Shown here piece by piece: positions 1 to 64,000 of a stretch of DNA of 64,000 bases. Source of the DNA: Litorimonas cladophorae. GTDB lineage: Bacteria > Pseudomonadota > Alphaproteobacteria > Caulobacterales > Maricaulaceae. The translations under genes were made by a program, and so were the position numbers. Location of the stretch: NCBI RefSeq assembly GCF_014652455.1, contig NZ_BMYV01000001.1:372001-436000 (forward strand), written 5' to 3'. The notes below the pieces were generated by a model, which saw only the letters and a list, made by a program, of their open reading frames with translations, was not told where the DNA came from and did no database searches. Numbering within the stretch: position 1 is the stretch's first letter; each line of letters starts with the position of its first letter.

Positions 1-108
<108 letters not shown>

Positions 109-648
109 TTAATCGCGTATTGCGAGGGCCATAATTTTATTGGCTGAGCGTAAGTTTCTGGCGGTTGTATGAACCCCGAGTGTTTTCTCAACGCCCGCCG
201 CCAGCTTTGATTTCCAAATGCCATTCGGGGCATGCAGATAGAACACGCTGTCTGACAAGGTGTAGGCCTCAGATTCGTGGCACAGGTCTTCGATCCGTTG
301 AACGTCTGCGTCCACAGCGGGAGCCGAGAGAAAAAAGAGGTGCACGTTTTTCGCGGCGGCATCGTCGACGTCGTAGGGGTTCGCCGCAATTGCGGTCTCC
401 ATGTCAGCAGAGGTCATGGCGAATGTTGGTACGTCATAATCGAATTGTAGCTTTATCGCGGTGGCAATCATTGCCTTAAGTTCTCCCGCGTCTGCGATTT
501 CCGAATCCAAAACGCAATTGCCGCTTTGGATATAGGTTTTGACGTTTTGACATCCAAGCCCGCCCAACAAGCCCCGCAGGTCAGCCATTTTCAAAACTCG
601 GTTGCCGCCAACATTAATCCCGCGAAGCAGTATGATCCATGTCTTCAT
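109..648 (-). CDS. DUF1697 family protein
   Basis: A 179-residue protein beginning MKTWIILLRGINVGG. The 'LLRGINVGGNRVLKMADLR' start and the following 'YIQSGNCVLDSE' are hallmarks of DUF1697, a family of about 180 residues with unknown biochemical function. Length is full. The ATG at 648 is preferred over an in-frame GTG one codon upstream at 651. It lies between the lipoprotein gene (52 bp upstream) and the adenosine deaminase gene (18 bp downstream), all leftward. No enzyme activity is assigned. Confidence 0.85.
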   Translation of the reverse strand: MKTWIILLRGINVGGNRVLKMADLRGLLGGLGCQNVKTYIQSGNCVLDSEIADAGELKAMIATAIKLQFDYDVPTFAMTSADMETAIAANPYDVDDAAAKNVHLFFLSAPAVDADVQRIEDLCHESEAYTLSDSVFYLHAPNGIWKSKLAAGVEKTLGVHTTARNLRSANKIMALAIRD

Positions 649-703
649 CACGTTGGCCTAAATCAGAATTTCTTAAGGTCGAACGACAAATTTAGTTCAA
701 TCG

Positions 704-1501
704 TCACGACTTAACCTCACACAATCCATTGAGTTTGTTTGCGGCTTCAGACGCGCCAAATACCTTTATCGAATTTCGCGAAAAATCCTCATCACGTAAA
801 TTATTGATCGGCAGTGTTAACTCTAATGGTGAACGTCGACCCTTGTAGTCTTTGTCCAACCACCACTGGCTATATTGGGACAAGGCTTCAAGACGATCAG
901 ACTTCCATTCCCTGTACCAAGGCTCATCAGTTATGCGCAAAGCATTGCTTTCCTCCCCTTGGGCAGTCTTGATAGCTACAACCAAACTTAGATTGTTTTT
1001 GTTCAAATCTTTCGCTTCTACAAAATCATTCAAATTGTCAAAATACTCTCCATCGCCTTGGGGGTTAATGACGACGACACGAAAATCCTGTTGGTGCGCA
1101 TTAACCAGCTTTTTTTCGTCATCGGGAAAACTACTAAACAACTTTTCCCTTGATCTGTTGTAGTGCTCACCTTGCTCCGCAGAGCTTTTTAAAATCATGC
1201 CCGCTTGTGATTTGGGCCAGAGAAAAACAACGTTCCCAAGCTCTGGCACATTCACATATCCACCAGACCCAGACCAATCATTATTGAAACTATGGGGGGA
1301 CATACCTTGGAGCTTTCCCGCGTGATAAACACATAATCGGCTAAATCCCTCCGCTGTGTAGATCTCACCGCCACGTTCAAATGACACCTTCATCGCCAGG
1401 TCCCAAATTCGGCTATCAGGAAAACCGTCTCTAAACTCCTTAATCGGCTTGCAGGACGCCACGGCTAGTAAAGCGAACAAAGCAAATATTAGTTTTTTCA
1501 T
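704..1501 (-). CDS. Hypothetical lipoprotein
   Basis: A 265-residue protein with a classic lipoprotein signal: basic MKK, hydrophobic stretch, then lipobox LAVASC with the acylated cysteine at residue 17. The mature part is polar, rich in acidic, lysine and tryptophan residues, and has no membrane segment. I recognise no domain. The gene is more AT-rich than the metabolic genes to its right, and about 980 bp without a gene lie upstream of it. It is probably an envelope lipoprotein of the accessory genome; the function is unknown. Confidence 0.6.
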   Translation of the reverse strand: MKKLIFALFALLAVASCKPIKEFRDGFPDSRIWDLAMKVSFERGGEIYTAEGFSRLCVYHAGKLQGMSPHSFNNDWSGSGGYVNVPELGNVVFLWPKSQAGMILKSSAEQGEHYNRSREKLFSSFPDDEKKLVNAHQQDFRVVVINPQGDGEYFDNLNDFVEAKDLNKNNLSLVVAIKTAQGEESNALRITDEPWYREWKSDRLEALSQYSQWWLDKDYKGRRSPLELTLPINNLRDEDFSRNSIKVFGASEAANKLNGLCEVKS

Positions 1502-1813
1502 TGAGCAGTGTCGTCCATTCTACATTCGCCAAGCTCTATGCTTGACCTCTCGAAGACGTATTCTCGTAATAAACTTCAAGAGTCAGAGTGAATCCTAGTA
1601 AAAGTCAGCTAATTTTAAGTTAGCTGCAGGATCTGCTTTATGAAACTGTATGAGAATTCCGAGCGCCCCATGATCTCTTTTTTGGGATGCCAAGGCCTTC
1701 GCTCACACCCTCACGGCCCGATTAGGCCGATCTATCCTTTTTATGTTAAATAAAATATTCAGGCGGTTCAAAGCTTTATGAGCAATTTTGAGAGAATGAT
1801 CCTCGCTTTCAAA

Positions 1814-1835
1814 ACCTGTGATAACTTACACAGGT
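1814..1835 (+). other. Perfect 7-bp hairpin at the 5' edge of element A
   Basis: ACCTGTG (1814-1820) and CACAGGT (1829-1835) pair perfectly around an 8-nt loop. The hairpin ends where the sequence shared with element B begins (1833). It is not shared with element B, so it could be a flanking or regulatory structure rather than part of the element. Confidence 0.4.
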
Positions 1836-2132
1836 TCTTTCGGACAGGGGACAGGGTAGCGCTCTCTATCTCGTTCGGAGGACGGTGGGTCTGAGCGTTT
1901 TGGTGTGAGAACCAAAATGGTGCCGGGACTTTTAGAGCGAGCGCACGACATTGCGTGTCCGGGTCTGGTAGGCAGGCTCCGACGTGTAACTATGACCAGC
2001 CGTTACCGTTCTATCAAAAACCATTGCCGCGTGGCCTAGCACTTAAGCGAAAGCTTGAATGCGGGGTATTTGCGTAAAACAACATTTTTATTCTGGTATT
2101 CCATCGCGAATATCGGCCACGCGGGCAGTCCC
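1833..2132 (+). ncRNA. Element A: structured RNA candidate, copy 1 of an unrecognised repeat family
   Basis: This 300-nt noncoding segment is homologous to the minus strand of 34564-34917. The shared 5' motif GGTTCTTTCGGACA (1833-1846), then GGGACAGG, starts abruptly. Proposed helices are: closing GGGAC with GTCCC (2128-2132); CCGCGTGG (2027-2034) with CCACGCGG (2117-2124); a hairpin AAGC-GAAA-GCTT (2045-2056) that extends outward on both sides; and TATTC (2097-2101) with GAATA (2108-2112), which is TACTC/GAGTA in the other copy, a compensatory change. A variable middle part contains TTTTGGT/ACCAAAA and a helix of GCGCTCTCTA with TAGA-gc-GAGCGC. Five T residues follow the closing helix (2133-2137). 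I do not recognise the family; transcription is not shown. Confidence 0.65.
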
Positions 2133-2137
2133 TTTTT

Positions 2138-2290
2138 ATGAGACATCGCACTTCGGCAGTTCCCCCTGAAATATGGCGATGGGCTGTGGGCGTAGGCGCT
2201 TGTTTGAAAATATGATGCCTGTATTCGGTTTCGACTGCTGGCCCATGAGTGAGACAGCGTCGCCGCTTAGTTGATTTTGCGAAAGGCAAA
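2138..2290 (+). other. Intergenic remainder between element A and the rpmF leader
   Basis: No convincing gene. A hairpin of CATCGC (around 2144) with GCGATG (around 2176) carries TTCCCC in its loop. The minus-strand flank just past element B has a similar hairpin with TTCCCC in the loop, so this piece may be a 3' extension of the element. A short minus-strand reading frame crossing this stretch and element A has no recognisable protein character and is left out. Confidence 0.3.
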
Positions 2291-2295
2291 TTCAA

Positions 2296-2420
2296 CTACC
2301 CTTCGGGCAGACCCTGTTATCGATCCTCTGAATAATTCTGGATGGATCGATGGGGTCACGTCGATGTGCAAAACTACTTGCACAAATCCGAATCTCGCAT
2401 TAGGTAGCGCTCCAACTGAC
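2296..2420 (+). ncRNA. Structured leader or small RNA candidate upstream of rpmF
   Basis: CTACC (2296-2300) can pair with GGTAG (2403-2407) to close a region holding two perfect hairpins: ATCGATCC (2319-2326) with GGATCGAT (2344-2351), and GTGCAA (2366-2371) with TTGCAC (2378-2383). The intrinsic terminator at 2421-2449 follows at once. It may be an independent small RNA, or a regulatory leader of the rpmF-eno transcript. It has no similarity to riboswitch classes I can recall, and only one copy is in the window. Confidence 0.4.
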
Positions 2421-2449
2421 GCGGCCCCTCGATTGGCGGTCGCTTTTTT
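2421..2449 (+). terminator. Intrinsic terminator just upstream of rpmF
   Basis: GCGGCC (2421-2426) pairs with GGTCGC (2438-2443) with one G-U pair, followed by six T residues. It sits 36 nt before the rpmF start codon, so it either ends an upstream small RNA or works as an attenuator for rpmF. Confidence 0.6.
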
Positions 2450-2485
2450 GATGCGCGCGCATCACTAATTTAGATGGAGGCTACC

Positions 2486-2665
2486 ATGGCTGTTCCTAAG
2501 AGTAAGATTTCAAATTCCCGCCGCGGCATGCGTCGTGCGCATGACTCCCTCACAGCTGTAAACTACGTCGAAGACAAAGACAGCGGTGAGCTCCGTCGTC
2601 AGCATCACATCGACCTGAAAACAGGCATGTATAAGGGACGTCAGGTTCTGACCCCTAAAGACTAA
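2486..2665 (+). CDS. rpmF: 50S ribosomal protein L32
   Basis: A 59-residue basic protein starting [17 protein letters not shown], the L32 signature. L32 is a small protein of the large ribosomal subunit. The start is the ATG at 2486, preceded by a good ribosome-binding site (GGAGG at 2475-2479); an in-frame ATG at 2474 would place that site inside the gene and is rejected. Length is normal for the bacterial family. This version lacks the zinc-binding cysteines found in some L32 proteins. Eno follows 34 bp later on the same strand, so the two may share a transcript controlled by the upstream terminator and leader structure. Confidence 0.95.
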
Positions 2666-2690
2666 GTCTTTCACACTACATTATTATTAG

Positions 2691-3986
<1,296 letters not shown>

Positions 3987-4035
3987 GCTTTCCGCATAAT
4001 TGCGTAAGTAACGATTTCGGTGGGAACAGCGCAAA

Positions 4036-4066
4036 CTTAATCCACGGTCTTTCGGGCCGTGTTAAG
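4036..4066 (+). terminator. Stem-loop downstream of eno
   Basis: CTTAA (4036-4040) and CACGG (4043-4047) pair with CCGTG (4057-4061) and TTAAG (4062-4066), with a 2-nt bulge on the left arm. There is no clear T-run, so it may stabilise or process the eno mRNA rather than terminate it. It lies 33 nt before the ftsB-like start. Confidence 0.45.
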
Positions 4067-4098
4067 CTGTTCCTAACCATAATTTCCGATAGACAGGC

Positions 4099-4422
4099 GT
4101 GCACCGCCTTTCACATATCCGCTTGCCGCAACTTGATTTGCGCCGCCGCGCTCCAGCCTTGGGGCTGATGGCGCTTTATGCCTATCTGGCTTTTCACGCT
4201 TTTTCAGGCTCGCAAGGTCTGTTGTCCTGGATTAGCTATTCCGATGAGGCCAAGGTTTTACAGGTTAAGTTGGATGCGCGCCAAGCGCGTCACGCGGATC
4301 TGAAGGCCCGTGTTGACGCCTTATCGAATGACGGGCTTGACCTAGATGCGCTGGAGATCGCGGCGCGTCGGGATTTGTTTGTTTCGGACACGAATGAAAT
4401 CACGATTTGGCTTGACCCATAG
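4099..4422 (+). CDS. ftsB: FtsB/DivIC-family septum formation protein
   Basis: A 107-residue protein from a GTG start. It has a short cytoplasmic basic segment, one membrane helix at about residues 21-37, and a helical coiled-coil-like segment at about 50-75. The C-terminal block LDALEIAARRDLFVS matches the conserved end of the FtsB/DivIC family. These bitopic proteins work with FtsL and FtsQ in the divisome. A gene of this kind between eno and pdhA is standard in Alphaproteobacteria. The exact start is uncertain because no strong ribosome-binding site is visible. Confidence 0.85.
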   Translation: MHRLSHIRLPQLDLRRRAPALGLMALYAYLAFHAFSGSQGLLSWISYSDEAKVLQVKLDARQARHADLKARVDALSNDGLDLDALEIAARRDLFVSDTNEITIWLDP

Positions 4423-4490
4423 GGTTCTGATGTCGAAAACGTGCGGGCGCAGCAGCGCGTTTATTTCACATACGAAATACAGGTCCGCAC

Positions 4491-5495
4491 ATGGCAAAAA
4501 AGCCCTCTAAGAAGTCTGAACCCAAAACGGATAAAGACGAGTTGCTCTCCTACTACAGAGAGATGCTCCTCATTCGCCGGTTCGAGGAAAAAGCTGGTCA
4601 GCTTTACGGCATGGGCCAAATCGCGGGCTTCTGCCATCTTTACATCGGTCAAGAAGCTGTCGTTACCGGCTGTCGCGCGGCGATGAAAGACGGGGATCAG
4701 ATGATCACAGGCTATCGCGATCACGCACACATGCTCGCATGTGGTATGGAAAGCCGCGGTATCATGGCCGAACTTACAGGACGCTCCGGCGGCTTGTCTC
4801 GCGGTAAGGGCGGATCGATGCATATGTTCTCGACCGAAAAACATTTCTACGGCGGTCACGGTATCGTTGGCGCGCAAGTGCCACTGGGCGCAGGTCTTGG
4901 CTTCGCCAACAAATATCTCGGCAATGGGTCCGTTAGCCTCGCCTTCTTCGGCGATGGTGCGTCAAACCAAGGCCAAGTCTACGAGACCTTCAACATGGCG
5001 AAACTTTGGGATTTGCCTGTCGTCTTTATTATTGAGAACAACCAATATGCGATGGGGACGTCCGTTGAACGCTCCTCTGCTGAAACTGAGCTATATAAGC
5101 GCGGAAGCAGCTTTGAAATCGAAGGCATTCAAGTCGATGGTATGAACGTCCTCGAAGTTCGCGACGCCGCCGCAAAGGCCATCAAACATGCGCGTGACGG
5201 CAAAGGTCCGATGATTTTGGAAATGAAAACTTACCGCTATCGGGGTCATTCTATGTCTGACCCGGCGAAATATCGGTCACGTGACGAAGTCACGAAGACG
5301 CGCTCCGAGCGCGACCCCATTGACGCGGTTCGTCATCAGCTCCTCGACAAAGGTTGGGCCGATGAAGCCGACCTCAAGGCATTGGACAAAGAGATAAAAG
5401 AAATCGTCAAAGATGCAGCGGACTTCTCTCTTGAGAGTCCAGAGCCCGATCCGTCCGAGTTGTGGACCGATGTACTCCTACCGGTGGAAGGCTAA
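4491..5495 (+). CDS. pdhA: Pyruvate dehydrogenase E1 component, alpha subunit
   Basis: A 334-residue protein. The thiamine diphosphate motif runs from GDGASNQG (154-161) to ENN (182-184), and the loop [11 protein letters not shown] near residue 248 is the conserved site that is phosphorylated in mitochondrial homologues. Together with PdhB it decarboxylates pyruvate and transfers the acetyl group to lipoyl domains. The N-terminal 15 residues are lysine-rich. The pdhB start lies only 4 bp after the stop, so the two subunits are probably translationally coupled. Confidence 0.97.
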
Positions 5496-5499
5496 TACT

Positions 5500-6912
5500 A
5501 TGGCTATTGATATTCAAATGCCCGCGCTCTCTCCGACAATGGAAGAGGGCACATTGTCCAAATGGCTTGTGAAAGTTGGCGATACCGTTGCATCTGGCGA
5601 CATTCTCGCGGAAATCGAAACGGACAAAGCCACAATGGAAGTTGAATCGATTGACGAAGGCGTTGTCGGTAAAATTTTGATCGAAGCCGGTACAGACGGC
5701 GTCAAAGTTGGCGCTGTCATACTGCAGCTGCTGGAAGATGGCGAAAGCGCCGATGTGTTGTCGGCACCTGTTGGCGGCGACATGATCGTCGAAGACGACA
5801 AGGGCGATGATAAGCCAGGCACCGCCGGTGCTGTGCACCCTGAAAACGCAGGCGCCAACCGCGACATGAGCGGTGGCATGCCGCAAGCTGTCGCCGTTGC
5901 AAATGACCCAGATATTCCGACCAATATCAAAATGGTTGAGACAACGGTTCGAGACGCACTGCGTGACGCGATGGCCGAGGAAATGCGTCGCGACGAAACT
6001 GTTTTCGTCATGGGCGAAGAAGTCGCTGAATATCAAGGCGCGTATAAAGTCACACGCGAATTGCTCCAAGAATTCGGTAGCCGCCGTGTCGTCGATACGC
6101 CGATCACGGAATATGGTTTTGCGGGTATCGGCTGTGGTGCTGCCATGGGCGGATTGAAGCCAATCGTTGAATTCATGACGTGGAACTTTGGCATGCAAGC
6201 CATTGATCACATTATCAACTCTGCGGCCAAGACGCTCTATATGTCCGGCGGTCAGATGCGCTGTCCTATCGTGTTCCGTGGCCCGAACGGTGCCGCCTCA
6301 CGTGTGGGTGCACAGCATAGCCATGATTACGCCAGCTGGTACGCCAACGTGCCGGGCCTAAAAGTCGTCGCGCCTTATGATGCGGCCGATGCGAAGGGCC
6401 TATTGAAAGCGGCTATTCGCGACCCGAACCCAGTCGTCTTCCTCGAACATGAGCTTATGTATGGGGAGACATTTGACGTGCCAGATATGGATGATTTCAT
6501 CATTCCAATTGGCAAAGCCAAAGTCCGTCGCGAAGGGACTGACATCACGCTTGTTTCGCATTCCCGCATGGTCGGACGTTGCCTCGAAGCGGCTGATATT
6601 CTGGCAGAGCAGGGTATCAGTGCCGAGGTTATTGACCTGCGCACAATCCGTCCACTCGACACAGATACAGTGATCAAATCGGTCAAGAAAACAAACCGCA
6701 TCGTTTGCGCGGAAGAGGGCTGGGGACAGTCTGGAATTGGCGCCGAAGTGGCGGCGCGTGTCGTCGCCGAAGCGTTCGATTATCTCGATGCTCCGCCAGA
6801 ACGCGTTTTCCAAGCCGATGTGCCATTACCATATGCCGCGAACCTAGAAGCCTTGAGCTTGCCTGGCACAAAAGATGTGGTCGAGGCGGCAAAACGGGCG
6901 TGTTATAAGTGA
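5500..6912 (+). CDS. pdhB: Pyruvate dehydrogenase E1 beta subunit with N-terminal lipoyl domain
   Basis: A 470-residue protein with three parts: a lipoyl domain (1-78, lipoylated Lys43 in [10 protein letters not shown]), an acidic/Gly/Ala-rich linker (about 80-145), and the E1-beta transketolase-like region starting near '[14 protein letters not shown]'. Lipoyl fusion to E1-beta is known in several Alphaproteobacteria. The ATG at 5500 is chosen because the upstream extension is not family-like and overlaps pdhA. The lipoyl domain is nearly identical to that of PdhC. The stop codon overlaps the next gene's GTG. Confidence 0.97.
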
Positions 6913-7286
6913 GCGGATTTCAAAACGGGTATGAGGTTCTCCTAGGCGATAATTACGCATATCCGACAGATTTTGCCTATGATGGGAGAGCCCTAACGGT
7001 GCTTATGTCAGCTGGGGTGGATGAAAACCTTAGAGAGACGAAAATAACATTTGAGCCTAGATGGTTCTCCGTGAGTGATGCTTCCGACAAGTTGCCAGTG
7101 CCGCCATATTACGATGATCCTATTAAAGGCCTTGGTTTGGGAAGTCTGAAACAATGGTCAGAGCGAGATGAGTTTGAGATATTGTGTTATCATTTTGATC
7201 ACTTCGATCATGATTTTAAAGTCATATGTATCAAGCCTCCAATCATTGAAGATGTCACTTCAAACAACATTTTAACGAACTCGTAG
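6909..7286 (+). CDS. Hypothetical protein inserted between pdhB and pdhC
   Basis: A 125-residue protein of unknown family. Its GTG start overlaps the pdhB stop (GTGA), and it ends 9 bp before pdhC, so it is read within the PDH transcript. It is acidic and aromatic-rich (FDHFDHDF near residue 98), with no signal peptide or membrane segment. Base composition is more AT-rich than its neighbours. I know of no pdhB-x-pdhC order with such a gene in relatives, so recent acquisition or a lineage-specific PDH accessory are both possible. No function can be assigned. Confidence 0.6.
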
Positions 7287-7295
7287 GTAACCGCG

Positions 7296-8633
7296 ATGCC
7301 CATTGAAATCCTCATGCCCGCCCTTTCCCCGACGATGGAGGAAGGCACGCTGTCTAAATGGCTCGTGAAAGAGGGCGATACTGTTTCGTCTGGCGACCTG
7401 CTGGCGGAAATTGAAACCGACAAAGCGACGATGGAAGTCGAAGCCGTCGAAGAAGGTACGATTGCGAAATTGCTCGTCCCGGGTGGAACGGATGGCGTGA
7501 AAGTCAATGCGCCAATCGCGATCTTGCTTGAGGATGATGAAGATGCGAGCGCGTTGGATGGATATACCGCAGGCTCTGGAGGCGGGTCGACACCCGCGCA
7601 ATCGGATCAGGCGACACAAGAGGTGAGCTCCAACACCGCGACAACAAAACCAGCTGCGCCACAAGCTGCGCCGCAAACCCAAGCGCAAACTGGTGATCGC
7701 ATCAAAGCGTCACCTTTGGCCAAACGCCTCGCCAAAGAGGCGGGTATTACGCTGGCAGACGTCACGGGGTCTGGACCGCATGGCCGTATTGTAAAAGCCG
7801 ATATTGAAAGCTTCACGCCAGCTGCAAAAACTGCATCTGTCGCACAAGCCGCTGCACCTGCACCTGCACCCGTTTCACAGACCACCGAAGTTGGCGCTGT
7901 GCGTTCTGGCGGTGCGGATTACCTCGCGAAATTGGGTGTCGAAGCTGGCACATATGATCTCGAGCCATTGGACGGGATGCGTAAAGTCATCGCGAAACGT
8001 TTGTCGGCGTCGAACAATAACGTCCCTGATTTCCCACTGATCGTGGATTGTGAAATCGACGCGTTGCTGTCCATGCGCAAGGAATTGAACGCCCAAGCGC
8101 CTGAGGGCGTCAAAGTTTCGGTCAATGACATGCTCATTCGTGCGGCAGCCTTGGCGTTGAAAAACGTACCAGCGGCGAATGCGAGCTTTACGCCAGACGG
8201 CATTGCTTATCACAAAAACGCCGATGTGGCCGTTGCTGTGGCTATTGATGGCGGGTTGATCACCCCGATTGTGCGCCATGCTGAAAACAAAGGTCTGTCG
8301 ACAATCTCCGTTGAGATGAAAGACTTGGCTGGCCGCGCACGCGATAAGAAACTTAAGCCGCAGGAGTATCAGGGCGGTACATTTAGTATCTCAAACCTTG
8401 GTATGATGGGCATCAAATCCTTCGGGTCCATTATCAATGAGCCCCACGGCATGATTCTCTCTGTTGGCGCGGGCGGACCACGACCAGTCGTCAAAGACGG
8501 TGAATTGGCCATCGCAACCGTTATGACTGTAACCTTGACCTGTGACCATCGCGTCGTTGACGGTGCATTGGGCGCGGAATGGTTGGGTGTATTCAAACGT
8601 TACGTCGAATCCCCGATCACAATGATGCTTTAG
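7296..8633 (+). CDS. pdhC: Dihydrolipoyllysine acetyltransferase (PDH E2)
   Basis: A 445-residue E2 subunit. An N-terminal lipoyl domain (Lys43) is followed by an Ala/Pro/Gln linker, then a peripheral subunit-binding domain (about 132-170, [14 protein letters not shown]...GSGPHGRI), a second Ala/Pro linker, and the catalytic core ending in TCDHRVVDG with His417 and Asp421. It transfers acetyl from lipoamide to CoA and forms the core of the complex. Only one lipoyl domain is present here; the second is carried by PdhB. Confidence 0.97.
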
Positions 8634-8728
8634 CCGGGTCTCTACCTGACTGAAACTCACCTGACAGGCGAGGCGATTGGCGCAGTTGCGGAAACTATGG
8701 TAAAGACCTCCTGAACAAGGAGTTTGTC

Positions 8729-9574
8729 ATGTTGACCAAAGCTATCCTCACGGGCGGCGTCTTATCATTGCTGGCTGGATCCATCGTCTATTTCGGCACA
8801 GAGGGTGCCGATGCGATGGATTTTAGCAGCGAAAGCTCAAAGAGTTTTGATCTATCAGGTGACACCACATCGACTGTTAAGTCCAGCGAGGCAGAGACAG
8901 AGACAGATAATTTGGCAGGTTCCGCCGATATGTCTCCGCCGAAGGATGAGGCAAAGCCCAAAACACGGTGGTTGGATCAATATTTGAAGGCGTCCAAACC
9001 CAAAGCCGAGCCCAAGCCCGAAGCTAAGCCTGAGGCTGACGACAAACAATCCGACGAAAATGATCGCGGTGATGCGCGTGATGAGGCCAAAGGCACTTAT
9101 GTTGTGTCCGAAGAGCCAAGAGACGAAACCGTGGGCGCGCATGACGACCGTCCCGAAGCGGACGAATATGCCGGCGGCCCACAAGGTGACTTTTCCGAAG
9201 TCTTCGGGCTCGTGAGCTCACGCAAAGACGTCGATTATGATCGGGTTTTAGTCGAGGCTGAAAAACTACTCGTCGTTGATATGCGGAATGAAGCACTTCT
9301 GGAAATCGTAGATTATGCGGTGTCGCGTGGTGATATGGAAAAAGCGACTCAGATCGGACGAAACCTGTCTAGCCCTGAATTGCGCGACACGGCACGGGCA
9401 CGAATTGGAAAAGGTCTCGCTCTGCGCGGTGATGCGGAGTCAGCTTTCGCAATTATTGAAGACATTGAGATTGATGAACTTGCCGCACCTATTCGACTGG
9501 AAATCATAGCGGCTTTGATGATGACACCTGAAGAGCGCCTCGAGGCGTCTGTCTTTGGTCGTATGAACAGATAA
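8729..9574 (+). CDS. Hypothetical secreted or membrane-anchored protein between pdhC and lpdA
   Basis: A 281-residue protein. The N-terminal hydrophobic segment (about 5-22) looks like a signal peptide or anchor. A long charged low-complexity region (about 30-145) contains Lys-Pro-Glu-Ala repeats. A helical C-terminal domain (about 150-270) has TPR/HEAT-like character (LLEIVDYAVSRGDMEKA, ARARIGKGLALRGDAESA). An AAGGAG site precedes the ATG. No family is recognised. It lies in the same direction as pdhC (95 bp downstream) and lpdA (92 bp further), so it may be expressed with them, but an envelope protein has no obvious PDH role. Confidence 0.55.
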   Translation: MLTKAILTGGVLSLLAGSIVYFGTEGADAMDFSSESSKSFDLSGDTTSTVKSSEAETETDNLAGSADMSPPKDEAKPKTRWLDQYLKASKPKAEPKPEAKPEADDKQSDENDRGDARDEAKGTYVVSEEPRDETVGAHDDRPEADEYAGGPQGDFSEVFGLVSSRKDVDYDRVLVEAEKLLVVDMRNEALLEIVDYAVSRGDMEKATQIGRNLSSPELRDTARARIGKGLALRGDAESAFAIIEDIEIDELAAPIRLEIIAALMMTPEERLEASVFGRMNR

Positions 9575-9666
9575 AGTTCGTTTTGAGCCTGATTTGAATA
9601 GATTAACTGTTCAAACAGGCGCAGTTTTGCGCCATATATCTTTCGCACATTGCGGGAGATTACTTC

Positions 9667-11061
9667 ATGTCCGAAACATCATTCGACGTCATCGTTATCG
9701 GTTCAGGCCCAGGCGGATATGTAACCGCAATTCGAGCGTCCCAATTGGGCTTCAAAGTCGCAATTGTTGAGAAATCTGAGCTGGGCGGTGTCTGTTTAAA
9801 TTGGGGCTGTATCCCGACGAAAGCTCTCCTGCGTTCCGCCGAAATTTACCACAATATGCAACATGCCGACTCCTACGGGTTGAGTGCAGAGCCGAGCTTT
9901 GACCTCGCGAAAATCGTCAAGCGCTCGCGGATGATCGCAAGCCAGCTGTCGGGCGGAATCAAGCATTTGATGAAGAAAAATAAAGTGTCGGTGATCCCAG
10001 GATTTGCTACTTTGACCCCAGGAAAAACTGCGCCCACAGTGAACGTCGATGGCAAAGCCTATCATGCCAAACATGTTATTCTGGCGTCCGGCGCCCGCGC
10101 TCGAACTATTCCCCAAGCGGGCCTCGAACCAGACGGGAATTTCATTTGGACAGCGCGCGAAGCGATGACGCCAGATACGATCCCAGGCAAGTTACTGGTG
10201 ATCGGTTCCGGTGCGATTGGGATGGAATTTGCCTCTTTCTTCTCGGCGTTTGGCGCGGATACAACAGTCGTCGAAATGGTTGACCGCATTTTGCCTGCCG
10301 AAGATGAAGATATTTCGGCAATGGCGCGTAAGTCATTCGAAAAACGCGGCCTGACAATCAAAACAGAGACACAAGTGAAGTCTGTGAAAACAGATGCCAA
10401 AGGTGTTACGGCTATTTTGTCCTCTGGCGGTAAAGACGAAACCCTGCAGTTTGATCGCGTCATTCTCGCAATTGGGATTGTCGGAAACACTGAAGACATG
10501 GGTTTGGAAAAACTCGGCGTTAAAGTTGATCGCAGCCATGTGGTCGTTGACGAATTTTCGCGCACGGGCGTTCCGGGATTATATGCTATTGGCGATGTGA
10601 CGACGCCGCCGTGGTTGGCGCATAAAGCTTCCCATGAAGGCATTATCTGCATCGAAAAAATTGCAGGTCAAAGCCCGCACCCACTTGATGCGAATTCAAT
10701 TCCCGGGTGTACTTATTGCCACCCACAAATCGCTTCCGTTGGTCATACCGAAGCTCAAGCGAAAGCTGCCGGCTATGACGTTAAGGTCGGCCGTTTTCCC
10801 TATATTGGGAATGGTAAAGCTATCGCATTGGGCGAACCAGAGGGCATGATTAAAACTGTATTTGATGCTAAAACTGGGGAGCTTCTAGGTGCCCACATGA
10901 TTGGCGCGGAAGTTACTGAACTCATTCAAGGTTACACGATTGCGCGTACGTTGGAAACCACCGAGCACGAGCTGATGGAAACGGTTTTCCCGCATCCGAC
11001 ATTATCAGAGATGATGCACGAAGCCGTCTTGGATGCCTATGATCGGACGATCCACTTTTAG
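9667..11061 (+). CDS. lpdA: Dihydrolipoyl dehydrogenase (E3)
   Basis: A 464-residue flavoprotein disulfide reductase. It has the FAD-binding GSGPGGYV (12-19), the redox-active pair Cys43/Cys48 in GGVCLNWGCIPTK, a second dinucleotide site (VIGSGAIGMEFASFF), and the C-terminal FPHPTLSEMMHEA with the active-site His-Glu dyad. It reoxidises dihydrolipoamide with NAD. It closes the PDH gene group; a convergent acyltransferase gene starts its 3' end only 28 bp downstream. Confidence 0.97.
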   Translation: MSETSFDVIVIGSGPGGYVTAIRASQLGFKVAIVEKSELGGVCLNWGCIPTKALLRSAEIYHNMQHADSYGLSAEPSFDLAKIVKRSRMIASQLSGGIKHLMKKNKVSVIPGFATLTPGKTAPTVNVDGKAYHAKHVILASGARARTIPQAGLEPDGNFIWTAREAMTPDTIPGKLLVIGSGAIGMEFASFFSAFGADTTVVEMVDRILPAEDEDISAMARKSFEKRGLTIKTETQVKSVKTDAKGVTAILSSGGKDETLQFDRVILAIGIVGNTEDMGLEKLGVKVDRSHVVVDEFSRTGVPGLYAIGDVTTPPWLAHKASHEGIICIEKIAGQSPHPLDANSIPGCTYCHPQIASVGHTEAQAKAAGYDVKVGRFPYIGNGKAIALGEPEGMIKTVFDAKTGELLGAHMIGAEVTELIQGYTIARTLETTEHELMETVFPHPTLSEMMHEAVLDAYDRTIHF

Positions 11062-11089
11062 GTGCGGGGCGCTTTAGCCGAGGACTATT

Positions 11090-12220
11090 TTAATCTAGCA
11101 AATATTGTTGTTTGGCCATCGGGCGTTTGAACCCGAGACCGCGTAACCAATTTGCGAATTTGATTTTGTTTCGCAGCATGGGCTTTTCAACAATGTACCA
11201 GCTCAGAGCGGCGAGTGCGACCGTAGGCGGGAAAGACAGGGCAAACAGTTCCATAACCGATAGCTGAGGGAACCAATAGAAAAGCAACTGCAAGACACAC
11301 CAATGGTAGATATAGATACCGTAAGATAGGTCTGGGATGCGTTGGAGCCACGCCCATTTGGGAGCTTTCATATAAGCTACCCTGAATATGACCCAGCATA
11401 AGACCGCATTCATAACGACTTCTAGGACCTCTGTTTTTCGGAGAAGATAACTAGCCGTGATAAGCGCGGCGAGTGTTATCCATCCGAAATTCAACCGTTC
11501 TCGATAGGCATAAATGGCGGCGCCGAGGCCATATGCGATGCCAAACCTAAAGAGGTTTTCTATTGTACCAGGTAGCGCCTCAAAGATGCCAAAGCGGGTG
11601 CCGATAATCCAACCAATGCTTGGTAGGACAAACTGAGCCAAAACCATCCATTTTTTACGGAGGAAACCCAGAGAAAATACGGCCAAGGTTCCAATGTAGG
11701 CGATAACTTCGTAGCGCAGAGTCCAAAGCGTCGCAGATCCAAATTGTTCGGCGTTCGTGTCAAATATTCCAGGGAGATTCATATCGGTTTCGAAAAACGT
11801 CAAAACCATGAGGGGTTGAAGGTACCAATCTGGCGAGGAGAAAAAATCATTCCAAGCGATATTGGTAGCTAATGGGCCAATGATGAACATGACGAAAAGA
11901 ACGTGAATCGCGAGAGCAGGGAAAATCCGTAGTACACGGGCCGAAATAAAGCTCGGTGTGTCGCCTCGATACACCATAGATTTGGTCACGAGGAACCCAG
12001 AAGCAATGAAAAAGAGGTTCACGGCCAAGTAGCTGAATGTGTAATGATACAGCATATGCGGCTCTAATGAAGCGTCGCGCAGGGCGATTGCGTAGGCGTG
12101 CCCGAGAACTACTAGAGATGCGAAAACAAGCCGAAGGGGCGTAAAAAAGTTATCGTGACCCTCGGTGATCGCGAAACCTTCGCTAGGGAGCGCGGCTGGT
12201 TTTTTTGCGATATTGCTCAT
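11090..12220 (-). CDS. Acyltransferase family 3 membrane protein
   Basis: A 376-residue polytopic protein with about ten hydrophobic segments. The 'NFFTPLRLVFASLVVLGHA' start (catalytic-type His after the first helix) and 'LAVNLFFIASGFLVT' are typical of the acyltransferase-3 (OafA/NolL/WecH-like) family, which acylates surface sugars. The ATG at 12220, with GTGGGA upstream, fits the family start; a frame extending to 12325 would add an atypical leader. It faces the opposite way and interrupts the otherwise conserved lpdA-lipA order, which suggests insertion. The substrate is unknown. Confidence 0.85.
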   Translation of the reverse strand: MSNIAKKPAALPSEGFAITEGHDNFFTPLRLVFASLVVLGHAYAIALRDASLEPHMLYHYTFSYLAVNLFFIASGFLVTKSMVYRGDTPSFISARVLRIFPALAIHVLFVMFIIGPLATNIAWNDFFSSPDWYLQPLMVLTFFETDMNLPGIFDTNAEQFGSATLWTLRYEVIAYIGTLAVFSLGFLRKKWMVLAQFVLPSIGWIIGTRFGIFEALPGTIENLFRFGIAYGLGAAIYAYRERLNFGWITLAALITASYLLRKTEVLEVVMNAVLCWVIFRVAYMKAPKWAWLQRIPDLSYGIYIYHWCVLQLLFYWFPQLSVMELFALSFPPTVALAALSWYIVEKPMLRNKIKFANWLRGLGFKRPMAKQQYLLD

Positions 12221-12468
12221 CAAATCCCACTTTCGTCCCCGATAAGAGACGCAACACGTCGCCAATATTGGCACAGATGCGTTAATCCACTGCAAATATT
12301 GTGCCCGACTGCCGTTGTTGTTCACGACGTGGGCGAGATTCCATATCTTAATCGTCTGAAAACCGTTTTTGGCATTGGATAATTGGTCGAGTCGCTTTGC
12401 AAATTCGCCACAGCTTTGGACGTTGAATCGGGTTGAATCTGTGTGTCAAACGGACCATTTACAGAACC

Positions 12469-13422
12469 ATGGCCACATTGCTCGACATAAACTCAAATCG
12501 CGTTCGACATCCTGAAAAGGCGAATAAACCTGATACGGAAGTATTACGCAAACCCAAGTGGATACGCGTGAAAGCGCCAACGTCAAAAGGTTACGCTGAA
12601 ACGCGGAAAATCGTCAAAGATAAAGGGCTCGTGACCGTTTGCGAGGAGGCGGCTTGTCCCAATATTGGGGAGTGCTGGGAAAAGTCCCACGCGACCTTCA
12701 TGATCTTGGGCGAAATTTGCACACGGGCCTGCGCCTTCTGCAACGTCTCGACTGGATTGCCGCAGGCCTTAGATGCTGACGAGCCGCAGAAAATTGCTGA
12801 AGCTGTCGTTGAGATGAAACTAAAGCACGTTGTTATCACTTCCGTGGATCGGGATGACTTAGCTGACGGTGGTGCTCAGCACTTTGTTGAAGTCATCGAA
12901 GCTATTCGAGCGAGTTCGCCACGGACAACGATTGAAATTCTCACGCCTGACTTCTTGCGTAAAAACGGGGCAACCGAGACCGTAATCGACGCCCGCCCCG
13001 ATGTGTTCAATCACAATCTCGAAACGGTTCCGCGTCTGTATTTGAAAATTCGTCCGGGCGCGCGCTACTTCCATTCCTTGCGCCTGTTGCAAAAGGTAAA
13101 GGAACGCGATCCGTCGCAATTTACAAAATCGGGCCTGATGGTTGGACTGGGTGAAACTAAAGAAGAAATAATGCAGGTCATGGATGACATGCGCTCTGCC
13201 GGAATCGACTTCTTGACGATCGGTCAATATCTGCAGCCCACGCGAAAGCATGCCAAAGTTGACCGATTCGTGACTCCCGAAGAATTTAAATCATATGAGA
13301 CGATTGCCCGCGCAAAGGGCTTTCTTATGGTCTCGTCTAGCCCATTGACCCGCTCATCCTACCATGCCGATAGCGATTTCGCGCAGCTTCGCGCGGCGCG
13401 AGACGCTCAGCTGGGGCTGTAG
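12469..13422 (+). CDS. lipA: Lipoyl synthase
   Basis: A 317-residue radical SAM enzyme that inserts two sulfurs into octanoyl groups on lipoyl domains. It shows the auxiliary-cluster motif [12 protein letters not shown], the radical SAM motif CTRACAFC, and the C-terminal [12 protein letters not shown], which supplies the serine ligand. The ATG at 12469 (MATLLD) is preferred over an in-frame upstream start. Its substrates PdhB and PdhC are encoded just upstream. The coq10-like gene begins 4 bp after the stop. Confidence 0.97.
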
Positions 13423-13426
13423 ACCT

Positions 13427-13942
13427 ATGCCTTCTGCACATCTTGTGAGACGAATTCGGCACCGTCCCGAAGATTTGTTTGACCTTGTTTCTGATGTTGA
13501 AAACTATCCGAAATTCATCAATCTGATCTCGGCATTGCGTGTGACGAAGCAATTATCTGAGACTGAGTTCGAAGCAGAAGCCATTGTAGCCTACAAGATG
13601 CTGCGTGAGACTTTCCGTTCCAAAATTGTGGCTGACTCCGTTGCTGGAAAAATATCCGTCGAAAAGGCGGAGAAAGGCGGCGCTGTTAAATCCCTTCTGA
13701 ACACTTGGACATTTCACCCCTTGGAAGATGGGTCCACTTTGGTCGATGTAATCGTTGATGTCCGTCTAAAGGCCATGCCGCTTGAGTTTTTACTTCGCGA
13801 CAAATTCGGGAAGGCTGCCGTACATATTATGAACTTGTTTGAAGTGCGTGCAGGGCAAAATTACCCGCTCGTGGGTAATGAGACTTATGATAGTGTGGCC
13901 GAAATGACGTCATTCGGCCTGAGGTCGGATCAGCTCGTTTGA
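13427..13942 (+). CDS. COQ10/RatA-family START-like protein
   Basis: A 171-residue polyketide-cyclase/START-fold protein. 'RHRPEDLFDLVSDVENYPKFI' and the C-terminal 'FEVRAGQ' region are typical of the coenzyme Q-binding COQ10/RatA family. In mitochondria the family helps ubiquinone act in respiration. Bacterial members have also been named RatA after the E. coli 'toxin', a name that need not apply here. The start is 4 bp after lipA, the usual alphaproteobacterial neighbour. Its last 13 bases overlap the 3' end of the convergent pncC. Confidence 0.88.
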   Translation: MPSAHLVRRIRHRPEDLFDLVSDVENYPKFINLISALRVTKQLSETEFEAEAIVAYKMLRETFRSKIVADSVAGKISVEKAEKGGAVKSLLNTWTFHPLEDGSTLVDVIVDVRLKAMPLEFLLRDKFGKAAVHIMNLFEVRAGQNYPLVGNETYDSVAEMTSFGLRSDQLV

Positions 13943-14436
13943 TCGAGTTCAGCCAGTAGGGCTTTTAATGCGGCTAGGCAGGTGTGATCACGCACTTTGT
14001 TGCGATCCATGCCGTCAAAGAAATGTTTGGCCGAATAGACACCCTGACGGGTCGCAACGCCCATCCATACGGTTCCGACAGGTTTTTCTGCACTTCCGCC
14101 ACCGGGACCTGCGACACCTGTAACAGATACCGCAATATCCACACCCAGTTTGTTTAAACAACCGCTCGCCATTTGTTCGGCAACAGGCCCGCTAACCGCG
14201 CCAAACTCTGCGATGATTGCGGGGTCGACGGCGAGTTGCTCGATCTTAATGTCGTTATGATAGGCAATGATACCGCCGCGGAAGGCAGTCGAACTCCCAG
14301 GTGCAGACGTTATTGCTGCGCCAATTAGGCCGCCCGTGCAGCTTTCAGCAGTTGCGATTGTTTGCCCCTGTTCGGTCGCTGTTTTTAACAGTTTGGCGGA
14401 AAGCGAAAAAATCTCTGCGAGCATATTCTGGCTCAT
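13930..14436 (-). CDS. pncC: CinA C-terminal family nicotinamide-nucleotide amidohydrolase
   Basis: A 168-residue stand-alone CinA-C domain. It has the family blocks 'IATAESCTGGLIGAAITSAPGSS' (split here over about residues 26-48), 'GVDIAVSVTGVAGPGGG' and 'KPVGTVW'. The family deamidates NMN to nicotinate mononucleotide in pyridine-nucleotide salvage. The N-terminal CinA/MoaB-like domain is absent, as in many Alphaproteobacteria. Its ATG overlaps the ispDF stop (ATGA), so translation is coupled to ispDF. Confidence 0.92.
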   Translation of the reverse strand: MSQNMLAEIFSLSAKLLKTATEQGQTIATAESCTGGLIGAAITSAPGSSTAFRGGIIAYHNDIKIEQLAVDPAIIAEFGAVSGPVAEQMASGCLNKLGVDIAVSVTGVAGPGGGSAEKPVGTVWMGVATRQGVYSAKHFFDGMDRNKVRDHTCLAALKALLAELDQTS

Positions 14437-15578
14437 GCCCTAAACTTCACGGTGGCCGTCGCTTGCGCGGCTAAACCTTCTCCGCGACCGGTAAAGCCTA
14501 GCGTCTCGGTTGTCGTCGCTTTCACGCTCACGCGGGATAATGGTATGGTGCACAACTCACTGATACGTTTGCGCATCGCTTCACGGTGGGGTTTTATTTT
14601 GGGCATCTCGCAGATCAATGTAACATCGACATGTTGCAAAACGCCTTGACGTTCCCTTAGCTTCTCGATCGCGAAACGTAGGAATTTGTCGGAGGCCGCG
14701 CCTTTCCACTTCGGGTCAGATGGGGGGAAATGGTCGCCAATGTCGCCAAAACAAAGCGCGCCGAGAATAGCATCCGTGAGGGCATGGAGACCCGCATCCG
14801 CGTCTGAATGTCCAAGCAAAGTGTAGCCGCAGTCAATTGGAACACCGCATAACCAAAGCGGGCCCGCCGACGCATGATCAAACTGGTGAACGTCGAATCC
14901 CGATCCAGTGGCGATATAACTTGTGTCGATCATTCTGGCAGCTTTTGCAAAGTCTTCGGGGTAGGTAACTTTAAAATTATCTGGATCGCCCGGCGTGAAT
15001 GCAATCGATAAGCCCGCTTTTCGTGCGACGGCAATGTCGTCTGCAAAGCTCGTTGTTTTGGCATGGTCTCTATACGCCATAAAGAGTGCATTAAAGTGGA
15101 AGGCTTGCGGGGTTTGGACGCGTTGTAATTGATCGCGGTCAACTGAATCTCCCTCTAGAGTTTTCAAGGCATCAGCAATAGGAAGCGCTGGCGCAGCCCC
15201 CTGATAGGTTTTTAAGGCCTCTGAGAGCTTTTGCATCATTGGCGAACTCACGAAAGGACGTGCCGCATCATGTATGTAGACGTGCTCAATCCCGAGATTA
15301 ACCAGCGATTGCAAACCCGCGCGCACAGATTCAGTGCGGGTTGCACCTCCGAGTGTCGTCACCGAGAAAAGGTCCAAGCTTTCTAAAACGCCATCAATCC
15401 AGATATCGTCTGAGCTAACAACCACACGGATTTCGTTGAAAATATGAGATTTTCGAATATTATTCAGCGTGTGGGCAATAAGGGGTTGCTCGCCGATTTC
15501 GTGATATTGCTTTGGGATATTGCTGCCCGCACGCGTGCCCTTTCCAGCGGCGACCAAAATTAGTGCGGTGCGAGTCAT
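14433..15578 (-). CDS. ispDF: Bifunctional IspD/IspF isoprenoid enzyme
   Basis: A 381-residue fusion. The N-terminal half (about 1-220) is MEP cytidylyltransferase IspD, with LVAAGKGTRAGSNIPKQY and DAARPFVS. The C-terminal half (about 225-381) is MECDP synthase IspF, with the metal site GSGFDVHQF, LLGHSDADAGLHALTDAILGA (in pieces of 20 or less) and ATTTETLGFTGRGEG. It carries out two steps of the MEP pathway, here probably feeding the carotenoid genes at 31-37 kb. It is divergent from dusB with a 60-bp shared promoter region. Confidence 0.97.
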   Translation of the reverse strand: MTRTALILVAAGKGTRAGSNIPKQYHEIGEQPLIAHTLNNIRKSHIFNEIRVVVSSDDIWIDGVLESLDLFSVTTLGGATRTESVRAGLQSLVNLGIEHVYIHDAARPFVSSPMMQKLSEALKTYQGAAPALPIADALKTLEGDSVDRDQLQRVQTPQAFHFNALFMAYRDHAKTTSFADDIAVARKAGLSIAFTPGDPDNFKVTYPEDFAKAARMIDTSYIATGSGFDVHQFDHASAGPLWLCGVPIDCGYTLLGHSDADAGLHALTDAILGALCFGDIGDHFPPSDPKWKGAASDKFLRFAIEKLRERQGVLQHVDVTLICEMPKIKPHREAMRKRISELCTIPLSRVSVKATTTETLGFTGRGEGLAAQATATVKFRA

Positions 15579-15638
15579 ATGCAGCCTAGCTGTTGGTGAA
15601 TTATTGTGCAGGACGGTAAGACGGCCTATGCTGGTTCA

Positions 15639-16628
15639 ATGGCAAACCTAATCCATATCGGCAAGCATGCTTTGCGGTCCCGCGTCCTTATCGCGCCAAT
15701 GTCGGGCATCACGGATTTACCGTTCCGCAAAGTTCTGCACCATTTTCAACCGGGGCTCGTCGTCTCAGAAATGGTTGCGAGTGAGCGTCTTGTCGCTGGC
15801 GATGCCGAAAATTTGGCCAAGGCCTCGGGTGAGGGTATCGTTGATCCGCTGTCCATCCAACTTATCGGAAGAGACCCGCATTGGATGGCCGAGGGTGCAA
15901 AAGCTTGCGCTGCTGCGGGAGCAGATATCATCGACATCAACATGGGCTGCCCCGCGCGAAAAGTGACGGGGACTCAGGCGGGATCAGCATTGATGCGTGA
16001 GCCCAAATTAGCCTTGGAAATCATCAAAGCCGTTGTCGAAGCTGTAGATGTTCCGGTGACGCTGAAAATGCGGTTGGGCTGGGACGATAATAGTCTGAAC
16101 GCCGCTGAGATCGCGAAGGCGGCCGAAGACATGGGGGTGGTCATGTTTGTCGTCCATGGGCGAACGCGCTGCCAGATGTATAAAGGATCTGCAGATTGGG
16201 CGGCTGTTGGGTCGGTTGTCCAAGCCGTGGACGCCCCTGTATTCGTAAATGGTGACATATTTGATGGCGCAGACGCACTAACCGCTATGGCAGAGTCGGG
16301 TGCGGATGGTGTGATGGTTGGGCGGTCCTTGGTAGGGCGTCCTTGGGATATTGCGGAAATCCGGGCGGCTGTCGATGGCGGCACAATTAGGGTGCCAGAT
16401 GCTCAAGAAAAAGCCGACGTTGCGGTCGCGCATTATCGAGACATGGTCGATTTCTATCCCAAAGCAAAAGGTATCCGTTTTGCGCGCAAACACTTAGCAG
16501 GGTATTGCGATAATGCGGGTTTGGCGTCTGATGATCCTCTGCGGGTCGAGATTTGCCAAGGTCTAGAACCGGACAAAGTCGCCAGCGCGCTCTCGCAAGC
16601 GTTTACGAAAATACGGGTTGCCGCATGA
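15639..16628 (+). CDS. dusB: tRNA-dihydrouridine synthase (DusB/NifR3 family)
   Basis: A 329-residue flavoenzyme that reduces uridines in the tRNA D-loop. It shows the FMN-barrel start 'LIAPMSGITDLPFR', the catalytic-cysteine motif NMGCPARKVTG, and 'VHGRTRCQMYKGSADW'. The ATG at 15639 (MANLIHIG) fits the family; an upstream in-frame GTG at 15606 is less likely. The dusB-ntrB order is the classical alphaproteobacterial nifR3-ntrBC arrangement. The stop overlaps the ntrB start (ATGA). Confidence 0.94.
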   Translation: MANLIHIGKHALRSRVLIAPMSGITDLPFRKVLHHFQPGLVVSEMVASERLVAGDAENLAKASGEGIVDPLSIQLIGRDPHWMAEGAKACAAAGADIIDINMGCPARKVTGTQAGSALMREPKLALEIIKAVVEAVDVPVTLKMRLGWDDNSLNAAEIAKAAEDMGVVMFVVHGRTRCQMYKGSADWAAVGSVVQAVDAPVFVNGDIFDGADALTAMAESGADGVMVGRSLVGRPWDIAEIRAAVDGGTIRVPDAQEKADVAVAHYRDMVDFYPKAKGIRFARKHLAGYCDNAGLASDDPLRVEICQGLEPDKVASALSQAFTKIRVAA

Positions 16629-17659
16629 GTATCGCTCTCCCAGCCTTGGTCGATGACTGGCCATTCCCACTTTTTAAACTGGATAAAGAGGACTCGATTC
16701 TGTGGGCCAACCAGGCTGCACTCGATTGGATTGGTAAAGGCTTACCCACCATTTCGGGACGCGTGATTTGGGAGATTTTAGAAACTGACCCTGATACGCG
16801 TTCAATCACGATGAAGGCGAGGGCAAAATCCGCCACGATCACCTCGCGACATATTTTAGTGAAAACAACCGAAAATTCCGACGAGGGCAAGATCGCGCAT
16901 TTGACGGCCTACACGACAATGGGTGGAGCGGGTCTTTCAATTTGGTTCGTTGGTCCGGAGCCCCGAGAAACCAAAATGGGCGGCCATGTAGTAACGGGCA
17001 TGGGCCGCATGATTGCTCATGAGCTCAAGAACCCTTTGGCGGGCATAAAAGGGGCTGCGCAGCTCTTACGAGATGACGTAGATAGCGAAGAAGGCCTCGC
17101 GCTTATTGACCTGATTGGGTCTGAAATCGATCGCATCCGACGACTTGCAGACCGTATGGAAAAACTGGGAAATGATGACCCCTCCGATGTCGAACAAGTG
17201 AACATCCACGAAATCCTGCGTCAAGCTCGCCGCATTATCCAGTCTGCCAATCCCAGTGTGATTTTTGATGAGAGATATGATCCATCTCTCCCGCATGCCT
17301 CGGGTGATCCAGATACATTGATGCAGGCCATATTAAACTTAATCAAAAATGCCGCTGAGAGTGTCGGTGAGGGAGGGCAAATCCGTCTTGAAACCGCGTT
17401 CCGATCAGGCGTGCGCGGTGGTCGGTCGGCCCGCAACCTCCCCATTGAGATTAAAATCATCGACGATGGTCCAGGTATTCCCAAAGAGATGCTGTCACAG
17501 GTCTTCCAACCATTTGTAACGACAAAGCCTGAGGGCCAAGGGCTTGGTCTTGCACTCGTGTCCAAAGTGGCATCCGCCCATGAGGGTCTTGTCGAAGTTC
17601 AATCTATACCAGGGCGAACCGTTTTCTCGCTCCTGCTTCCTGCGCCTGGAGTTGGTTAA
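16625..17659 (+). CDS. ntrB: Nitrogen regulation sensor histidine kinase NtrB
   Basis: A 344-residue soluble kinase with an N-terminal PAS domain (about 10-110), the phospho-acceptor His132 in AHELKNPLAGI, and HATPase boxes (NLIKNAAES, DDGPGIP, GQGLGLALV). NtrB phosphorylates or dephosphorylates NtrC according to nitrogen status signalled by PII. The ATG at 16625 overlaps the dusB stop; a longer frame would extend into dusB and is not family-like. NtrC follows 2 bp after the stop. Confidence 0.94.
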   Translation: MSIALPALVDDWPFPLFKLDKEDSILWANQAALDWIGKGLPTISGRVIWEILETDPDTRSITMKARAKSATITSRHILVKTTENSDEGKIAHLTAYTTMGGAGLSIWFVGPEPRETKMGGHVVTGMGRMIAHELKNPLAGIKGAAQLLRDDVDSEEGLALIDLIGSEIDRIRRLADRMEKLGNDDPSDVEQVNIHEILRQARRIIQSANPSVIFDERYDPSLPHASGDPDTLMQAILNLIKNAAESVGEGGQIRLETAFRSGVRGGRSARNLPIEIKIIDDGPGIPKEMLSQVFQPFVTTKPEGQGLGLALVSKVASAHEGLVEVQSIPGRTVFSLLLPAPGVG

Positions 17660-17661
17660 AT

Positions 17662-18975
17662 ATGAAATACGAAATTCTACTCGCTGATGATGATGACAGC
17701 GTACGGCTTGTGCTCCACAAAGCTCTCACGCGGGCGGGTCATTCCGTTAAAGCCACCGATAATGCCGAAACGCTGTTGAAATGGGCAGAAGCGGGCCAGG
17801 GTGATATCGTCGTCACGGACGTGATGATGGGCGGTCGGGAGGTTTTCGATAGCCTACCGCAACTCACTGCCGCGAGGCCGAAGTTACCTGTAATCATCAT
17901 AAGTGCCAATAACACGGTCAACACTGCGCTCAAATCTGGGCAACATCGCGTCTTTGAATATGTACCCAAGCCCTTCGATTTGGACGATGTTACAAATGCA
18001 GTAGCGCGCGCGGGGCAGTCCGTGAATCCTCGTAAAACGCGTCCTAATGTCGAAAACCGCCGATTGCCTATGATTGGCCGCAGTGCGGTCATGCAGCCCG
18101 TTTTCCGTGCGGTTTCGCGCTTTGCAGCAGGCAATTTACCCGTGTTGGTTCGTGGGGCTGTCGGTTCAGGGAAGGACCTCGTTGCGCGCTTGTTACATGA
18201 CGGTGGCGCGCGCGTTGACCGGCCGTTCCTTCGGACGACAGATTTCGAAAGTACGTCATTGACCCTTCAGAAGGTGAATGGCGGCGATATCTATATTGAC
18301 GAAATTGGCGAATTATCGATGCATCAGCAGGAGCGCCTCTTGGCGCTGATGAATGAGGCAGAGATGATACCGCAGCAGACGCGGCCACGCGTCATTTCCG
18401 CGACGCGAAAAGACTTAAGAGACCTCGTCGAAGCGGGTAATTTTCGGGACGATTTGCTGTTTCGGATCAATGTTGCTGAGATTAAAATTCCCGATCTTGC
18501 TGAACGTGACCGTGATACATACGAGTTAGCGGAAGCCTTCTTGGGACAAGCCTCGCCCAACCAAACACGGCGGTTTGAAACCGAAGCCCTCGACGTTTTG
18601 CACCGACACAAGTGGACAGGCAACGTTCGGGAGTTGGAAAACCTGGTTAGGCGTTTAGCTGTCCTCTACTCTGATGATGTTATTACGGCAGATATGGTCT
18701 TACAGGAGTTTTCAAAGGATCTGCCGCCTTTGGAAAAAGCAGGGGTCAATCGAGATCGCTTACACGAACAGTTGGAAGAGGCCTGTCGGACACTTCTCAA
18801 TGCAAGTGATACGGCGGAGGAGTCCAGCTACAACACAGCGCTAGCTTGGGTGGAGAGGCCTCTGATCGTCGAAGCGTTGCGTCTGACCGGTGGAAATCGT
18901 GCCAAGGCTGCCGAAAAATTGGGAATTCATAGAAACACGCTTCGAACACGTTTGAAATCTTTGGAAATTTCTTAA
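17662..18975 (+). CDS. ntrC: Nitrogen response regulator NtrC lacking the GAFTGA segment
   Basis: A 437-residue regulator. The receiver domain (1-120) has acidic pocket ADDDD, phospho-acceptor Asp53 and Lys103. The AAA+ region (about 137-355) has Walker A GAVGSGKD (165-172) and Walker B YIDE (to Glu214). A Fis-type helix-turn-helix is at 411-434. Only 42 residues separate the Walker A lysine from the Walker B aspartate, about 20 fewer than in sigma-54 activators. The missing piece is the ELFG-x-GAFTGA loop that contacts sigma-54. It probably acts without sigma-54, as in Rhodobacter capsulatus NtrC, or has lost ATP-driven activation. Confidence 0.93.
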   Translation: MKYEILLADDDDSVRLVLHKALTRAGHSVKATDNAETLLKWAEAGQGDIVVTDVMMGGREVFDSLPQLTAARPKLPVIIISANNTVNTALKSGQHRVFEYVPKPFDLDDVTNAVARAGQSVNPRKTRPNVENRRLPMIGRSAVMQPVFRAVSRFAAGNLPVLVRGAVGSGKDLVARLLHDGGARVDRPFLRTTDFESTSLTLQKVNGGDIYIDEIGELSMHQQERLLALMNEAEMIPQQTRPRVISATRKDLRDLVEAGNFRDDLLFRINVAEIKIPDLAERDRDTYELAEAFLGQASPNQTRRFETEALDVLHRHKWTGNVRELENLVRRLAVLYSDDVITADMVLQEFSKDLPPLEKAGVNRDRLHEQLEEACRTLLNASDTAEESSYNTALAWVERPLIVEALRLTGGNRAKAAEKLGIHRNTLRTRLKSLEIS

Positions 18976-19107
18976 TGATGAAATTGCTGAGGCGGACCAA
19001 TCAAATCTGTTGATTCCATGCAACACTGCGATATGAATGTCACAGCGAGGTTGGTTTTTGCGAGATAGGTTCTGAATTCTCAGGCTAAATTAGACTCAGG
19101 TAGAAGC

Positions 19108-21333
19108 GTGGCGTCGCAGTCAATCCCTATTGCGCGGCGCGCTCCTCGTATTGCCCTATCGACTCTTTTCGGTATTTTGTTTCTTGCCTCTATCTTTCTG
19201 ACGATACTCGGCGCGTTGCTATCCTACTCCGAAGATTTGGCGAGGATCGATCAAGCTTGGGATATCTTGAGATATAACCTCGTCGTTATCATTATCCTGG
19301 CAATATATTTGGCGAACCGTGTCTGGACGACGGTTTTTAAACCCTCGCGGGGGCAGGCGGCTCCACTGCTTCATCGTCGCTTCGTCATGATTTTCTCGCT
19401 TGCGGCGCTAATTCCAGCCGTATTGGTGGGCGGGTTCTCTCTGTCTTTGCTTTCGCAGAACCTGTCTGGTTTGTTTGGCGAGCGGGTCCGCGATAATATG
19501 GAGCAAGCTCGGCAAATTCTGGACGGCTATGTTTCTCAGGAGTTTGAGAAATTAGGCGAGGACGTCGCCGATATTCAGCTCGGAATTGCGCGCAGTCCAA
19601 CCGATTTCGGCGCACGAATTTCGTTTACGGCTGAACTCTGGAGAGAGGCACAAACCCGGGATTTAGACGCAATATATATTCTGCGCGAAGATGGCTTTGT
19701 TTTAACCCGTGTCGAAACGCCAGAAGCCCCCAGTCTTCGGATTCCTGAGTTGGAAGTTTTAAAAGGCCTCAACCCGACGGACGTCGCTTTCCAAAAGCGA
19801 GCGGACATTGATTATCTCATCGCTCTCTCAAAGCTAACGGAGGGACCTGATACCTACCTCTACATCGGGAAACTTCTGCGATCTGACAATCAGGTTTTGT
19901 CTTCAATCTCAGGCATCGAAAGTGCTGCCTCTCAGATTGCGAGATTCAATCAGAACCAGACACAAATGAACCGCATTTTCTTTTTCACTTTGTTGGACAG
20001 TGCGCTGCTGATCCTAATGGCGGCGATTTGGCTGGGTTTGGCCTTAGCAAATCGAATCATCGATCCGTTGTCAGGTCTTGTAAATGCTGCGGAGCGGGTG
20101 CGTGCAGGCGATATGGGCGCGCGGGTCGATGTAACCGGGGATTGGGGTGAGATTTCTGACTTGGGTTCAGCGTTTAACCGTATGACCTCTCAGCTAGAGT
20201 CCCAGCGTGATGAGTTGATAAAAGAACATGATGTCTCTGAGCAACGACGGCAATTTTCAGAGGCTGTTTTGTCTGGCGTGCGGGCGGGTGTGATAGGATT
20301 GACTCAGCAAGGGAAAATTACGCTGACAAATAATGCTGCGGCCCGTCTCTTAGAAGATCGATCTAGCGATATTGTTGGGCAACCGCTGTCGCAGGTTTTG
20401 CAAGAATTTGCACCTGCCTTCGCGAAAGCGCGCGAGTCCATTGCGGGTGTTTCGGAAGACCAAGTCACGGTTGAAATGGGCGGCGGAACGCGGATCTTTG
20501 ATCTGCATGTATCTGCCTATCAAGGTGCTCGGAATGACACTGGCTGGGTTTTGACATTTGATGACATGACACGTTTGGTTTCTGCGCAGCGACACTCGGC
20601 TTGGCGAGAGGTCGCGCGAAGAATTGCCCACGAAATCAAGAACCCTCTGACGCCAATCCAGCTCTCGGCGGAACGTTTGTCCCGGAAATACAGCAAAGAG
20701 ATCACGTCCGATCCTGAAACCTTCAACAATTGTACGGCTACAATCATTCGTCAGGTCGAAAGCTTGGAGCAGATGGTTGATGAGTTTTCGGCTTTTGCGC
20801 GGATGCCGTCTCCTGAACTGGCGCCGACAAACTTAAATGAACTCCTTGAGAACAGCTTGTTTGCCCAAGGTGTCAGCTTCCCTGAGATCAGCTTCAGAAG
20901 AAAAGGCCTATGGCCAGATGAAACGAATGTCCGTGGGGATACCCGCCTGCTGTCACAAGCTTTGACGAATATCTTGAAGAATGCGGGCGAAGCCGTTCAA
21001 CGCAAGATGGATGATGGCGTTTCCAGCCGGTTCCGAGGGGAAGTGCTTGTTGAACTTTTTGAGGTTGGCGAGCGTGTTGCCATTCGTGTGACGGATAACG
21101 GACCAGGCTGGCCGTTTAAAGATACGGACCGATTGATGGAGCCCTATGTGACGACGCGTGATAGCGGAACGGGGCTGGGTCTCGCGATTGTTAAGCGCAT
21201 TGTGGAGGACCACCGAGGCCAGTTGGTTCTGGAGGTTCGTGAGGGCACGCAAGGGGCACAGACCACAATATTTTTGCCCAGAACACCCGACAACCCAACG
21301 CATATTGAAACCCAGCGAAGTGAGGTCTTATGA
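19108..21333 (+). CDS. ntrY: Nitrogen/redox sensor histidine kinase NtrY
   Basis: A 741-residue membrane kinase. Hydrophobic segments lie at about 15-40, 56-72, 92-116 and 291-315, with a periplasmic sensor region between the third and fourth. A HAMP domain follows (about 315-370), then PAS (about 382-490), His508 in AHEIKNPLTPIQ, and HATPase boxes (NILKNAGEA, DNGPGW, GTGLGLAI). The start is a GTG preceded by AGGTAG. The partner is NtrX, whose ATG overlaps its stop. In relatives NtrYX senses redox or envelope conditions and nitrogen. Confidence 0.94.
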   Translation: MASQSIPIARRAPRIALSTLFGILFLASIFLTILGALLSYSEDLARIDQAWDILRYNLVVIIILAIYLANRVWTTVFKPSRGQAAPLLHRRFVMIFSLAALIPAVLVGGFSLSLLSQNLSGLFGERVRDNMEQARQILDGYVSQEFEKLGEDVADIQLGIARSPTDFGARISFTAELWREAQTRDLDAIYILREDGFVLTRVETPEAPSLRIPELEVLKGLNPTDVAFQKRADIDYLIALSKLTEGPDTYLYIGKLLRSDNQVLSSISGIESAASQIARFNQNQTQMNRIFFFTLLDSALLILMAAIWLGLALANRIIDPLSGLVNAAERVRAGDMGARVDVTGDWGEISDLGSAFNRMTSQLESQRDELIKEHDVSEQRRQFSEAVLSGVRAGVIGLTQQGKITLTNNAAARLLEDRSSDIVGQPLSQVLQEFAPAFAKARESIAGVSEDQVTVEMGGGTRIFDLHVSAYQGARNDTGWVLTFDDMTRLVSAQRHSAWREVARRIAHEIKNPLTPIQLSAERLSRKYSKEITSDPETFNNCTATIIRQVESLEQMVDEFSAFARMPSPELAPTNLNELLENSLFAQGVSFPEISFRRKGLWPDETNVRGDTRLLSQALTNILKNAGEAVQRKMDDGVSSRFRGEVLVELFEVGERVAIRVTDNGPGWPFKDTDRLMEPYVTTRDSGTGLGLAIVKRIVEDHRGQLVLEVREGTQGAQTTIFLPRTPDNPTHIETQRSEVL

Positions 21334-22715
21334 AGTCCGATGTCCTGATTGTTGAAGACGAGGATGATATCAGAGCAATGATATCGGGAATCCTTGAAGA
21401 CGAAGGTTATCAAGTCAGAGAGGCGGCGACGTCCGAAGCGGCCTTGGAGGCTGTGAAAACTCGTAAACCTAATCTTGTTGTCCTGGACGTATGGCTCAAA
21501 GGTTCAGGTATGGATGGAATTGAACTGCTTGCCGTTCTCAAAGCTCGACATAAAAACCTGCCTGTCATCGTCATTTCAGGCCACGGCACCGTTGAAACGG
21601 CTGTTTCAGCTATTCGAAAGGGCGCTTTCGATTATATCGTCAAGCCTTTTAAAGCTGAAAAATTGATTGTGACAGCAACTCGTGCCCTAGAAAATTCGCG
21701 CCTGAGGCAGGAAAATGAGGAGCTCAAAGGGAAGGCGATGAATACCGATGAGTTGGTTGGAACATCGGCCTCAATCGCTCAGCTGCGTCAAAAAATTGGC
21801 CGGATCGCTGCGACCAATTCACGTGTGCTTATCACGGGCGCATCTGGCACGGGAAAAGAACTTCTCGCGCGCCTTTTGCATACCCAATCTAATCGAGCGG
21901 ACGGTCCATTTAAGGCGGTGAATGCGGCGTCAATGGTACCTGAGCGGGTAGAGGCCGAGCTGTTCGGAATGGAAGCTGTAGGTCCCGATATTCCTCAGAA
22001 AACGGGCCTCCTCGAACGCGCTCATAATGGAACTCTATATCTCGATGAAGTCGCAGACATGCCTCTGGAAACTCAGGGTAAGTTGTTGAGATTGCTTGTA
22101 GAGCAAAGGTTTAACCGGGTCGGAGGGCAAGACGACGTACAAGTGGATGTGCGCGTTATCACCAGTTCGTCGCGAGATCTTACCAATGAAGTCTCAATGG
22201 GAAGATTTCGGGAAGACCTCTTCCACCGGCTCAACGTTATGCCTCTCCATGCGCCCAAACTATCAGAGCGCCGGGAGGATATTCCTGCCTTGGTCGAACA
22301 TTTTATTGCTCAGCTCGCAGCTTCGACTGGGCTGCCAGCTCGGAAAATCGGTGATGATGCAATGGCGGCGTTGCAAGCTCACGATTGGCCGGGAAATGTT
22401 CGGCAATTGCGCAATAATGTGGAGCGGTTGTTGATTTTGGCGACGGGCGAACCCAGTCAGCCCATTACGCTGGCGACTCTCCCCAAAGAGGTTTCTGTGG
22501 TGCGTTCGGGTAATAATTCGCAGGATAGTGACCGCATCATTGCGATGCCTTTGCGGGATGCACGAGAGCATTTTGAACGCGAGTATTTGCAGGCTCAAAT
22601 TGATCGGTTTGGCGGCAATATTTCACGCACAGCCACTTTCGTCGGTATGGAGCGTTCGGCCTTGCATCGCAAACTCAAGTCGCTAGGTTTGGGAACGACT
22701 GGGCGTGAAGGTTGA
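21330..22715 (+). CDS. ntrX: Response regulator NtrX
   Basis: A 461-residue regulator. It has a receiver domain (Asp53, Lys105), an AAA+ domain (Walker A GASGTGKE at 170-177, Walker B LDE ending at 240), and a C-terminal Fis-type helix-turn-helix (GNISRTATFVGMERSALHRK). The slot that holds GAFTGA in sigma-54 activators reads ELFGMEAVGPDIPQKTG (210-226), so the motif is absent but the loop length is partly kept. This matches other alphaproteobacterial NtrX proteins, which regulate without sigma-54. It is translationally coupled to ntrY; trkA follows 23 bp later. Confidence 0.95.
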   Translation: MKSDVLIVEDEDDIRAMISGILEDEGYQVREAATSEAALEAVKTRKPNLVVLDVWLKGSGMDGIELLAVLKARHKNLPVIVISGHGTVETAVSAIRKGAFDYIVKPFKAEKLIVTATRALENSRLRQENEELKGKAMNTDELVGTSASIAQLRQKIGRIAATNSRVLITGASGTGKELLARLLHTQSNRADGPFKAVNAASMVPERVEAELFGMEAVGPDIPQKTGLLERAHNGTLYLDEVADMPLETQGKLLRLLVEQRFNRVGGQDDVQVDVRVITSSSRDLTNEVSMGRFREDLFHRLNVMPLHAPKLSERREDIPALVEHFIAQLAASTGLPARKIGDDAMAALQAHDWPGNVRQLRNNVERLLILATGEPSQPITLATLPKEVSVVRSGNNSQDSDRIIAMPLRDAREHFEREYLQAQIDRFGGNISRTATFVGMERSALHRKLKSLGLGTTGREG

Positions 22716-22738
22716 TCCGCCGTAATTAGGACGAAGTC

Positions 22739-24112
22739 ATGCGGGTCATTATTTGCGGAGCAGGGCGGGTAGGCTACGGCCTCGCGGCACGTTTGTCGCA
22801 AGAACGCAACACCGTCACCGTTATCGATACCTCGTCAGACTTGATACGTAAGATCACAAATGAGCTCGATGTGCGCGGTGTCGTTGGATATGGTAGCCAT
22901 CCCGACGTGCTTGTCCGTGCAGGCGTGAGTGATTGTGACATGATCATTGCTGTGACCTATGCGGATGAGGTCAACATGATGGCGTGCCAAGTTGCGCATT
23001 CGCTTTTCGATGTTCCGACCAAAGTCGCGCGTGTGAGAGCGCAAGAATATCTCGATAATCAATGGAACGATCTCTATTCCCGCGAAAATATGCCGATCGA
23101 CATCATCATCTCTCCAGAGATTGAAATTGGCAAAGCTATTTTACGACGGTTGAATACGCCTGGTGCTTTCAACGTTGTTCCCTTTGGTGATGGCGCGGTT
23201 CAAATGCTGGGCGTCGAAATCTTAGAGGACTGTCCGATCGTTCAAACACCGATCCGTCAAATACCAGATTTATTCATTGGTCTACATGCTGCGGTTGTTG
23301 GAATCGAACGGGATGGCGAGCTGTTTGCTCCGACACCGGACGATCCGCTTGAGGTCGGGGATCGGGCCTATATCGTCACGCAAGCTGCACATTCTCAACG
23401 CCTTCTAGAAGTTTTGGGTTCGCATCAAACCCAAGCCCGTCACGTCGTAATTATTGGCGGCGGGAATATTGGGACTTACGTTGCTGAGAAACTTGAAGGA
23501 AAAAGCGGGATGCGCGTTCGAGTGATCGAACGCGATAAGGAGCGCGCTGAAAAAGCTGCAGAGCATTTAACCCGCACAGTTATTTTGAATGGCGATGCGA
23601 TGTCCGCAGAAATTCAAGAAGAAGCAGGTGTCGCGAATGCCGAAATGGTAATCAGCCTGACCAATAGTGATAGTGTAAACATTTTATCCGCAGTATTAGC
23701 CAAGAAAATTGGGGCAAAACACACAATCAGTTTGATAAACGAAGTGTCGATGCAGCAAATGCAGTCTGAACTCGGAATCGACATGGTAATTGATCCAAGG
23801 TCTTCGACGATTTCGTCGATCCTTCGTCATGTCCGCCGTGGGCGGATATTGGAAGTCTATTCCTTAGAGCAGGGCGGCGCCGAGGTCATTGAAGGGGAAG
23901 TCTTAGACACCTCGCCAATGGCAGGCAAAGCACTCAGGGACCTTTCACTAGGAGAGGGCGTGGCGGTAGGGGCTGTTATCGCAAATGGCGATGTGCTCTT
24001 TCCCGCACCTGAGCTTGTTTTGAAACCTGGAAATAGAGTCGTCTTGATGGCCGAAAAAGGTGCATTAGAGAACATCGTTTCTATGTTCCGCGTTTCATCA
24101 GATTATTATTAA
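22739..24112 (+). CDS. trkA: Trk potassium uptake protein TrkA
   Basis: A 457-residue cytoplasmic regulatory subunit of Trk. It has two TrkA-N (RCK) nucleotide-binding domains, starting with 'VIICGAGRVGYGLAARL' (residues 3-19) and 'VVIIGGGNIGTYVAEKL' (about 237-253), each followed by a TrkA-C domain. NAD/ATP binding gates the TrkH channel. TrkH follows 6 bp downstream. The placement after ntrYX is conserved in Alphaproteobacteria. Confidence 0.96.
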   Translation: MRVIICGAGRVGYGLAARLSQERNTVTVIDTSSDLIRKITNELDVRGVVGYGSHPDVLVRAGVSDCDMIIAVTYADEVNMMACQVAHSLFDVPTKVARVRAQEYLDNQWNDLYSRENMPIDIIISPEIEIGKAILRRLNTPGAFNVVPFGDGAVQMLGVEILEDCPIVQTPIRQIPDLFIGLHAAVVGIERDGELFAPTPDDPLEVGDRAYIVTQAAHSQRLLEVLGSHQTQARHVVIIGGGNIGTYVAEKLEGKSGMRVRVIERDKERAEKAAEHLTRTVILNGDAMSAEIQEEAGVANAEMVISLTNSDSVNILSAVLAKKIGAKHTISLINEVSMQQMQSELGIDMVIDPRSSTISSILRHVRRGRILEVYSLEQGGAEVIEGEVLDTSPMAGKALRDLSLGEGVAVGAVIANGDVLFPAPELVLKPGNRVVLMAEKGALENIVSMFRVSSDYY

Positions 24113-24118
24113 ATCACC

Positions 24119-25558
24119 ATGGATTTTAACCGCATCCTATTTTGGCTGGGACGGACTTTCTTCATTTGTACGGGTCTGTTCTCCGTCACCGCAATTGTCG
24201 GTGTTTTAGATCAAGACTTTTCAGGTGCCATTGTGATGGCCACATCGGGCGTCACGGTTGGTGTGTTCGGCTGGTTGTTGGTTATGCTGTCCACTGGTTT
24301 TGACGCGAAAGAGTCGAAATCTGAGGCAATTCTTTTTCTGGTCCTGTTTTGGGGTATGGTCCCCGCAATCCTAAGCTTGCCATTCTTATTTTTAGGCCCA
24401 AGCACATCCTTGCTGTCGGCCTACTTTGAAAGCGTTTCCGCGTTTACCACAACTGGTGCAACGCGACTTATTCCGGACGAGTTACCTGCCATTTTACTCT
24501 TCTGGCGCGCGTTGATGCAGTGGGCAGGCGGCGTCAGTGTCGCGACGTTTGCGATCGTTATTTTTGCTGCTGTCAATCAAACAGGTACGGGCGTTCATAA
24601 GTCGATGCTGTACTCTCTGCGCAACGGCGAACTTTTTAGTCGATTAATCGGAATTGGGCGCTTGGTTGCGGGTGTATATTTGTTCTTGGCCTTACTTGGC
24701 TTCATTCTCATGGCATTTGGCGGAGCGCCTGTTTTTGACGCATTATGTCTTGCACTTAGTGGAATTAGTACGGGTGGATTGACGCCGCGGGCAGGTCCAC
24801 TCCAAATATATATCCCGCCATTTGCGGCAACAGTATTAGGGATATTATGCGTCCTGGGAGCGATGAACCTCGCCGTCATTTGGGACTATATTCGTGCGCG
24901 GAGCGTGCGACATTCGTTGCGTTTGTTCTTCAACGTCGAACACCGTGCGTTGCTGGTTATTTTTGCAGGATTGATCTTAATTGGGGTTTGGTTCGCAGGG
25001 TTCGCGAGCTTTGGTGACCTCATTCTGGATAGTGCGTTTTTCGTAAGTTCAGCAGGCTTTCAATATCAGGTAATCAGCCTCGACCTCATCCCGCCCGTAA
25101 TACTCATTACGTTGGCCTTGACTGGCGGGTCGGCCTTGTCAACGGCTGGCGGGGTCAAGCTCATTCGTATTTTACTGTTGTTTCGCCATCTTAAAGTCGA
25201 GCTCTCGCGCCTGTCTCATCCCTCACGCGTAATTCCGGTTAAATTTAGAAATCAGATCATTCCTGATTCCGCATTTCTTTCAATTTGGATGTATTTTTTC
25301 GCATATACACTCGCGTTTGGCGTTGGCATCGCGGCCTTTGGAGTTGTCGGTTTTTCGTTGGATGATGCTATAACGACTTCGGCTGCCATGTTATCGAATG
25401 TTGGACCGCTGCTCAGTCTGACCTTGCCCGAATCGGGACTGACTTATCTGCAATTTACGAATGGTCAGATGTGTGTAGGAATCGTGCTTATGTTATTGGG
25501 TCGACTGGAGGTTCTAGCAGCATTGGCCTTGGTTTTGCCCAATTTTTGGAAGCAATGA
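24119..25558 (+). CDS. trkH: Trk potassium uptake protein TrkH
   Basis: A 479-residue polytopic membrane protein with the four-fold pore-loop pattern of the Trk/Ktr family, for example SAFTTTGATRL, SGISTGGLTPR, FFVSSAGFQYQV and AAMLSNVGPLL. It forms the potassium-conducting subunit in the inner membrane and is gated by TrkA, encoded just upstream. The third loop (SSAGFQ) departs from the usual S-T-x-G pattern, a common degeneracy in this family. Length is normal. Confidence 0.95.
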   Translation: MDFNRILFWLGRTFFICTGLFSVTAIVGVLDQDFSGAIVMATSGVTVGVFGWLLVMLSTGFDAKESKSEAILFLVLFWGMVPAILSLPFLFLGPSTSLLSAYFESVSAFTTTGATRLIPDELPAILLFWRALMQWAGGVSVATFAIVIFAAVNQTGTGVHKSMLYSLRNGELFSRLIGIGRLVAGVYLFLALLGFILMAFGGAPVFDALCLALSGISTGGLTPRAGPLQIYIPPFAATVLGILCVLGAMNLAVIWDYIRARSVRHSLRLFFNVEHRALLVIFAGLILIGVWFAGFASFGDLILDSAFFVSSAGFQYQVISLDLIPPVILITLALTGGSALSTAGGVKLIRILLLFRHLKVELSRLSHPSRVIPVKFRNQIIPDSAFLSIWMYFFAYTLAFGVGIAAFGVVGFSLDDAITTSAAMLSNVGPLLSLTLPESGLTYLQFTNGQMCVGIVLMLLGRLEVLAALALVLPNFWKQ

Positions 25559-25636
25559 TCTGAACGTGTGTTTTTTTGACGTGCTAAGGAAGTTGAGCCT
25601 TGAAACCCATAGGGGCGTGCGACATGACACCATCTG

Positions 25637-25667
25637 TGGGTCACGGCGGGGCAGAGCTTCTGACCCA
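25637..25667 (+). promoter_or_regulatory. Inverted repeat upstream of hfq
   Basis: TGGGTCA (25637-25643) and TGACCCA (25661-25667) are a perfect 7-bp inverted repeat with a 17-nt GC-rich loop, 32 nt before the hfq start. It may be an mRNA hairpin in the trkH-hfq interval or an operator. No T-run follows, so it is not a standard terminator. Confidence 0.35.
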
Positions 25668-25698
25668 ATAGCCGAATTTAAGACTCTAGGGGAGCGAA

Positions 25699-25941
25699 AT
25701 GCCCGACCGTAATCAGAACCTACAGGACACATTTTTAAATGCCGTCCGCAAAACAAAGATGCCACTCACTATTTTTCTAGTGAACGGGGTTAAACTGCAA
25801 GGCGTGGTGACTTGGTTTGATAATTTTTGCGTTTTATTGCGCCGTGATGGACAGGTTCAGCTTGTTTATAAACACGCAATCTCAACCATAATGCCGGGCG
25901 GCCCGGTTCAACTCCATGATCCGACGGATGAAGATGATTGA
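25699..25941 (+). CDS. hfq: RNA chaperone Hfq
   Basis: An 80-residue Sm-like protein of the normal alphaproteobacterial length. The Sm1 part ([20 protein letters not shown]) and the Sm2 motif [10 protein letters not shown] are intact. Hfq hexamers bind A-rich and U-rich RNA and pair small RNAs with mRNAs. A GGGGAG site precedes the ATG. HflX follows 17 bp downstream, the conserved hfq-hflX order. Presence of Hfq is relevant to the structured RNA candidates elsewhere in the window. Confidence 0.97.
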
Positions 25942-25958
25942 TTTAAAGCAGGCGCGGC

Positions 25959-27272
25959 ATGGTTGAGAATGCTGAAAAAAAAGTCCGTGCCTTGATTGCC
26001 CATCCGCGTTTCGCCGATGGACGAGCGGCAGATGCCGATTATGATCTGGAAGAGGCGATTGGGCTCGCGGAAGCCCTGGGTGTTGAGCCTATTACGGCTC
26101 GCATCATCGCTATACGGGATATCAGAAGTTCTAATTTCTTCGGCAGTGGTCAAGTCGAAGAAATGGCCGAAAATATTGCGAGTGAGGCCCTGTCCCTCGT
26201 CATCGTCAATGGGGCTTTGTCTCCAGTTCAGCAACGAAATTTGGAGCGGACGCTTAAAGTCAAAGTGATAGATCGCACGGGCCTTATCCTTGAGATTTTT
26301 GGGGTGCGCGCGGCCACCAAGGAAGGCCGCTTGCAGGTCGAGCTTGCGCGTATGGCGTATGAGCGATCGCGTCTGGTTCGAACCTGGACCCATTTGGAAC
26401 GTCAACGTGGCGGCACCGGCGGTCTGGCGGGACCTGGCGAAACACAAATCGAAAGTGATCGCCGCGCATTGGATGAGAAAACAGGACGTCTAAAACGAAA
26501 GCTGGATCATGTGCGCCGTACCCGCGGCCTTCAACGTAAAGCCCGTCAACGTGCGCCAGAGCGTGTCGTCGCGCTGGTTGGATATACAAATGCCGGTAAA
26601 TCGACATTGTTTAATCGCCTAACCACGGGCGGCGTACTCGCGAAGGATATGTTGTTTGCGACTTTGGATACGACACACCGGGTTCTACCTTTGCCTAGTG
26701 GTCAGAAGGCAGTTTTGTCTGACACAGTGGGGTTCATATCTGACCTGCCGACATCTTTGATCACTGCGTTTCGCGCGACATTAGAGGAGGTGAAAGAAGC
26801 TGACCTTTTGATCCATGTCCGCGATTTGTCCGATCCGCTCGCTGAGCGTCGGAAAAACGAAGTCATGGAAGTCTTAGAACAAATTGAAGCGGGCCCGAAA
26901 TACGGCCAGCCGATTATCGAAGTTTGGAACAAAATTGACCTGCTGGATGAGCAAGGTTCCATCCATTTAGCTGAGCGTGCAGCTGCCGCGCGTACGGATG
27001 CCGATAAAATTGATGCGTTTGAAATTTCCTGCCTGACCATGCAAGGGGTTGAAGCTCTCCAAAACGGTATGGAGGAAGCGCTGACGCGTGACGATCATAT
27101 TCTTGATATTAGGGTGACGCCCGCGGAATTTTCGGCGCGCGCGTGGCTTCATCAAAACGGCCAGGTTCTCTCCGAAGAAACGGGCGATGATGGCGTAGCT
27201 GATATGAAAGTGCGTCTATCAGAGTCAGATGCCGGTAAATTCCTAGCCAAGCATAAAGCGCTGATAGTCTAA
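25959..27272 (+). CDS. hflX: GTPase HflX
   Basis: A 437-residue GTPase. The N-terminal HflX domain (about 1-195) contains GSGQVEEM and GGTGGLAGPGETQIE. The G domain has the P-loop GYTNAGKSTLFN (about 204-215), DTVGFISDLP and NKID. A C-terminal domain follows. HflX binds and splits ribosomes under stress. Its stop overlaps the 3' end of the convergent mazG by 4 bp. Confidence 0.96.
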   Translation: MVENAEKKVRALIAHPRFADGRAADADYDLEEAIGLAEALGVEPITARIIAIRDIRSSNFFGSGQVEEMAENIASEALSLVIVNGALSPVQQRNLERTLKVKVIDRTGLILEIFGVRAATKEGRLQVELARMAYERSRLVRTWTHLERQRGGTGGLAGPGETQIESDRRALDEKTGRLKRKLDHVRRTRGLQRKARQRAPERVVALVGYTNAGKSTLFNRLTTGGVLAKDMLFATLDTTHRVLPLPSGQKAVLSDTVGFISDLPTSLITAFRATLEEVKEADLLIHVRDLSDPLAERRKNEVMEVLEQIEAGPKYGQPIIEVWNKIDLLDEQGSIHLAERAAAARTDADKIDAFEISCLTMQGVEALQNGMEEALTRDDHILDIRVTPAEFSARAWLHQNGQVLSEETGDDGVADMKVRLSESDAGKFLAKHKALIV

Positions 27273-28024
27273 AGTCCGTCTGCCTTGGCGGCTTGCCAAA
27301 GATCTTCCATCTCATCCAGGCTGAGGGTTTCTAGCTCGACGTTTGCCTTGTCTTCTACCGCGTTGAACCGTCGTGTAAATTTTGCATTGGCATCGCGCAA
27401 TGCGGACTCGGGCTCCACGCCTAGTTTGCGCGCGAGGTTAACGGCCGAAAATAGAAAGTCGCCGACTTCGGCTTTTATATCTGCTTCACTACCTGATTGA
27501 ACTGCGTCTTTGACCTCGTTGATTTCCTCGCGAAGTTTCTCAACAGGGCCATCTGTATCAGGCCAATCAAATCCGCGTTTAGCGGCGCGCTTTTGAAGTT
27601 TCTCAGCTCGCATGAGAGCGGGGAGAGAGCGAGCCACGCCGTCCAACGTTCGTTTTTCGCCTTTTCCTTTGCGCTCCACCGCTTTGATCGCATCCCAATC
27701 TGGTTGTTCTCCACCTTCAAACACGTGCGGGTGACGTCTGACCATTTTGTCTACCAAACCATTGCACACATCTTTGAAGTCAAACGCTTCAACTTCGGAT
27801 GCCATTTTGGCGTGGAACAAGACTTGGAAAAGCAAATCGCCAAGTTCGTTTTTTAAATCCACCATGTCGCCGCGTTCAACTGCGTCCAGGACTTCATAGC
27901 TTTCCTCGACAGTGTAGGGCGCGATGGTTTCAAAAGTTTGCTCGCGATCCCACGGACAATCTGATCTCAGGCGCGCCATCAGCGCTACAATCCGATCATA
28001 TGGCGTATCGCCGAGGTCCATCAT
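27269..28024 (-). CDS. mazG: Nucleoside triphosphate pyrophosphohydrolase MazG
   Basis: A 251-residue protein with two MazG repeats. The first holds CPWDREQT, EESYEVLDAVE and ELGDLLFQVLFHAK with the metal-binding acidic residues; the second ends near 'AEVGDFLFSAVNLARKLG'. It hydrolyses non-canonical or excess NTPs to NMPs and pyrophosphate. The ATG at 28024 overlaps the ccmD stop (ATGA), so it reads as the last gene of the leftward ccmABCD-mazG run; an ATG at 28021 is the alternative start. Confidence 0.94.
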   Translation of the reverse strand: MMDLGDTPYDRIVALMARLRSDCPWDREQTFETIAPYTVEESYEVLDAVERGDMVDLKNELGDLLFQVLFHAKMASEVEAFDFKDVCNGLVDKMVRRHPHVFEGGEQPDWDAIKAVERKGKGEKRTLDGVARSLPALMRAEKLQKRAAKRGFDWPDTDGPVEKLREEINEVKDAVQSGSEADIKAEVGDFLFSAVNLARKLGVEPESALRDANAKFTRRFNAVEDKANVELETLSLDEMEDLWQAAKADGL

Positions 28025-28128
28025 TTTCGTGGCTTTCGCAATGTGATCAGAACCAACACGCCTAACGTCAAAATCGAAATTCCATAGGCGGCGAGGATAA
28101 AGCTCACATTTTTACCGAAATCGATCAT
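28021..28128 (-). CDS. ccmD: Heme exporter protein CcmD
   Basis: A 35-residue single-span membrane protein: short acidic start (MIDFG), one helix (about 8-29) and a basic tail (LRKPRK). Size, topology and position directly after ccmC identify CcmD, which helps release holo-CcmE from the CcmABC transporter. The ATG overlaps the ccmC stop and the stop overlaps the mazG start, both by 4 bp. Confidence 0.85.
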   Translation of the reverse strand: MIDFGKNVSFILAAYGISILTLGVLVLITLRKPRK

Positions 28129-28898
28129 GACGGCACATCTTCTATCGTGATTTTTGCAGGAGCGGACTGAGCTTTTCGCTGTCGCTTCAGCGTCGCCAAT
28201 TCGGCTTCGGTTCCGCGCAAGGCAAACCACGCTAATAGCGCCGTGTATCCGAGGAACATCAGCAGCAGGGGCGTCAATAACTCGAGGGGTAATCCAGGTG
28301 CGCCGGGCTCTGAGATTGTGGCGGGTTGATGCAAGGTGTTCCACCAATTCACCGAAAATTTGATGATCGGGATATTTAACCACCCAACCATGGCGAGGAT
28401 GGCCGCTAAACGCGCGGCCTGTCGTCTGTCCGATACGATATTCCAGATGGCCATATAACCGATATAAATAAAAAGTAGGACGAGGACCGACGTCATCCGT
28501 CCATCCCATTGCCACCATGTTCCCCACGCCGGACGACCCCAGAGGCTGCCGGTAACGAGTGCGAGAAAGGTAAAGGCCGCGCCAGGAAGCGCCAGTGATT
28601 TTGCAACCAAGTCCGCGAGATTGTGCCGCCAGACAAAGCTCACAAGGCTCGCAATCGCGATCCCCGTATAGGCCGCCATGGCACACCAAGCCGCTGGGAC
28701 ATGCACGTACATGATTCGAACCGCTTGACCATGTTCAACGGCGGGCGGTGAAATGAAAAGGGATATAATCAGACCTACGCTGATCAAGACTAACGCCGAC
28801 CAACCACTAATGGGCGTTGCGAACCGCGAAAACCGTAGAAAGCGGGTTGGGTTTGCGAGGTAAGAAATCAACTTCCCGATGTTGGATAATATATTCAT
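28125..28898 (-). CDS. ccmC: Heme exporter protein CcmC
   Basis: A 257-residue protein with six membrane segments and the tryptophan-rich haem-handling motif WGRPAWGTWWQWDGRMTS. The periplasmic VEHGQAVRIMYVHVPAAW provides a conserved histidine. CcmC loads haem onto CcmE in system I cytochrome c maturation. It starts immediately after the ccmB stop, so the genes are tightly coupled. The C-terminal tail (after about 225) is charged and longer than the minimal core. Confidence 0.95.
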   Translation of the reverse strand: MNILSNIGKLISYLANPTRFLRFSRFATPISGWSALVLISVGLIISLFISPPAVEHGQAVRIMYVHVPAAWCAMAAYTGIAIASLVSFVWRHNLADLVAKSLALPGAAFTFLALVTGSLWGRPAWGTWWQWDGRMTSVLVLLFIYIGYMAIWNIVSDRRQAARLAAILAMVGWLNIPIIKFSVNWWNTLHQPATISEPGAPGLPLELLTPLLLMFLGYTALLAWFALRGTEAELATLKRQRKAQSAPAKITIEDVPS

Positions 28899-29567
28899 TT
28901 ACCTGTCCGTATTTGCCGCGAGTGCAGCGGCCGTTGCAGGGATGGATACGGCCAAAGCCAGTAGAGACAAACCGAATAGGGCGCGAAATTCTACCGCAGC
29001 TATGCCGCGCATTAGGAACGCATCCGATGCCGCCATTCCAAATATTAAGATCGGAACTAACATAGGGGCGCTAATGAAAATTGCGAGAAAGCCGCCTTTA
29101 CCGCGCGGTCCTGTTAAGGCTCCTGCGAGGGCCGTGAAGGCGGCCAAGCCGGGCAGTGCGCAAAGCAGGGCAATGATCAAGCCCCAAACGGTCGGACCTG
29201 AAAGGTCAAAGAGGAGAGACCATAGTGGAGCCGTAAGAACGAGTGGGCAAAGTTGTATGAGTGCGAAACTTAGAATGCCCGACGTTGATTGTGAGAGGTA
29301 GCTCACGCCAGAAAGCCATAATTGTCCAGTAGTTCCGTCTCTCAAATCTTCGGAGAAAGCATGATCCACACTCATCAAAGCTGCAAATGTGACGGCCAGC
29401 CAGATCAGTGGCACACCCATTTGTCGCAAGACGGTCATGTCACCATCGAGGGCGATGGCCGAGAGCGAAAGGAAGATGGCCATGAACACAAGGCCGTAAG
29501 CCCAGCTCCCCGCGGATCGGGCCGCACGAACAAAGTCGCGTGTGATAATTTTTACCAGTGCGCTCAT
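28899..29567 (-). CDS. ccmB: Heme exporter protein CcmB
   Basis: A 222-residue integral membrane protein with about six hydrophobic segments; it contains 'LPLI/VPLIWLAVTFAALMSVDHAF' type sequence and the ALCALPGLAAFTAL segment typical of CcmB. It forms the membrane part of the CcmAB ABC transporter that powers release of haem-loaded CcmE. The start overlaps the ccmA stop by 4 bp. Confidence 0.93.
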   Translation of the reverse strand: MSALVKIITRDFVRAARSAGSWAYGLVFMAIFLSLSAIALDGDMTVLRQMGVPLIWLAVTFAALMSVDHAFSEDLRDGTTGQLWLSGVSYLSQSTSGILSFALIQLCPLVLTAPLWSLLFDLSGPTVWGLIIALLCALPGLAAFTALAGALTGPRGKGGFLAIFISAPMLVPILIFGMAASDAFLMRGIAAVEFRALFGLSLLALAVSIPATAAALAANTDR

Positions 29568-30145
29568 GTTAAAACGAGCCGCTGGGTCGGAACGTCCCTT
29601 ACAGAAATCGGCGCGTGTGAGGCCACGAGAGCTAAACCGCCAGACAAGACGTGTGCCCGTAGATGGTGGGCCACCATGTCGCGACCTGATTTATCTAATC
29701 CCGCAAGCGGTTCATCCAAAATCCAAATCGGTTTTTGCGTCGCCAACATTTTTGCAAATGACAAGCGCTTCGCCTGTCCCGTAGATAACTTTTCTGACGG
29801 GGTCTTTGCATGGATCAACATGTCCACAGTTTCAAGATCGGCCCCCCAAAACGCCGCATCTTCGCCAGCTTCCAAACCTGATTTTGCATAGCTGTCGGCG
29901 GGCAGGAACGTGACAGTCTCTGGCGCGCTCAAAGTTGTTTCCTGGACACTCCACGTGATCCGTCCTGCAGCGGGGCGACTGAGGCCTGCACAGGTTCGCA
30001 GGAGTGACGTTTTCCCAATCCCGTTTCCACCCTCGACCCATAAAAGTTTTGGACCCGACAGAGTTAAATTTAGACCTGACACCAATGTCCGCGACCCGCG
30101 GACTATATCGACATCCTTTAGCGTTAATGTGGCGGACTTCATCAT
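29564..30145 (-). CDS. ccmA: Cytochrome c biogenesis ATP-binding protein CcmA
   Basis: A 193-residue ABC ATPase. It has Walker A GGNGIGKTSLLR (about 36-47), the signature LSTGQAKRL, Walker B WILDEPLAGLD and a switch histidine (ALVASHAP). It energises the CcmABCD complex. It is the first gene of the leftward ccmABCD-mazG run. The upstream 134 bp are shared with the divergent ccmE. Confidence 0.95.
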   Translation of the reverse strand: MMKSATLTLKDVDIVRGSRTLVSGLNLTLSGPKLLWVEGGNGIGKTSLLRTCAGLSRPAAGRITWSVQETTLSAPETVTFLPADSYAKSGLEAGEDAAFWGADLETVDMLIHAKTPSEKLSTGQAKRLSFAKMLATQKPIWILDEPLAGLDKSGRDMVAHHLRAHVLSGGLALVASHAPISVRDVPTQRLVLT

Positions 30146-30279
30146 CGAAGAGAGGCTTAGCGATGAGGGTGGGAAATGTCACGTCTCCCCTGTTGTTAAG
30201 ACACTCGTTCGACAGTGGGCCACGCTCTAGCGCTGTCGCGCTCACTTGCGGCTTTCAACCAGCCTGTTATTTGGTCTGC

Positions 30280-30738
30280 ATGACCGAAGCTCGCATAACC
30301 CCTCCAAACCGAAACCGTCGTTTGCTTTGGATTGGGATATTGGGTGCTCTATTGGTGGCTGGACTATTTCTTGTCTTTCAAGCGTTGAATGAAAACACGC
30401 AATTTTTCGAAAATCCGTCCGATGTTGTGGCGGAAGGCTTTGAATCGCGTTCTGATGTTTTTAAGATCGGTGGCTTGGTCAAAGACGATACAGTCGTCAC
30501 GCAAGGTTTGACAACGCGGTTCCTGATCGATGATTTCGAGCGCGACATGGCGCATGACCTTCACGTGACTTACACGGGAGCCTTGCCTGATTTGTTTCGC
30601 GAAGGGCAGGGCGTCGTTGTGTCAGGACGTTTGACGTCGCCGACGCATTTTCAAGCCGTAGAAGTTCTGGCCAAGCATGATGAAAACTATCAGCCTGTGA
30701 TAGATTACCGCGATGGAGAAAAAGCACCAAGGTCTTGA
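30280..30738 (+). CDS. ccmE: Cytochrome c-type biogenesis protein CcmE (haem chaperone)
   Basis: A 152-residue periplasmic haem chaperone anchored by an N-terminal helix (about 13-35), followed by an OB-fold (SDVFKIGGLVKDDTV, LFREGQGVVVSGRL). The haem-binding histidine lies in AKHDENYQP near the C-terminus. The start at 30280 (MTEARITPP) fits the family; a frame extending further upstream runs into the divergent ccmA and is not credible. ccmE usually follows ccmD or stands apart; here it is divergent from ccmABCD. Confidence 0.95.
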   Translation: MTEARITPPNRNRRLLWIGILGALLVAGLFLVFQALNENTQFFENPSDVVAEGFESRSDVFKIGGLVKDDTVVTQGLTTRFLIDDFERDMAHDLHVTYTGALPDLFREGQGVVVSGRLTSPTHFQAVEVLAKHDENYQPVIDYRDGEKAPRS

Positions 30739-30759
30739 ACACCGAGATTTTGAGGACGC

Positions 30760-30908
30760 GCTACCAGTCAGAAGAGAGTGGATGACCCCACCAATGTGGG
30801 GCGGCAGGGCCATCCTCTATCCCAACTATCGTTGGTATCTTGTGTAGCAAACGGCATAACCAATATGGGGGGGCTAGCCATCCGCCGAATCCAGCTTTCG
30901 CTGAAAGT
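30760..30908 (+). ncRNA. Structured intergenic RNA candidate downstream of ccmE
   Basis: GCTAC (30760-30764) can pair with GTAGC (30844-30848), closing a branched fold. The branches are GGATG (30780-30784) with CATCC (30811-30815), enclosing CCCCAC/GTGGGG (30786-30801), and CCAAC-TATC-GTTGG (30822-30835). A further hairpin CTTTC-GCT-GAAAG (30895-30907) follows and then a terminator. There is no reading frame with protein character. It could be the ccmE 3' UTR or a separate small RNA. It shows no sequence similarity to elements A and B and no family is recognised. Confidence 0.45.
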
Positions 30909-30936
30909 AACTTCTATGACAGGAAGTTTTTCTTTT
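30909..30936 (+). terminator. Intrinsic terminator between ccmE and crtY
   Basis: AACTTC (30909-30914) pairs with GAAGTT (30923-30928), and the right arm runs into TTTTTCTTTT. It ends rightward transcription from ccmE or from the structured segment before it, isolating the crt genes. Confidence 0.65.
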
Positions 30937-31172
30937 GCAGTGATTCACGGTGTTTTGATTTGAGAAAAATGCAAGAAATCTCTGTTTTTTATGGTTAATT
31001 TCCACAAAATTGATTTCACCCCACCTCTTTGCAACGTCGGATTGTCGTGGCGTCATGGCCGGTATCTCACTGTGAGTATCGACTGAAGTGACGTCTGCTA
31101 ATTTTTACTGGTGCCATCTTCCATCATTGGCTTTGCCTTGCACTTTGCCCTTTGACCTCTAAACCGCACTTT

Positions 31173-32393
31173 ATGAACGATAAGGCAGACATGATCATCG
31201 TCGGAGCGGGCCTTTCGGGCTTGTTGACGGCGTGGCGCTGCCTTGATGTAAACCCCAATCTAACAGTTCAAATTCTCGAAGCTTCTGAGCGCATCGGCGG
31301 GGATCATACTTGGTCTTTCAACCTCACCGATGTGTCCGAGGAATTGCGGGATTGGATAAAACCTTTCATCGCCCATCAATGGGACCGATATGATGTGAAA
31401 TTCCCAAAGCGAAAGCGTATCTTGGATATTCCCTATTGTACGGGGAATAGCGACACGTTGCGGGCCTGTGTGCAGCCGCATATCGACAGAGGACGGTTGC
31501 GGGTTTTGTTGAATACATCGGTTGAGGATATTTCTCCTGAATTTGTGGTTTTAAAGAGTGGTGAAAAACTGACGGCAACCTGCGTGTTAGATGCACGGGG
31601 TTTCGAGCTGAATGACGATGTATTTCTTGGTTATCAAAAATTCGTCGGCCACGTCATCAAAACCAAAACGCCGCATGGTGTTGAACGCCCCATCATTATG
31701 GACGCTACGGTTCCGCAGCTAGGTGGTTATCGCTTTGTCTATTGCTTGCCTTATTCTGAGACTGAACTCCTTGTTGAAGACACGTATTACACCGACGGCC
31801 CCGAATTGCAGAGCCAAGAGGTCGATGCGCGCATTAAGGACTATATCAGAGATCGCTTGAGCGTGGATCATTATGAGGTGATTAGGCGAGAGACGGGCGT
31901 TTTGCCGATTACTTTGGCTAACGATGTTCACCCTCATGCATATTTGAAAACTTCCACTAAAATAGGTATTCGTGGTGGATTTTATCACGCAGTGACAGGT
32001 TATAGCTTCCCAGATGCATTGGACCTTGCATACTGGACTGCGTGGGAATTTGAGACTGCACGAGAGACAAATTTCCCAATGGATGGTGAGCAGATGAAGT
32101 TTAATGTTGGCCTTCTGAAGAAGGTCAAAAAGAGAAACGAACGCTTCCTCCGTCTCCTTAACCGTATGCTCTTCCGCGCCGCAAAGCCCACCGAACGCTA
32201 CGCTGTCCTCCAACGGTTTTACGGTCTGAACCAAGGTTTGATCGAGCGGTTTTATGCCGGCACGCTGACGCGCCGCGACAAAGCGCGCATCCTCATCGGA
32301 AAGCCGCCCGTGCCCGTACTAAAGGCGTTGTATAATTTCAGCGAGACCGCTTTTATCAAGCGCGAACGCGCTAAACGAGAATCATCTAAATGA
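31173..32393 (+). CDS. crtY: Lycopene beta-cyclase (CrtY family)
   Basis: A 406-residue FAD/NAD-dependent cyclase with the dinucleotide motif IIVGAGLSGLLTAW near the N-terminus and the CrtY block SERIGGDHTWSF. It converts the open ends of lycopene to beta-ionone rings, giving beta-carotene. The ATG at 31173 is chosen over an in-frame TTG at 31152; neither has a clear ribosome-binding site. The stop overlaps the crtI start (ATGA). About 240 bp free of genes separate it from the upstream terminator. Confidence 0.92.
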   Translation: MNDKADMIIVGAGLSGLLTAWRCLDVNPNLTVQILEASERIGGDHTWSFNLTDVSEELRDWIKPFIAHQWDRYDVKFPKRKRILDIPYCTGNSDTLRACVQPHIDRGRLRVLLNTSVEDISPEFVVLKSGEKLTATCVLDARGFELNDDVFLGYQKFVGHVIKTKTPHGVERPIIMDATVPQLGGYRFVYCLPYSETELLVEDTYYTDGPELQSQEVDARIKDYIRDRLSVDHYEVIRRETGVLPITLANDVHPHAYLKTSTKIGIRGGFYHAVTGYSFPDALDLAYWTAWEFETARETNFPMDGEQMKFNVGLLKKVKKRNERFLRLLNRMLFRAAKPTERYAVLQRFYGLNQGLIERFYAGTLTRRDKARILIGKPPVPVLKALYNFSETAFIKRERAKRESSK

Positions 32394-33940
32394 CTGAAAC
32401 CATGATACGCCCCACCGCCATTGTTGTCGGCGCAGGCTTCGGCGGCATCGCGCTCGCCATTCGCCTTCAAGCGATGGGCTTCCAAACGACGCTTTTGGAC
32501 AACCGCGATAAGCCAGGGGGACGCGCTTATGTGTACGAGAAGGGCGGCTTCAAATTTGATGGTGGTCCAACCGTCATTACTGATCCCGATTGTTTGCGGG
32601 AGCTGTTCGAAGTTTCGGGCAAGGAGATGGATGATTACGTCACATTACTGCCCGTCGATCCGTTCTATCGCTTGCAATGGGAAGACGGCGAAGTCCTGGA
32701 TTATAATAACGACCAAGACTTCCTTGAGCAGCAAATCGCGAGCCGCAATCCTGATGATGTGGCGGGCTACCGCAAATTCCTTGCCTATTCCCAAGAGCTT
32801 TACCGCGAAGGCTATGAGAAGCTCGGAACGACGGCTTTCTTGAAAATGAGCCAGATGTTCGCCGCCGCGCCGCAACTTGTACGCCTGCGCGCTGACCGTA
32901 GTGTTTATGCCCAAGTTTCCAAATTCGTGAAGGATGAGAAGACGCGCCAGCTCCTCTCGTTCCAATCGCTTCTCGTGGGCGGTAATCCCTTTGCGACCTC
33001 TGCGATATACGGCTTGATCCATGCGCTGGAACGCAAGGGCGGCGTATGGTTTGCCAAAGGCGGCACGGGCGCTTTGGTGTCTGGTCTGATCAGCTTGTTC
33101 AAAGATATTGGCGGCGAGGTTCGTTTGAACGCCGAAGTCACTGATATTCATACCGAAGGCGACCGCGTCACGGGTGTCACAACGGCCGATGGCTGGACGA
33201 TGAATGCCGATATGGTCGCGTCCAATGCCGATGTCGTCCACACTTACAAACAGTTGCTTCGGAAGCATAAGCGCGGCCAGAAATACGGCAAGGCCCTGAC
33301 AAAGAAACGTCATTCCATGTCGCTCTTTGTGATTTATTTCGGTCTCGATATTCCGACGCCAGAGCATTTGAAACATCACATCATTCTGTTCGGCCAACGG
33401 TATAAGGAACTGATCGCCGAAATCTTTGGGAAGGGCGGCAAGCTCTCTGACGATTTCTCGCTTTACCTCCACGCGCCGAGCGTCACGGATTCTACGATGT
33501 CGCCCGAAGGCAAGTCTGCCTATTACGTACTCGCGCCTGTCCCGCATCTGGGCAGCGCCGATCTGGATTGGGACGAAATCGGGCCCGCTTATGCGCAAAA
33601 GATTCTCGACTATCTCGAAGTCCACGCCATTCCAGGTTTGAATGATCATCTTGAGGTCATGCACACGCTGACGCCTTTCGGCTTCCGTGATGAGATGAAC
33701 AGCCATTTGGGCAGTGCCTTTTCGGTTGAACCGATTTTGACGCAATCGGCGTGGTTCCGTCCGCATAACCGCGACGACGTCATTTCCAATTTGTATGTGA
33801 CAGGCGCTGGTACACATCCTGGTGCAGGAGTTCCGGGCGTCGTGGGTGCGGCGAAAGCGACGGCGGGGGTCGTTGCAGATGATTTTGCAGGCGAGCTGTC
33901 GAAAGTTAAAGCTGTTGCTGACTGGCCTGCCAATACATAG
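32390..33940 (+). CDS. crtI: Phytoene desaturase (CrtI)
   Basis: A 516-residue flavoprotein with the N-terminal FAD motif VVGAGFGGIALAIRLQ followed by GGRAYVYEKGGFKFDGGPT, and the C-terminal bacterial phytoene desaturase signature ending TGAGTHPGAGVPGV. It performs the four desaturations from phytoene to lycopene. It is translationally coupled to crtY. GC content and codon regularity are high; a long frame on the opposite strand is a by-product of this. Confidence 0.96.
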   Translation: MTETMIRPTAIVVGAGFGGIALAIRLQAMGFQTTLLDNRDKPGGRAYVYEKGGFKFDGGPTVITDPDCLRELFEVSGKEMDDYVTLLPVDPFYRLQWEDGEVLDYNNDQDFLEQQIASRNPDDVAGYRKFLAYSQELYREGYEKLGTTAFLKMSQMFAAAPQLVRLRADRSVYAQVSKFVKDEKTRQLLSFQSLLVGGNPFATSAIYGLIHALERKGGVWFAKGGTGALVSGLISLFKDIGGEVRLNAEVTDIHTEGDRVTGVTTADGWTMNADMVASNADVVHTYKQLLRKHKRGQKYGKALTKKRHSMSLFVIYFGLDIPTPEHLKHHIILFGQRYKELIAEIFGKGGKLSDDFSLYLHAPSVTDSTMSPEGKSAYYVLAPVPHLGSADLDWDEIGPAYAQKILDYLEVHAIPGLNDHLEVMHTLTPFGFRDEMNSHLGSAFSVEPILTQSAWFRPHNRDDVISNLYVTGAGTHPGAGVPGVVGAAKATAGVVADDFAGELSKVKAVADWPANT

Positions 33941-33976
33941 TGTGTTCGACGAAATTACCGGAATAGGAACCTGCTT

Positions 33977-34489
33977 ATGTCTACACTTTCCATGTCGAAC
34001 GCTGTGAATGCGCTGCCGCGCCTATTGGATAATCTCGCGCATATTCTCCGCAAAGCTGAAGCGAATGCGACCGAGCGCGGCATTGACGAAGCGGTGTTTA
34101 TGAATGCACGTCTTGCGCCCGACATGTGGCCGCTGAGCCAACAGGTTCAGACCTGTGCCGAACTCGCCAAGAACGCGCCGTTTCGTATCGCGGGTATGGA
34201 GCCGCCAAGCTATGACGGTGCGCCGACAAGCTTTGCCGAATGTTATGCGGTATTGGAGAAAGCGAAAGCCGACATCGCGTCCGTGACGGCGGATGATTTA
34301 GACGGCAAAGAATCGCGCGAGTTTTCAGTGAAAATGGGTCCACGCGGCGAGATGGATTTCACAGGTATTTCCTATCTTTCGGGGTTCACCTTGCCGAATG
34401 TCTATTTCCACGTGACGACGGTCTATAACATTTTACGCCACAACGGCGTGCCCTTGGGTAAGATCGATTATTTTGGTGGAAATCCGTAG
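33977..34489 (+). CDS. DUF1993 family protein
   Basis: A 170-residue soluble protein. 'LARLAPDMWPLSQQVQ'-type and the C-terminal 'FYLPNVYFHVTTVYNILRHNGV'-type blocks (here ARLAPDMWPLSQQVQTC and PNVYFHVTTVYNILRHNGV) identify DUF1993, a DinB-like four-helix family of unknown function. It lies 36 bp downstream of crtI on the same strand and is probably co-transcribed. A role in carotenoid synthesis is not established. Confidence 0.85.
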   Translation: MSTLSMSNAVNALPRLLDNLAHILRKAEANATERGIDEAVFMNARLAPDMWPLSQQVQTCAELAKNAPFRIAGMEPPSYDGAPTSFAECYAVLEKAKADIASVTADDLDGKESREFSVKMGPRGEMDFTGISYLSGFTLPNVYFHVTTVYNILRHNGVPLGKIDYFGGNP

Positions 34490-34500
34490 GCTCGGATTTG

Positions 34501-34522
34501 CGGCAGGCGAAAACGTCTGCCG
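34501..34522 (+). terminator. Strong hairpin after the DUF1993 gene
   Basis: CGGCAGGCG and CGTCTGCCG form a 9-bp stem (one G-U pair) around an AAAA loop, 12 bp after the stop of the DUF1993 gene. No T-run follows on either strand. It may protect the crtYI mRNA 3' end. It also lies 41 bp beyond the end of element B. Confidence 0.45.
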
Positions 34523-34563
34523 TCCATCTGGGGAACGGCGGGTTTTGCGTTACCCGGTAAGGT

Positions 34564-34917
34564 GGGACGTCCGCGTGGCCAATACTCGCGACGGAGTACC
34601 GAAATAGAAAAATGTTTTACTCAAGTATGGATGTGTATGCGCTTGCTAGGCGAACACACACTGCATTCAAGCTGACGCTTAATTGCAGGACCACGCGGCA
34701 GTGTTTCTCGGGTAGCGGCCTCACTGGATTGCCCCCGTTCCAGGGGGTAAGGCACGCGCTACTCGGCCCCTCTGCACATGCATTACCAAATGCAGCTAGG
34801 CACACCGTCTTTCGGACGAGCTAGTGCAATTTACCGAAGGTAAAATGCACCAGTGCGATGTTTTTACAAACACTACACAGTCAATGATCACTTGCCTGTC
34901 CCGTGTCCGAAAGAACC
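34564..34917 (-). ncRNA. Element B: structured RNA candidate, copy 2 of an unrecognised repeat family
   Basis: Read on the minus strand from 34917, this 354-nt segment begins with GGTTCTTTCGGACA and GGGACAGG, as element A does, and ends with the same domain: CCGCGTGG (34698-34691) paired with CCACGCGG (34578-34571), the AAGC-GTCA-GCTT hairpin, TACTC/GAGTA in place of TATTC/GAATA, and closing GGGAC/GTCCC (34902-34898 with 34568-34564). Its middle part differs in sequence but is also highly paired: a 10-bp helix (34708-34717 with 34757-34766) encloses an 8-bp hairpin (34729-34736 with 34743-34750). Another hairpin with one mismatch spans 34824-34850. It sits between the DUF1993 and peroxidase genes. 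No family is recognised. Confidence 0.65.
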
Positions 34918-35219
34918 ATTTAAACATAGAGCCGAAATTAAAGGCGCGGATACGAAATTCACGAAAAGATCTCGAAGATTTTTCTGTGTCCGGCGAGTTT
35001 CCGCTAAGTCCCTTAAACATATCGATAATTTCGACTGAGAACTCATATAACTATGTTGTGCGTGGAAGGGAAAACCCGCGTTTTAATGAGGATTGATCTC
35101 GAGGAACACGGTATAACCTGTCGGATTCTTAAGCCACGTTACCGCATATTCATTGGTAACGTTTCTGTGATACCGCCAATTCAAACTGGAAGATGTGGCT
35201 AAGAGATCGATTCCTAAAT
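34918..35219 (+). other. AT-rich intergenic stretch before the peroxidase gene
   Basis: About 300 bp in which I see no supportable gene. Short overlapping frames exist in two registers across 34824-35096 but have no family character and overlap element B. The 5' side may hold the promoter of element B (minus strand), and the 3' side the promoter of the lipoprotein peroxidase gene. Confidence 0.4.
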
Positions 35220-36710
35220 ATGAGATACCTACTGAGTGTGTGCCTTGCTTCCGTATTATTATCAGCCTGCGGCGGCGACGAAAGCGAGGCATCGGGGATC
35301 AGCCCAACGCCCGTTATAGTCAATCAGGTGCCAATTTTGGCGTCGGCCAATACCGACCAAACCGGGACAATTGGCGTAACGTTCGAATATGACGCTACCC
35401 AAGGGAACGCCAGTTTTACCGATGATGACAGTGATCCTTTAACTTACACAGTCAGCTACGATCCAGCCGCTCAAGGGCTGACGGATGCGGCAGGACTCAT
35501 CTCTGGAACACCGTCATCCGAAGGCACCATCACGGTGACCATTACAGCAAGTGACGGGAAGGGCGGCAGCGCCACCGACAGTTTCGACATTGTCATTGCG
35601 CCCGCTGGGACGGACCAAAATGCTGTGATTGCGAAATTTGCAGGACGTATCGATCTGGATAATTTGGAGAATTACCAGGGCCAGACCATTCCTGATTACA
35701 TCACGAAGCTCAACACGAATGGAAACCCAATTTCGGACGCGGGAGCCACTTTGGGTCGGGTTTTATTTTACGACACGGCGTTGTCTTTCGACGATTCTAT
35801 CTCCTGCTCTAGCTGCCACACACAGTCGATTGGATTTACAGACTCCGATGTTGTTAGCACAGGTGTCGACGGAGGGCTCACACGCCGTCATTCTATGCGG
35901 CTGGTTAACACGCAATTCGCGCAAGAAACGAATTTCTTTTGGGATGAGCGCGCAGGCAGTCACGAAGAGCAAGAAACTCAACCTCTCACGGACCCCAATG
36001 AACACGGGTTTAGCGGTGAGAATGGCCGTCCAGATTTTGACGCACTTGTCGAAAAGTTAGAGGCGCTAGAATATTATCAGGAGCTCTTCACATTTGTTTA
36101 TGGTGATGCCGAAGTTACCGAAGAACGCCTGCAATTAGCGCTGGCACAATTCACAAAAAGTATTTGGTCTTTCGATTCAAAATTTGATGAGGGGCGGGCG
36201 CAGCGAAACAATAATGCGGCCGATTTCCCTAATTTCACGGCAGATGAGAATGCAGGAAAAACGCTCTTTCTGACAGCGCCCAACCAAGGCGGCGCAGGTT
36301 GCCAAGCGTGTCACCGAGCACCAGAGTTTGATATCCGACGCGGCAGTCTTCAGAATGGCGTGGTCGGTGTTGCAGGGGCACCTGATGAGTTGGAGTTCGA
36401 GAACACCCGCTCCCCGTCACTCCGCGATGTTGCCGCTCCCGATGGAACACCAAATGGTCCGTTTATGCATGATGGGTCTCTTCAAACCCTCTTAGACGTC
36501 GTCAATCATTATGATCAAATCGAAGTGCCAACAACTGACCCAGAACTTCGCCAGCGGTTCCTAGACACAATTGACCCCTTATTGGCGCCGAATGATAATC
36601 CGCAAAACCTGAACCTATCAGATTTACAAAAGGCGCAACTCGTTGCGTTTTTGAATACGCTGTCGGGGTCCAATGTTTACACAGATGCAAAGTGGTCTGA
36701 TCCGTTTTAG
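35220..36710 (+). CDS. Lipoprotein di-haem cytochrome c peroxidase (CcpA/MauG-like) with cadherin-like domain
   Basis: A 496-residue protein. The signal peptide ends in a lipobox with Cys17 (LLSAC). A cadherin/He_PIG-type domain follows (about 35-128, FTDDDSDPLTYTV...ISGTPSSEGTITVTITASDG, given in part). The di-haem peroxidase part has haem motifs CSSCH (196-200) and CQACH (361-365), plus FYDTALSFDDSISC and the C-terminal MHDGSLQTLLDVVNHY. The family reduces hydrogen peroxide or oxidises protein or small substrates with two c-type haems attached by the Ccm system. The ATG at 35220 gives the lipoprotein signal. The N-terminal domain is an unusual addition. Confidence 0.85.
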   Translation: MRYLLSVCLASVLLSACGGDESEASGISPTPVIVNQVPILASANTDQTGTIGVTFEYDATQGNASFTDDDSDPLTYTVSYDPAAQGLTDAAGLISGTPSSEGTITVTITASDGKGGSATDSFDIVIAPAGTDQNAVIAKFAGRIDLDNLENYQGQTIPDYITKLNTNGNPISDAGATLGRVLFYDTALSFDDSISCSSCHTQSIGFTDSDVVSTGVDGGLTRRHSMRLVNTQFAQETNFFWDERAGSHEEQETQPLTDPNEHGFSGENGRPDFDALVEKLEALEYYQELFTFVYGDAEVTEERLQLALAQFTKSIWSFDSKFDEGRAQRNNNAADFPNFTADENAGKTLFLTAPNQGGAGCQACHRAPEFDIRRGSLQNGVVGVAGAPDELEFENTRSPSLRDVAAPDGTPNGPFMHDGSLQTLLDVVNHYDQIEVPTTDPELRQRFLDTIDPLLAPNDNPQNLNLSDLQKAQLVAFLNTLSGSNVYTDAKWSDPF

Positions 36711-36759
36711 GCGGGTGAAACCGCTTCCCATTGGCAGCGGGTGACCTTATCCACGGCGG

Positions 36760-37683
36760 ATGGATACTGTTGTCGCCCACGGAAATGCCTCTATCAAAAA
36801 GGGGTCTAAATCTTTTGCGCTAGCCAGCCGCGTTTTGCCACCTGCGCTGCGCGATGACGCGGCCATGCTCTATGCGTGGTGCCGATATTGCGATGACGTC
36901 ATCGACGGACAGGAAATGGGCCACGGTCAAATCGAAGATTACAAAACAGGACAAAGCGAACGCTTATCCATGCTCCGCCAAGACACATCAAATGCGCTGG
37001 CGGGAAAGCCGACGGACAACCCCGTTTTCGCAGGATTGGCGCGCGTCATCAAAACCCATGACATCGATCACCGCCACCCATTTGACTTGCTCATGGGGTT
37101 CCAAATGGACGCCGAGGCGCGCGTGTATAAGTCTGTGGATGATATTCTGGATTATTCTTATCACGTCGCGGGGGTCGTTGGCGTGATGATGGCGAACATC
37201 ATGGGCGTGCGCGATGAGGCGACGCTCGACCGCGCCAGTGATTTGGGTCTCGCGTTCCAGCTGACGAATATTGCACGTGACGTGATTGATGACGCCAAAG
37301 CCGACCGCGTTTTCGTCCCGCAAGAACTGTTGATCGCCGCCGGCGCGCCCATTGACGCCAAGGCCCAACTCAACCGCGAAAACTGGCCCGCGCTACATGC
37401 CGCGGCCTGTATGCAGCTGGGCATCGCGGAACAATATTACGCCAGCGCCAAAGTCGGGATCAAAGAACTTGATTTCAGATGCGCCTGGGCGATTAGCGCG
37501 GCGTTGAAAGTCTATCGCGAGATCGGCGAGAATCTACGCAAGGGCGGTCCTGAGGCTTGGGAGGGTCGTGTTGGGGCGAGCAATGGGCGGAAGATTGTAT
37601 TGGCGTTGGGGGCCGTTGGCCCTGCGCTGGGAAGGAAGAATGTTGGGGTTACGGATAGGACGGGATTTTACGAACGGCCTTAA
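36760..37683 (+). CDS. crtB: Phytoene synthase (CrtB)
   Basis: A 307-residue prenyl-diphosphate-condensing enzyme that joins two geranylgeranyl diphosphates to phytoene. Both aspartate-rich motifs are present: DDVID (about residues 47-51) and DVIDDAKAD (about 180). 'KGSKSFALASRVLP' and 'LGLAFQLTNIARDV' are typical CrtB blocks. It is separated from crtYI by about 2.8 kb containing the DUF1993 gene, element B and the peroxidase gene, so the crt cluster is split although all crt genes point right. Confidence 0.95.
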   Translation: MDTVVAHGNASIKKGSKSFALASRVLPPALRDDAAMLYAWCRYCDDVIDGQEMGHGQIEDYKTGQSERLSMLRQDTSNALAGKPTDNPVFAGLARVIKTHDIDHRHPFDLLMGFQMDAEARVYKSVDDILDYSYHVAGVVGVMMANIMGVRDEATLDRASDLGLAFQLTNIARDVIDDAKADRVFVPQELLIAAGAPIDAKAQLNRENWPALHAAACMQLGIAEQYYASAKVGIKELDFRCAWAISAALKVYREIGENLRKGGPEAWEGRVGASNGRKIVLALGAVGPALGRKNVGVTDRTGFYERP

Positions 37684-37709
37684 GACGATAGTATAGTTCG
37701 CGGAGCTAT

Positions 37710-38465
37710 ATGATTGGTATGGCTAAGCTGATCCCTAGATTGATAAATGGTATTCGATGCTTTTCTGCTAGCCATAAGTACGATAAATTTGCGACGTTTG
37801 GAAGTTTTGACGATACCTTCCCTTCACGGCTAGCGGTCCAGAACATTGCTGAGAGGTATTTCCTGAAACTGAGAGAGCTAGACTTTCATCTCCCAGGATT
37901 TACCGAGGTCCATATCCAATTTTATCCAGATGAGGATATGGGACCGAAACATTCGACTTCTGATGGTGTCCATCTTTGGAACCGTCAGGTTTATGTCGGA
38001 TTGGATTTGTCGCTATGGTTGGATTTGAATCAGGTTGAACAAGAAGTTCAGATGATTGAGTTGATTGGTCAGGCTTGTCAGTTAGTTTCTGCAAGCGACC
38101 AATCTGATAAAATCGATACCGCTAAACTCGAGTTACTCAATCGAGGGCAGAGCCTGTCGATTAAGATATTCGAGAAGGAAGTATCCTCATATTCCGTTCG
38201 TATTGTTTGCCAAGTGCCATCAATCCTTGGACCTGTCACCAGTCAAGTGATCTATGAAGACAGGAAAACTCAACAAACTTTTCAGGCGGAGTTTGTCGAT
38301 GCACTATATGTTCCTGACCTAATCCATCTTTGTGGAATTGTTATCGTGAAGTCAGGAATATTAACGATTAGTCCAAGAAAAAACGATTTCGCTTCGAGTA
38401 TCTCTTGGAAATATGGAGGGCCTAAGCGGTTCACGGTTTCCAAGATGGAAAGAATTGAACTCTAA
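37710..38465 (+). CDS. Hypothetical protein
   Basis: A 251-residue protein with no signal peptide or membrane segment and no domain I recognise. A GGAG site lies about 6 nt before the ATG. Composition is AT-richer and codon use looser than in the neighbouring crtB and accC. It ends with a 4-bp overlap of the 3' end of the convergent accC. An accessory gene of unknown function; the second in-frame ATG (MAKLIP) is an alternative start. Confidence 0.6.
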
Positions 38466-39847
38466 TCCTGCGCGTCCAACCACTTCTCCAACCAGTGGAT
38501 ATTATAATCCCCAGCTTGGAATTCTGGATCGTCGATCAGCGCCTGATGCAGCGGGATTGTCGTTTGAATGCCCTCAATCACCATTTCACCGAGTGCGCGG
38601 CGCAGACGTAGGATTGCGCCTTCGCGGGTGTGTCCCCAGACGATGAGTTTACCGATCAAACTGTCGTAATGTGGCGGGACGGAATAGCCTGCATACAGGC
38701 CACTATCGAGGCGCGTATTCATGCCGCCTGGCGCGTGAAAATTCGTAACCTTGCCGGGTGAGGGCGCAAAGGTACGCGGATTTTCGGCATTGATACGGCA
38801 TTCAATCGCGTGGCCTTTAAATTGAATGTCTTTTTGCTCATATCCGAGCTCGAGGCCTGCTGCGATACGGATTTGTTCGCGCACGAGGTCGATGCCGGTG
38901 ATTTCTTCGGTCACAGGATGTTCGACCTGAAGACGCGTGTTCATTTCGATGAAAAAGAACTCGCCGTTCTCATAAAGGAACTCAATCGTGCCCGCGCCAC
39001 GATAGCCGATCTTGCGGACAGCGGTTGCGACGACTTCGCCGATATCTTCACGCTCTTTGGCGGTCAGGGTCGGCGAGGGGGCTTCTTCGAGAACCTTCTG
39101 GTTGCGACGCTGGAGAGAGCAATCACGCTCGCCGAGATGCACAACATTGCCATGCGTATCTGCGAGAACTTGGATTTCGATGTGACGACCGCCCGTCAGG
39201 TAGCGTTCCAGATAAACTTCGCCATTCCCAAACGCTGCAATCGCTTCTTGTTGCGCCGCGGAGAGTGCTTCTTCAAGTTTCTCTGCTGTTTCCGCCAGAC
39301 GCATACCGCGTCCACCGCCACCCGCGGCGGCCTTGACGAGAAGGGGGAAACCTACCTCTTTGGCCACGTCCTTGGCTTCGGCATATGTTGTCACCGAGCC
39401 CTTTGACCCAGGGACACAGGGAATACCCGCGGCCATAACGGTTTCTTTGGCGGTAATTTTATCGCCCATGATGCGGATGTGTTCGGCTGTAGGGCCGATG
39501 AAAGCCATGCCGTGCGCTTCGACGATTTCGGCAAAACGGGCATTTTCGGAGAGAAAGCCATAACCCGGATGGACCGCATCGGCGTCAGTAATTTCACAAG
39601 CCGAGATGATGGCGGGAATGTTGAGATAGCTATCGGTGGCGCTGTTCGGACCGATGCAGACGGACTCGTCGGCCAGCTTAACATGCATGGCGTCGCGGTC
39701 AGCTTCAGAATGCACAGCCACGGTGGCGATGCCCATTTCTTTACAAGCGCGGTGGATGCGCAGCGCAATTTCGCCGCGGTTCGCGATGAGGACTTTTTTG
39801 AAAAGACCTTGGTTCTTGGCGTTCGCCACGTTTCCGGACTTGGGCAT
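38462..39847 (-). CDS. accC: Acetyl-CoA carboxylase, biotin carboxylase subunit
   Basis: A 461-residue ATP-grasp enzyme. Blocks include [28 protein letters not shown], the glycine-rich ATP loop [12 protein letters not shown], and the active-site [14 protein letters not shown]. It carboxylates the biotin on AccB with bicarbonate and ATP, the first step of fatty-acid synthesis. The ATG at 39847 lies 2 bp beyond the accB stop region; a TTG at 39853 overlapping that stop is a possible alternative. It is the last gene of the aroQ-accB-accC run. Confidence 0.97.
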
Positions 39848-39849
39848 GA

Positions 39850-40341
39850 TCAAACGATGATGAAAAGGGCTTCGCCGAATTCGACGGCGCTGGCATCATC
39901 AACCAAGACTTGCTCGATCTTGCCAGATTTTGGCGCGACAATTGGGTTGAACGTCTTCATAGCTTCAATGAGCATGATCGTATCGCCTTCTTTGACTTTA
40001 TCGCCGACGTTTACAAATGTCTCCGCATCGGGTGACGGGCGCGTGTAAGCTGTCCCAACCATAGGGGATTTGACCGCGCCAGGATGAGAGGCCGCGTCGC
40101 TCGGCTTTTCAACTGCCGCAACTGGCATAGAGGGCGCAGCAGCGGGAGCAGGTGCTGCGGCAGCTGGTGCGGCCATGATGTGTTGAACGCCAGAGGAGCT
40201 TGGCCCGCTTTTGGATAAGCTGATACCCAAGTCACCTTTTTGGAAGTCGATTTCAGTCAAGCTGGAGTCTTCCAGCAGCACCATGAGTTCTTTGACGAAT
40301 TTCAGGTCTTTTGCGGTCGGTTCGCTATTCTCTTTTGCCAT
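39850..40341 (-). CDS. accB: Biotin carboxyl carrier protein of acetyl-CoA carboxylase
   Basis: A 163-residue protein: a helical N-terminal part, an Ala/Pro-rich linker (about 65-90), and a biotinyl domain with the biotin-accepting lysine in [10 protein letters not shown]. The usual residue after the lysine is Met or Leu; Thr here is a tolerated variant. The ATG at 40341 is chosen because AAGGAGAG lies just upstream. It works with AccC, encoded directly downstream. Confidence 0.95.
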
Positions 40342-40388
40342 GGTCTCTCTCCTTACCATTGTCCCCCAATTTTACGGGGGTGAATCGG

Positions 40389-40835
40389 CTAATCGTTTGT
40401 GTCTAACAGGTTTGAGAGCGCTTGTAGCCCCAAAACATAAGAGTCTGCGCCAAATCCACTGATTGTTCCATGGACGGCCTCTGCGACATAGCTGCGACGA
40501 CGAAAGCTTTCCCGTTTAGCAGGTTGAGATAAATGTATCTCAATGGACGGGACATCCACAGCTTTCAACGCGTCATGCAACGCAATCGACGTGTGTGTGT
40601 AAGCCGCTGGATTAATGACGATTCCAGCGCCATCGCGGCCTGCGGCTTGGATGAAATTGACCAGTTCGCCTTCGATGTTGGACTGAACAAACACGATTTC
40701 ACGGTCCAAGGCTGCTGCGACTTCGACGCACAACTCTTTGATGTCGTCCAACGTGTCCGCGCCATAAACCTCAGGCTCGCGGGTGCCGAGCAGGTTTAAA
40801 TTTGGACCGTTGATAATATGGATGGGCTTAGTCAT
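40389..40835 (-). CDS. aroQ: 3-Dehydroquinate dehydratase, type II
   Basis: A 148-residue type II enzyme of the shikimate pathway. It shows the N-terminal NGPNLNLLGTREPEVYG with the catalytic tyrosine, QSNIEGELVNFIQAAG, INPAAYTHTSIAL and EIHLSQPAKRESFR. Full length. It heads the leftward aroQ-accB-accC group, a common alphaproteobacterial order, and is divergent from thiS with only 62 bp between starts. Confidence 0.96.
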   Translation of the reverse strand: MTKPIHIINGPNLNLLGTREPEVYGADTLDDIKELCVEVAAALDREIVFVQSNIEGELVNFIQAAGRDGAGIVINPAAYTHTSIALHDALKAVDVPSIEIHLSQPAKRESFRRRSYVAEAVHGTISGFGADSYVLGLQALSNLLDTND

Positions 40836-40897
40836 TGATGTCCCTCTTCACGGCGTGGTAACGCGCGTTGACCCTTATTTCAACACTCGGAATTGTT

Positions 40898-41101
40898 GTG
40901 CACTTACTCATCAATGGCAAAGATCACGATGATCTACCTGACGGCCTAACGGTTGCGACACTTATTGCGCATTTGGGGCTGCCCGAGCGAAAAATCGCGG
41001 TTGAACGCAATCGCGAAGTCGTCCCGAAATCCGCCTATGCGGAGACGGTGCTTGAGACGAATGACGTCTTGGAAATCATACATTTTATCGGAGGTGGTTA
41101 G
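40898..41101 (+). CDS. thiS: Sulfur carrier protein ThiS
   Basis: A 67-residue ubiquitin-like protein ending in the required Gly-Gly (IHFIGGG), which is thiocarboxylated and donates sulfur for the thiazole of thiamine. The GTG at 40898 (MHLLINGK) gives the family length of about 66; a longer frame from 40868 would add an atypical leader. ThiG follows 2 bp after the stop. The 62-bp divergent gap is too short for a thiamine-pyrophosphate riboswitch. Confidence 0.92.
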
Positions 41102-41103
41102 TT

Positions 41104-41886
41104 TTGCCCCAAAGCATCAAAGACCCACTCATTATCGCTGGTCGTGAATTTCAATCTCGTCTGATTATCGGAACAGGTAAATTCAAAGATTATAAAGAAA
41201 ACGCCGCTGCACTCGAAGCGGCTGGCGGAGAAATGGTGACTGTTGCCATTCGTCGCGTGAACCTAGACAAGCCTGATGCACCGCTGCTCATGGATTCGAT
41301 TGATCCAAAAACCACGACATATTTGCCGAATACGGCGGGATGTTTCACTGGCGACGATGCTGTGCGGACCTTGCGTTTGGCACGCGAACTTGGCGGGTGG
41401 AACCTTGTGAAGCTCGAAGTGCTGTCCAATGTTCATCTTTATCCAGATATGGCGGAAACGTTGGCGAGCCTGAAACTCCTCGTCGCGGATGGCTTTGACG
41501 TCATGGTCTATTGCACGGATGATCCCGTTTACTGTCAAAAGCTGGAGGAGGCCGGGGCTTGTGCCATTATGCCTCTGGCCGCGCCGATTGGTTCGGGCCT
41601 AGGTTTGCTCAACCCAACAAACATTCGCCTCGTCAAGGAAGCCGTTTCCGTCCCCGTCATCGTAGATGCAGGATTGGGCACAGCGTCTGAGGCCGCCGCA
41701 GCTATGGAACTCGGCGTAGACGGAATTATCGCCAACACGGCCATCGCAGGGGCGAAAGATCCCATCCGCATGGCGCGGGCCTTCAAACACGGCGTTATCG
41801 CAGGTCGTGAGGCGTTTCTGGCGGGGCGGATTGAGCGCAAACAATATGCCGTGCCAAGTTCACCGATGACAGGGTTGATAAAGTAA
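41104..41886 (+). CDS. thiG: Thiazole synthase ThiG
   Basis: A 260-residue TIM-barrel enzyme that builds the thiazole phosphate from deoxyxylulose phosphate, a glycine-derived imine and ThiS-thiocarboxylate. Seen: '[15 protein letters not shown]', '[10 protein letters not shown]', the Schiff-base lysine region in '[10 protein letters not shown]', and '[22 protein letters not shown]' (in part). The start is probably TTG at 41104, 2 bp after thiS. No other thiamine genes lie nearby in the window. Confidence 0.95.
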
Positions 41887-41991
41887 GAGGCAAAATCGCG
41901 TATTGTCGGCAAGTTTGCCACTTGTAATCCGCTCTAGCCATGCCGACTTGTTTGGTCTAATCGCCGCGCGACTATTGCTTAGGACCATCCC

Positions 41992-42351
41992 ATGTCTACC
42001 GTTCTGCTTATTATTCAGCTTATCATCAGTATTATCCTGACGGGTTTGATTCTGATTCAACGTTCCGAAGGCGGCGCGCTCGGTATTGGCGGCGGCGGCG
42101 GCGGCGGATTGATGTCCGGTCGGTCGGCAACAACTTCGATTGCGCGCGTGACAGGCATTCTGGGCGCGTTTTTCATTATCAATTGCTTGGCACTTTCGGT
42201 TGTCTATCAGATCGAAAATAAGGATAACCTGATTATCGATGATGTAACTGTCTCGCAGCCCTTGACGCAGCCCGTCGATTCGTCCGAAGGGACAACCCCG
42301 TTAGCCGAGGAAACCCCGGCCGAAGATGCGGGTCCTGAAAAGGACGAGTAG
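41992..42351 (+). CDS. secG: Preprotein translocase subunit SecG
   Basis: A 119-residue protein with two membrane helices (about 3-20 and 51-72). The first is followed by LIQRSEGG and a very glycine-rich loop (GIGGGGGGGLMSG), both SecG hallmarks. The C-terminal 40 residues are acidic and Pro/Glu-rich, longer than in E. coli SecG. SecG assists SecYEG-mediated export. pyrG follows 54 bp later, the usual alphaproteobacterial secG-pyrG order. Confidence 0.93.
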   Translation: MSTVLLIIQLIISIILTGLILIQRSEGGALGIGGGGGGGLMSGRSATTSIARVTGILGAFFIINCLALSVVYQIENKDNLIIDDVTVSQPLTQPVDSSEGTTPLAEETPAEDAGPEKDE

Positions 42352-42405
42352 GGCACTTAATCGCCTGATCTTGCAACCCGCCAGTAAATTTGAAGGCGGG
42401 CCTCT

Positions 42406-44037
42406 ATGCCACGTTACATTTTCATCACGGGCGGCGTTGTGTCGTCTCTCGGCAAAGGTTTGGCGTCAGCTGCGCTAGGTTCTTTGCTGCAATCGCGCGG
42501 TTACAAAGTCCGCCTGCGAAAGCTCGACCCTTATCTAAACGTCGATCCGGGTACGATGAGTCCTTATCAGCATGGCGAAGTCTTTGTGACTGATGATGGT
42601 GCCGAAACCGATCTGGATCTAGGCCATTACGAACGCTTCACGGGCGTGAACGCTGCGCAGTCTGACAACATTACGACAGGGCGCATTTATTCGAACATCA
42701 TCGCCAAAGAACGTCGGGGTGATTACCTGGGTGCGACGGTTCAAGTGATTCCGCATGTGACGAATGAAATCAAAGACTTCATCGCGTCTGATGCGGGCAA
42801 TGTCGATTTCGTTCTGTGCGAAGTTGGGGGAACCGTAGGTGATATCGAAGGTCTTCCGTTTTTCGAGGCCCTGCGTCAGTTCAGTCAAGAGCAGCCGCGC
42901 AATAATACCTGCTTCCTACACGTCACATTGATGCCCTATATCAAAACCGCGGGCGAAATGAAGACCAAGCCGACACAGCATAGTGTCAAAGAGCTTCGTT
43001 CCATCGGTATTCAGCCTGACATTTTGCTGTGTCGCGCAGACCGTCCCATTGATCCGGGTGACCGCCGCAAGATTGCGCGCTTTACAAATGTCCGCGAGAG
43101 TTCTGTTGTTCAGGGTTTGGATGCGCGTTCGATTTATGATGTGCCATTGGCATATTACGCCGAAGGTCTGGACCGCGAAGTTCTCGCCCATTTTGATATC
43201 GAAAATCCGCCTGAGGCAGATTTGTCACGCTGGCAGGGGATTTCGGAAACACTTCATAATCCCGAAAACGGCGTCGTGAATATTGCCGTTGTCGGTAAAT
43301 ATACGGTGCTGCCCGACGCCTATAAGTCGATCACCGAAGCTCTGGTGCATGGCGGAATTGCAAATGATGTGAAGGTTAAAATCCACTGGGTCCAAGCTGA
43401 AGACTTCGAAACATCAGAAGCCGTTGATGTCATGATGGGAATGGACGCGATCCTCGTTCCCGGCGGGTTCGGCGAGCGCGGAACGGAAGGTAAAATCAAA
43501 GCCGTCCAATTTGCCCGCGAAAATGATGTGCCATATTTTGGCATTTGCCTCGGCATGCAAATGGCTGTCGTGGAGGCCGCTCGCCATTTGGCTGGGATTG
43601 ATACCGCCAGTAGTTCAGAGTTCGGCGACGATGGCGAGAATGTTGTCGGGTTGATGACAGAGTGGACAAAGGGCAATGAACGTCTTGAACGTTCCGCGAA
43701 TACGGACCTTGGTGGTACGATGCGTTTGGGCGCCTATGATGCGATCTTGGAAGAGGGCAGTTTGGTTGCCCAGGAATATGGTAGCCTAACCATTAGCGAA
43801 CGCCATCGTCACCGTTATGAAGTGAACATTGATTATCGCCAAAAACTAGAGGCCGCTGGCCTAAAGTTCTCGGGCCTTTCGCCCGATGGTGTTCTGCCTG
43901 AGATCGTAGAAATCCCGGGTCACCCTTGGTTCGTTGGTGTGCAATACCATCCCGAACTCAAAAGCCGCCCCTTCGAACCGCATCCCTTGTTTAAGGGCTT
44001 CATAGCCGCAGCGGTTAAGCGAAGTCGCCTCGTTTGA
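42406..44037 (+). CDS. pyrG: CTP synthase
   Basis: A 543-residue enzyme that aminates UTP to CTP with glutamine. The N-terminal synthetase domain opens with [17 protein letters not shown] and includes the [20 protein letters not shown] region. The C-terminal class I glutaminase has the nucleophile in GICLGMQ and the His-Glu pair in YHPELKSRP. Full family length. Probably co-transcribed with secG. Confidence 0.98.
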
Positions 44038-44082
44038 GGGCGGCGTGACGCGGATTGTGACAGAAATGCAACAACCTGAATA

Positions 44083-44119
44083 AAGAGTCGGCCTTTTCTG
44101 GGTCTTTAGGTCGACTCTT
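44083..44119 (+). terminator. Inverted repeat after pyrG
   Basis: AAGAGTCG (44083-44090) and CGACTCTT (44112-44119) pair perfectly around a 21-nt T-rich loop, 45 bp after the pyrG stop. The loop is large and the trailing T-run poor, so this is a weak terminator candidate, or part of the receptor-gene leader. Confidence 0.4.
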
Positions 44120-44193
44120 CTAACTTTCGGTCATATCGGGCGCGCTTTAAGTCACCAAGTTGCGCCATGCGCACGAAGCCCCGGACGAATTCC

Positions 44194-46374
44194 ATGACTC
44201 TTAAATCCCTCACTCGCTCGACAGCGTTAGCTGCGATCGCCGTTTCCTTCGCTGCGCCAGCCTTTGCACAAGACGCTGGCCTCGATGTTGTTATCTCCAC
44301 AGCGCAAAAACGTGAGCAAAACGTCCAAGACGTGCCGCTCTCCGTTGCCACGGTTCCTACGGAAACACTCGACGCCTATTTGATCGCTGGCGAAGATGTT
44401 CGCGCACTCGCGACTCGTGTTCCTGGCCTTTACGCTGAAAGCTCCAATGGTCGTGTTGCACCGCGTTTCTACATTCGTGGCCTGGGCAACACAGACTTTG
44501 ATTTGGCTGCGTCACAGCCCGTTTCAGTTGTCATGGATGGTATCGTTAAAGAGAACGTGATCCTGAAATCCTTCCCAATCTTCGACCAAGAGCGCGTCGA
44601 AGTTCTTCGCGGACCGCAGGGCACACTCTTCGGCCGTAACACGCCAGCAGGTATCGTGAAATTTGATAGTGTGACACCGGGTGCAGATGCGCCAAACTAC
44701 GTGTCGGCCTCGTTTGGCACTTTCAATTCTACGAAAGTTGAATCTGCCATCGGCGGTACTTTCGGTGACAAAGTCGCCGTTCGCGCATCGGGCATGTATT
44801 CGCAACGTGATGATTACATCGACAATGGTTTTACAGGCGAAAATGACGTCATGGGTGGATTTGACGACATCGCTGGACGCCTACAAGTTCTCTTGACCCC
44901 AAATGACCGCATCGATCTTTTGCTGAACGTGCATTCTCGCGAGTTGGATGCCACAGCCTCATTGTTCCGCGCGAACATCCTAAGCGCGGGTAGCAATGAC
45001 CTGAACGAAAACTTCGATCGCGACCGTGTTTTCTTCGATGAAGGCGACAACAACCCGCAGTCTTATTCCAACACAGGATATTCTGCGACATTGAACATCG
45101 CAGCGTCAGATACGCTCACTTTCACATCGATCACTGGGTATGAAACAGCCAACGGCTCGTCGTTAGGCGACATTGACGGTGGATCAGGCGCAGCATTCTT
45201 ACCGGGCGGCTCCTTCCCAGGTAACATTCCGTTCAACTCCGCGACCCTCGACGGTGTCGATGAGTTGGACCAAATCACGCAGGAGTTCCGCCTCACATCA
45301 GACAGTGACGGTCCATGGAATTTCCAAGCCGGTATGTTCTTCTTTGACAGTGAGTTGGAAATCACGACGAACCCTTTCTTCGCACCTGCGACGACTGTGC
45401 GTCACGAGAACAACTCTTTCTCATTGTTTGGCCAAGTCTCTGTTGAAATTGATGAGCTCACCACGCTGACAGGCGGATTGCGTTACACGGATGATGAAAA
45501 GACATTCGAAGCCGTAGCTGCAAACTTCCCAGTTGACGATGTCAAAACCTCTGATGAGCAAGTCAGCTATGACCTCGCATTGGCCCGCGTTTTGACAGAC
45601 GACATCAATGTTTACGCACGTATTGCTCGCGGTTTCCGCGCACCAACGATCCAAGGCCGCGATGTGGCCTTCTTTGGCGCGCCAACAACCGCCGACTCTG
45701 AGACAATCGATTCCTACGAAGTCGGTTTCAAATCTTTGATGATGGACAACCGTCTGCGTCTGAACGGCGCGTTGTATTATTACGACGCAAATGATCTGCA
45801 ATTCTCTGCGATTGGTGGATTGGGTAACTTTAACCAGCTCGTCAACGCGGATGGTCGCGGTTACGGTATCGAAGCGGATATCGAATATGCGCCGACAGAT
45901 AATTTTGACCTGACGGCAGGCTTTGCTTGGAATAATACGAAGATCACGGAAGATAACCTTCTGGTCGCACCATGTGGCGCTCAGTGTACGGTTCTGGACA
46001 ACGTGAATGCTGACGGTCTGGCTAATGTCGAAGGCAACCCATTCCCACAGGCGCCTGAATTCACATTCAACGTGACGGCGCGTTACGGCATCGAAATGGG
46101 CAACGGGAATGAGCTTTACGGTTTCACCGATTGGGCTGTCCAAGGCGATACGAACTTCTTCCTCTATGAGTCTGCTGAGTTTAACTCCAACGGTAACTTT
46201 GAAGGCGGTTTACGCGTTGGGTATTTGATGGATGATGGCAAATATGACGTCGCATTATTCGCGCGTAACATCACGAATGAAGCCAACCTTAAGGGCGGCA
46301 TCGACTTCAACAACTTGACTGGGTTCGTGAACGAGCCTCGCGTCATCGGCGTCGCAGCCCGCGCCAACTTCTAA
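44194..46374 (+). CDS. TonB-dependent outer membrane receptor
   Basis: A 726-residue protein. The signal peptide ends FAAPAFA-QD. A TonB-box-like segment (DVVISTAQKREQNVQDVPLS) leads into the plug (RVPGLYAE, FYIRGLGN, ERVEVLRGPQGTLFGRN), and the beta-barrel ends in the aromatic-terminated strand ...RANF. The 'AQKR-x-Q-x-V-P' class covers siderophore, vitamin, sugar and other substrates, so the ligand cannot be named. The ATG at 44194 gives the best signal peptide; 44167 is an alternative. A strong terminator follows. No inner-membrane transporter is adjacent. Confidence 0.92.
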   Translation: MTLKSLTRSTALAAIAVSFAAPAFAQDAGLDVVISTAQKREQNVQDVPLSVATVPTETLDAYLIAGEDVRALATRVPGLYAESSNGRVAPRFYIRGLGNTDFDLAASQPVSVVMDGIVKENVILKSFPIFDQERVEVLRGPQGTLFGRNTPAGIVKFDSVTPGADAPNYVSASFGTFNSTKVESAIGGTFGDKVAVRASGMYSQRDDYIDNGFTGENDVMGGFDDIAGRLQVLLTPNDRIDLLLNVHSRELDATASLFRANILSAGSNDLNENFDRDRVFFDEGDNNPQSYSNTGYSATLNIAASDTLTFTSITGYETANGSSLGDIDGGSGAAFLPGGSFPGNIPFNSATLDGVDELDQITQEFRLTSDSDGPWNFQAGMFFFDSELEITTNPFFAPATTVRHENNSFSLFGQVSVEIDELTTLTGGLRYTDDEKTFEAVAANFPVDDVKTSDEQVSYDLALARVLTDDINVYARIARGFRAPTIQGRDVAFFGAPTTADSETIDSYEVGFKSLMMDNRLRLNGALYYYDANDLQFSAIGGLGNFNQLVNADGRGYGIEADIEYAPTDNFDLTAGFAWNNTKITEDNLLVAPCGAQCTVLDNVNADGLANVEGNPFPQAPEFTFNVTARYGIEMGNGNELYGFTDWAVQGDTNFFLYESAEFNSNGNFEGGLRVGYLMDDGKYDVALFARNITNEANLKGGIDFNNLTGFVNEPRVIGVAARANF

Positions 46375-46399
46375 GCTACCAGCTTACATCAAAAAATAG

Positions 46400-46428
46400 A
46401 GCCCGTCTCCGAGAGGAGGCGGGCTTTT
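46400..46428 (+). terminator. Strong intrinsic terminator after the TonB receptor gene
   Basis: AGCCCG-T-CTCC pairs with GGAG-G-CGGGCT around a GAGA loop and is followed by TTTTT. It is the clearest terminator in the window. Its A-rich 5' flank means it may also act on the leftward erpA transcript, which ends at 46484. Confidence 0.88.
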
Positions 46429-46483
46429 TGGTTTGGAGTGAGGCGCTTAGACAGCTCCCTCAGTGTTGAGAAAAGCGGTTCGA

Positions 46484-46828
46484 CTAAATCCCGAAACTTG
46501 TCCCGCAACCACAATTGGCTGTCGCGTTCGGATTGTTGATTTTGAACGCCGAGCCGATCAACTCATTCGTATAATCAATCTCAGAGCCTGTTATAAATTC
46601 TAGGCTCATTTCGTCGACGAGGACGCGTGCGCCGTCACGTTCAATGACGAGATCATCCTCATTGGCGCTTTCGGCGAAATCGAACTTATAAGAAAAACCA
46701 GAACAACCGCCGCCTTCCACTGCCACGCGTAGGAAATCGGTCTTGCCCATCTTCTTCATGATCGCATTGATCTGCTTGGCTGCAGAGGCGCTCAAAGTAA
46801 CAGGAGTTTCAGTAGTAATTTCGGTCAT
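46484..46828 (-). CDS. erpA: Iron-sulfur cluster insertion protein ErpA
   Basis: A 114-residue A-type carrier. The three cluster-binding cysteines lie in GGGCSGFSY and NCGCGTSF, and 'IDYTNELIGSAFKINNPNA' is the family block. It delivers Fe-S clusters to target enzymes. The ATG at 46828 is chosen; the frame extends upstream across the divergent dgt gene and that part is not protein-like. The gap to the divergent dgt start is 28 bp, so the promoters overlap. Confidence 0.95.
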   Translation of the reverse strand: MTEITTETPVTLSASAAKQINAIMKKMGKTDFLRVAVEGGGCSGFSYKFDFAESANEDDLVIERDGARVLVDEMSLEFITGSEIDYTNELIGSAFKINNPNATANCGCGTSFGI

Positions 46829-46856
46829 GGATTCTATATAGGGCCGAACCACCGAA

Positions 46857-48062
46857 ATGGGAACCAACACCTTGGTCAAATATCCGTCTGTCCGTCCGCT
46901 CGCAATATATGCGTCCGATCCTAACACTGCGCGCGGCCGCGCGATCGAACAACGCAGCGCTTCTGAGCGGAGCCCGTTTCAGCGTGATAAAGACCGTATC
47001 ATCCATTCTTCTGCATTCCGTCGCCTGAAAGGGAAGACACAGGTCTTCGTCGCCCATGAAGGCGATTATTATCGAACGCGATTGACGCACAGCCTTGAAG
47101 TCTCGCAAATCGCACGGTCTATCGCGCGGGTTTTGGGACTGGATGAGGATTTGGCAGAATGCCTCGCGCTGGCACATGATTTAGGGCATCCGCCTTTCGG
47201 CCATTCGGGCGAATATGCGTTGGCAGCCTGCATGAAGCCCTATGGCGGCTTTGATCACAACGCACAAACCCTGCGAATCGTCACACATCTTGAAGGGCGG
47301 TATGCAGAATTTGACGGGTTGAACCTAACTTGGGAAACGCTTGAAGGTATTGCCAAACACAACGGTCCGTTGATCACCAAAGAGACTGGCGTCAAGGATC
47401 TGCCATGGGCCATGACGGCGATCCCGAATTGGGAAGCGTTGGAGCTATCAACATTTGCGGGACCCGAAGCGCAAGTCGCCGCGCTGGCCGATGACATCGC
47501 CTATAATAACCATGATCTGGACGACGGTCTGAGCGCGGGTTTGTTCTCGGTGGAAGATGTCTGCGAAGTCCCTTTTGTGGGTGAGATGTTCGCCGATGTG
47601 CGCCGTCGTTACCCAGACATCTCCGAGAGCCGCTTAATCCACGAAGCTGTTCGCGATATGATCGGCTATATGGTGGCCGATGTGTTGGAAGAGACACGCC
47701 GTCGACTTAAAGCGGCCAACCCACAAAGCGCGAATGAGATACGGAACCTAGACCATGCCGTCGTCGCATTCTCCGACGATTTCCGCGCCAAGGAAAAACC
47801 GCTTCGCGATTTCCTGTTCCAAAATATGTACAAGCACTACAAGGTGAACCGTATGATGAGTACCGCTGGACGGGTCGTGCGCGAACTTTTCGAGCTGTTT
47901 ATCGTCGAGCCTGAATTACTCCCGAAACATCTGTTCGCGCAGACGGATGGACCCGAAACATCTGTGACCGCACGTGTCGTCTGCGATCACATCGCGGGGA
48001 TGACAGATATGTTCGCGATCTCTGAGCATAAAAAGCTCTATCAGCCGGCAGGGTACTTTTAG
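46857..48062 (+). CDS. dgt: Deoxyguanosinetriphosphate triphosphohydrolase-like protein
   Basis: A 401-residue HD-domain hydrolase of the type 2 dGTPase group. It begins with the family motif 'RSPFQRDKDRIIHSSAFRRL', and has THSLEVSQIARSIAR and ALAHDLGHPPFGHSGE for the metal-binding His/His-Asp/Asp set. It removes triphosphate from dNTPs. The erpA/dgt divergent pair is common in Alphaproteobacteria. In many relatives argS follows; here the SPOR gene comes after 141 bp. Confidence 0.93.
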   Translation: MGTNTLVKYPSVRPLAIYASDPNTARGRAIEQRSASERSPFQRDKDRIIHSSAFRRLKGKTQVFVAHEGDYYRTRLTHSLEVSQIARSIARVLGLDEDLAECLALAHDLGHPPFGHSGEYALAACMKPYGGFDHNAQTLRIVTHLEGRYAEFDGLNLTWETLEGIAKHNGPLITKETGVKDLPWAMTAIPNWEALELSTFAGPEAQVAALADDIAYNNHDLDDGLSAGLFSVEDVCEVPFVGEMFADVRRRYPDISESRLIHEAVRDMIGYMVADVLEETRRRLKAANPQSANEIRNLDHAVVAFSDDFRAKEKPLRDFLFQNMYKHYKVNRMMSTAGRVVRELFELFIVEPELLPKHLFAQTDGPETSVTARVVCDHIAGMTDMFAISEHKKLYQPAGYF

Positions 48063-48203
48063 AAGGTTTTGGGTTGCAAATATGGCTAAAACCTAGCTTG
48101 CACGATGTGGTAGGGATATTTTAACCTTGATCTCTATGGTGAAGTCCACACTATTTTCCGCGTTCATTTTGCGATAGCAGGACGTAAGTCACACGAGTTT
48201 TCA

Positions 48204-48944
48204 ATGTCAGAAACACCTCCAGAGTTCTCTCCAAATCTCGAAGCCGGGCATGAAACCTTGCAGCCTTTCGATGTGCGCGAGCGCGAGGGCCTAAATCCGA
48301 TGATAAAATTGGCCATGGTGGCCGCGGGGCTGCTCTTACTGGCCTTCATTGTACTGAAACTTTACACGCCGGGTGTCCGCGATCGGTCTGATCCGCCGCG
48401 CATCACAGCGGATAACACACCTTTCAAAGTAAAGCCGGAGGATGCTGGCGGCGCGCAAACGCCAAATCAAGATAAAGTCGTCTTTGACGTTATGGATGGT
48501 CAATCGCCGGGAACAGACGCTACGCCTGAACCTCTACCAGAAGCACCGATCAAGATCGTTCCGCCAAAACCCGACGTAAAAACGCCAGTAGGGACGCCGA
48601 TTGTGTCAAACCCTGTCAAAGTGGATACACGCCCAAGACAGCCAACCGTTTCAGCGCCGCGCCCAACGCCATCTACGACCGCCGCAACGAGAGGCTCAGA
48701 CTGGGTCGTGCAGGTCGCGTCCACCCGTTCGCAATCGGACGCAAAAGCCGTTTGGACAAATATTCAAAGCAAGTATCCAACACTCGCTGCGGGTCGTTAT
48801 GCCGATGTGGTCCGCGCGGACCTTGGTGATAAGGGGATTTACTACCGAACACGCGTTGCTGGCTTAGCCGATAAATCGGCGGCCAATTCTCTTTGCAATG
48901 CCTTTAAAGCAGCGGGACAGGCTTGTTTCGTCACAAAGCGTTAA
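48204..48944 (+). CDS. SPOR-domain membrane protein
   Basis: A 246-residue protein. It has a cytoplasmic N-terminus, one membrane helix at about 33-51, a Pro/Lys-rich periplasmic linker (about 60-170), and a C-terminal SPOR domain (about 172-245, starting GSDWVVQVASTRSQSDA and ending CNAFKAAGQACFVTKR). SPOR domains bind denuded peptidoglycan at the septum. nagZ starts 3 bp after the stop, so the gene belongs to the SPOR-nagZ-scpAB run. Confidence 0.9.
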   Translation: MSETPPEFSPNLEAGHETLQPFDVREREGLNPMIKLAMVAAGLLLLAFIVLKLYTPGVRDRSDPPRITADNTPFKVKPEDAGGAQTPNQDKVVFDVMDGQSPGTDATPEPLPEAPIKIVPPKPDVKTPVGTPIVSNPVKVDTRPRQPTVSAPRPTPSTTAATRGSDWVVQVASTRSQSDAKAVWTNIQSKYPTLAAGRYADVVRADLGDKGIYYRTRVAGLADKSAANSLCNAFKAAGQACFVTKR

Positions 48945-48947
48945 ATC

Positions 48948-49964
48948 ATGGCTGCGCCGCTTTCGTGTATTCTCGGGCTTTCCGACACGCGATTGAAAAA
49001 ATCTGAATCGCTCTTCTTGCGAGACGCAAATCCGTGGGGCGTTATTCTGTTTAAGCGGAATGTCGAAAATCCCGATCAGCTGCGCAAACTGACAGGCGAT
49101 ATTCGCGACGCGATGGGTCGAAATACGCTAATCTTCGTTGATCAAGAAGGCGGCCGCGTTCAGCGCCTTCGCGCGCCTCATTGGCGGGCCTATCCCTCTG
49201 GGGATGATTATGCGACGATTTATCGAGCGGACCGAAGAAAGGGCCTCCGCGCCTGTTACTTGGGCCACCGCCTGATTGCTGATGACCTTCGCGCTGTTGG
49301 CATCACCTCAGATTGTGCACCTGTGTTAGACCTGCCGCAGCCGGGCTCGGACCCGATTATTTCTGATCGTGCGCTCGGGAATTGCGTTGAGCACATTATC
49401 GACATGGCGCATGCCGCAATGTCTGGCTTGATGAGCGGCGGTGTTGCACCTGTCGTCAAACATATTCCGGGTCACGGCCGCGCGACCGTCGACAGCCACA
49501 AGGCTTTGCCCAAAATCGACGCAGACCGCGCGACTCTGGAGGCCTCAGACTTTTTACCTTTCCGCCGTCTGAATGACGCGCCAATGGCAATGACCGCTCA
49601 TGCGGTTTATTCCCATAATTCACGCTCTGCGGTTACTATCTCCAAGCGCTCTTTGACGGAGCTGATACGCGAAGGGATTGGCTTTGACGGCCTGTTAATG
49701 AGCGATGATTTGGACATGAAGGCACTGAAGGGCGACCTTACGCTTAAAACCCAGCGCGCATTGAATGCGGGCTGTGACATCGCGCTGCAATGTTCGGGGG
49801 CGCTGGCCGATGGCGTCAATGTTGCCAAAGGTGCGATGACATTGTCAGGACGCGCGTTAATGCGGGCAACGATTGCTGATAATTGCGCCGACGTTGTCAC
49901 CGAATTTGACCGCGCACCGGCAGAGGCCGAGTTCGATACGCTGATGTCGGCTGTGGCGACATGA
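48948..49964 (+). CDS. nagZ: Beta-N-acetylhexosaminidase (NagZ)
   Basis: A 338-residue glycoside hydrolase family 3 enzyme. It shows LFKRNVENPDQL, FVDQEGGRVQRLRAPHW, the substrate loop KHIPGHGRATVDSHKALP with the catalytic His-Asp pair, and LLMSDDLDMKAL with the nucleophile Asp. It removes GlcNAc from muropeptides during cell-wall recycling in the cytoplasm. Its stop overlaps the scpA start by 4 bp. Confidence 0.95.
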   Translation: MAAPLSCILGLSDTRLKKSESLFLRDANPWGVILFKRNVENPDQLRKLTGDIRDAMGRNTLIFVDQEGGRVQRLRAPHWRAYPSGDDYATIYRADRRKGLRACYLGHRLIADDLRAVGITSDCAPVLDLPQPGSDPIISDRALGNCVEHIIDMAHAAMSGLMSGGVAPVVKHIPGHGRATVDSHKALPKIDADRATLEASDFLPFRRLNDAPMAMTAHAVYSHNSRSAVTISKRSLTELIREGIGFDGLLMSDDLDMKALKGDLTLKTQRALNAGCDIALQCSGALADGVNVAKGAMTLSGRALMRATIADNCADVVTEFDRAPAEAEFDTLMSAVAT

Positions 49965-50782
49965 TTGAAGACTTTCAAGAAGACCTAAAGTTTGAGGCTG
50001 CGGATGACGCAGCGGATGAGGGCGAAGGCCTTGTTCTGGATCTGGACGGATATGGTGGCCCGCTCCATCTGCTGTTGGAATTGGCCCGCAAACAAAAAGT
50101 CGATTTAGCGCGTTTGTCTATTCTGGATTTGGCAGAGCAATATATCGCCTTCATTAAATCGGCGCAGGATTTGCGCATTGAACTCGCTGCGGACTATCTC
50201 GTCATGGCGGCGTGGCTTGCCTATTTGAAATCCCGGTTGATTCTGCCGCGAGAGGCAGATGACAAAGAACCTGAGGCGGAAGAATTGGCCGCGCACCTCG
50301 CTTTTCGTCTGGAACGATTGGAGGCTATGCGTCGCGCTGTCGAGGGTCTTCACCGTTTGCCGATCACCGGCACAGCTATACAGGTCAGGGGAGCCCCCGA
50401 GGGATTGCGCAGTCGGACCTCGCCGATCTTTGAGGCAGAGATTTTCGATCTCTTAAAGGCTTATGGCACGACCCGGTCTCGTGCGGCGATCCGAAACCAC
50501 AAACTGCCGCGTCCGCGTGTGATGAGCTTGGATGATGCGAGAAATCGATTGCGCCGTGCGCTTACCGCAACAGGAATTGATATGACCGAGTGGGTTGAGC
50601 TGGACGGCTTACTCCCTGACGGCGCGGAAATTGGCGTGGATGGCGTTCCGCAGGCGTCCGTTCGGGCAAGCTCGCTATTGGCAGGGTTGGAACTGGCCAA
50701 AGAGGGCCAAATTGAATTGCGGCAGTTAAAGGCGTTTGCGCCTATTTTTCTGCGTGGGCGCGAAAAAGGTGATGAAGCATGA
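49961..50782 (+). CDS. scpA: Segregation and condensation protein A
   Basis: A 273-residue kleisin. The acidic N-terminus is followed by 'GYGGPLHLLLELARKQKVDL' and 'QYIAF/EQYIAFIKSA', 'ELAADYLVMAAWLAYLKSR' (each within family blocks). It bridges SMC heads with ScpB in chromosome condensation. ATG overlaps the nagZ stop, and its own stop overlaps scpB, so the three genes are translationally coupled. Confidence 0.95.
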   Translation: MIEDFQEDLKFEAADDAADEGEGLVLDLDGYGGPLHLLLELARKQKVDLARLSILDLAEQYIAFIKSAQDLRIELAADYLVMAAWLAYLKSRLILPREADDKEPEAEELAAHLAFRLERLEAMRRAVEGLHRLPITGTAIQVRGAPEGLRSRTSPIFEAEIFDLLKAYGTTRSRAAIRNHKLPRPRVMSLDDARNRLRRALTATGIDMTEWVELDGLLPDGAEIGVDGVPQASVRASSLLAGLELAKEGQIELRQLKAFAPIFLRGREKGDEA

Positions 50783-51522
50783 GCAAAACATCGGACCGGA
50801 TTAACAAAGTAGCCGCAGCGATTGAGACGGATGTGATCGCTTTGACAGGTCGTCTGGAAACGTCGGGCGACATAGATACGAATCTTCGCCTACTTGAAGC
50901 TCTGTTATTTGCGGCTGTGGAGCCTATAGACGTACCCACCTTGCGCGAACGTATGCCTGAAAACGCTGATGTTGGGGCGTTGATTGCGCGTCTCGTACGC
51001 GATTATGAGGGACGCGGAGTGAATTTGGTGCGCGTCGCGGATCGCTGGCGTTTTCAGACTGCGCCTGATTTGGCCGCCAATCTCATTGATGTGAAGGAAG
51101 CACGTCGGAAACTTTCGAATGCGGCGTTGGAAACGCTGGCTATCGTGGCCTATCATCAACCTGTCACGCGTGCGGAAATTGAAGATGTTCGCGGTGTGGC
51201 TGTCTCCAAAGGTACGCTTGATGTTCTGATGGAGTTGGGTTGGTTGCGATTGCGCGGACGTCGCCGCTCGCCGGGTCGTCCGGTGACTTATGGCACGACA
51301 GACGCCTTTCTTGCGCATTTCAATCTGGAAACCATTGCTGATCTACCTGGGCGTGATGATCTGAAGGCCGCGGGCTTGCTAGATCCGCGTCTTCCAAAAG
51401 ATTTCGAAATGCCAGAGCCGATGATGATGGATGACCTCAGCGTAGACGAAGATCCATTGGATGACGAAGATGATCCGTCATTCTTCGAGGACTTTCTGGA
51501 CGAGGGCGATACGAACGCATAA
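50779..51522 (+). CDS. scpB: Segregation and condensation protein B
   Basis: A 247-residue protein with two winged-helix domains: 'NLRLLEALLFAAVEPIDVPTL' near the start, then 'LSNAALETLAIVAYHQPVTRAEIEDVRGV' and 'LRGRRRSPGRPVTYGTTDAFL' (in parts). The C-terminal tail (after about 205) is strongly acidic. Partner of ScpA and SMC. tatA follows after 61 bp, the usual alphaproteobacterial scpB-tatA order. Confidence 0.95.
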   Translation: MSKTSDRINKVAAAIETDVIALTGRLETSGDIDTNLRLLEALLFAAVEPIDVPTLRERMPENADVGALIARLVRDYEGRGVNLVRVADRWRFQTAPDLAANLIDVKEARRKLSNAALETLAIVAYHQPVTRAEIEDVRGVAVSKGTLDVLMELGWLRLRGRRRSPGRPVTYGTTDAFLAHFNLETIADLPGRDDLKAAGLLDPRLPKDFEMPEPMMMDDLSVDEDPLDDEDDPSFFEDFLDEGDTNA

Positions 51523-51583
51523 AGCGGGTTGAAGGTCGGGGCGCAGTTCTGTACCTTTGAATTCAAGTTAAAGGAACTTCGCA

Positions 51584-51802
51584 ATGCCACATTGGTCTGG
51601 TCTTCTCATTATCGCTGTTATTCTGCTTCTCATTTTTGGCAGAGGCGGAAAAATTTCGTCAATTATGGGCGATATGGGCAAGGGCATCAGTTCCTTCCGC
51701 AAAGGTCTGAAGGAAAATGTCGAGGACATGACCGATGCGGCAGATGACGCCCTTGATGTCACGCCAAAGGGTGAAGACATCAAAGTAAAGAAAAAGCGCT
51801 AA
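51584..51802 (+). CDS. tatA: Sec-independent translocase subunit TatA
   Basis: A 72-residue protein: one N-terminal membrane helix (about 4-18), the FGRGGKISSIMGDMGKGI hinge and amphipathic helix with the conserved Phe-Gly, then a charged tail. It forms the protein-conducting oligomer of the Tat pathway for folded proteins. tatB starts 29 bp later. Confidence 0.94.
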   Translation: MPHWSGLLIIAVILLLIFGRGGKISSIMGDMGKGISSFRKGLKENVEDMTDAADDALDVTPKGEDIKVKKKR

Positions 51803-51831
51803 GCGACACGTTGTTAAAGGGCTGAGAGCCC

Positions 51832-52209
51832 ATGCTCCCTTCCATTGGATTTCCAGAAATGATGGTGATCGTCCTATTGGCGATTATCTTCGTTGGACCC
51901 AAAGATTTGCCCGCCTTGATGCGGACAGTTGGCCAATGGATTGCGCGTATCCGGGCCATGGGCAACGAGTTTAAATCCGCTTTTGACGATATGGGGATGG
52001 ACGCCGAGGTGGCCTCTATCCGTCGCGAAATTGAGGAAATGAAAAACCTCGGCAAGCTAGACCCAGAACTTGACGGGGAAATGAAAGCGCTGAACGCGGA
52101 GTTACGCGAGGCGACCGACCTGTCATCCCCGCACAAGCCCGCGCCCTCCAAACCCAAATCTGAAACAGATGGCGCCCAGTCACCCGAGGATACGTCTTCA
52201 GATGACTAA
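51832..52209 (+). CDS. tatB: Sec-independent translocase subunit TatB
   Basis: A 125-residue protein. The N-terminal IGFPEMMVIVLLAIIFVGPKDLPAL region (in parts) with the conserved Glu, and Gly-Pro after the helix, mark TatB. A long amphipathic helix and a Pro/Ser/Asp-rich tail follow. With TatC it forms the twin-arginine signal receptor. It overlaps the tatC start by 8 bp. Confidence 0.94.
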   Translation: MLPSIGFPEMMVIVLLAIIFVGPKDLPALMRTVGQWIARIRAMGNEFKSAFDDMGMDAEVASIRREIEEMKNLGKLDPELDGEMKALNAELREATDLSSPHKPAPSKPKSETDGAQSPEDTSSDD

Positions 52210-53032
52210 AAAGATTGAACAAACGGATGAGGTGGCCGCAAGCGAGGCGCCGCTGTTGGATCATTTATTAGAGCTGCGGTCGCGTTTGATCAAAATGTGT
52301 CTGGCCGTGGTTGTTGGTTGTATCCTTTGTGCCCCATTCTTACGCCAGATTATCGCGTTCTTGATGGAGCCTTTTGAAAAAGCACTCGTGCGCTACAACA
52401 TTGGCTTAGTGGAGAAGGGATTGGACCCAATCGATTTGGGTCTTATCGCGACGCACCCGCTAGAAACCTTTTTTGTCAAAATGAAAATCGCACTTTTTGG
52501 CGGCGTTATTCTTGCTTTTCCTGTCATTGCCTTTCAGGTCTACCGTTTTATCGCGCCGGGCCTCTACAAGACGGAACGTGGCGTGTTCTTGCCCTATCTG
52601 ATTTTGTCGCCTGTGCTCTTTTTCCTGGGGTCAACGATGGTTTTTCTTTTCGTTTTCCCATTTGTGATGGAATTTGCGTTGAACCAGCAGCAGTTGGGCG
52701 CAGGAGAAACCATTGAGCTGATGACCAAAGTTAGTGATTATCTCTCGCTGTCTATGGTTCTGTTTCTCGCCTTCGGCTTAGCATTTCAGCTTCCCGTCGT
52801 GTTGACGCTTTTGGCGCGTATTGGCGTCGTATCTGCGGCGGGTCTGCGAAAAGGCCGAAAATATGCGGTGCTTGGTATTGCCGTATTCGCGGCTTTTGCG
52901 ACGCCACCTGACCCAATTACACAATTTATTTTGGGCGGAGCGATCTATATGCTCTACGAGATCTCAATTTTAGCCGTTTCATTGCTACAACGCCCAAAAG
53001 TAGAGGGCTCACCCGAGGCAGCTGAGACTTAA
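52202..53032 (+). CDS. tatC: Sec-independent translocase subunit TatC
   Basis: A 276-residue protein with six membrane helices. The N-terminal block PLLDHLLELRSRLIKM, 'FFVKMKIALFGGVILAFPVI' and the ATPPDPITQFILGG region are typical TatC. The ATG at 52202 (MTKKIEQ) is chosen; an upstream start would lie inside tatB and lacks family character. The tat genes form one unit; serS, often next in relatives, is not here. Confidence 0.96.
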   Translation: MTKKIEQTDEVAASEAPLLDHLLELRSRLIKMCLAVVVGCILCAPFLRQIIAFLMEPFEKALVRYNIGLVEKGLDPIDLGLIATHPLETFFVKMKIALFGGVILAFPVIAFQVYRFIAPGLYKTERGVFLPYLILSPVLFFLGSTMVFLFVFPFVMEFALNQQQLGAGETIELMTKVSDYLSLSMVLFLAFGLAFQLPVVLTLLARIGVVSAAGLRKGRKYAVLGIAVFAAFATPPDPITQFILGGAIYMLYEISILAVSLLQRPKVEGSPEAAET

Positions 53033-53110
53033 TAGGTCCGGCTTAGGCTTTCATTAATCACGTTCCTTCATAGTCAATTGGTAAATTTTGCTTGCGACAG
53101 GAACGAGACC

Positions 53111-53968
53111 ATGCGCGCCACCACACTACTTTTAACAGCGGCCCTGACATTGACGAGTACAGCCGTCTTTGCCCAGTCGAGCTATAACGTTGTCGTCCAA
53201 CCCGTGTCGCCTAGCGTCGATGCCATCATTAATGCGCCTGTCACCTATGATGAGCGTGGTGTTGTTGAAGCCCAGCATTTCAATGCTGACAACCTGACCG
53301 ATGCGCAATATCAAGAATTATTGGACGAGGCGGACCGTATTCGCGCCTACCGCGCAGCTAATAATATTAGTTTTGAAGACAGCTATACTGAGAGCGCTGT
53401 TGCCACGACGCCGCAGTCTGCCCCAACTTATGAATATATCGCTGAGACAAGCCCAGTTCAGCAAATCGAACTTTTCGCGCCCGAGTCAACGGTCACAACG
53501 TCGACCTTCTCCAACTCATCGCTGAAGTCCCACACGGTTTCCAAAGGGGATACGCTTTATAATATCTCGAAACGATACGATACATCTGTTGATGCGATTA
53601 AAACAGAGAATGGTCTTTCGGGTACAGCTTTATCCATCGGCCAAAAAATTCGCATTCCGGGTGTGATCATTGAGAGCATCAATACGATTGCGCAGCCAGT
53701 ATTTGCTAGCGCACCAATTCGCGACGGTTTTGTCACGCGCCGTATCGTTGAGCCAGCCCCGCAAGAGTTTGAGCCCCGCGTTGAGCCGGCCCTTTCGGCG
53801 TCAGAAACCATCTATGCCGTCTTGCCTAAAGACACGCTTTATTCGATTTCTCGTCGCACATGTGTTGGTGTGAAAGATATCGTTTCGCGTAATGGTATTT
53901 CGAACCCCAACGCTCTGAAGCCAGGTCAGCGCCTGACATTGCCCGAAGGGCACTGCCTCACACGATAA
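53111..53968 (+). CDS. Secreted protein with two LysM domains
   Basis: A 285-residue protein with a signal peptide (MRATTLLLTAALTLTS, cleaved after VFA-Q). A linker with Thr/Ser/Pro-rich parts leads to LysM 1 (SHTVSKGDTLYNISKRY, about 144-188) and LysM 2 (IYAVLPKDTLYSISRRT, about 236-281). LysM binds peptidoglycan GlcNAc. No M23 peptidase domain follows, unlike the LysM-peptidase often found between tatC and yajC in relatives. The start at 53111 gives the proper signal peptide. Confidence 0.85.
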   Translation: MRATTLLLTAALTLTSTAVFAQSSYNVVVQPVSPSVDAIINAPVTYDERGVVEAQHFNADNLTDAQYQELLDEADRIRAYRAANNISFEDSYTESAVATTPQSAPTYEYIAETSPVQQIELFAPESTVTTSTFSNSSLKSHTVSKGDTLYNISKRYDTSVDAIKTENGLSGTALSIGQKIRIPGVIIESINTIAQPVFASAPIRDGFVTRRIVEPAPQEFEPRVEPALSASETIYAVLPKDTLYSISRRTCVGVKDIVSRNGISNPNALKPGQRLTLPEGHCLTR

Positions 53969-54084
53969 CGCAGTTCTAGATCGCCATTGCGCGTTGCATT
54001 GGCGATTGTGCGCCCTATATACCACTTTAATTCAACTCAGCGGCTCCGCATGTCTGGGTAAACAAATTGGCCATGGGGAACATC

Positions 54085-54405
54085 ATGCTATTCACGCTCA
54101 TCCAACAAGCTGCACCGAGTGCTGGCGGTTCAATCATGAACTCTTTGCTTCTCTTTGGTCCGCTTATTCTGATCTTTTATTTCCTCATTCTTCGCCCGCA
54201 AAGCCAGCAAGCAAAGAAGCATAAGGCGATGATTGCGGAACTCCAGCGTAATGACGAGATCGTCACGCGTGGCGGTATTATCGGTAAGATCAAGAAAGTT
54301 GGCGACGAAGAATTGACGATCACATCCGGGACGTCGGAATTCAAAGTGGCCCGCGCTATGGTTGCGGCCAAACATGACCGTGCTGCTGCAAATGATGCAG
54401 GCTAA
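54085..54405 (+). CDS. yajC: Preprotein translocase subunit YajC
   Basis: A 106-residue protein with one helix (about 20-36, FGPLILIFYFLILRPQSQQ) followed by the YajC blocks KKHKAMIAELQRNDEIVTRGGIIG (in parts) and a small soluble domain. It associates with SecDF. The ATG at 54085 is preferred because GGGGA lies 5 nt upstream; an ATG at 54073 is possible. It heads yajC-secD-secF. Confidence 0.93.
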   Translation: MLFTLIQQAAPSAGGSIMNSLLLFGPLILIFYFLILRPQSQQAKKHKAMIAELQRNDEIVTRGGIIGKIKKVGDEELTITSGTSEFKVARAMVAAKHDRAAANDAG

Positions 54406-54442
54406 GCCTACTTCCTGAATACCTGCCTAAAGGCTTGAGTTT

Positions 54443-56071
54443 ATGCTGTTTTTCTCCCGGTCCAAGATTCTAATGATCTGCGGCGCAGTCCTGCTTGGGC
54501 TGTTGCTCGCAATTCCGAACGTTCTCAGCGAAGAACGACGTGACTCGATGCCTGGGGCTTTCCAGAGAACCATAAATCTCGGTCTTGACCTCCAAGGTGG
54601 TGCGCACATGCTTCTGGAAGTCGATCTATCGTCCATTCTTAGCCAAGCTTTGGTGAATGAGCGTACGGCCATCAACGATGTCATTCGTCGTGCGGAAGAT
54701 CGTCCACGGACAGAATTCGTGCGAGTTGATGACGGGACTGTCCTTGCGCGTATGCGGACCGTTGAGGATGCCGATAAGGCGTTGCCCCTAATCCAGAGCC
54801 TGTCGCAACCGATTGATCCAACACAGATTGGATCAGCGAAAACGACTCGGGTTGTTCGGGAAACAGAAAAAAATATCCGTGTTTCGATCACAGATGAGAA
54901 TATCGAATTTATCCGTAAGCAGACGATCCAAAAATCGATTGGCGTCTTGGGTCGCAGGATTGATCCCAATGGTAATCTTGAACTCATCCTCGCGCCAGAA
55001 GGCGATCGACGTATATTGCTTCAGGTGCCAGGGGCTCAAAACATCGATGAAATTAAAGAGCGTATCAACCAATCTGCGAACCTTTCCTTCCACCTCGTCA
55101 ACGAAAAAGACTCTGGCAATGAACAAGCCCTCAGCGTCGCCATGGAGACAGGCCGCGTTGGAGCAGGGGACGTCTATTATCCCTATTCTGCTGAACAAGG
55201 CCGAGGCGGCCTGATCCTTCAGGAACGCACCCGTATCACTGGCGATTGTTTGAAAAATTCATCAGGCGGCCCGCATCCAGATGGCGCTGGGGCTGTTGTG
55301 AACTTCTCATTTAACGTTGCTTGCGCAACTGAATTTGGACGTATGACCGCGCGGAATATCAACAAGCGTTTTGCCGTGGTGTTGGACAAAGAAATCATCA
55401 CTGCGCCAAATATTCGCTCGGCGATTACAGGCGGCTCTGGCTATATTGAAGGCGGCTTCACAATGGAATCCGCGCGCGACCTTTCATTGTTGCTGAATGC
55501 TGGTGCCTTGCCCGCAAAGTTGACAATCGTAGAAGAGCGGACGGTCGACCCGTCGCTAGGTGCTGACTCGATCCGCGCGGGTAAGGTTGCCTCTGGCATT
55601 GGTTTGCTGGGCGTCGCAATTTTTATGTGGCTCAGCTACGGCCTACGGTTCGGAACGATTGCCAATATGGCATTGGCAACGAACATCATTTTGATAGCGG
55701 GTGCTCTATCGCTTTTCGGGTCCACGCTTACCTTGCCCGGGATTGCAGGCATTATCTTGACCATCGGGATGGCCGTGGATGCAAATGTGTTGATCTTTGA
55801 GCGTATCCGAGAGGAAACCTTTAACGGCAAGACGCCGATTAATGCGATTGAAACTGGGTACAAACGTTCGATGGCTCCGATTTTGGATGCCAATATCACG
55901 ACGATGATTGCGGCTGTGACGCTTTACTTCGTCGGTTCGGGGCCAGTTCGCGGGTTCGCGGTGACACTTGCCATTGGTATTGTCATGTCGGTCTTCACTG
56001 CTGTCATCTTCGCGCGCTTGCTGACGGCCACATGGCTGCGCGGCAAACGTCCTAAAACGCTTCCAATCTAG
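54443..56071 (+). CDS. secD: Protein translocase subunit SecD
   Basis: A 542-residue RND-type membrane protein. It has one N-terminal helix, a large periplasmic region opened by NLGLDLQGGAHMLLEVD, and five C-terminal helices with LGVAIFMWLSYG, 'GIILTIGMAVDANVLIFERIREE' (in parts) including the proton-pathway Asp. It uses the proton gradient to pull exported proteins. secF starts 10 bp later. Confidence 0.97.
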   Translation: MLFFSRSKILMICGAVLLGLLLAIPNVLSEERRDSMPGAFQRTINLGLDLQGGAHMLLEVDLSSILSQALVNERTAINDVIRRAEDRPRTEFVRVDDGTVLARMRTVEDADKALPLIQSLSQPIDPTQIGSAKTTRVVRETEKNIRVSITDENIEFIRKQTIQKSIGVLGRRIDPNGNLELILAPEGDRRILLQVPGAQNIDEIKERINQSANLSFHLVNEKDSGNEQALSVAMETGRVGAGDVYYPYSAEQGRGGLILQERTRITGDCLKNSSGGPHPDGAGAVVNFSFNVACATEFGRMTARNINKRFAVVLDKEIITAPNIRSAITGGSGYIEGGFTMESARDLSLLLNAGALPAKLTIVEERTVDPSLGADSIRAGKVASGIGLLGVAIFMWLSYGLRFGTIANMALATNIILIAGALSLFGSTLTLPGIAGIILTIGMAVDANVLIFERIREETFNGKTPINAIETGYKRSMAPILDANITTMIAAVTLYFVGSGPVRGFAVTLAIGIVMSVFTAVIFARLLTATWLRGKRPKTLPI

Positions 56072-56081
56072 GTTTGATCTG

Positions 56082-57074
56082 ATGAAAGATATCTCACTCG
56101 TCCGCATCCTACCGCAGGAACCGCGCGTCCCGTTCATCAATATGCGTATGATTGCGGCTGTATTCTCAGTTCTCGCGATTATTGCATCCATCGCTTTGTT
56201 TTCGACCCGTGGTCTGAACTATGGTATCGATTTTACTGGCGGTACCGTCATCGAGATCAATACAAGTTCTGACCCCGACGATGCGGCTATCCGCGCGGCT
56301 TTGGAAGACATGGGTTTTGAAGGCGCGACTGTGCAGGGTATTCAGCCGCCAGTTGGAGCTTTGGATCAAGATGGCAATCCCATCACCCACCGTCTGATGC
56401 GTATTGGTTTGCAGCTTCAAGACGAGGGCGGCGAAGAGGGACAAGGCGCTCAGCAAGCCGCACTTGATAAAGTTAAAGCTGGACTACAAGAACGCATTGG
56501 CGAATTTTACGTTCGAAATACCGAGGTCGTGGGTTCACAGGTTTCCGGAGAGCTGCGCCGAAAGGGTCTGATGTCTGTTGGATTGGCCTTATTCTTCGTG
56601 CTGGCTTACATCTGGTTCCGGTTCGAGTGGCAGTTCGGTCTGGGTGCGGTTCTGGCATTGGTCCATGATGTGATCCTGACCATTGGTGTGTTTAGCCTGA
56701 CGCAAATTGAGTTTAACCTGACGATTATCGCGGCGATCTTGACCATTGTTGGATATTCACTGAACGATACCGTTATTGTATATGATCGTATTCGTGAGAA
56801 TTTGCGCAAGTTTAAGCGTAAACCACTGGATGAAGTCCTCAATATCTCGATTAATGATACGTTGTCTCGGACGATTTTGACCTCAGTTACGACGCTACTC
56901 GCTTTGATCGCGCTCTACGTACTTGGCGGGTCCGCGCTGAAAGGGTTCTCTTTCGCGATGATCTGGGGTGTTTTCGTCGGGACCTATTCTTCGATCTTCG
57001 TTGCTTCGCCGTTATTGCTGGCTCTCAAGCTCAAGCGCGGTGTTAACACAGGTGGCGAACGCGCAGACGCTTAG
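56082..57074 (+). CDS. secF: Protein translocase subunit SecF
   Basis: A 330-residue partner of SecD. It shows an N-terminal helix followed by GLNYGIDFTGGTVIEI, a periplasmic domain, and C-terminal helices with 'VGYSLNDTVIVYDRIRENL'. Length is normal. The yajC-secD-secF order is conserved. The gene ends 47 bp before the 3' end of the convergent sodX. Confidence 0.97.
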   Translation: MKDISLVRILPQEPRVPFINMRMIAAVFSVLAIIASIALFSTRGLNYGIDFTGGTVIEINTSSDPDDAAIRAALEDMGFEGATVQGIQPPVGALDQDGNPITHRLMRIGLQLQDEGGEEGQGAQQAALDKVKAGLQERIGEFYVRNTEVVGSQVSGELRRKGLMSVGLALFFVLAYIWFRFEWQFGLGAVLALVHDVILTIGVFSLTQIEFNLTIIAAILTIVGYSLNDTVIVYDRIRENLRKFKRKPLDEVLNISINDTLSRTILTSVTTLLALIALYVLGGSALKGFSFAMIWGVFVGTYSSIFVASPLLLALKLKRGVNTGGERADA

Positions 57075-57121
57075 TTATCAGCATGGGATGGTAGAAGGCT
57101 AATGGCGAAAGCGAACTCTTC

Positions 57122-57427
57122 TTAAAGCCGTCTTATGCCTTTTGGCGTGATGATCAGGCGAACGCGTCCTTTGATCCATGAGAGTGGGATATCGCCAAGA
57201 CGGTCGCTGTCTGTACTCGTGGTGCCATCCCCAATCAGTCGAATGTGATTAGCGCCACGGCTTTTAATCCGTTTTACGATGATTCCGAATTTCGGATGAT
57301 CCACTACAACGACAAAGCCCGCCCGCAGATTTTTCATCTGCGAACGGGCTTTGGTTAGTATCAAATAATCGCCAGGCGCCAATGTGGGATGCATCGACAT
57401 CCCACGCACTTTGACGATTTCAAACAT
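57122..57427 (-). CDS. sodX: Nickel superoxide dismutase maturation protease (S26 family)
   Basis: A 101-residue signal-peptidase-like protease. The Ser of VRGMSMHPTLAPGDYL and a Lys in FGIIVKRIKSRG form the S26 Ser/Lys dyad. There is no membrane anchor, as in SodX enzymes that cut the NiSOD leader in the cytoplasm. Its ATG shares one base with the sodN stop (TAATG), so it is coupled to its substrate gene. Confidence 0.92.
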   Translation of the reverse strand: MFEIVKVRGMSMHPTLAPGDYLILTKARSQMKNLRAGFVVVVDHPKFGIIVKRIKSRGANHIRLIGDGTTSTDSDRLGDIPLSWIKGRVRLIITPKGIRRL

Positions 57428-57918
57428 TAGAGCGCGGGTTCTACGACCTCAACATTTGGCGCATAAGGTGTCGTGACTTTCTTTGTCTTGACGCCTTTCA
57501 TCGACCAGAACATTTCGGAAAACTCATTGCAGAGTTCCACAAGTTTTTCACCGTCTTCGCGATGTAGGTCTTGCTTACAAGCTGAGCCAGCTAGCATAAT
57601 TTTATGTGCCAATTCATGTGCGCCCGGATGCTTCTTCAGGTGATCACCCTTCATGAAGTCGCCCCAGATGATACGGGTCTGGTGTTTGACGTTTTCAGCC
57701 ATCTCTTCTTTTTTGGCGGTATTTCGCGCAACTTGCATAGCGAAGGCTGTTTCGGACAACCCTTTGTCCTTCAAACCGAGCAGGATGTCGATTTGGCGTA
57801 AGGTCGAGACCGCATAGTAAGTCACGATACGGGCGTCATAGATACCGCAAGGGATGTCGCAATGTGCGTCAGCCGTTGCAATGTGCGAGTCCAATTTTGA
57901 AAGTAGTGTATGTAACAT
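57427..57918 (-). CDS. sodN: Nickel-containing superoxide dismutase
   Basis: A 163-residue precursor. An 18-residue leader precedes HCDIPCGIYD, the nickel hook: after cleavage His1, Cys2 and Cys6 bind nickel. The rest forms the four-helix bundle. It dismutates superoxide in the cytoplasm. The ATG at 57918 (MLHTLL) gives a leader of the usual kind; the frame upstream is noncoding. Encoded with sodX and a small membrane protein. Confidence 0.95.
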   Translation of the reverse strand: MLHTLLSKLDSHIATADAHCDIPCGIYDARIVTYYAVSTLRQIDILLGLKDKGLSETAFAMQVARNTAKKEEMAENVKHQTRIIWGDFMKGDHLKKHPGAHELAHKIMLAGSACKQDLHREDGEKLVELCNEFSEMFWSMKGVKTKKVTTPYAPNVEVVEPAL

Positions 57919-57929
57919 GATTATGTTCC

Positions 57930-58127
57930 TTATGCTTTGCGACGGCGGAAATAGACGGCGGCGCCAACGAGAGCCGCGAGAGCAATGAATGTACCCGCGC
58001 TGTGGACAGGGCTGCTGAGCCAATGTGCGATCTCTGTGATGACGCTTTGGCCGTGAGCGCCAGTATGTGCTGAGGCGTTGCCAGCCAGAAACAGGGCGGC
58101 GGCCCCTGTGAGAAGTGTACGTGTCAT
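57930..58127 (-). CDS. Small secreted membrane protein of the NiSOD operon
   Basis: A 65-residue protein. Residues 1-21 are a signal peptide (ALFLAGNASA), predicted to leave a mature N-terminus beginning HTGAHGQ. One membrane helix (about 42-58) and a RRRKA tail follow. The mature chain has four histidines before the helix. It ends 11 bp upstream of sodN in the same direction. A GAAAGG site lies about 6 nt before the ATG at 58127. The start of the mature protein resembles HupE/UreJ nickel permeases, but it is far too short to be one. A metal-related role is inference. Confidence 0.6.
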   Translation of the reverse strand: MTRTLLTGAAALFLAGNASAHTGAHGQSVITEIAHWLSSPVHSAGTFIALAALVGAAVYFRRRKA

Positions 58128-58239
58128 AAGACGTCCTTTCGTCAACTCGGTTAAATTCTTATAGGCACAGGCATAAGCAGATTGCCAAAGCGGGGCAAGC
58201 CGCGCAAAGACGCGTTCAATCAAATTTCAAACGGCGACT

Positions 58240-58998
58240 ATGTCTGAGCTTAATATTACTACGCGCGAGGCCCTCAAAAAGGCTGATCCTGATCGTTTTC
58301 GGGCGGCATTAATGTCCGATACTCAGGGGCGAGCGGACCTCTTGATTCTTTACGCGTTTCATTATGAACTCGCGAAAGTGCCTGAAGTGACGAGCGAGCC
58401 TATGTTGGGGCAAATCCGATATGAGTGGTGGCGTGAGGCCGTTGATGAAATTCACAGCCACCGCGAGGTACGCCGCCACGAGATTTCTACGCCGTTGCAA
58501 GAGATGCTTTTGCGCACAGCAGTCCCGCGTTTTTGGATCGATCGTTTGATAGACGGCCGGGCCCGGGATTTAGATCCGCAACCATTTGAAGACCTGAGCG
58601 CCGCGCGTGAATATTGCCGACAAACCTCTGGCACATTGATGCAAATTGCAGTGAAAATACTGGGTGGTGACCCAACAGATGGCGTTTTGGCCGCAGGTGA
58701 GGCATGGGGCCTGACAGGGTTAGCGCGGTCCTATGGGTATTATCACGATCGTATTTTGCAGCATATTGCCTATGAGGATCTGGTCACTGCTGCGCAGGAG
58801 GTTCATGCCAGCGCTCGCGCAGGATTGGCGAAGACTGAGCCCTCCATATTTCCAGCCATTGCTTACGCGGCACTAATCCCTGGTTTTTTGAAACGTGCGA
58901 CCAAGCCTGGGTTTGATCCGTTGACCGACAAGGTCAGATATGGCCCGCTATCCAAACAAGGGCGTTTAACACTTTCGGCTTTACGCGGGCGTATTTAA
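58240..58998 (+). CDS. Squalene/phytoene synthase-like protein, NDUFAF6-type
   Basis: A 252-residue protein of the squalene/phytoene synthase fold. The usual first DxxxD motif is not seen: the corresponding segment reads LYAFHYELAKVPEVTSEP, then GQIRYEWWREAVDEI. This pattern is typical of the NDUFAF6 (C8orf38) group, linked in mitochondria to complex I assembly. It is therefore not a second CrtB. The alphaproteobacterial role is not established. It is divergent from the NiSOD operon and convergent with trmFO. Confidence 0.8.
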   Translation: MSELNITTREALKKADPDRFRAALMSDTQGRADLLILYAFHYELAKVPEVTSEPMLGQIRYEWWREAVDEIHSHREVRRHEISTPLQEMLLRTAVPRFWIDRLIDGRARDLDPQPFEDLSAAREYCRQTSGTLMQIAVKILGGDPTDGVLAAGEAWGLTGLARSYGYYHDRILQHIAYEDLVTAAQEVHASARAGLAKTEPSIFPAIAYAALIPGFLKRATKPGFDPLTDKVRYGPLSKQGRLTLSALRGRI

Positions 58999-59022
58999 TC
59001 CAACAAAGCTGAGTTTGCGCAA

Positions 59023-60423
59023 TTAAGCTTTTGCCCAAGGACGAATGTCTTCCAAGGCGCGTTTTGCGAGCAAGCTTTTACGATAGCGTGTTTTATCTTT
59101 ACCGCGACGTCGCTTGCCGTCAATTTTTGGGTAAACAATTTCTTCCTCAAGCGGTGGGAACAGTCCGAAGTTCACATTCATAGGTTGGAACTTGGCCTTG
59201 GGGCCACTCATAAATCCACCCGTCACATGTTCAACCAAAGCCCCGAGAGCGGTCGTTATTGGCGGGACATCAAATTCACTCCCATGGGCTTGTGCGGCTG
59301 CCATGCGGCCTGCGATCAAACCAAGAGCAGCGCTTTCGATGTAACCCTCGACGCCCATGATCTGTCCCGCAAACCGAATATCTTTGCGAGATTTCAATTG
59401 AAGCTGTCGGTTCAATAGCACTGGCGAATTGATAAATGTGTTGCGATGAATTCCACCCAGTCGCGCAAATACAGCCTTTTCTAAACCCGGAATGGCCCGC
59501 AAAATATCCGTCTGCGCGCCATATTTCATCTTCGTCTGAAATCCGACCATGTTATAAAGGGTCCCTAGCGCGTTATCCTGCCTGAGCTGGACAATTGCGT
59601 GCGCTTTTACGGTCGGGTTGTGAGGGTTGGTTAAGCCAACTGGTTTCATCGGCCCCCAACGCAGCGTTTCTGCGCCGCGCTCAGCCATAACTTCGATGGG
59701 TAAGCAGCTCTCAAAATAGGGTGTGTCCTTCTCGAAGTCCTTGAACTCCGTTTTTTCAGACGCAATCAAGGAGTCGATAAAGGCGTGATATTGATCTTTA
59801 TCTAGGGGGCAATTGATATAATCTGCGCCATCTCCGCCTGGACCTTTTTTATCGTAGCGGGATTGCATCCAAGCGATGTCAAAATCGATGCTGTCTTTAT
59901 AAACAATTGGCGCAATGGCATCGAAGAAGGCTAGGCTATCTTCGCCTGTTTCCTTCAAAATGGCTTGTGCCAAGGACGGTGCGGTCAGGGGGCCCGTTGC
60001 GATGATTGTGTTGCCCCATTCTTTGGGCGGCAGGCCTTTGACTTCACCATACTCAACCGAAACAAGCGGGTGCTGACGTAAAATCGTTGTGACGGCTTGC
60101 GAGAACGCATCCCGGTCCACAGCCAACGCGCCGCCCGCTGGTAATTTCGTCATATCGCCCATGCCCAAGATCAGGGAATTAGAGAGCCGCATTTCTTCAT
60201 GGAGAACGCCCACCGCATTGCCGACCTTATCGTCAGATCGGAACGAGTTGGAACAGACAAGTTCTGCAAATCCGTCCGTTTCATGTGCATCGGTCATTCG
60301 CACGGGCCGCATTTCATGGATGATCACGGGGATGCCGCGTGATACGCATTGCCACGCGGCCTCTGATCCCGCCATGCCAGCGCCAATGATGTGAACAGGT
60401 TTGATATCAGTCGGATTTGTCAT
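59023..60423 (-). CDS. trmFO: Methylenetetrahydrofolate-tRNA-(uracil-5-)-methyltransferase TrmFO
   Basis: A 466-residue FAD-dependent enzyme that forms m5U54 in tRNA using methylene-THF. It has the FAD-binding [16 protein letters not shown] at the N-terminus, '[17 protein letters not shown]', '[14 protein letters not shown]' and the C-terminal '[14 protein letters not shown]'. The conserved [11 protein letters not shown] segment holds a functionally important cysteine. It is divergent from the membrane protein gene at 60580 with 156 bp between starts. Confidence 0.96.
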
Positions 60424-60579
60424 GCGATGGGACGTAATGAAACCCGCTCACCTTCGCAATGGCGCAATACGGCTCACCGATGATTTAAGGTCCAATGGTT
60501 CGACCCGACATTCTCCTTCTTCAAAGCTACGCTTGAATGCGCAACATTTGCGTTTTACCGTCTTCATGGGAGAAACGAC

Positions 60580-61605
60580 ATGACTGAATTTTCACGACCA
60601 CCGTCTTTCGATTTTGGGGCAGCAACTTTACAGGGGTTTAGGCTGCCGGGCGGCAGCAACTACATTCTGCGGGTTTCCGCATGGACGGCCTTAATCGTGA
60701 CGGTCTTATATGTCGTGCTGGGCACACCCATCGTGCGTGGATTTGCTGATATGTTCGGCGCTCTGATCGAAATGGAACATAGTTTAGACGGGTCAGACCC
60801 TGATCCAGACGTCGTCTTCGCGGCCCTTGCGCCCATGATTAAAGCCAGCGGATACATCTTCCTTCTGACGATCTTGCAGACTGTCGCCTTCGCGTCGGCG
60901 GAAACGGCGATCTACCGCAATTTATTTTACGCAGACGATAAAGGCATCTTCCCCTTGCGCCTTGGGGTGGACGAATGGCGGGTTGTGGGCACACGTATTG
61001 TCATGAGCCTCGTTTTGGGAACCCTGTTTTTTATCGCTTATTTCGCGGTCGTGTTGTTCGGTGCCCTAATTATGGGCCTAGCGGGTGCGACGGAGTCTGG
61101 CGTGATCGCCGCAATTGGTGGGTTGCTCGTGTTTTGTTTGGTGCTGGCCGCCATTGCTGCCTTCATTTGGATGTCGGTGCGATTGGCGCCCGCTGCCGCC
61201 TATTCGGTGAGAGACCGTAAGTTCGACCCTCTGGCCTCTTGGCGGCCTATGCGCGGAAGGGTGTGGCCTGCCATCGGTGGTTATTTAATCCTATATTTTA
61301 TCGGGTATTTTGGGATCAGCTTGGTTTTATCAATCGTTTTCGTCATCGCATTCTTATTCAGTGGCGTGTTGAAAATTCTGATTCAATTGGATAGCGACGG
61401 ACAAGAAATCCCAAATTTTACGCCGTTGTGGGAGCATATGTCGTCTGCCCAGTTCTTAATTCCTGTAATTCTTGCCGTGCTGATTTCAATGTTCATGACG
61501 GTGCTTTGGTACGGCATGATCTGGGGGATGTGGGGGTATTTCGCAAAAACGGATCAGGATGTTCAGAACGATAACTGGACGGACGGCGAAGCGTGGGAAA
61601 TGTAA
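60580..61605 (+). CDS. Hypothetical multi-span membrane protein
   Basis: A 341-residue protein with about six to seven hydrophobic segments (near 27-50, 87-107, 139-165, 175-205, 232-265, 291-320) and an acidic periplasmic or cytoplasmic loop with DGSDPDPDVV. The repeated polytopic layout resembles the membrane domain of glycerophosphodiester phosphodiesterases, but I cannot confirm the family. GAGAAACGAC precedes the ATG. The following conserved leader of the TonB_C gene starts directly after its stop. Confidence 0.6.
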   Translation: MTEFSRPPSFDFGAATLQGFRLPGGSNYILRVSAWTALIVTVLYVVLGTPIVRGFADMFGALIEMEHSLDGSDPDPDVVFAALAPMIKASGYIFLLTILQTVAFASAETAIYRNLFYADDKGIFPLRLGVDEWRVVGTRIVMSLVLGTLFFIAYFAVVLFGALIMGLAGATESGVIAAIGGLLVFCLVLAAIAAFIWMSVRLAPAAAYSVRDRKFDPLASWRPMRGRVWPAIGGYLILYFIGYFGISLVLSIVFVIAFLFSGVLKILIQLDSDGQEIPNFTPLWEHMSSAQFLIPVILAVLISMFMTVLWYGMIWGMWGYFAKTDQDVQNDNWTDGEAWEM

Positions 61606-61609
61606 CAAA

Positions 61610-61694
61610 ACCCTTGTCGTGCAGGAGGTCCAATGGCAGGGCCGTTTGCGACTTAAGGGAGTGATCTATGAAACGCACGTTTATGGCTGTTGGT
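61610..61694 (+). repeat. Conserved leader repeat, copy 1
   Basis: This stretch and 62868-62952 are about 75-80% alike; their final part, from TTGCGACTTAAGGG onward through the first codons, is almost identical. CCCTT (61611-61615) is complementary to AAGGG (61655-61659), which forms the ribosome-binding site of the following gene, so a hairpin could mask translation initiation. Confidence 0.6.
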
Positions 61695-62831
61695 TTGGCT
61701 CTATCTCTTGGAATGTCAGTCCCAATCATTGCGCAAGCCAAAACCCCACCGGACGTCACCGCAGCCTACGAATCATACAAAGCTGCGATTAAGGCCGGAC
61801 AGAGACAAGAGGCGGCTCAATTCGCTTACGATGCATGGCAATCCGCTGAAAAGCAGTTGGGTGACACAAAGGCGACAGGGGATTTAGCGGCGATTTTTTC
61901 TGGGTTGAAACCTAAGTTCCTCAATGGTGAACCTGCTTGGAAAAAAGTTATTCAGGCGCATAAACGTGCTATCGATCTTTCTGAATTTGATCGGGAAAAC
62001 CCCGAACGAACAGAGCTGAAGCGTCGAGTCGATTATTTGTCTTGGTTGGTTCCGCTCGTTCCATCGAAAACATATAGCGAAAAAAATACGGCCTATGGCG
62101 TAGAGCATTTAAAGGCTCGGGTCTTAGCATTGGGTTACGAAGGCTCTATGTTTGACGCTGAAGGTACTGCCCTTATCGCGCAAACGGCCATCCTAGAGAA
62201 GAATTGGATGAAAGCCCAAAATGCATCGGTCGCGGCTATCACACTGTTCGGGTTGCAACCTAATGGGGCCCATTCAAAGTACGAAGACTTGGTTCATTTC
62301 TATTTAGGTCGAGCCTTCACCGCGCAAGGTCAGCACATCGAGGCTGCGCTTACATATCAGGCGTTAATCGAGACATTGCAGGGGGTCTATGAGCGCCCAA
62401 ATAAGACTTTGCGAAACGCTTACGGAAAATGGTTGCAAGCCCGGGATGCGGTCGAAGCCATGAAGTCCGATGACCCAAGAGCGCAAGATATCTTAAGGTT
62501 TACTATTCTAAATGATGAACAAAATGGCCTGGTGCCTTTGATCCGTGTTTCACCAAAAGTTCCTAGGCAATTTTTCAAAAGCCGAAATTCAGGGTGGGTC
62601 AGTGTTGTCTTTTCCATTGATGAGAATGGCAAGGTACTAAGCGCTTCTGCAAAAGGCTTTTCGAATAAGATATTGCGGAAACCTGCGTTAGAGAGTGTGA
62701 TGCAATGGAGATATTCACCTTCTTTGGGCTCGCCAAGATTGAAAAATATAGAAGTTCTCGTCCGCTTTGATATGGCGGATGGAAAGGGCGGTATCTTGCC
62801 ATTCCCTGAAAAATACCCTCAGCCGAGGTAA
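61668..62831 (+). CDS. Periplasmic TonB C-terminal domain protein, tandem copy 1
   Basis: A 387-residue protein with a signal peptide (MKRTFMAVGLALSLGMS, cleaved after AQA). A helical region with TPR-like character follows (about 25-265; 'HFYLGRAFTAQGQHIEAALTY'-type repeat, in parts), then a TonB_C-like domain (about 293-378; GWVSVVFSIDENGKVLSASA, then ALESVMQWRYSP). It lacks an N-terminal anchor and a proline-rich linker, so it is not a classical TonB energy transducer. A paralogue begins 94 bp downstream. Function unknown. Confidence 0.75.
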   Translation: MKRTFMAVGLALSLGMSVPIIAQAKTPPDVTAAYESYKAAIKAGQRQEAAQFAYDAWQSAEKQLGDTKATGDLAAIFSGLKPKFLNGEPAWKKVIQAHKRAIDLSEFDRENPERTELKRRVDYLSWLVPLVPSKTYSEKNTAYGVEHLKARVLALGYEGSMFDAEGTALIAQTAILEKNWMKAQNASVAAITLFGLQPNGAHSKYEDLVHFYLGRAFTAQGQHIEAALTYQALIETLQGVYERPNKTLRNAYGKWLQARDAVEAMKSDDPRAQDILRFTILNDEQNGLVPLIRVSPKVPRQFFKSRNSGWVSVVFSIDENGKVLSASAKGFSNKILRKPALESVMQWRYSPSLGSPRLKNIEVLVRFDMADGKGGILPFPEKYPQPR

Positions 62832-62867
62832 AACTTAGATCAAATTTATAAGCGGACCTGCAGTGAT

Positions 62868-62952
62868 ACCCTTGTGGTGAAGCGGGACAGATGGCAGAGC
62901 TGATTGCGACTTAAGGGGGTGATCTATGAAACGCACGTTTATGGCTGTTGGC
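62868..62952 (+). repeat. Conserved leader repeat, copy 2
   Basis: Second copy of the leader at 61610-61694. The complementary CCCTT (62869-62873) and AAGGG (62913-62917) are kept although bases between them differ, which supports a conserved pairing over the ribosome-binding site. Confidence 0.6.
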
Positions 62953-64000
62953 CTGGCTTTATCTTTTGGGCTGTCATCGCCAATGATGGCGCAAGCCAAA
63001 ACCCCACCCGAAGTGTTGGAATCTTATAAAGCATACCGTGCGGCGTTAGAGGCAGGAAGGAAATCTGCGGCGTCAGAATATGCTTATGATGCTTGGAAAG
63101 CCGCTGAAGACTTGATGGGGGATGCCAAGATCACGGGTGATTTGGCATTAAACTTTGCTGTAACAAAACCCCGAAACGTGGACGAAAAACCTGCGTGGAA
63201 GGAAATTATGCGGGCCTATAAGCGCGCGATAGATCTATCCCATTTCTATGGTGCTGATGCAGGCCAGATAGAAATTGATCGCCGGACCCAGTACCTTGCA
63301 TGGCAAATTCCAAATGTGTCCAAGAAAGTGTCGTTAGCGAGAACGAAAGAGTATTCCTCGAAACGTCTTATGGAGCGAATTGAAAAGCTTGGTTTTCAGG
63401 GCTCCACTTTCGAAGCGGAGGCATATTCACTAAGTTCTCAAGCGGCCATGATGACGCGGGATTGGACCGAAGTTTTATCCAACTCTCAAAAAGCGATCGA
63501 AATTTTCGATGCGCGAAAGGACGGTTTTGTGTCCATATATGAGTATGCTGTTCCTATTTACTTGGCGCGGGCTTATGCGGAAACGGATCAACCAATAGAC
63601 GCGGCGCTAATCTATCAGGGCCTAATGACAAAATTGGAGGAGCGGGAAGCGCATGACAATCTGATCAGTGGCGATGCCTATGCAGAGTGGTTGACCCTTC
63701 GCGATAAAGTGTCTGAAATGGAGACCAACGACCCACGCGCGGTGGAGGTTATCAATTTCGCCGTTCCTGTAGGACGACAGCGGGAACTTTCTCCTTTGAT
63801 CCGCAATCCGCCGGTTTTTCCCACATCATTCAAGCGAGGAAAGCATTCTGGCTTTGTAAAGGTCGTGTATGACCTTGACGAGAAAGGACGCGTACAGAAC
63901 CCTGAAATAATCTCGTCTACCCATAAATCTTTGCATCAAGAAACACTAAATACGTTGAGAACATGGCGTTACAGCCCTAACTTATCTCCAGAGCAGCGGA
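62926..64000 (+). CDS. Periplasmic TonB C-terminal domain protein, tandem copy 2 (runs off window)
   Basis: The frame is open from the ATG at 62926 to the window end: 358 codons with no stop, so the C-terminus is missing. The signal peptide is almost the same as in copy 1 (MKRTFMAVGLALSFGLS, cleaved after AQA). The helical middle is clearly related but diverged, and the TonB_C part begins near GFVKVVYDLDEKGRVQ and reaches LRTWRYSPNLS. It is a tandem duplicate whose leader and signal peptide are better conserved than the body. Confidence 0.8.
   Translation, partial: MKRTFMAVGLALSFGLSSPMMAQAKTPPEVLESYKAYRAALEAGRKSAASEYAYDAWKAAEDLMGDAKITGDLALNFAVTKPRNVDEKPAWKEIMRAYKRAIDLSHFYGADAGQIEIDRRTQYLAWQIPNVSKKVSLARTKEYSSKRLMERIEKLGFQGSTFEAEAYSLSSQAAMMTRDWTEVLSNSQKAIEIFDARKDGFVSIYEYAVPIYLARAYAETDQPIDAALIYQGLMTKLEEREAHDNLISGDAYAEWLTLRDKVSEMETNDPRAVEVINFAVPVGRQRELSPLIRNPPVFPTSFKRGKHSGFVKVVYDLDEKGRVQNPEIISSTHKSLHQETLNTLRTWRYSPNLSPEQR

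Follow-up and report, generated by a model that had tools for sequence, protein, structure and literature searches.

The window, i.e. the whole stretch of 64,000 nucleotides of the Litorimonas cladophorae genome analysed here, contains on opposite strands two copies of a predicted structured RNA element. Copy 1 lies upstream of the rpmF-eno genes and points in the same direction, and copy 2 is convergent with a gene coding for a DUF1993 protein. Both copies consist of a shared 5′ block followed by a 3′ domain in the same order, and inspection of the sequence confirmed this description and the positions given for it in the initial annotation. By its assigned ends copy 2 is about 45 nt longer than copy 1, owing to extra hairpins, and each copy folds more stably than all of 100 shuffled versions of itself (z = -2.89 and -5.98, respectively). 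The features are as follows.

1799 to 1827, plus strand: promoter-like region of copy 1, with a -35-like ATCCTC (1799-1804), a 17-nt spacer and a -10-like TAACTT (1822-1827)
1833 to 2205, plus strand: copy 1 of the RNA element, inferred transcript of about 373 nt, its start placed by the promoter-like spacing and its end where conservation stops
1836 to 1882, plus strand: long-range helix P1 of copy 1, 1836-1844 pairing with 1874-1882
1848 to 2132, plus strand: outer helix of copy 1, GGGAC (1848-1852) with GTCCC (2128-2132)
1858 to 1863, plus strand: loop hexamer AGCGCT of copy 1, a predicted kissing loop from the palindrome survey
2027 to 2124, plus strand: 3′ domain of copy 1, CCGCGTGG (2027-2034) with CCACGCGG (2117-2124), and a variable hairpin
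2072 to 2081, plus strand: conserved GCGTAAAACA in the inner part of this 3′ domain, which also has alternative helices with 2106-2114
2178 to 2205, plus strand: 3′ tail of copy 1, including a final small hairpin, after which conservation ends
34501 to 34917, minus strand: copy 2 of the RNA element, inferred transcript of about 417 nt with extra hairpins, the end of the tail being assigned by sequence analogy to other tails
34885 to 34890, minus strand: loop hexamer TGATCA of copy 2
34923 to 34951, minus strand: promoter-like region of copy 2, with a -35-like ATCCGC (34951-34946) and a -10-like TATGTT (34928-34923)

The window also harbours carotenoid genes at 31149-33940, as assigned by Pfam, namely a lycopene cyclase (PF05834) followed by a flavin amine oxidoreductase (PF01593) that is perhaps a phytoene desaturase.

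With respect to copy number, the initial annotation had proposed a multi-copy dispersed structured RNA on the basis of two copies. The genome of L. cladophorae in fact holds about 41, and the further homologues that were looked for, with covariation, were found both in this genome and in the genus. Additions to that annotation are the 3′ tail, helix P1, the promoter-like region and the palindromic loop hexamer. The 5′ block (23 bases, up to three mismatches) occurs at 40 places in the 3.02-Mb genome, 19 forward and 21 reverse, compared to none for the reversed control pattern, and a covariance model of the 3′ domain likewise finds 40 places at E ≤ 1e-3, so that chance is excluded. A BLAST search with copy 1 against the same genome gave 63 matching pieces at E ≤ 10. 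The figure of about 41 is made up of the 40 places with a 5′ block and one additional copy with a diverged 5′ block (L288), which was found by the covariance model; of 43 anchors listed two are not element-like, and pieces without a 5′ block, e.g. L022 and L036, are excluded from the count.

Amongst the 17 other genomes of the Hellea-like genus (Hellea being placed in the Maricaulales, Robiginitomaculaceae, in the NCBI taxonomy), the 5′ block is present in eight, at 13 to 45 places each. With 150 candidates per genome scored, the 3′-domain model matches 12 of the 17 at 1 to 44 places each, including a single weak match in G007 (E 2.8e-5), and finds no match in the other five. Three of the matching genomes show the 3′ domain without the 5′ pattern, with 35 places in G004, 8 in G003 and 7 in G015. 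Beyond the genus, 131 genomes yielded three single matches to the 5′ block with three mismatches each (G035, G085, G108), which were set aside, and one match to the reversed control (G034), and 288 other genomes of the class, searched with stricter filters, yielded one weak model match (G307, E 1.5e-3). Among the matches listed in a scan of assembled contigs, 79 of 80 come from Caulobacterales or Hellea assemblies and one from Actinomyces (L225), which is a chance match. Copy 2 had no match by blastn in 50,697 phage records nor in a search of plasmid DNA, and the exact 5′-block pattern was not found in viral contigs.

The rpmF-eno region is 82-89% identical to that of L. cladophorae in the six other 5′-block genomes with a match, compared to 75-78% in eight genomes without the 5′ block. 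This fits a single clade carrying the common form of the element; G003, G004 and G015, which carry the diverged form, fall among the 75-78% group. In five assemblies (G005, G008, G009, G011, G016) several copies are found at most about 160 bases from the edge of a contig, for which reason the element repeats probably break short-read assemblies, and the copy numbers there may be underestimates.

A common layout is found in the 40 upstream regions: ATCCNC (-34 to -29) and TAnnTT (-11 to -6), separated by a 17-nt spacer. C is invariant at -31 and -29, as is T at -6, and A occupies -10 in 39 of the 40. The mean information amounts to 0.6-1.2 bits per base from -50 to -1, 0.2-0.3 from -100 to -51 and about zero before -110, and by eye the same layout is also seen in the diverged genomes G003, G004 and G015. 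All 13 exact matches of the 14-base promoter core AGAATGATCCCCGC in the L. cladophorae genome lie just upstream of elements, as do 21 of 25 matches with up to one mismatch and 27 of 52 with up to two. The core would thus appear to belong mainly to the RNA family, its exclusivity being unproven because the 25 off-element matches at up to two mismatches exceed the 16 in the reversed control. Two off-element matches in the window, at 31297 and 31861, lie inside the lycopene cyclase gene and were treated as chance rather than as promoters, and the sequence fetched around another (C1:87597, L289) contains no element. At C3:115871 and C1:1200290 of G000, the off-element match precedes the core of a genuine copy by 55-65 bases, as though the promoter region were present twice.

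On the element strand of copy 1, neither a sigma-70 consensus match in the promoter-like region nor an intrinsic terminator was found. The promoter of the ECF11 (RpoE-ChrR) type, TGATCC-N16-CGTA, was considered and rejected: TGATCC is common at -36 to -31 in the copies of L. cladophorae, but positions -14 to -11 mostly read TGnT and not CGTA. In its common form the inferred RNA starts with GGTTCTTTCGGACANGGGACAGG. Visual inspection shows a dyad, for instance AACCTGTG-N8-CACAGGTT, that spans this start in one class of promoters (1814-1837 in the window, and many copies in the same genome), its place being taken in the other class by CCCCTATGTTTAAAT or a similar sequence; the dyad could be an operator, or could let an RNA started further upstream pair with its own 5′ end. 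At the other end of the element, a loose tail pattern (up to three mismatches of 12) is present in 34 of 39 tails of the L. cladophorae genome, some of them doubtful. The tail ends in a small variable hairpin, and information reaches background about 28 nt past the tail start.

Evidence that these sequences represent a new structured RNA family is strong as far as the predicted structure is concerned. Helix P1 joins bases +4 to +12 to a partner strand located 40-100 nt further 3′, usually directly ahead of a CGG or CAG, and 98 of 100 copies pair at 8-9 of the 9 positions when the partner is taken as the best G-U-tolerant match, a choice that favours G-U over A-C. The two exceptions are L283 and L097, the latter being truncated at the edge of its contig. 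Both strands of P1 have changed in the diverged genomes, e.g. TCTTTTCAC with GTGAAGGGA and TCGGCTCAC with GTGAGTTGA. The mean of 8.71 paired positions compares with 7.65 of 9 for strands taken from other types; this difference is modest, since sliding is allowed in the search and a pyrimidine-rich start is common to the strands. The outer GGGAC/GTCCC helix of the initial annotation recurs as GGGGC/GCCCC in copies of G004, and for its CCGCGTGG/CCACGCGG helix of the 3′ domain the covariation is strong. In the covariance alignment of the 3′ domain, which comprises the 70 of 79 sources matched at E ≤ 1e-3 (the nine others were dropped) and is itself fitted to the model, 91.0% of the cells are paired and 13 of 16 pairs have changed on both sides. 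Slid versions are 30-48% paired, and none of 500 shuffles was as good, although related copies are not independent and shuffle counts are not probabilities. In a MAFFT alignment of 25 copies, 9 of the 16 pairs have changed on both sides.

For the TATTC/GAATA hairpin, the compensatory change first noted between the two window copies is borne out by further co-changes (4 of 7 pairs changed on both sides, 84.6% of cells paired in 25 copies). The hairpin is not, however, the only candidate pairing of these bases: its 3′ arm has a competing partner in the strand directly before GTAAAACA, where both sides have changed in 2 of 6 pairs and 95.3% of cells are paired in the same set of 25, i.e. the copies without the variable hairpin. 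Measured as the mean longest run in 73 copies (75 minus L134 and L138, which have no readable core), the competing helix reaches 6.36 compared to 5.03 in the shuffled control, and the hairpin 6.12 compared to 4.90. On these alignments the TATTC/GAATA hairpin appears as one of two competing pairings between which the data do not choose, and a switch between the two 3′ helices, perhaps on dimerisation, is possible.

Directly after GGGACAGG follows a hairpin whose loop hexamer equals its own reverse complement. A survey of 145 distinct copies (146 sequences distinct in their first 60 nt, minus the Actinomyces match, whose removal reduces the G-U-tolerant loops from 23 to 22) found 121 perfect palindromes, 22 loops that are self-complementary if G-U is tolerated, one of which (L235) resembles a damaged loop, and two with neither (L122, L283). 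Thirteen perfect hexamers occur, most commonly GAGCTC (25), GACGTC (23), AGCGCT (20), AGGCCT (18), CGATCG (9), TGATCA (8) and GTATAC (7), and more rarely ACGCGT and GTGCAC (3 each), GGCGCC (2), and GTCGAC, ACTAGT and ACATGT (1 each); the tetramers at their centres represent 11 of the 16 palindromic ones that can exist. The common imperfect hexamers GGGCCT (14), TGATCG (4) and GACGTT (3) are one G-U step off a perfect one. By a similar count, a perfect hexamer is found in 118 of 146 loops, compared to 28 of 438 neighbouring windows of the same shape.

Only one of 81 copies contains its own hexamer again within the same 300 nt, compared to 31 of 495 for other hexamers of the family, and because recurrence is this rare no intramolecular partner explains the hexamer. 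In folds of short segments of the same number of copies with the hexamer held open, it lies in a loop of 6-8 nt in 67 and of 9-15 nt in 13, and is unclosed in one. At the centre of a palindrome, moreover, the bases are adjacent and unable to pair within one chain. Since the self-complementary hexamer rarely recurs in the same molecule, the sequences predict a symmetric kissing loop between two RNAs of one class, and the sequence evidence for such an intermolecular loop is very strong.

Comparison of flanks shows that some of the copies occupy corresponding sites in different species. In a comparison that took in part of the sites of the L. cladophorae genome, 31 of 79 copies from other assemblies (the Actinomyces match included) have a flank that matches the flank of a copy in L. 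cladophorae, four of them over less than 200 bases. The content of these sites is often different: of 19 chosen shared-site pairs, several of which share one L. cladophorae copy, 18 were readable, and the loop class was the same in three and different in 15. The DUF1993 gene beside copy 2 is matched in 8 of 18 genomes, five of which carry a copy convergent with its 3′ end, and five species present five loops at this locus, namely TGATCA in L. cladophorae and GAGCTC, TGATCG, GACGTC and AGCGCT elsewhere. The flanks fetched for this locus contain no 5′ block in G003 and G015, and the G016 contig breaks off close to the gene. In G002 a stretch of the 3′ domain is repeated beside the copy at the DUF1993 locus (L297). 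The rpmF-eno site is occupied in five genomes, with AGCGCT in four and GAGCTC in one; a search with the 5′ pattern found no copy there in G016 and G002, and in G002 the site holds a remnant resembling the 3′ domain (L149).

Within the L. cladophorae genome, loop class and 3′-helix class are combined in many ways. Six of its copies (L038, L047, L048, L049, L054, L055) have a distinct and nearly identical middle module (GTGAAA...GACTGGTTTGACAGC...), which may be read as a sign of recent exchange, and gene conversion between copies is probably the simplest cause of the changing content. In G004 a second repeat, roughly GTCATCCCG(C/G)AC...GATGCGGGACCTCTT, was seen by eye downstream of several copies (L270-L282) and looks like a separate palindromic dispersed repeat.

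In line with the initial annotation, which did not recognise a known RNA in the element, Rfam gave no match to it above threshold in the window or in seven diverged loci. At gathering level none was found in the element in the window; up to E 10 the lone match around copy 1 is to a snoRNA model at 2352-2428, outside the copy (E 6.3), and there is none around copy 2; up to E 1 the seven diverged loci gave one tRNA, a true positive, and three sub-threshold matches to miRNA or snoRNA models. RNase P RNA, tmRNA, 6S RNA, SRP RNA, group I and II introns and HEARO were rejected as candidates, with neither an Rfam match to the element nor a tRNA or tmRNA predicted by ARAGORN, and membership in the OLE, ROOL or GOLLD families was rejected in turn as their Rfam covariance models do not match the element. 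The setting of ROOL and GOLLD in phages or prophages near tRNA islands was not encountered either, there being no match in the phage and viral searches and no tRNA gene in the window; one copy in G004 (L270) does lie near a tRNA.

The element nevertheless shares with OLE, ROOL and GOLLD, as far as they are described in PMC12286853, that it is a structured bacterial RNA with a predicted symmetric, self-complementary kissing loop that switches between palindromes, here read from sequence alone. According to that source, OLE forms a homodimer and ROOL and GOLLD form RNA nanocages, the L9.3 palindrome of OLE switches from GGCC to GAUC or AGCU across homologues, and both palindrome switching and the argument from adjacent bases at the palindrome centre were used to support the view that the loops of OLE and GOLLD pair between molecules (PMC12286853). 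The element differs from the three families in its size of about 350-450 nt, its approximately 41 chromosomal copies in one genome, the lack of an Rfam match, 13 perfect variants of its hexamer in one genus with several per genome, and the absence of matches in phage (blastn, copy 2) or viral (exact 5′ pattern) searches. A second parallel is the dimerisation initiation site (DIS) of HIV-1, a hairpin whose palindromic loop starts the dimerisation of the retroviral RNA as described in PMC7357161; the comparison concerns the way of working and claims no homology, and unlike in HIV-1 several palindromes exist side by side in one genome.

Taken together, we consider it probable that the copies are dispersed genes for trans-acting RNAs that homodimerise in separate specificity classes. 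Each copy would probably be transcribed from a dedicated promoter, with TAnnTT as a -10-like sequence and an unusual conserved ATCCNC in the place of the -35 element. The resulting RNA of about 350-450 nt would adopt a closed fold consisting of the long-range 5′ helix, the outer GGGAC/GTCCC helix and variable middle modules, the 3′ domain with the conserved GUAAAACA and, finally, the tail hairpin. The hairpin at the 5′ end would expose the self-complementary hexamer, by which molecules of the same class may join in a symmetric kissing loop, and as the hexamers differ among copies pairing would be confined to members of one class. The functional state is probably the dimer, which would act in trans and perhaps offers two GUAAAACA sites to a protein. 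The copies would hold fairly stable places in the chromosome and, probably by gene conversion, trade content with one another. Copy number, covarying structure, self-complementary loops, the conservation of the promoter-like regions and the differing content of shared loci can be read from the sequences themselves; transcription, cellular dimerisation, class specificity, action in trans and gene conversion are the parts of this mechanism that we infer.

Alternatively, the element might be a selfish, non-autonomous mobile RNA (SINE- or retro-like), whose fold and dimerisation would serve its spread and whose mosaics would arise by template switching between paired RNAs. We regard this as unlikely, albeit worth weighing: the copies are many, dispersed and intergenic, their modules are mosaic, their distribution is patchy within one genus, and a palindromic dimer loop is a retroviral device (PMC7357161). 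However, of the two mobilisers searched for, the reverse transcriptase domain RVT_1 is absent from the L. cladophorae genome, which is rated 100% complete, and Y1 (RAYT-type) transposases are found in none of the 18 genomes of the genus, compared to 5 of 14 control genomes. In addition, the copied unit includes the promoter-like region, although this precedes the inferred start of the RNA, and some sites are common to several species, as the 31 flank matches indicate. RVT_1 is present in 6 of the 18 genomes of the genus, i.e. in 5 of 13 with 3′-domain matches and 1 of 5 without. The more specific candidates were rejected for the same two absences, namely a retroelement (group II intron, retron or SINE-like) for want of RVT_1 in this genome, and a REP/BIME or RAYT-mobilised repeat for want of the cognate Y1 transposase in the genus. 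REP/BIME and MITEs are dispersed bacterial repeats that are multi-copy, intergenic and structured. The element resembles them in these three respects; a related class, the 'mobile/repeat sequence candidates' of PMC11109978, is defined there by several copies in a genome and by frequent ties to transposases and the like. The element differs from such repeats in its own promoter-like region, its strand-specific RNA structure, the lack of a Y1 transposase in the genus and sites common to several species.

It is very improbable that the element acts at the level of DNA, i.e. that palindromes and repeats are sites for a recombinase, a restriction enzyme or DNA-binding proteins and the RNA folds are incidental. 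The hexamers are also palindromes in DNA and the content differs at shared loci, but the thirteen hexamers have no common recognition sequence, and departures from the perfect palindrome are mostly (22 of 24) self-complementary through G-U. Furthermore, G-U exceeds A-C in the same helices, with 143 G-U and 36 A-C of 1042 cells in the 3′ helices and 191 and 0 of 882 cells in P1, the latter being the more biased figure owing to the G-U-tolerant choice of partner. Read on the opposite strand, the G-U cells would fail to pair, so that the sense RNA looks like the selected strand.

That the element is a cis-acting leader or attenuator of neighbouring genes, as the position of copy 1 upstream of and in the same direction as rpmF-eno, a site occupied in five genomes, might suggest, is scarcely credible given that neighbours differ, that the next gene has the same orientation in 7 and the opposite orientation in 7 of the 14 loci parsed (16 others were unparsed), and that copy 2 is convergent with the DUF1993 gene. 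The neighbours include, by Pfam, genes for DUF1993, DUF1697 and a di-haem peroxidase, and, by reading of translations rather than by family search, typA-like, asd-like and pyrB-like genes; a protein partner sought among them yielded ordinary genes that are different from copy to copy.

RNA homo-oligomers are rare in nature, and little is understood of what they do. No earlier description of the family was found in the open-access literature, and we know of no precedent for a family of RNA genes that is present in tens of copies in a genome and has diversified its self-recognition. While the principle of the kissing loop is already known, a paralogous gene family that diversifies its kissing loops would, to our knowledge, be a new aspect; on a stricter reading, the family could be a variant of homo-oligomeric structured RNAs.

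A further-reaching proposal, which we put forward tentatively and rate as less than probable, is that of a genome-wide code of RNA self-recognition, in which the products of dozens of paralogous RNA genes each join others of their kind through one of many palindromic loop 'passwords' that are reshuffled at fixed loci as species diverge. If true, it would resemble systems of diversified recognition such as allorecognition or incompatibility groups, built from RNA alone. The approximately 41 copies behind a common promoter-like region imply a regulator and a cellular role, and a single genus offers well over 100 natural variants of one predicted dimer interface, which let one ask whether RNA-RNA self-recognition is selected, and for what.
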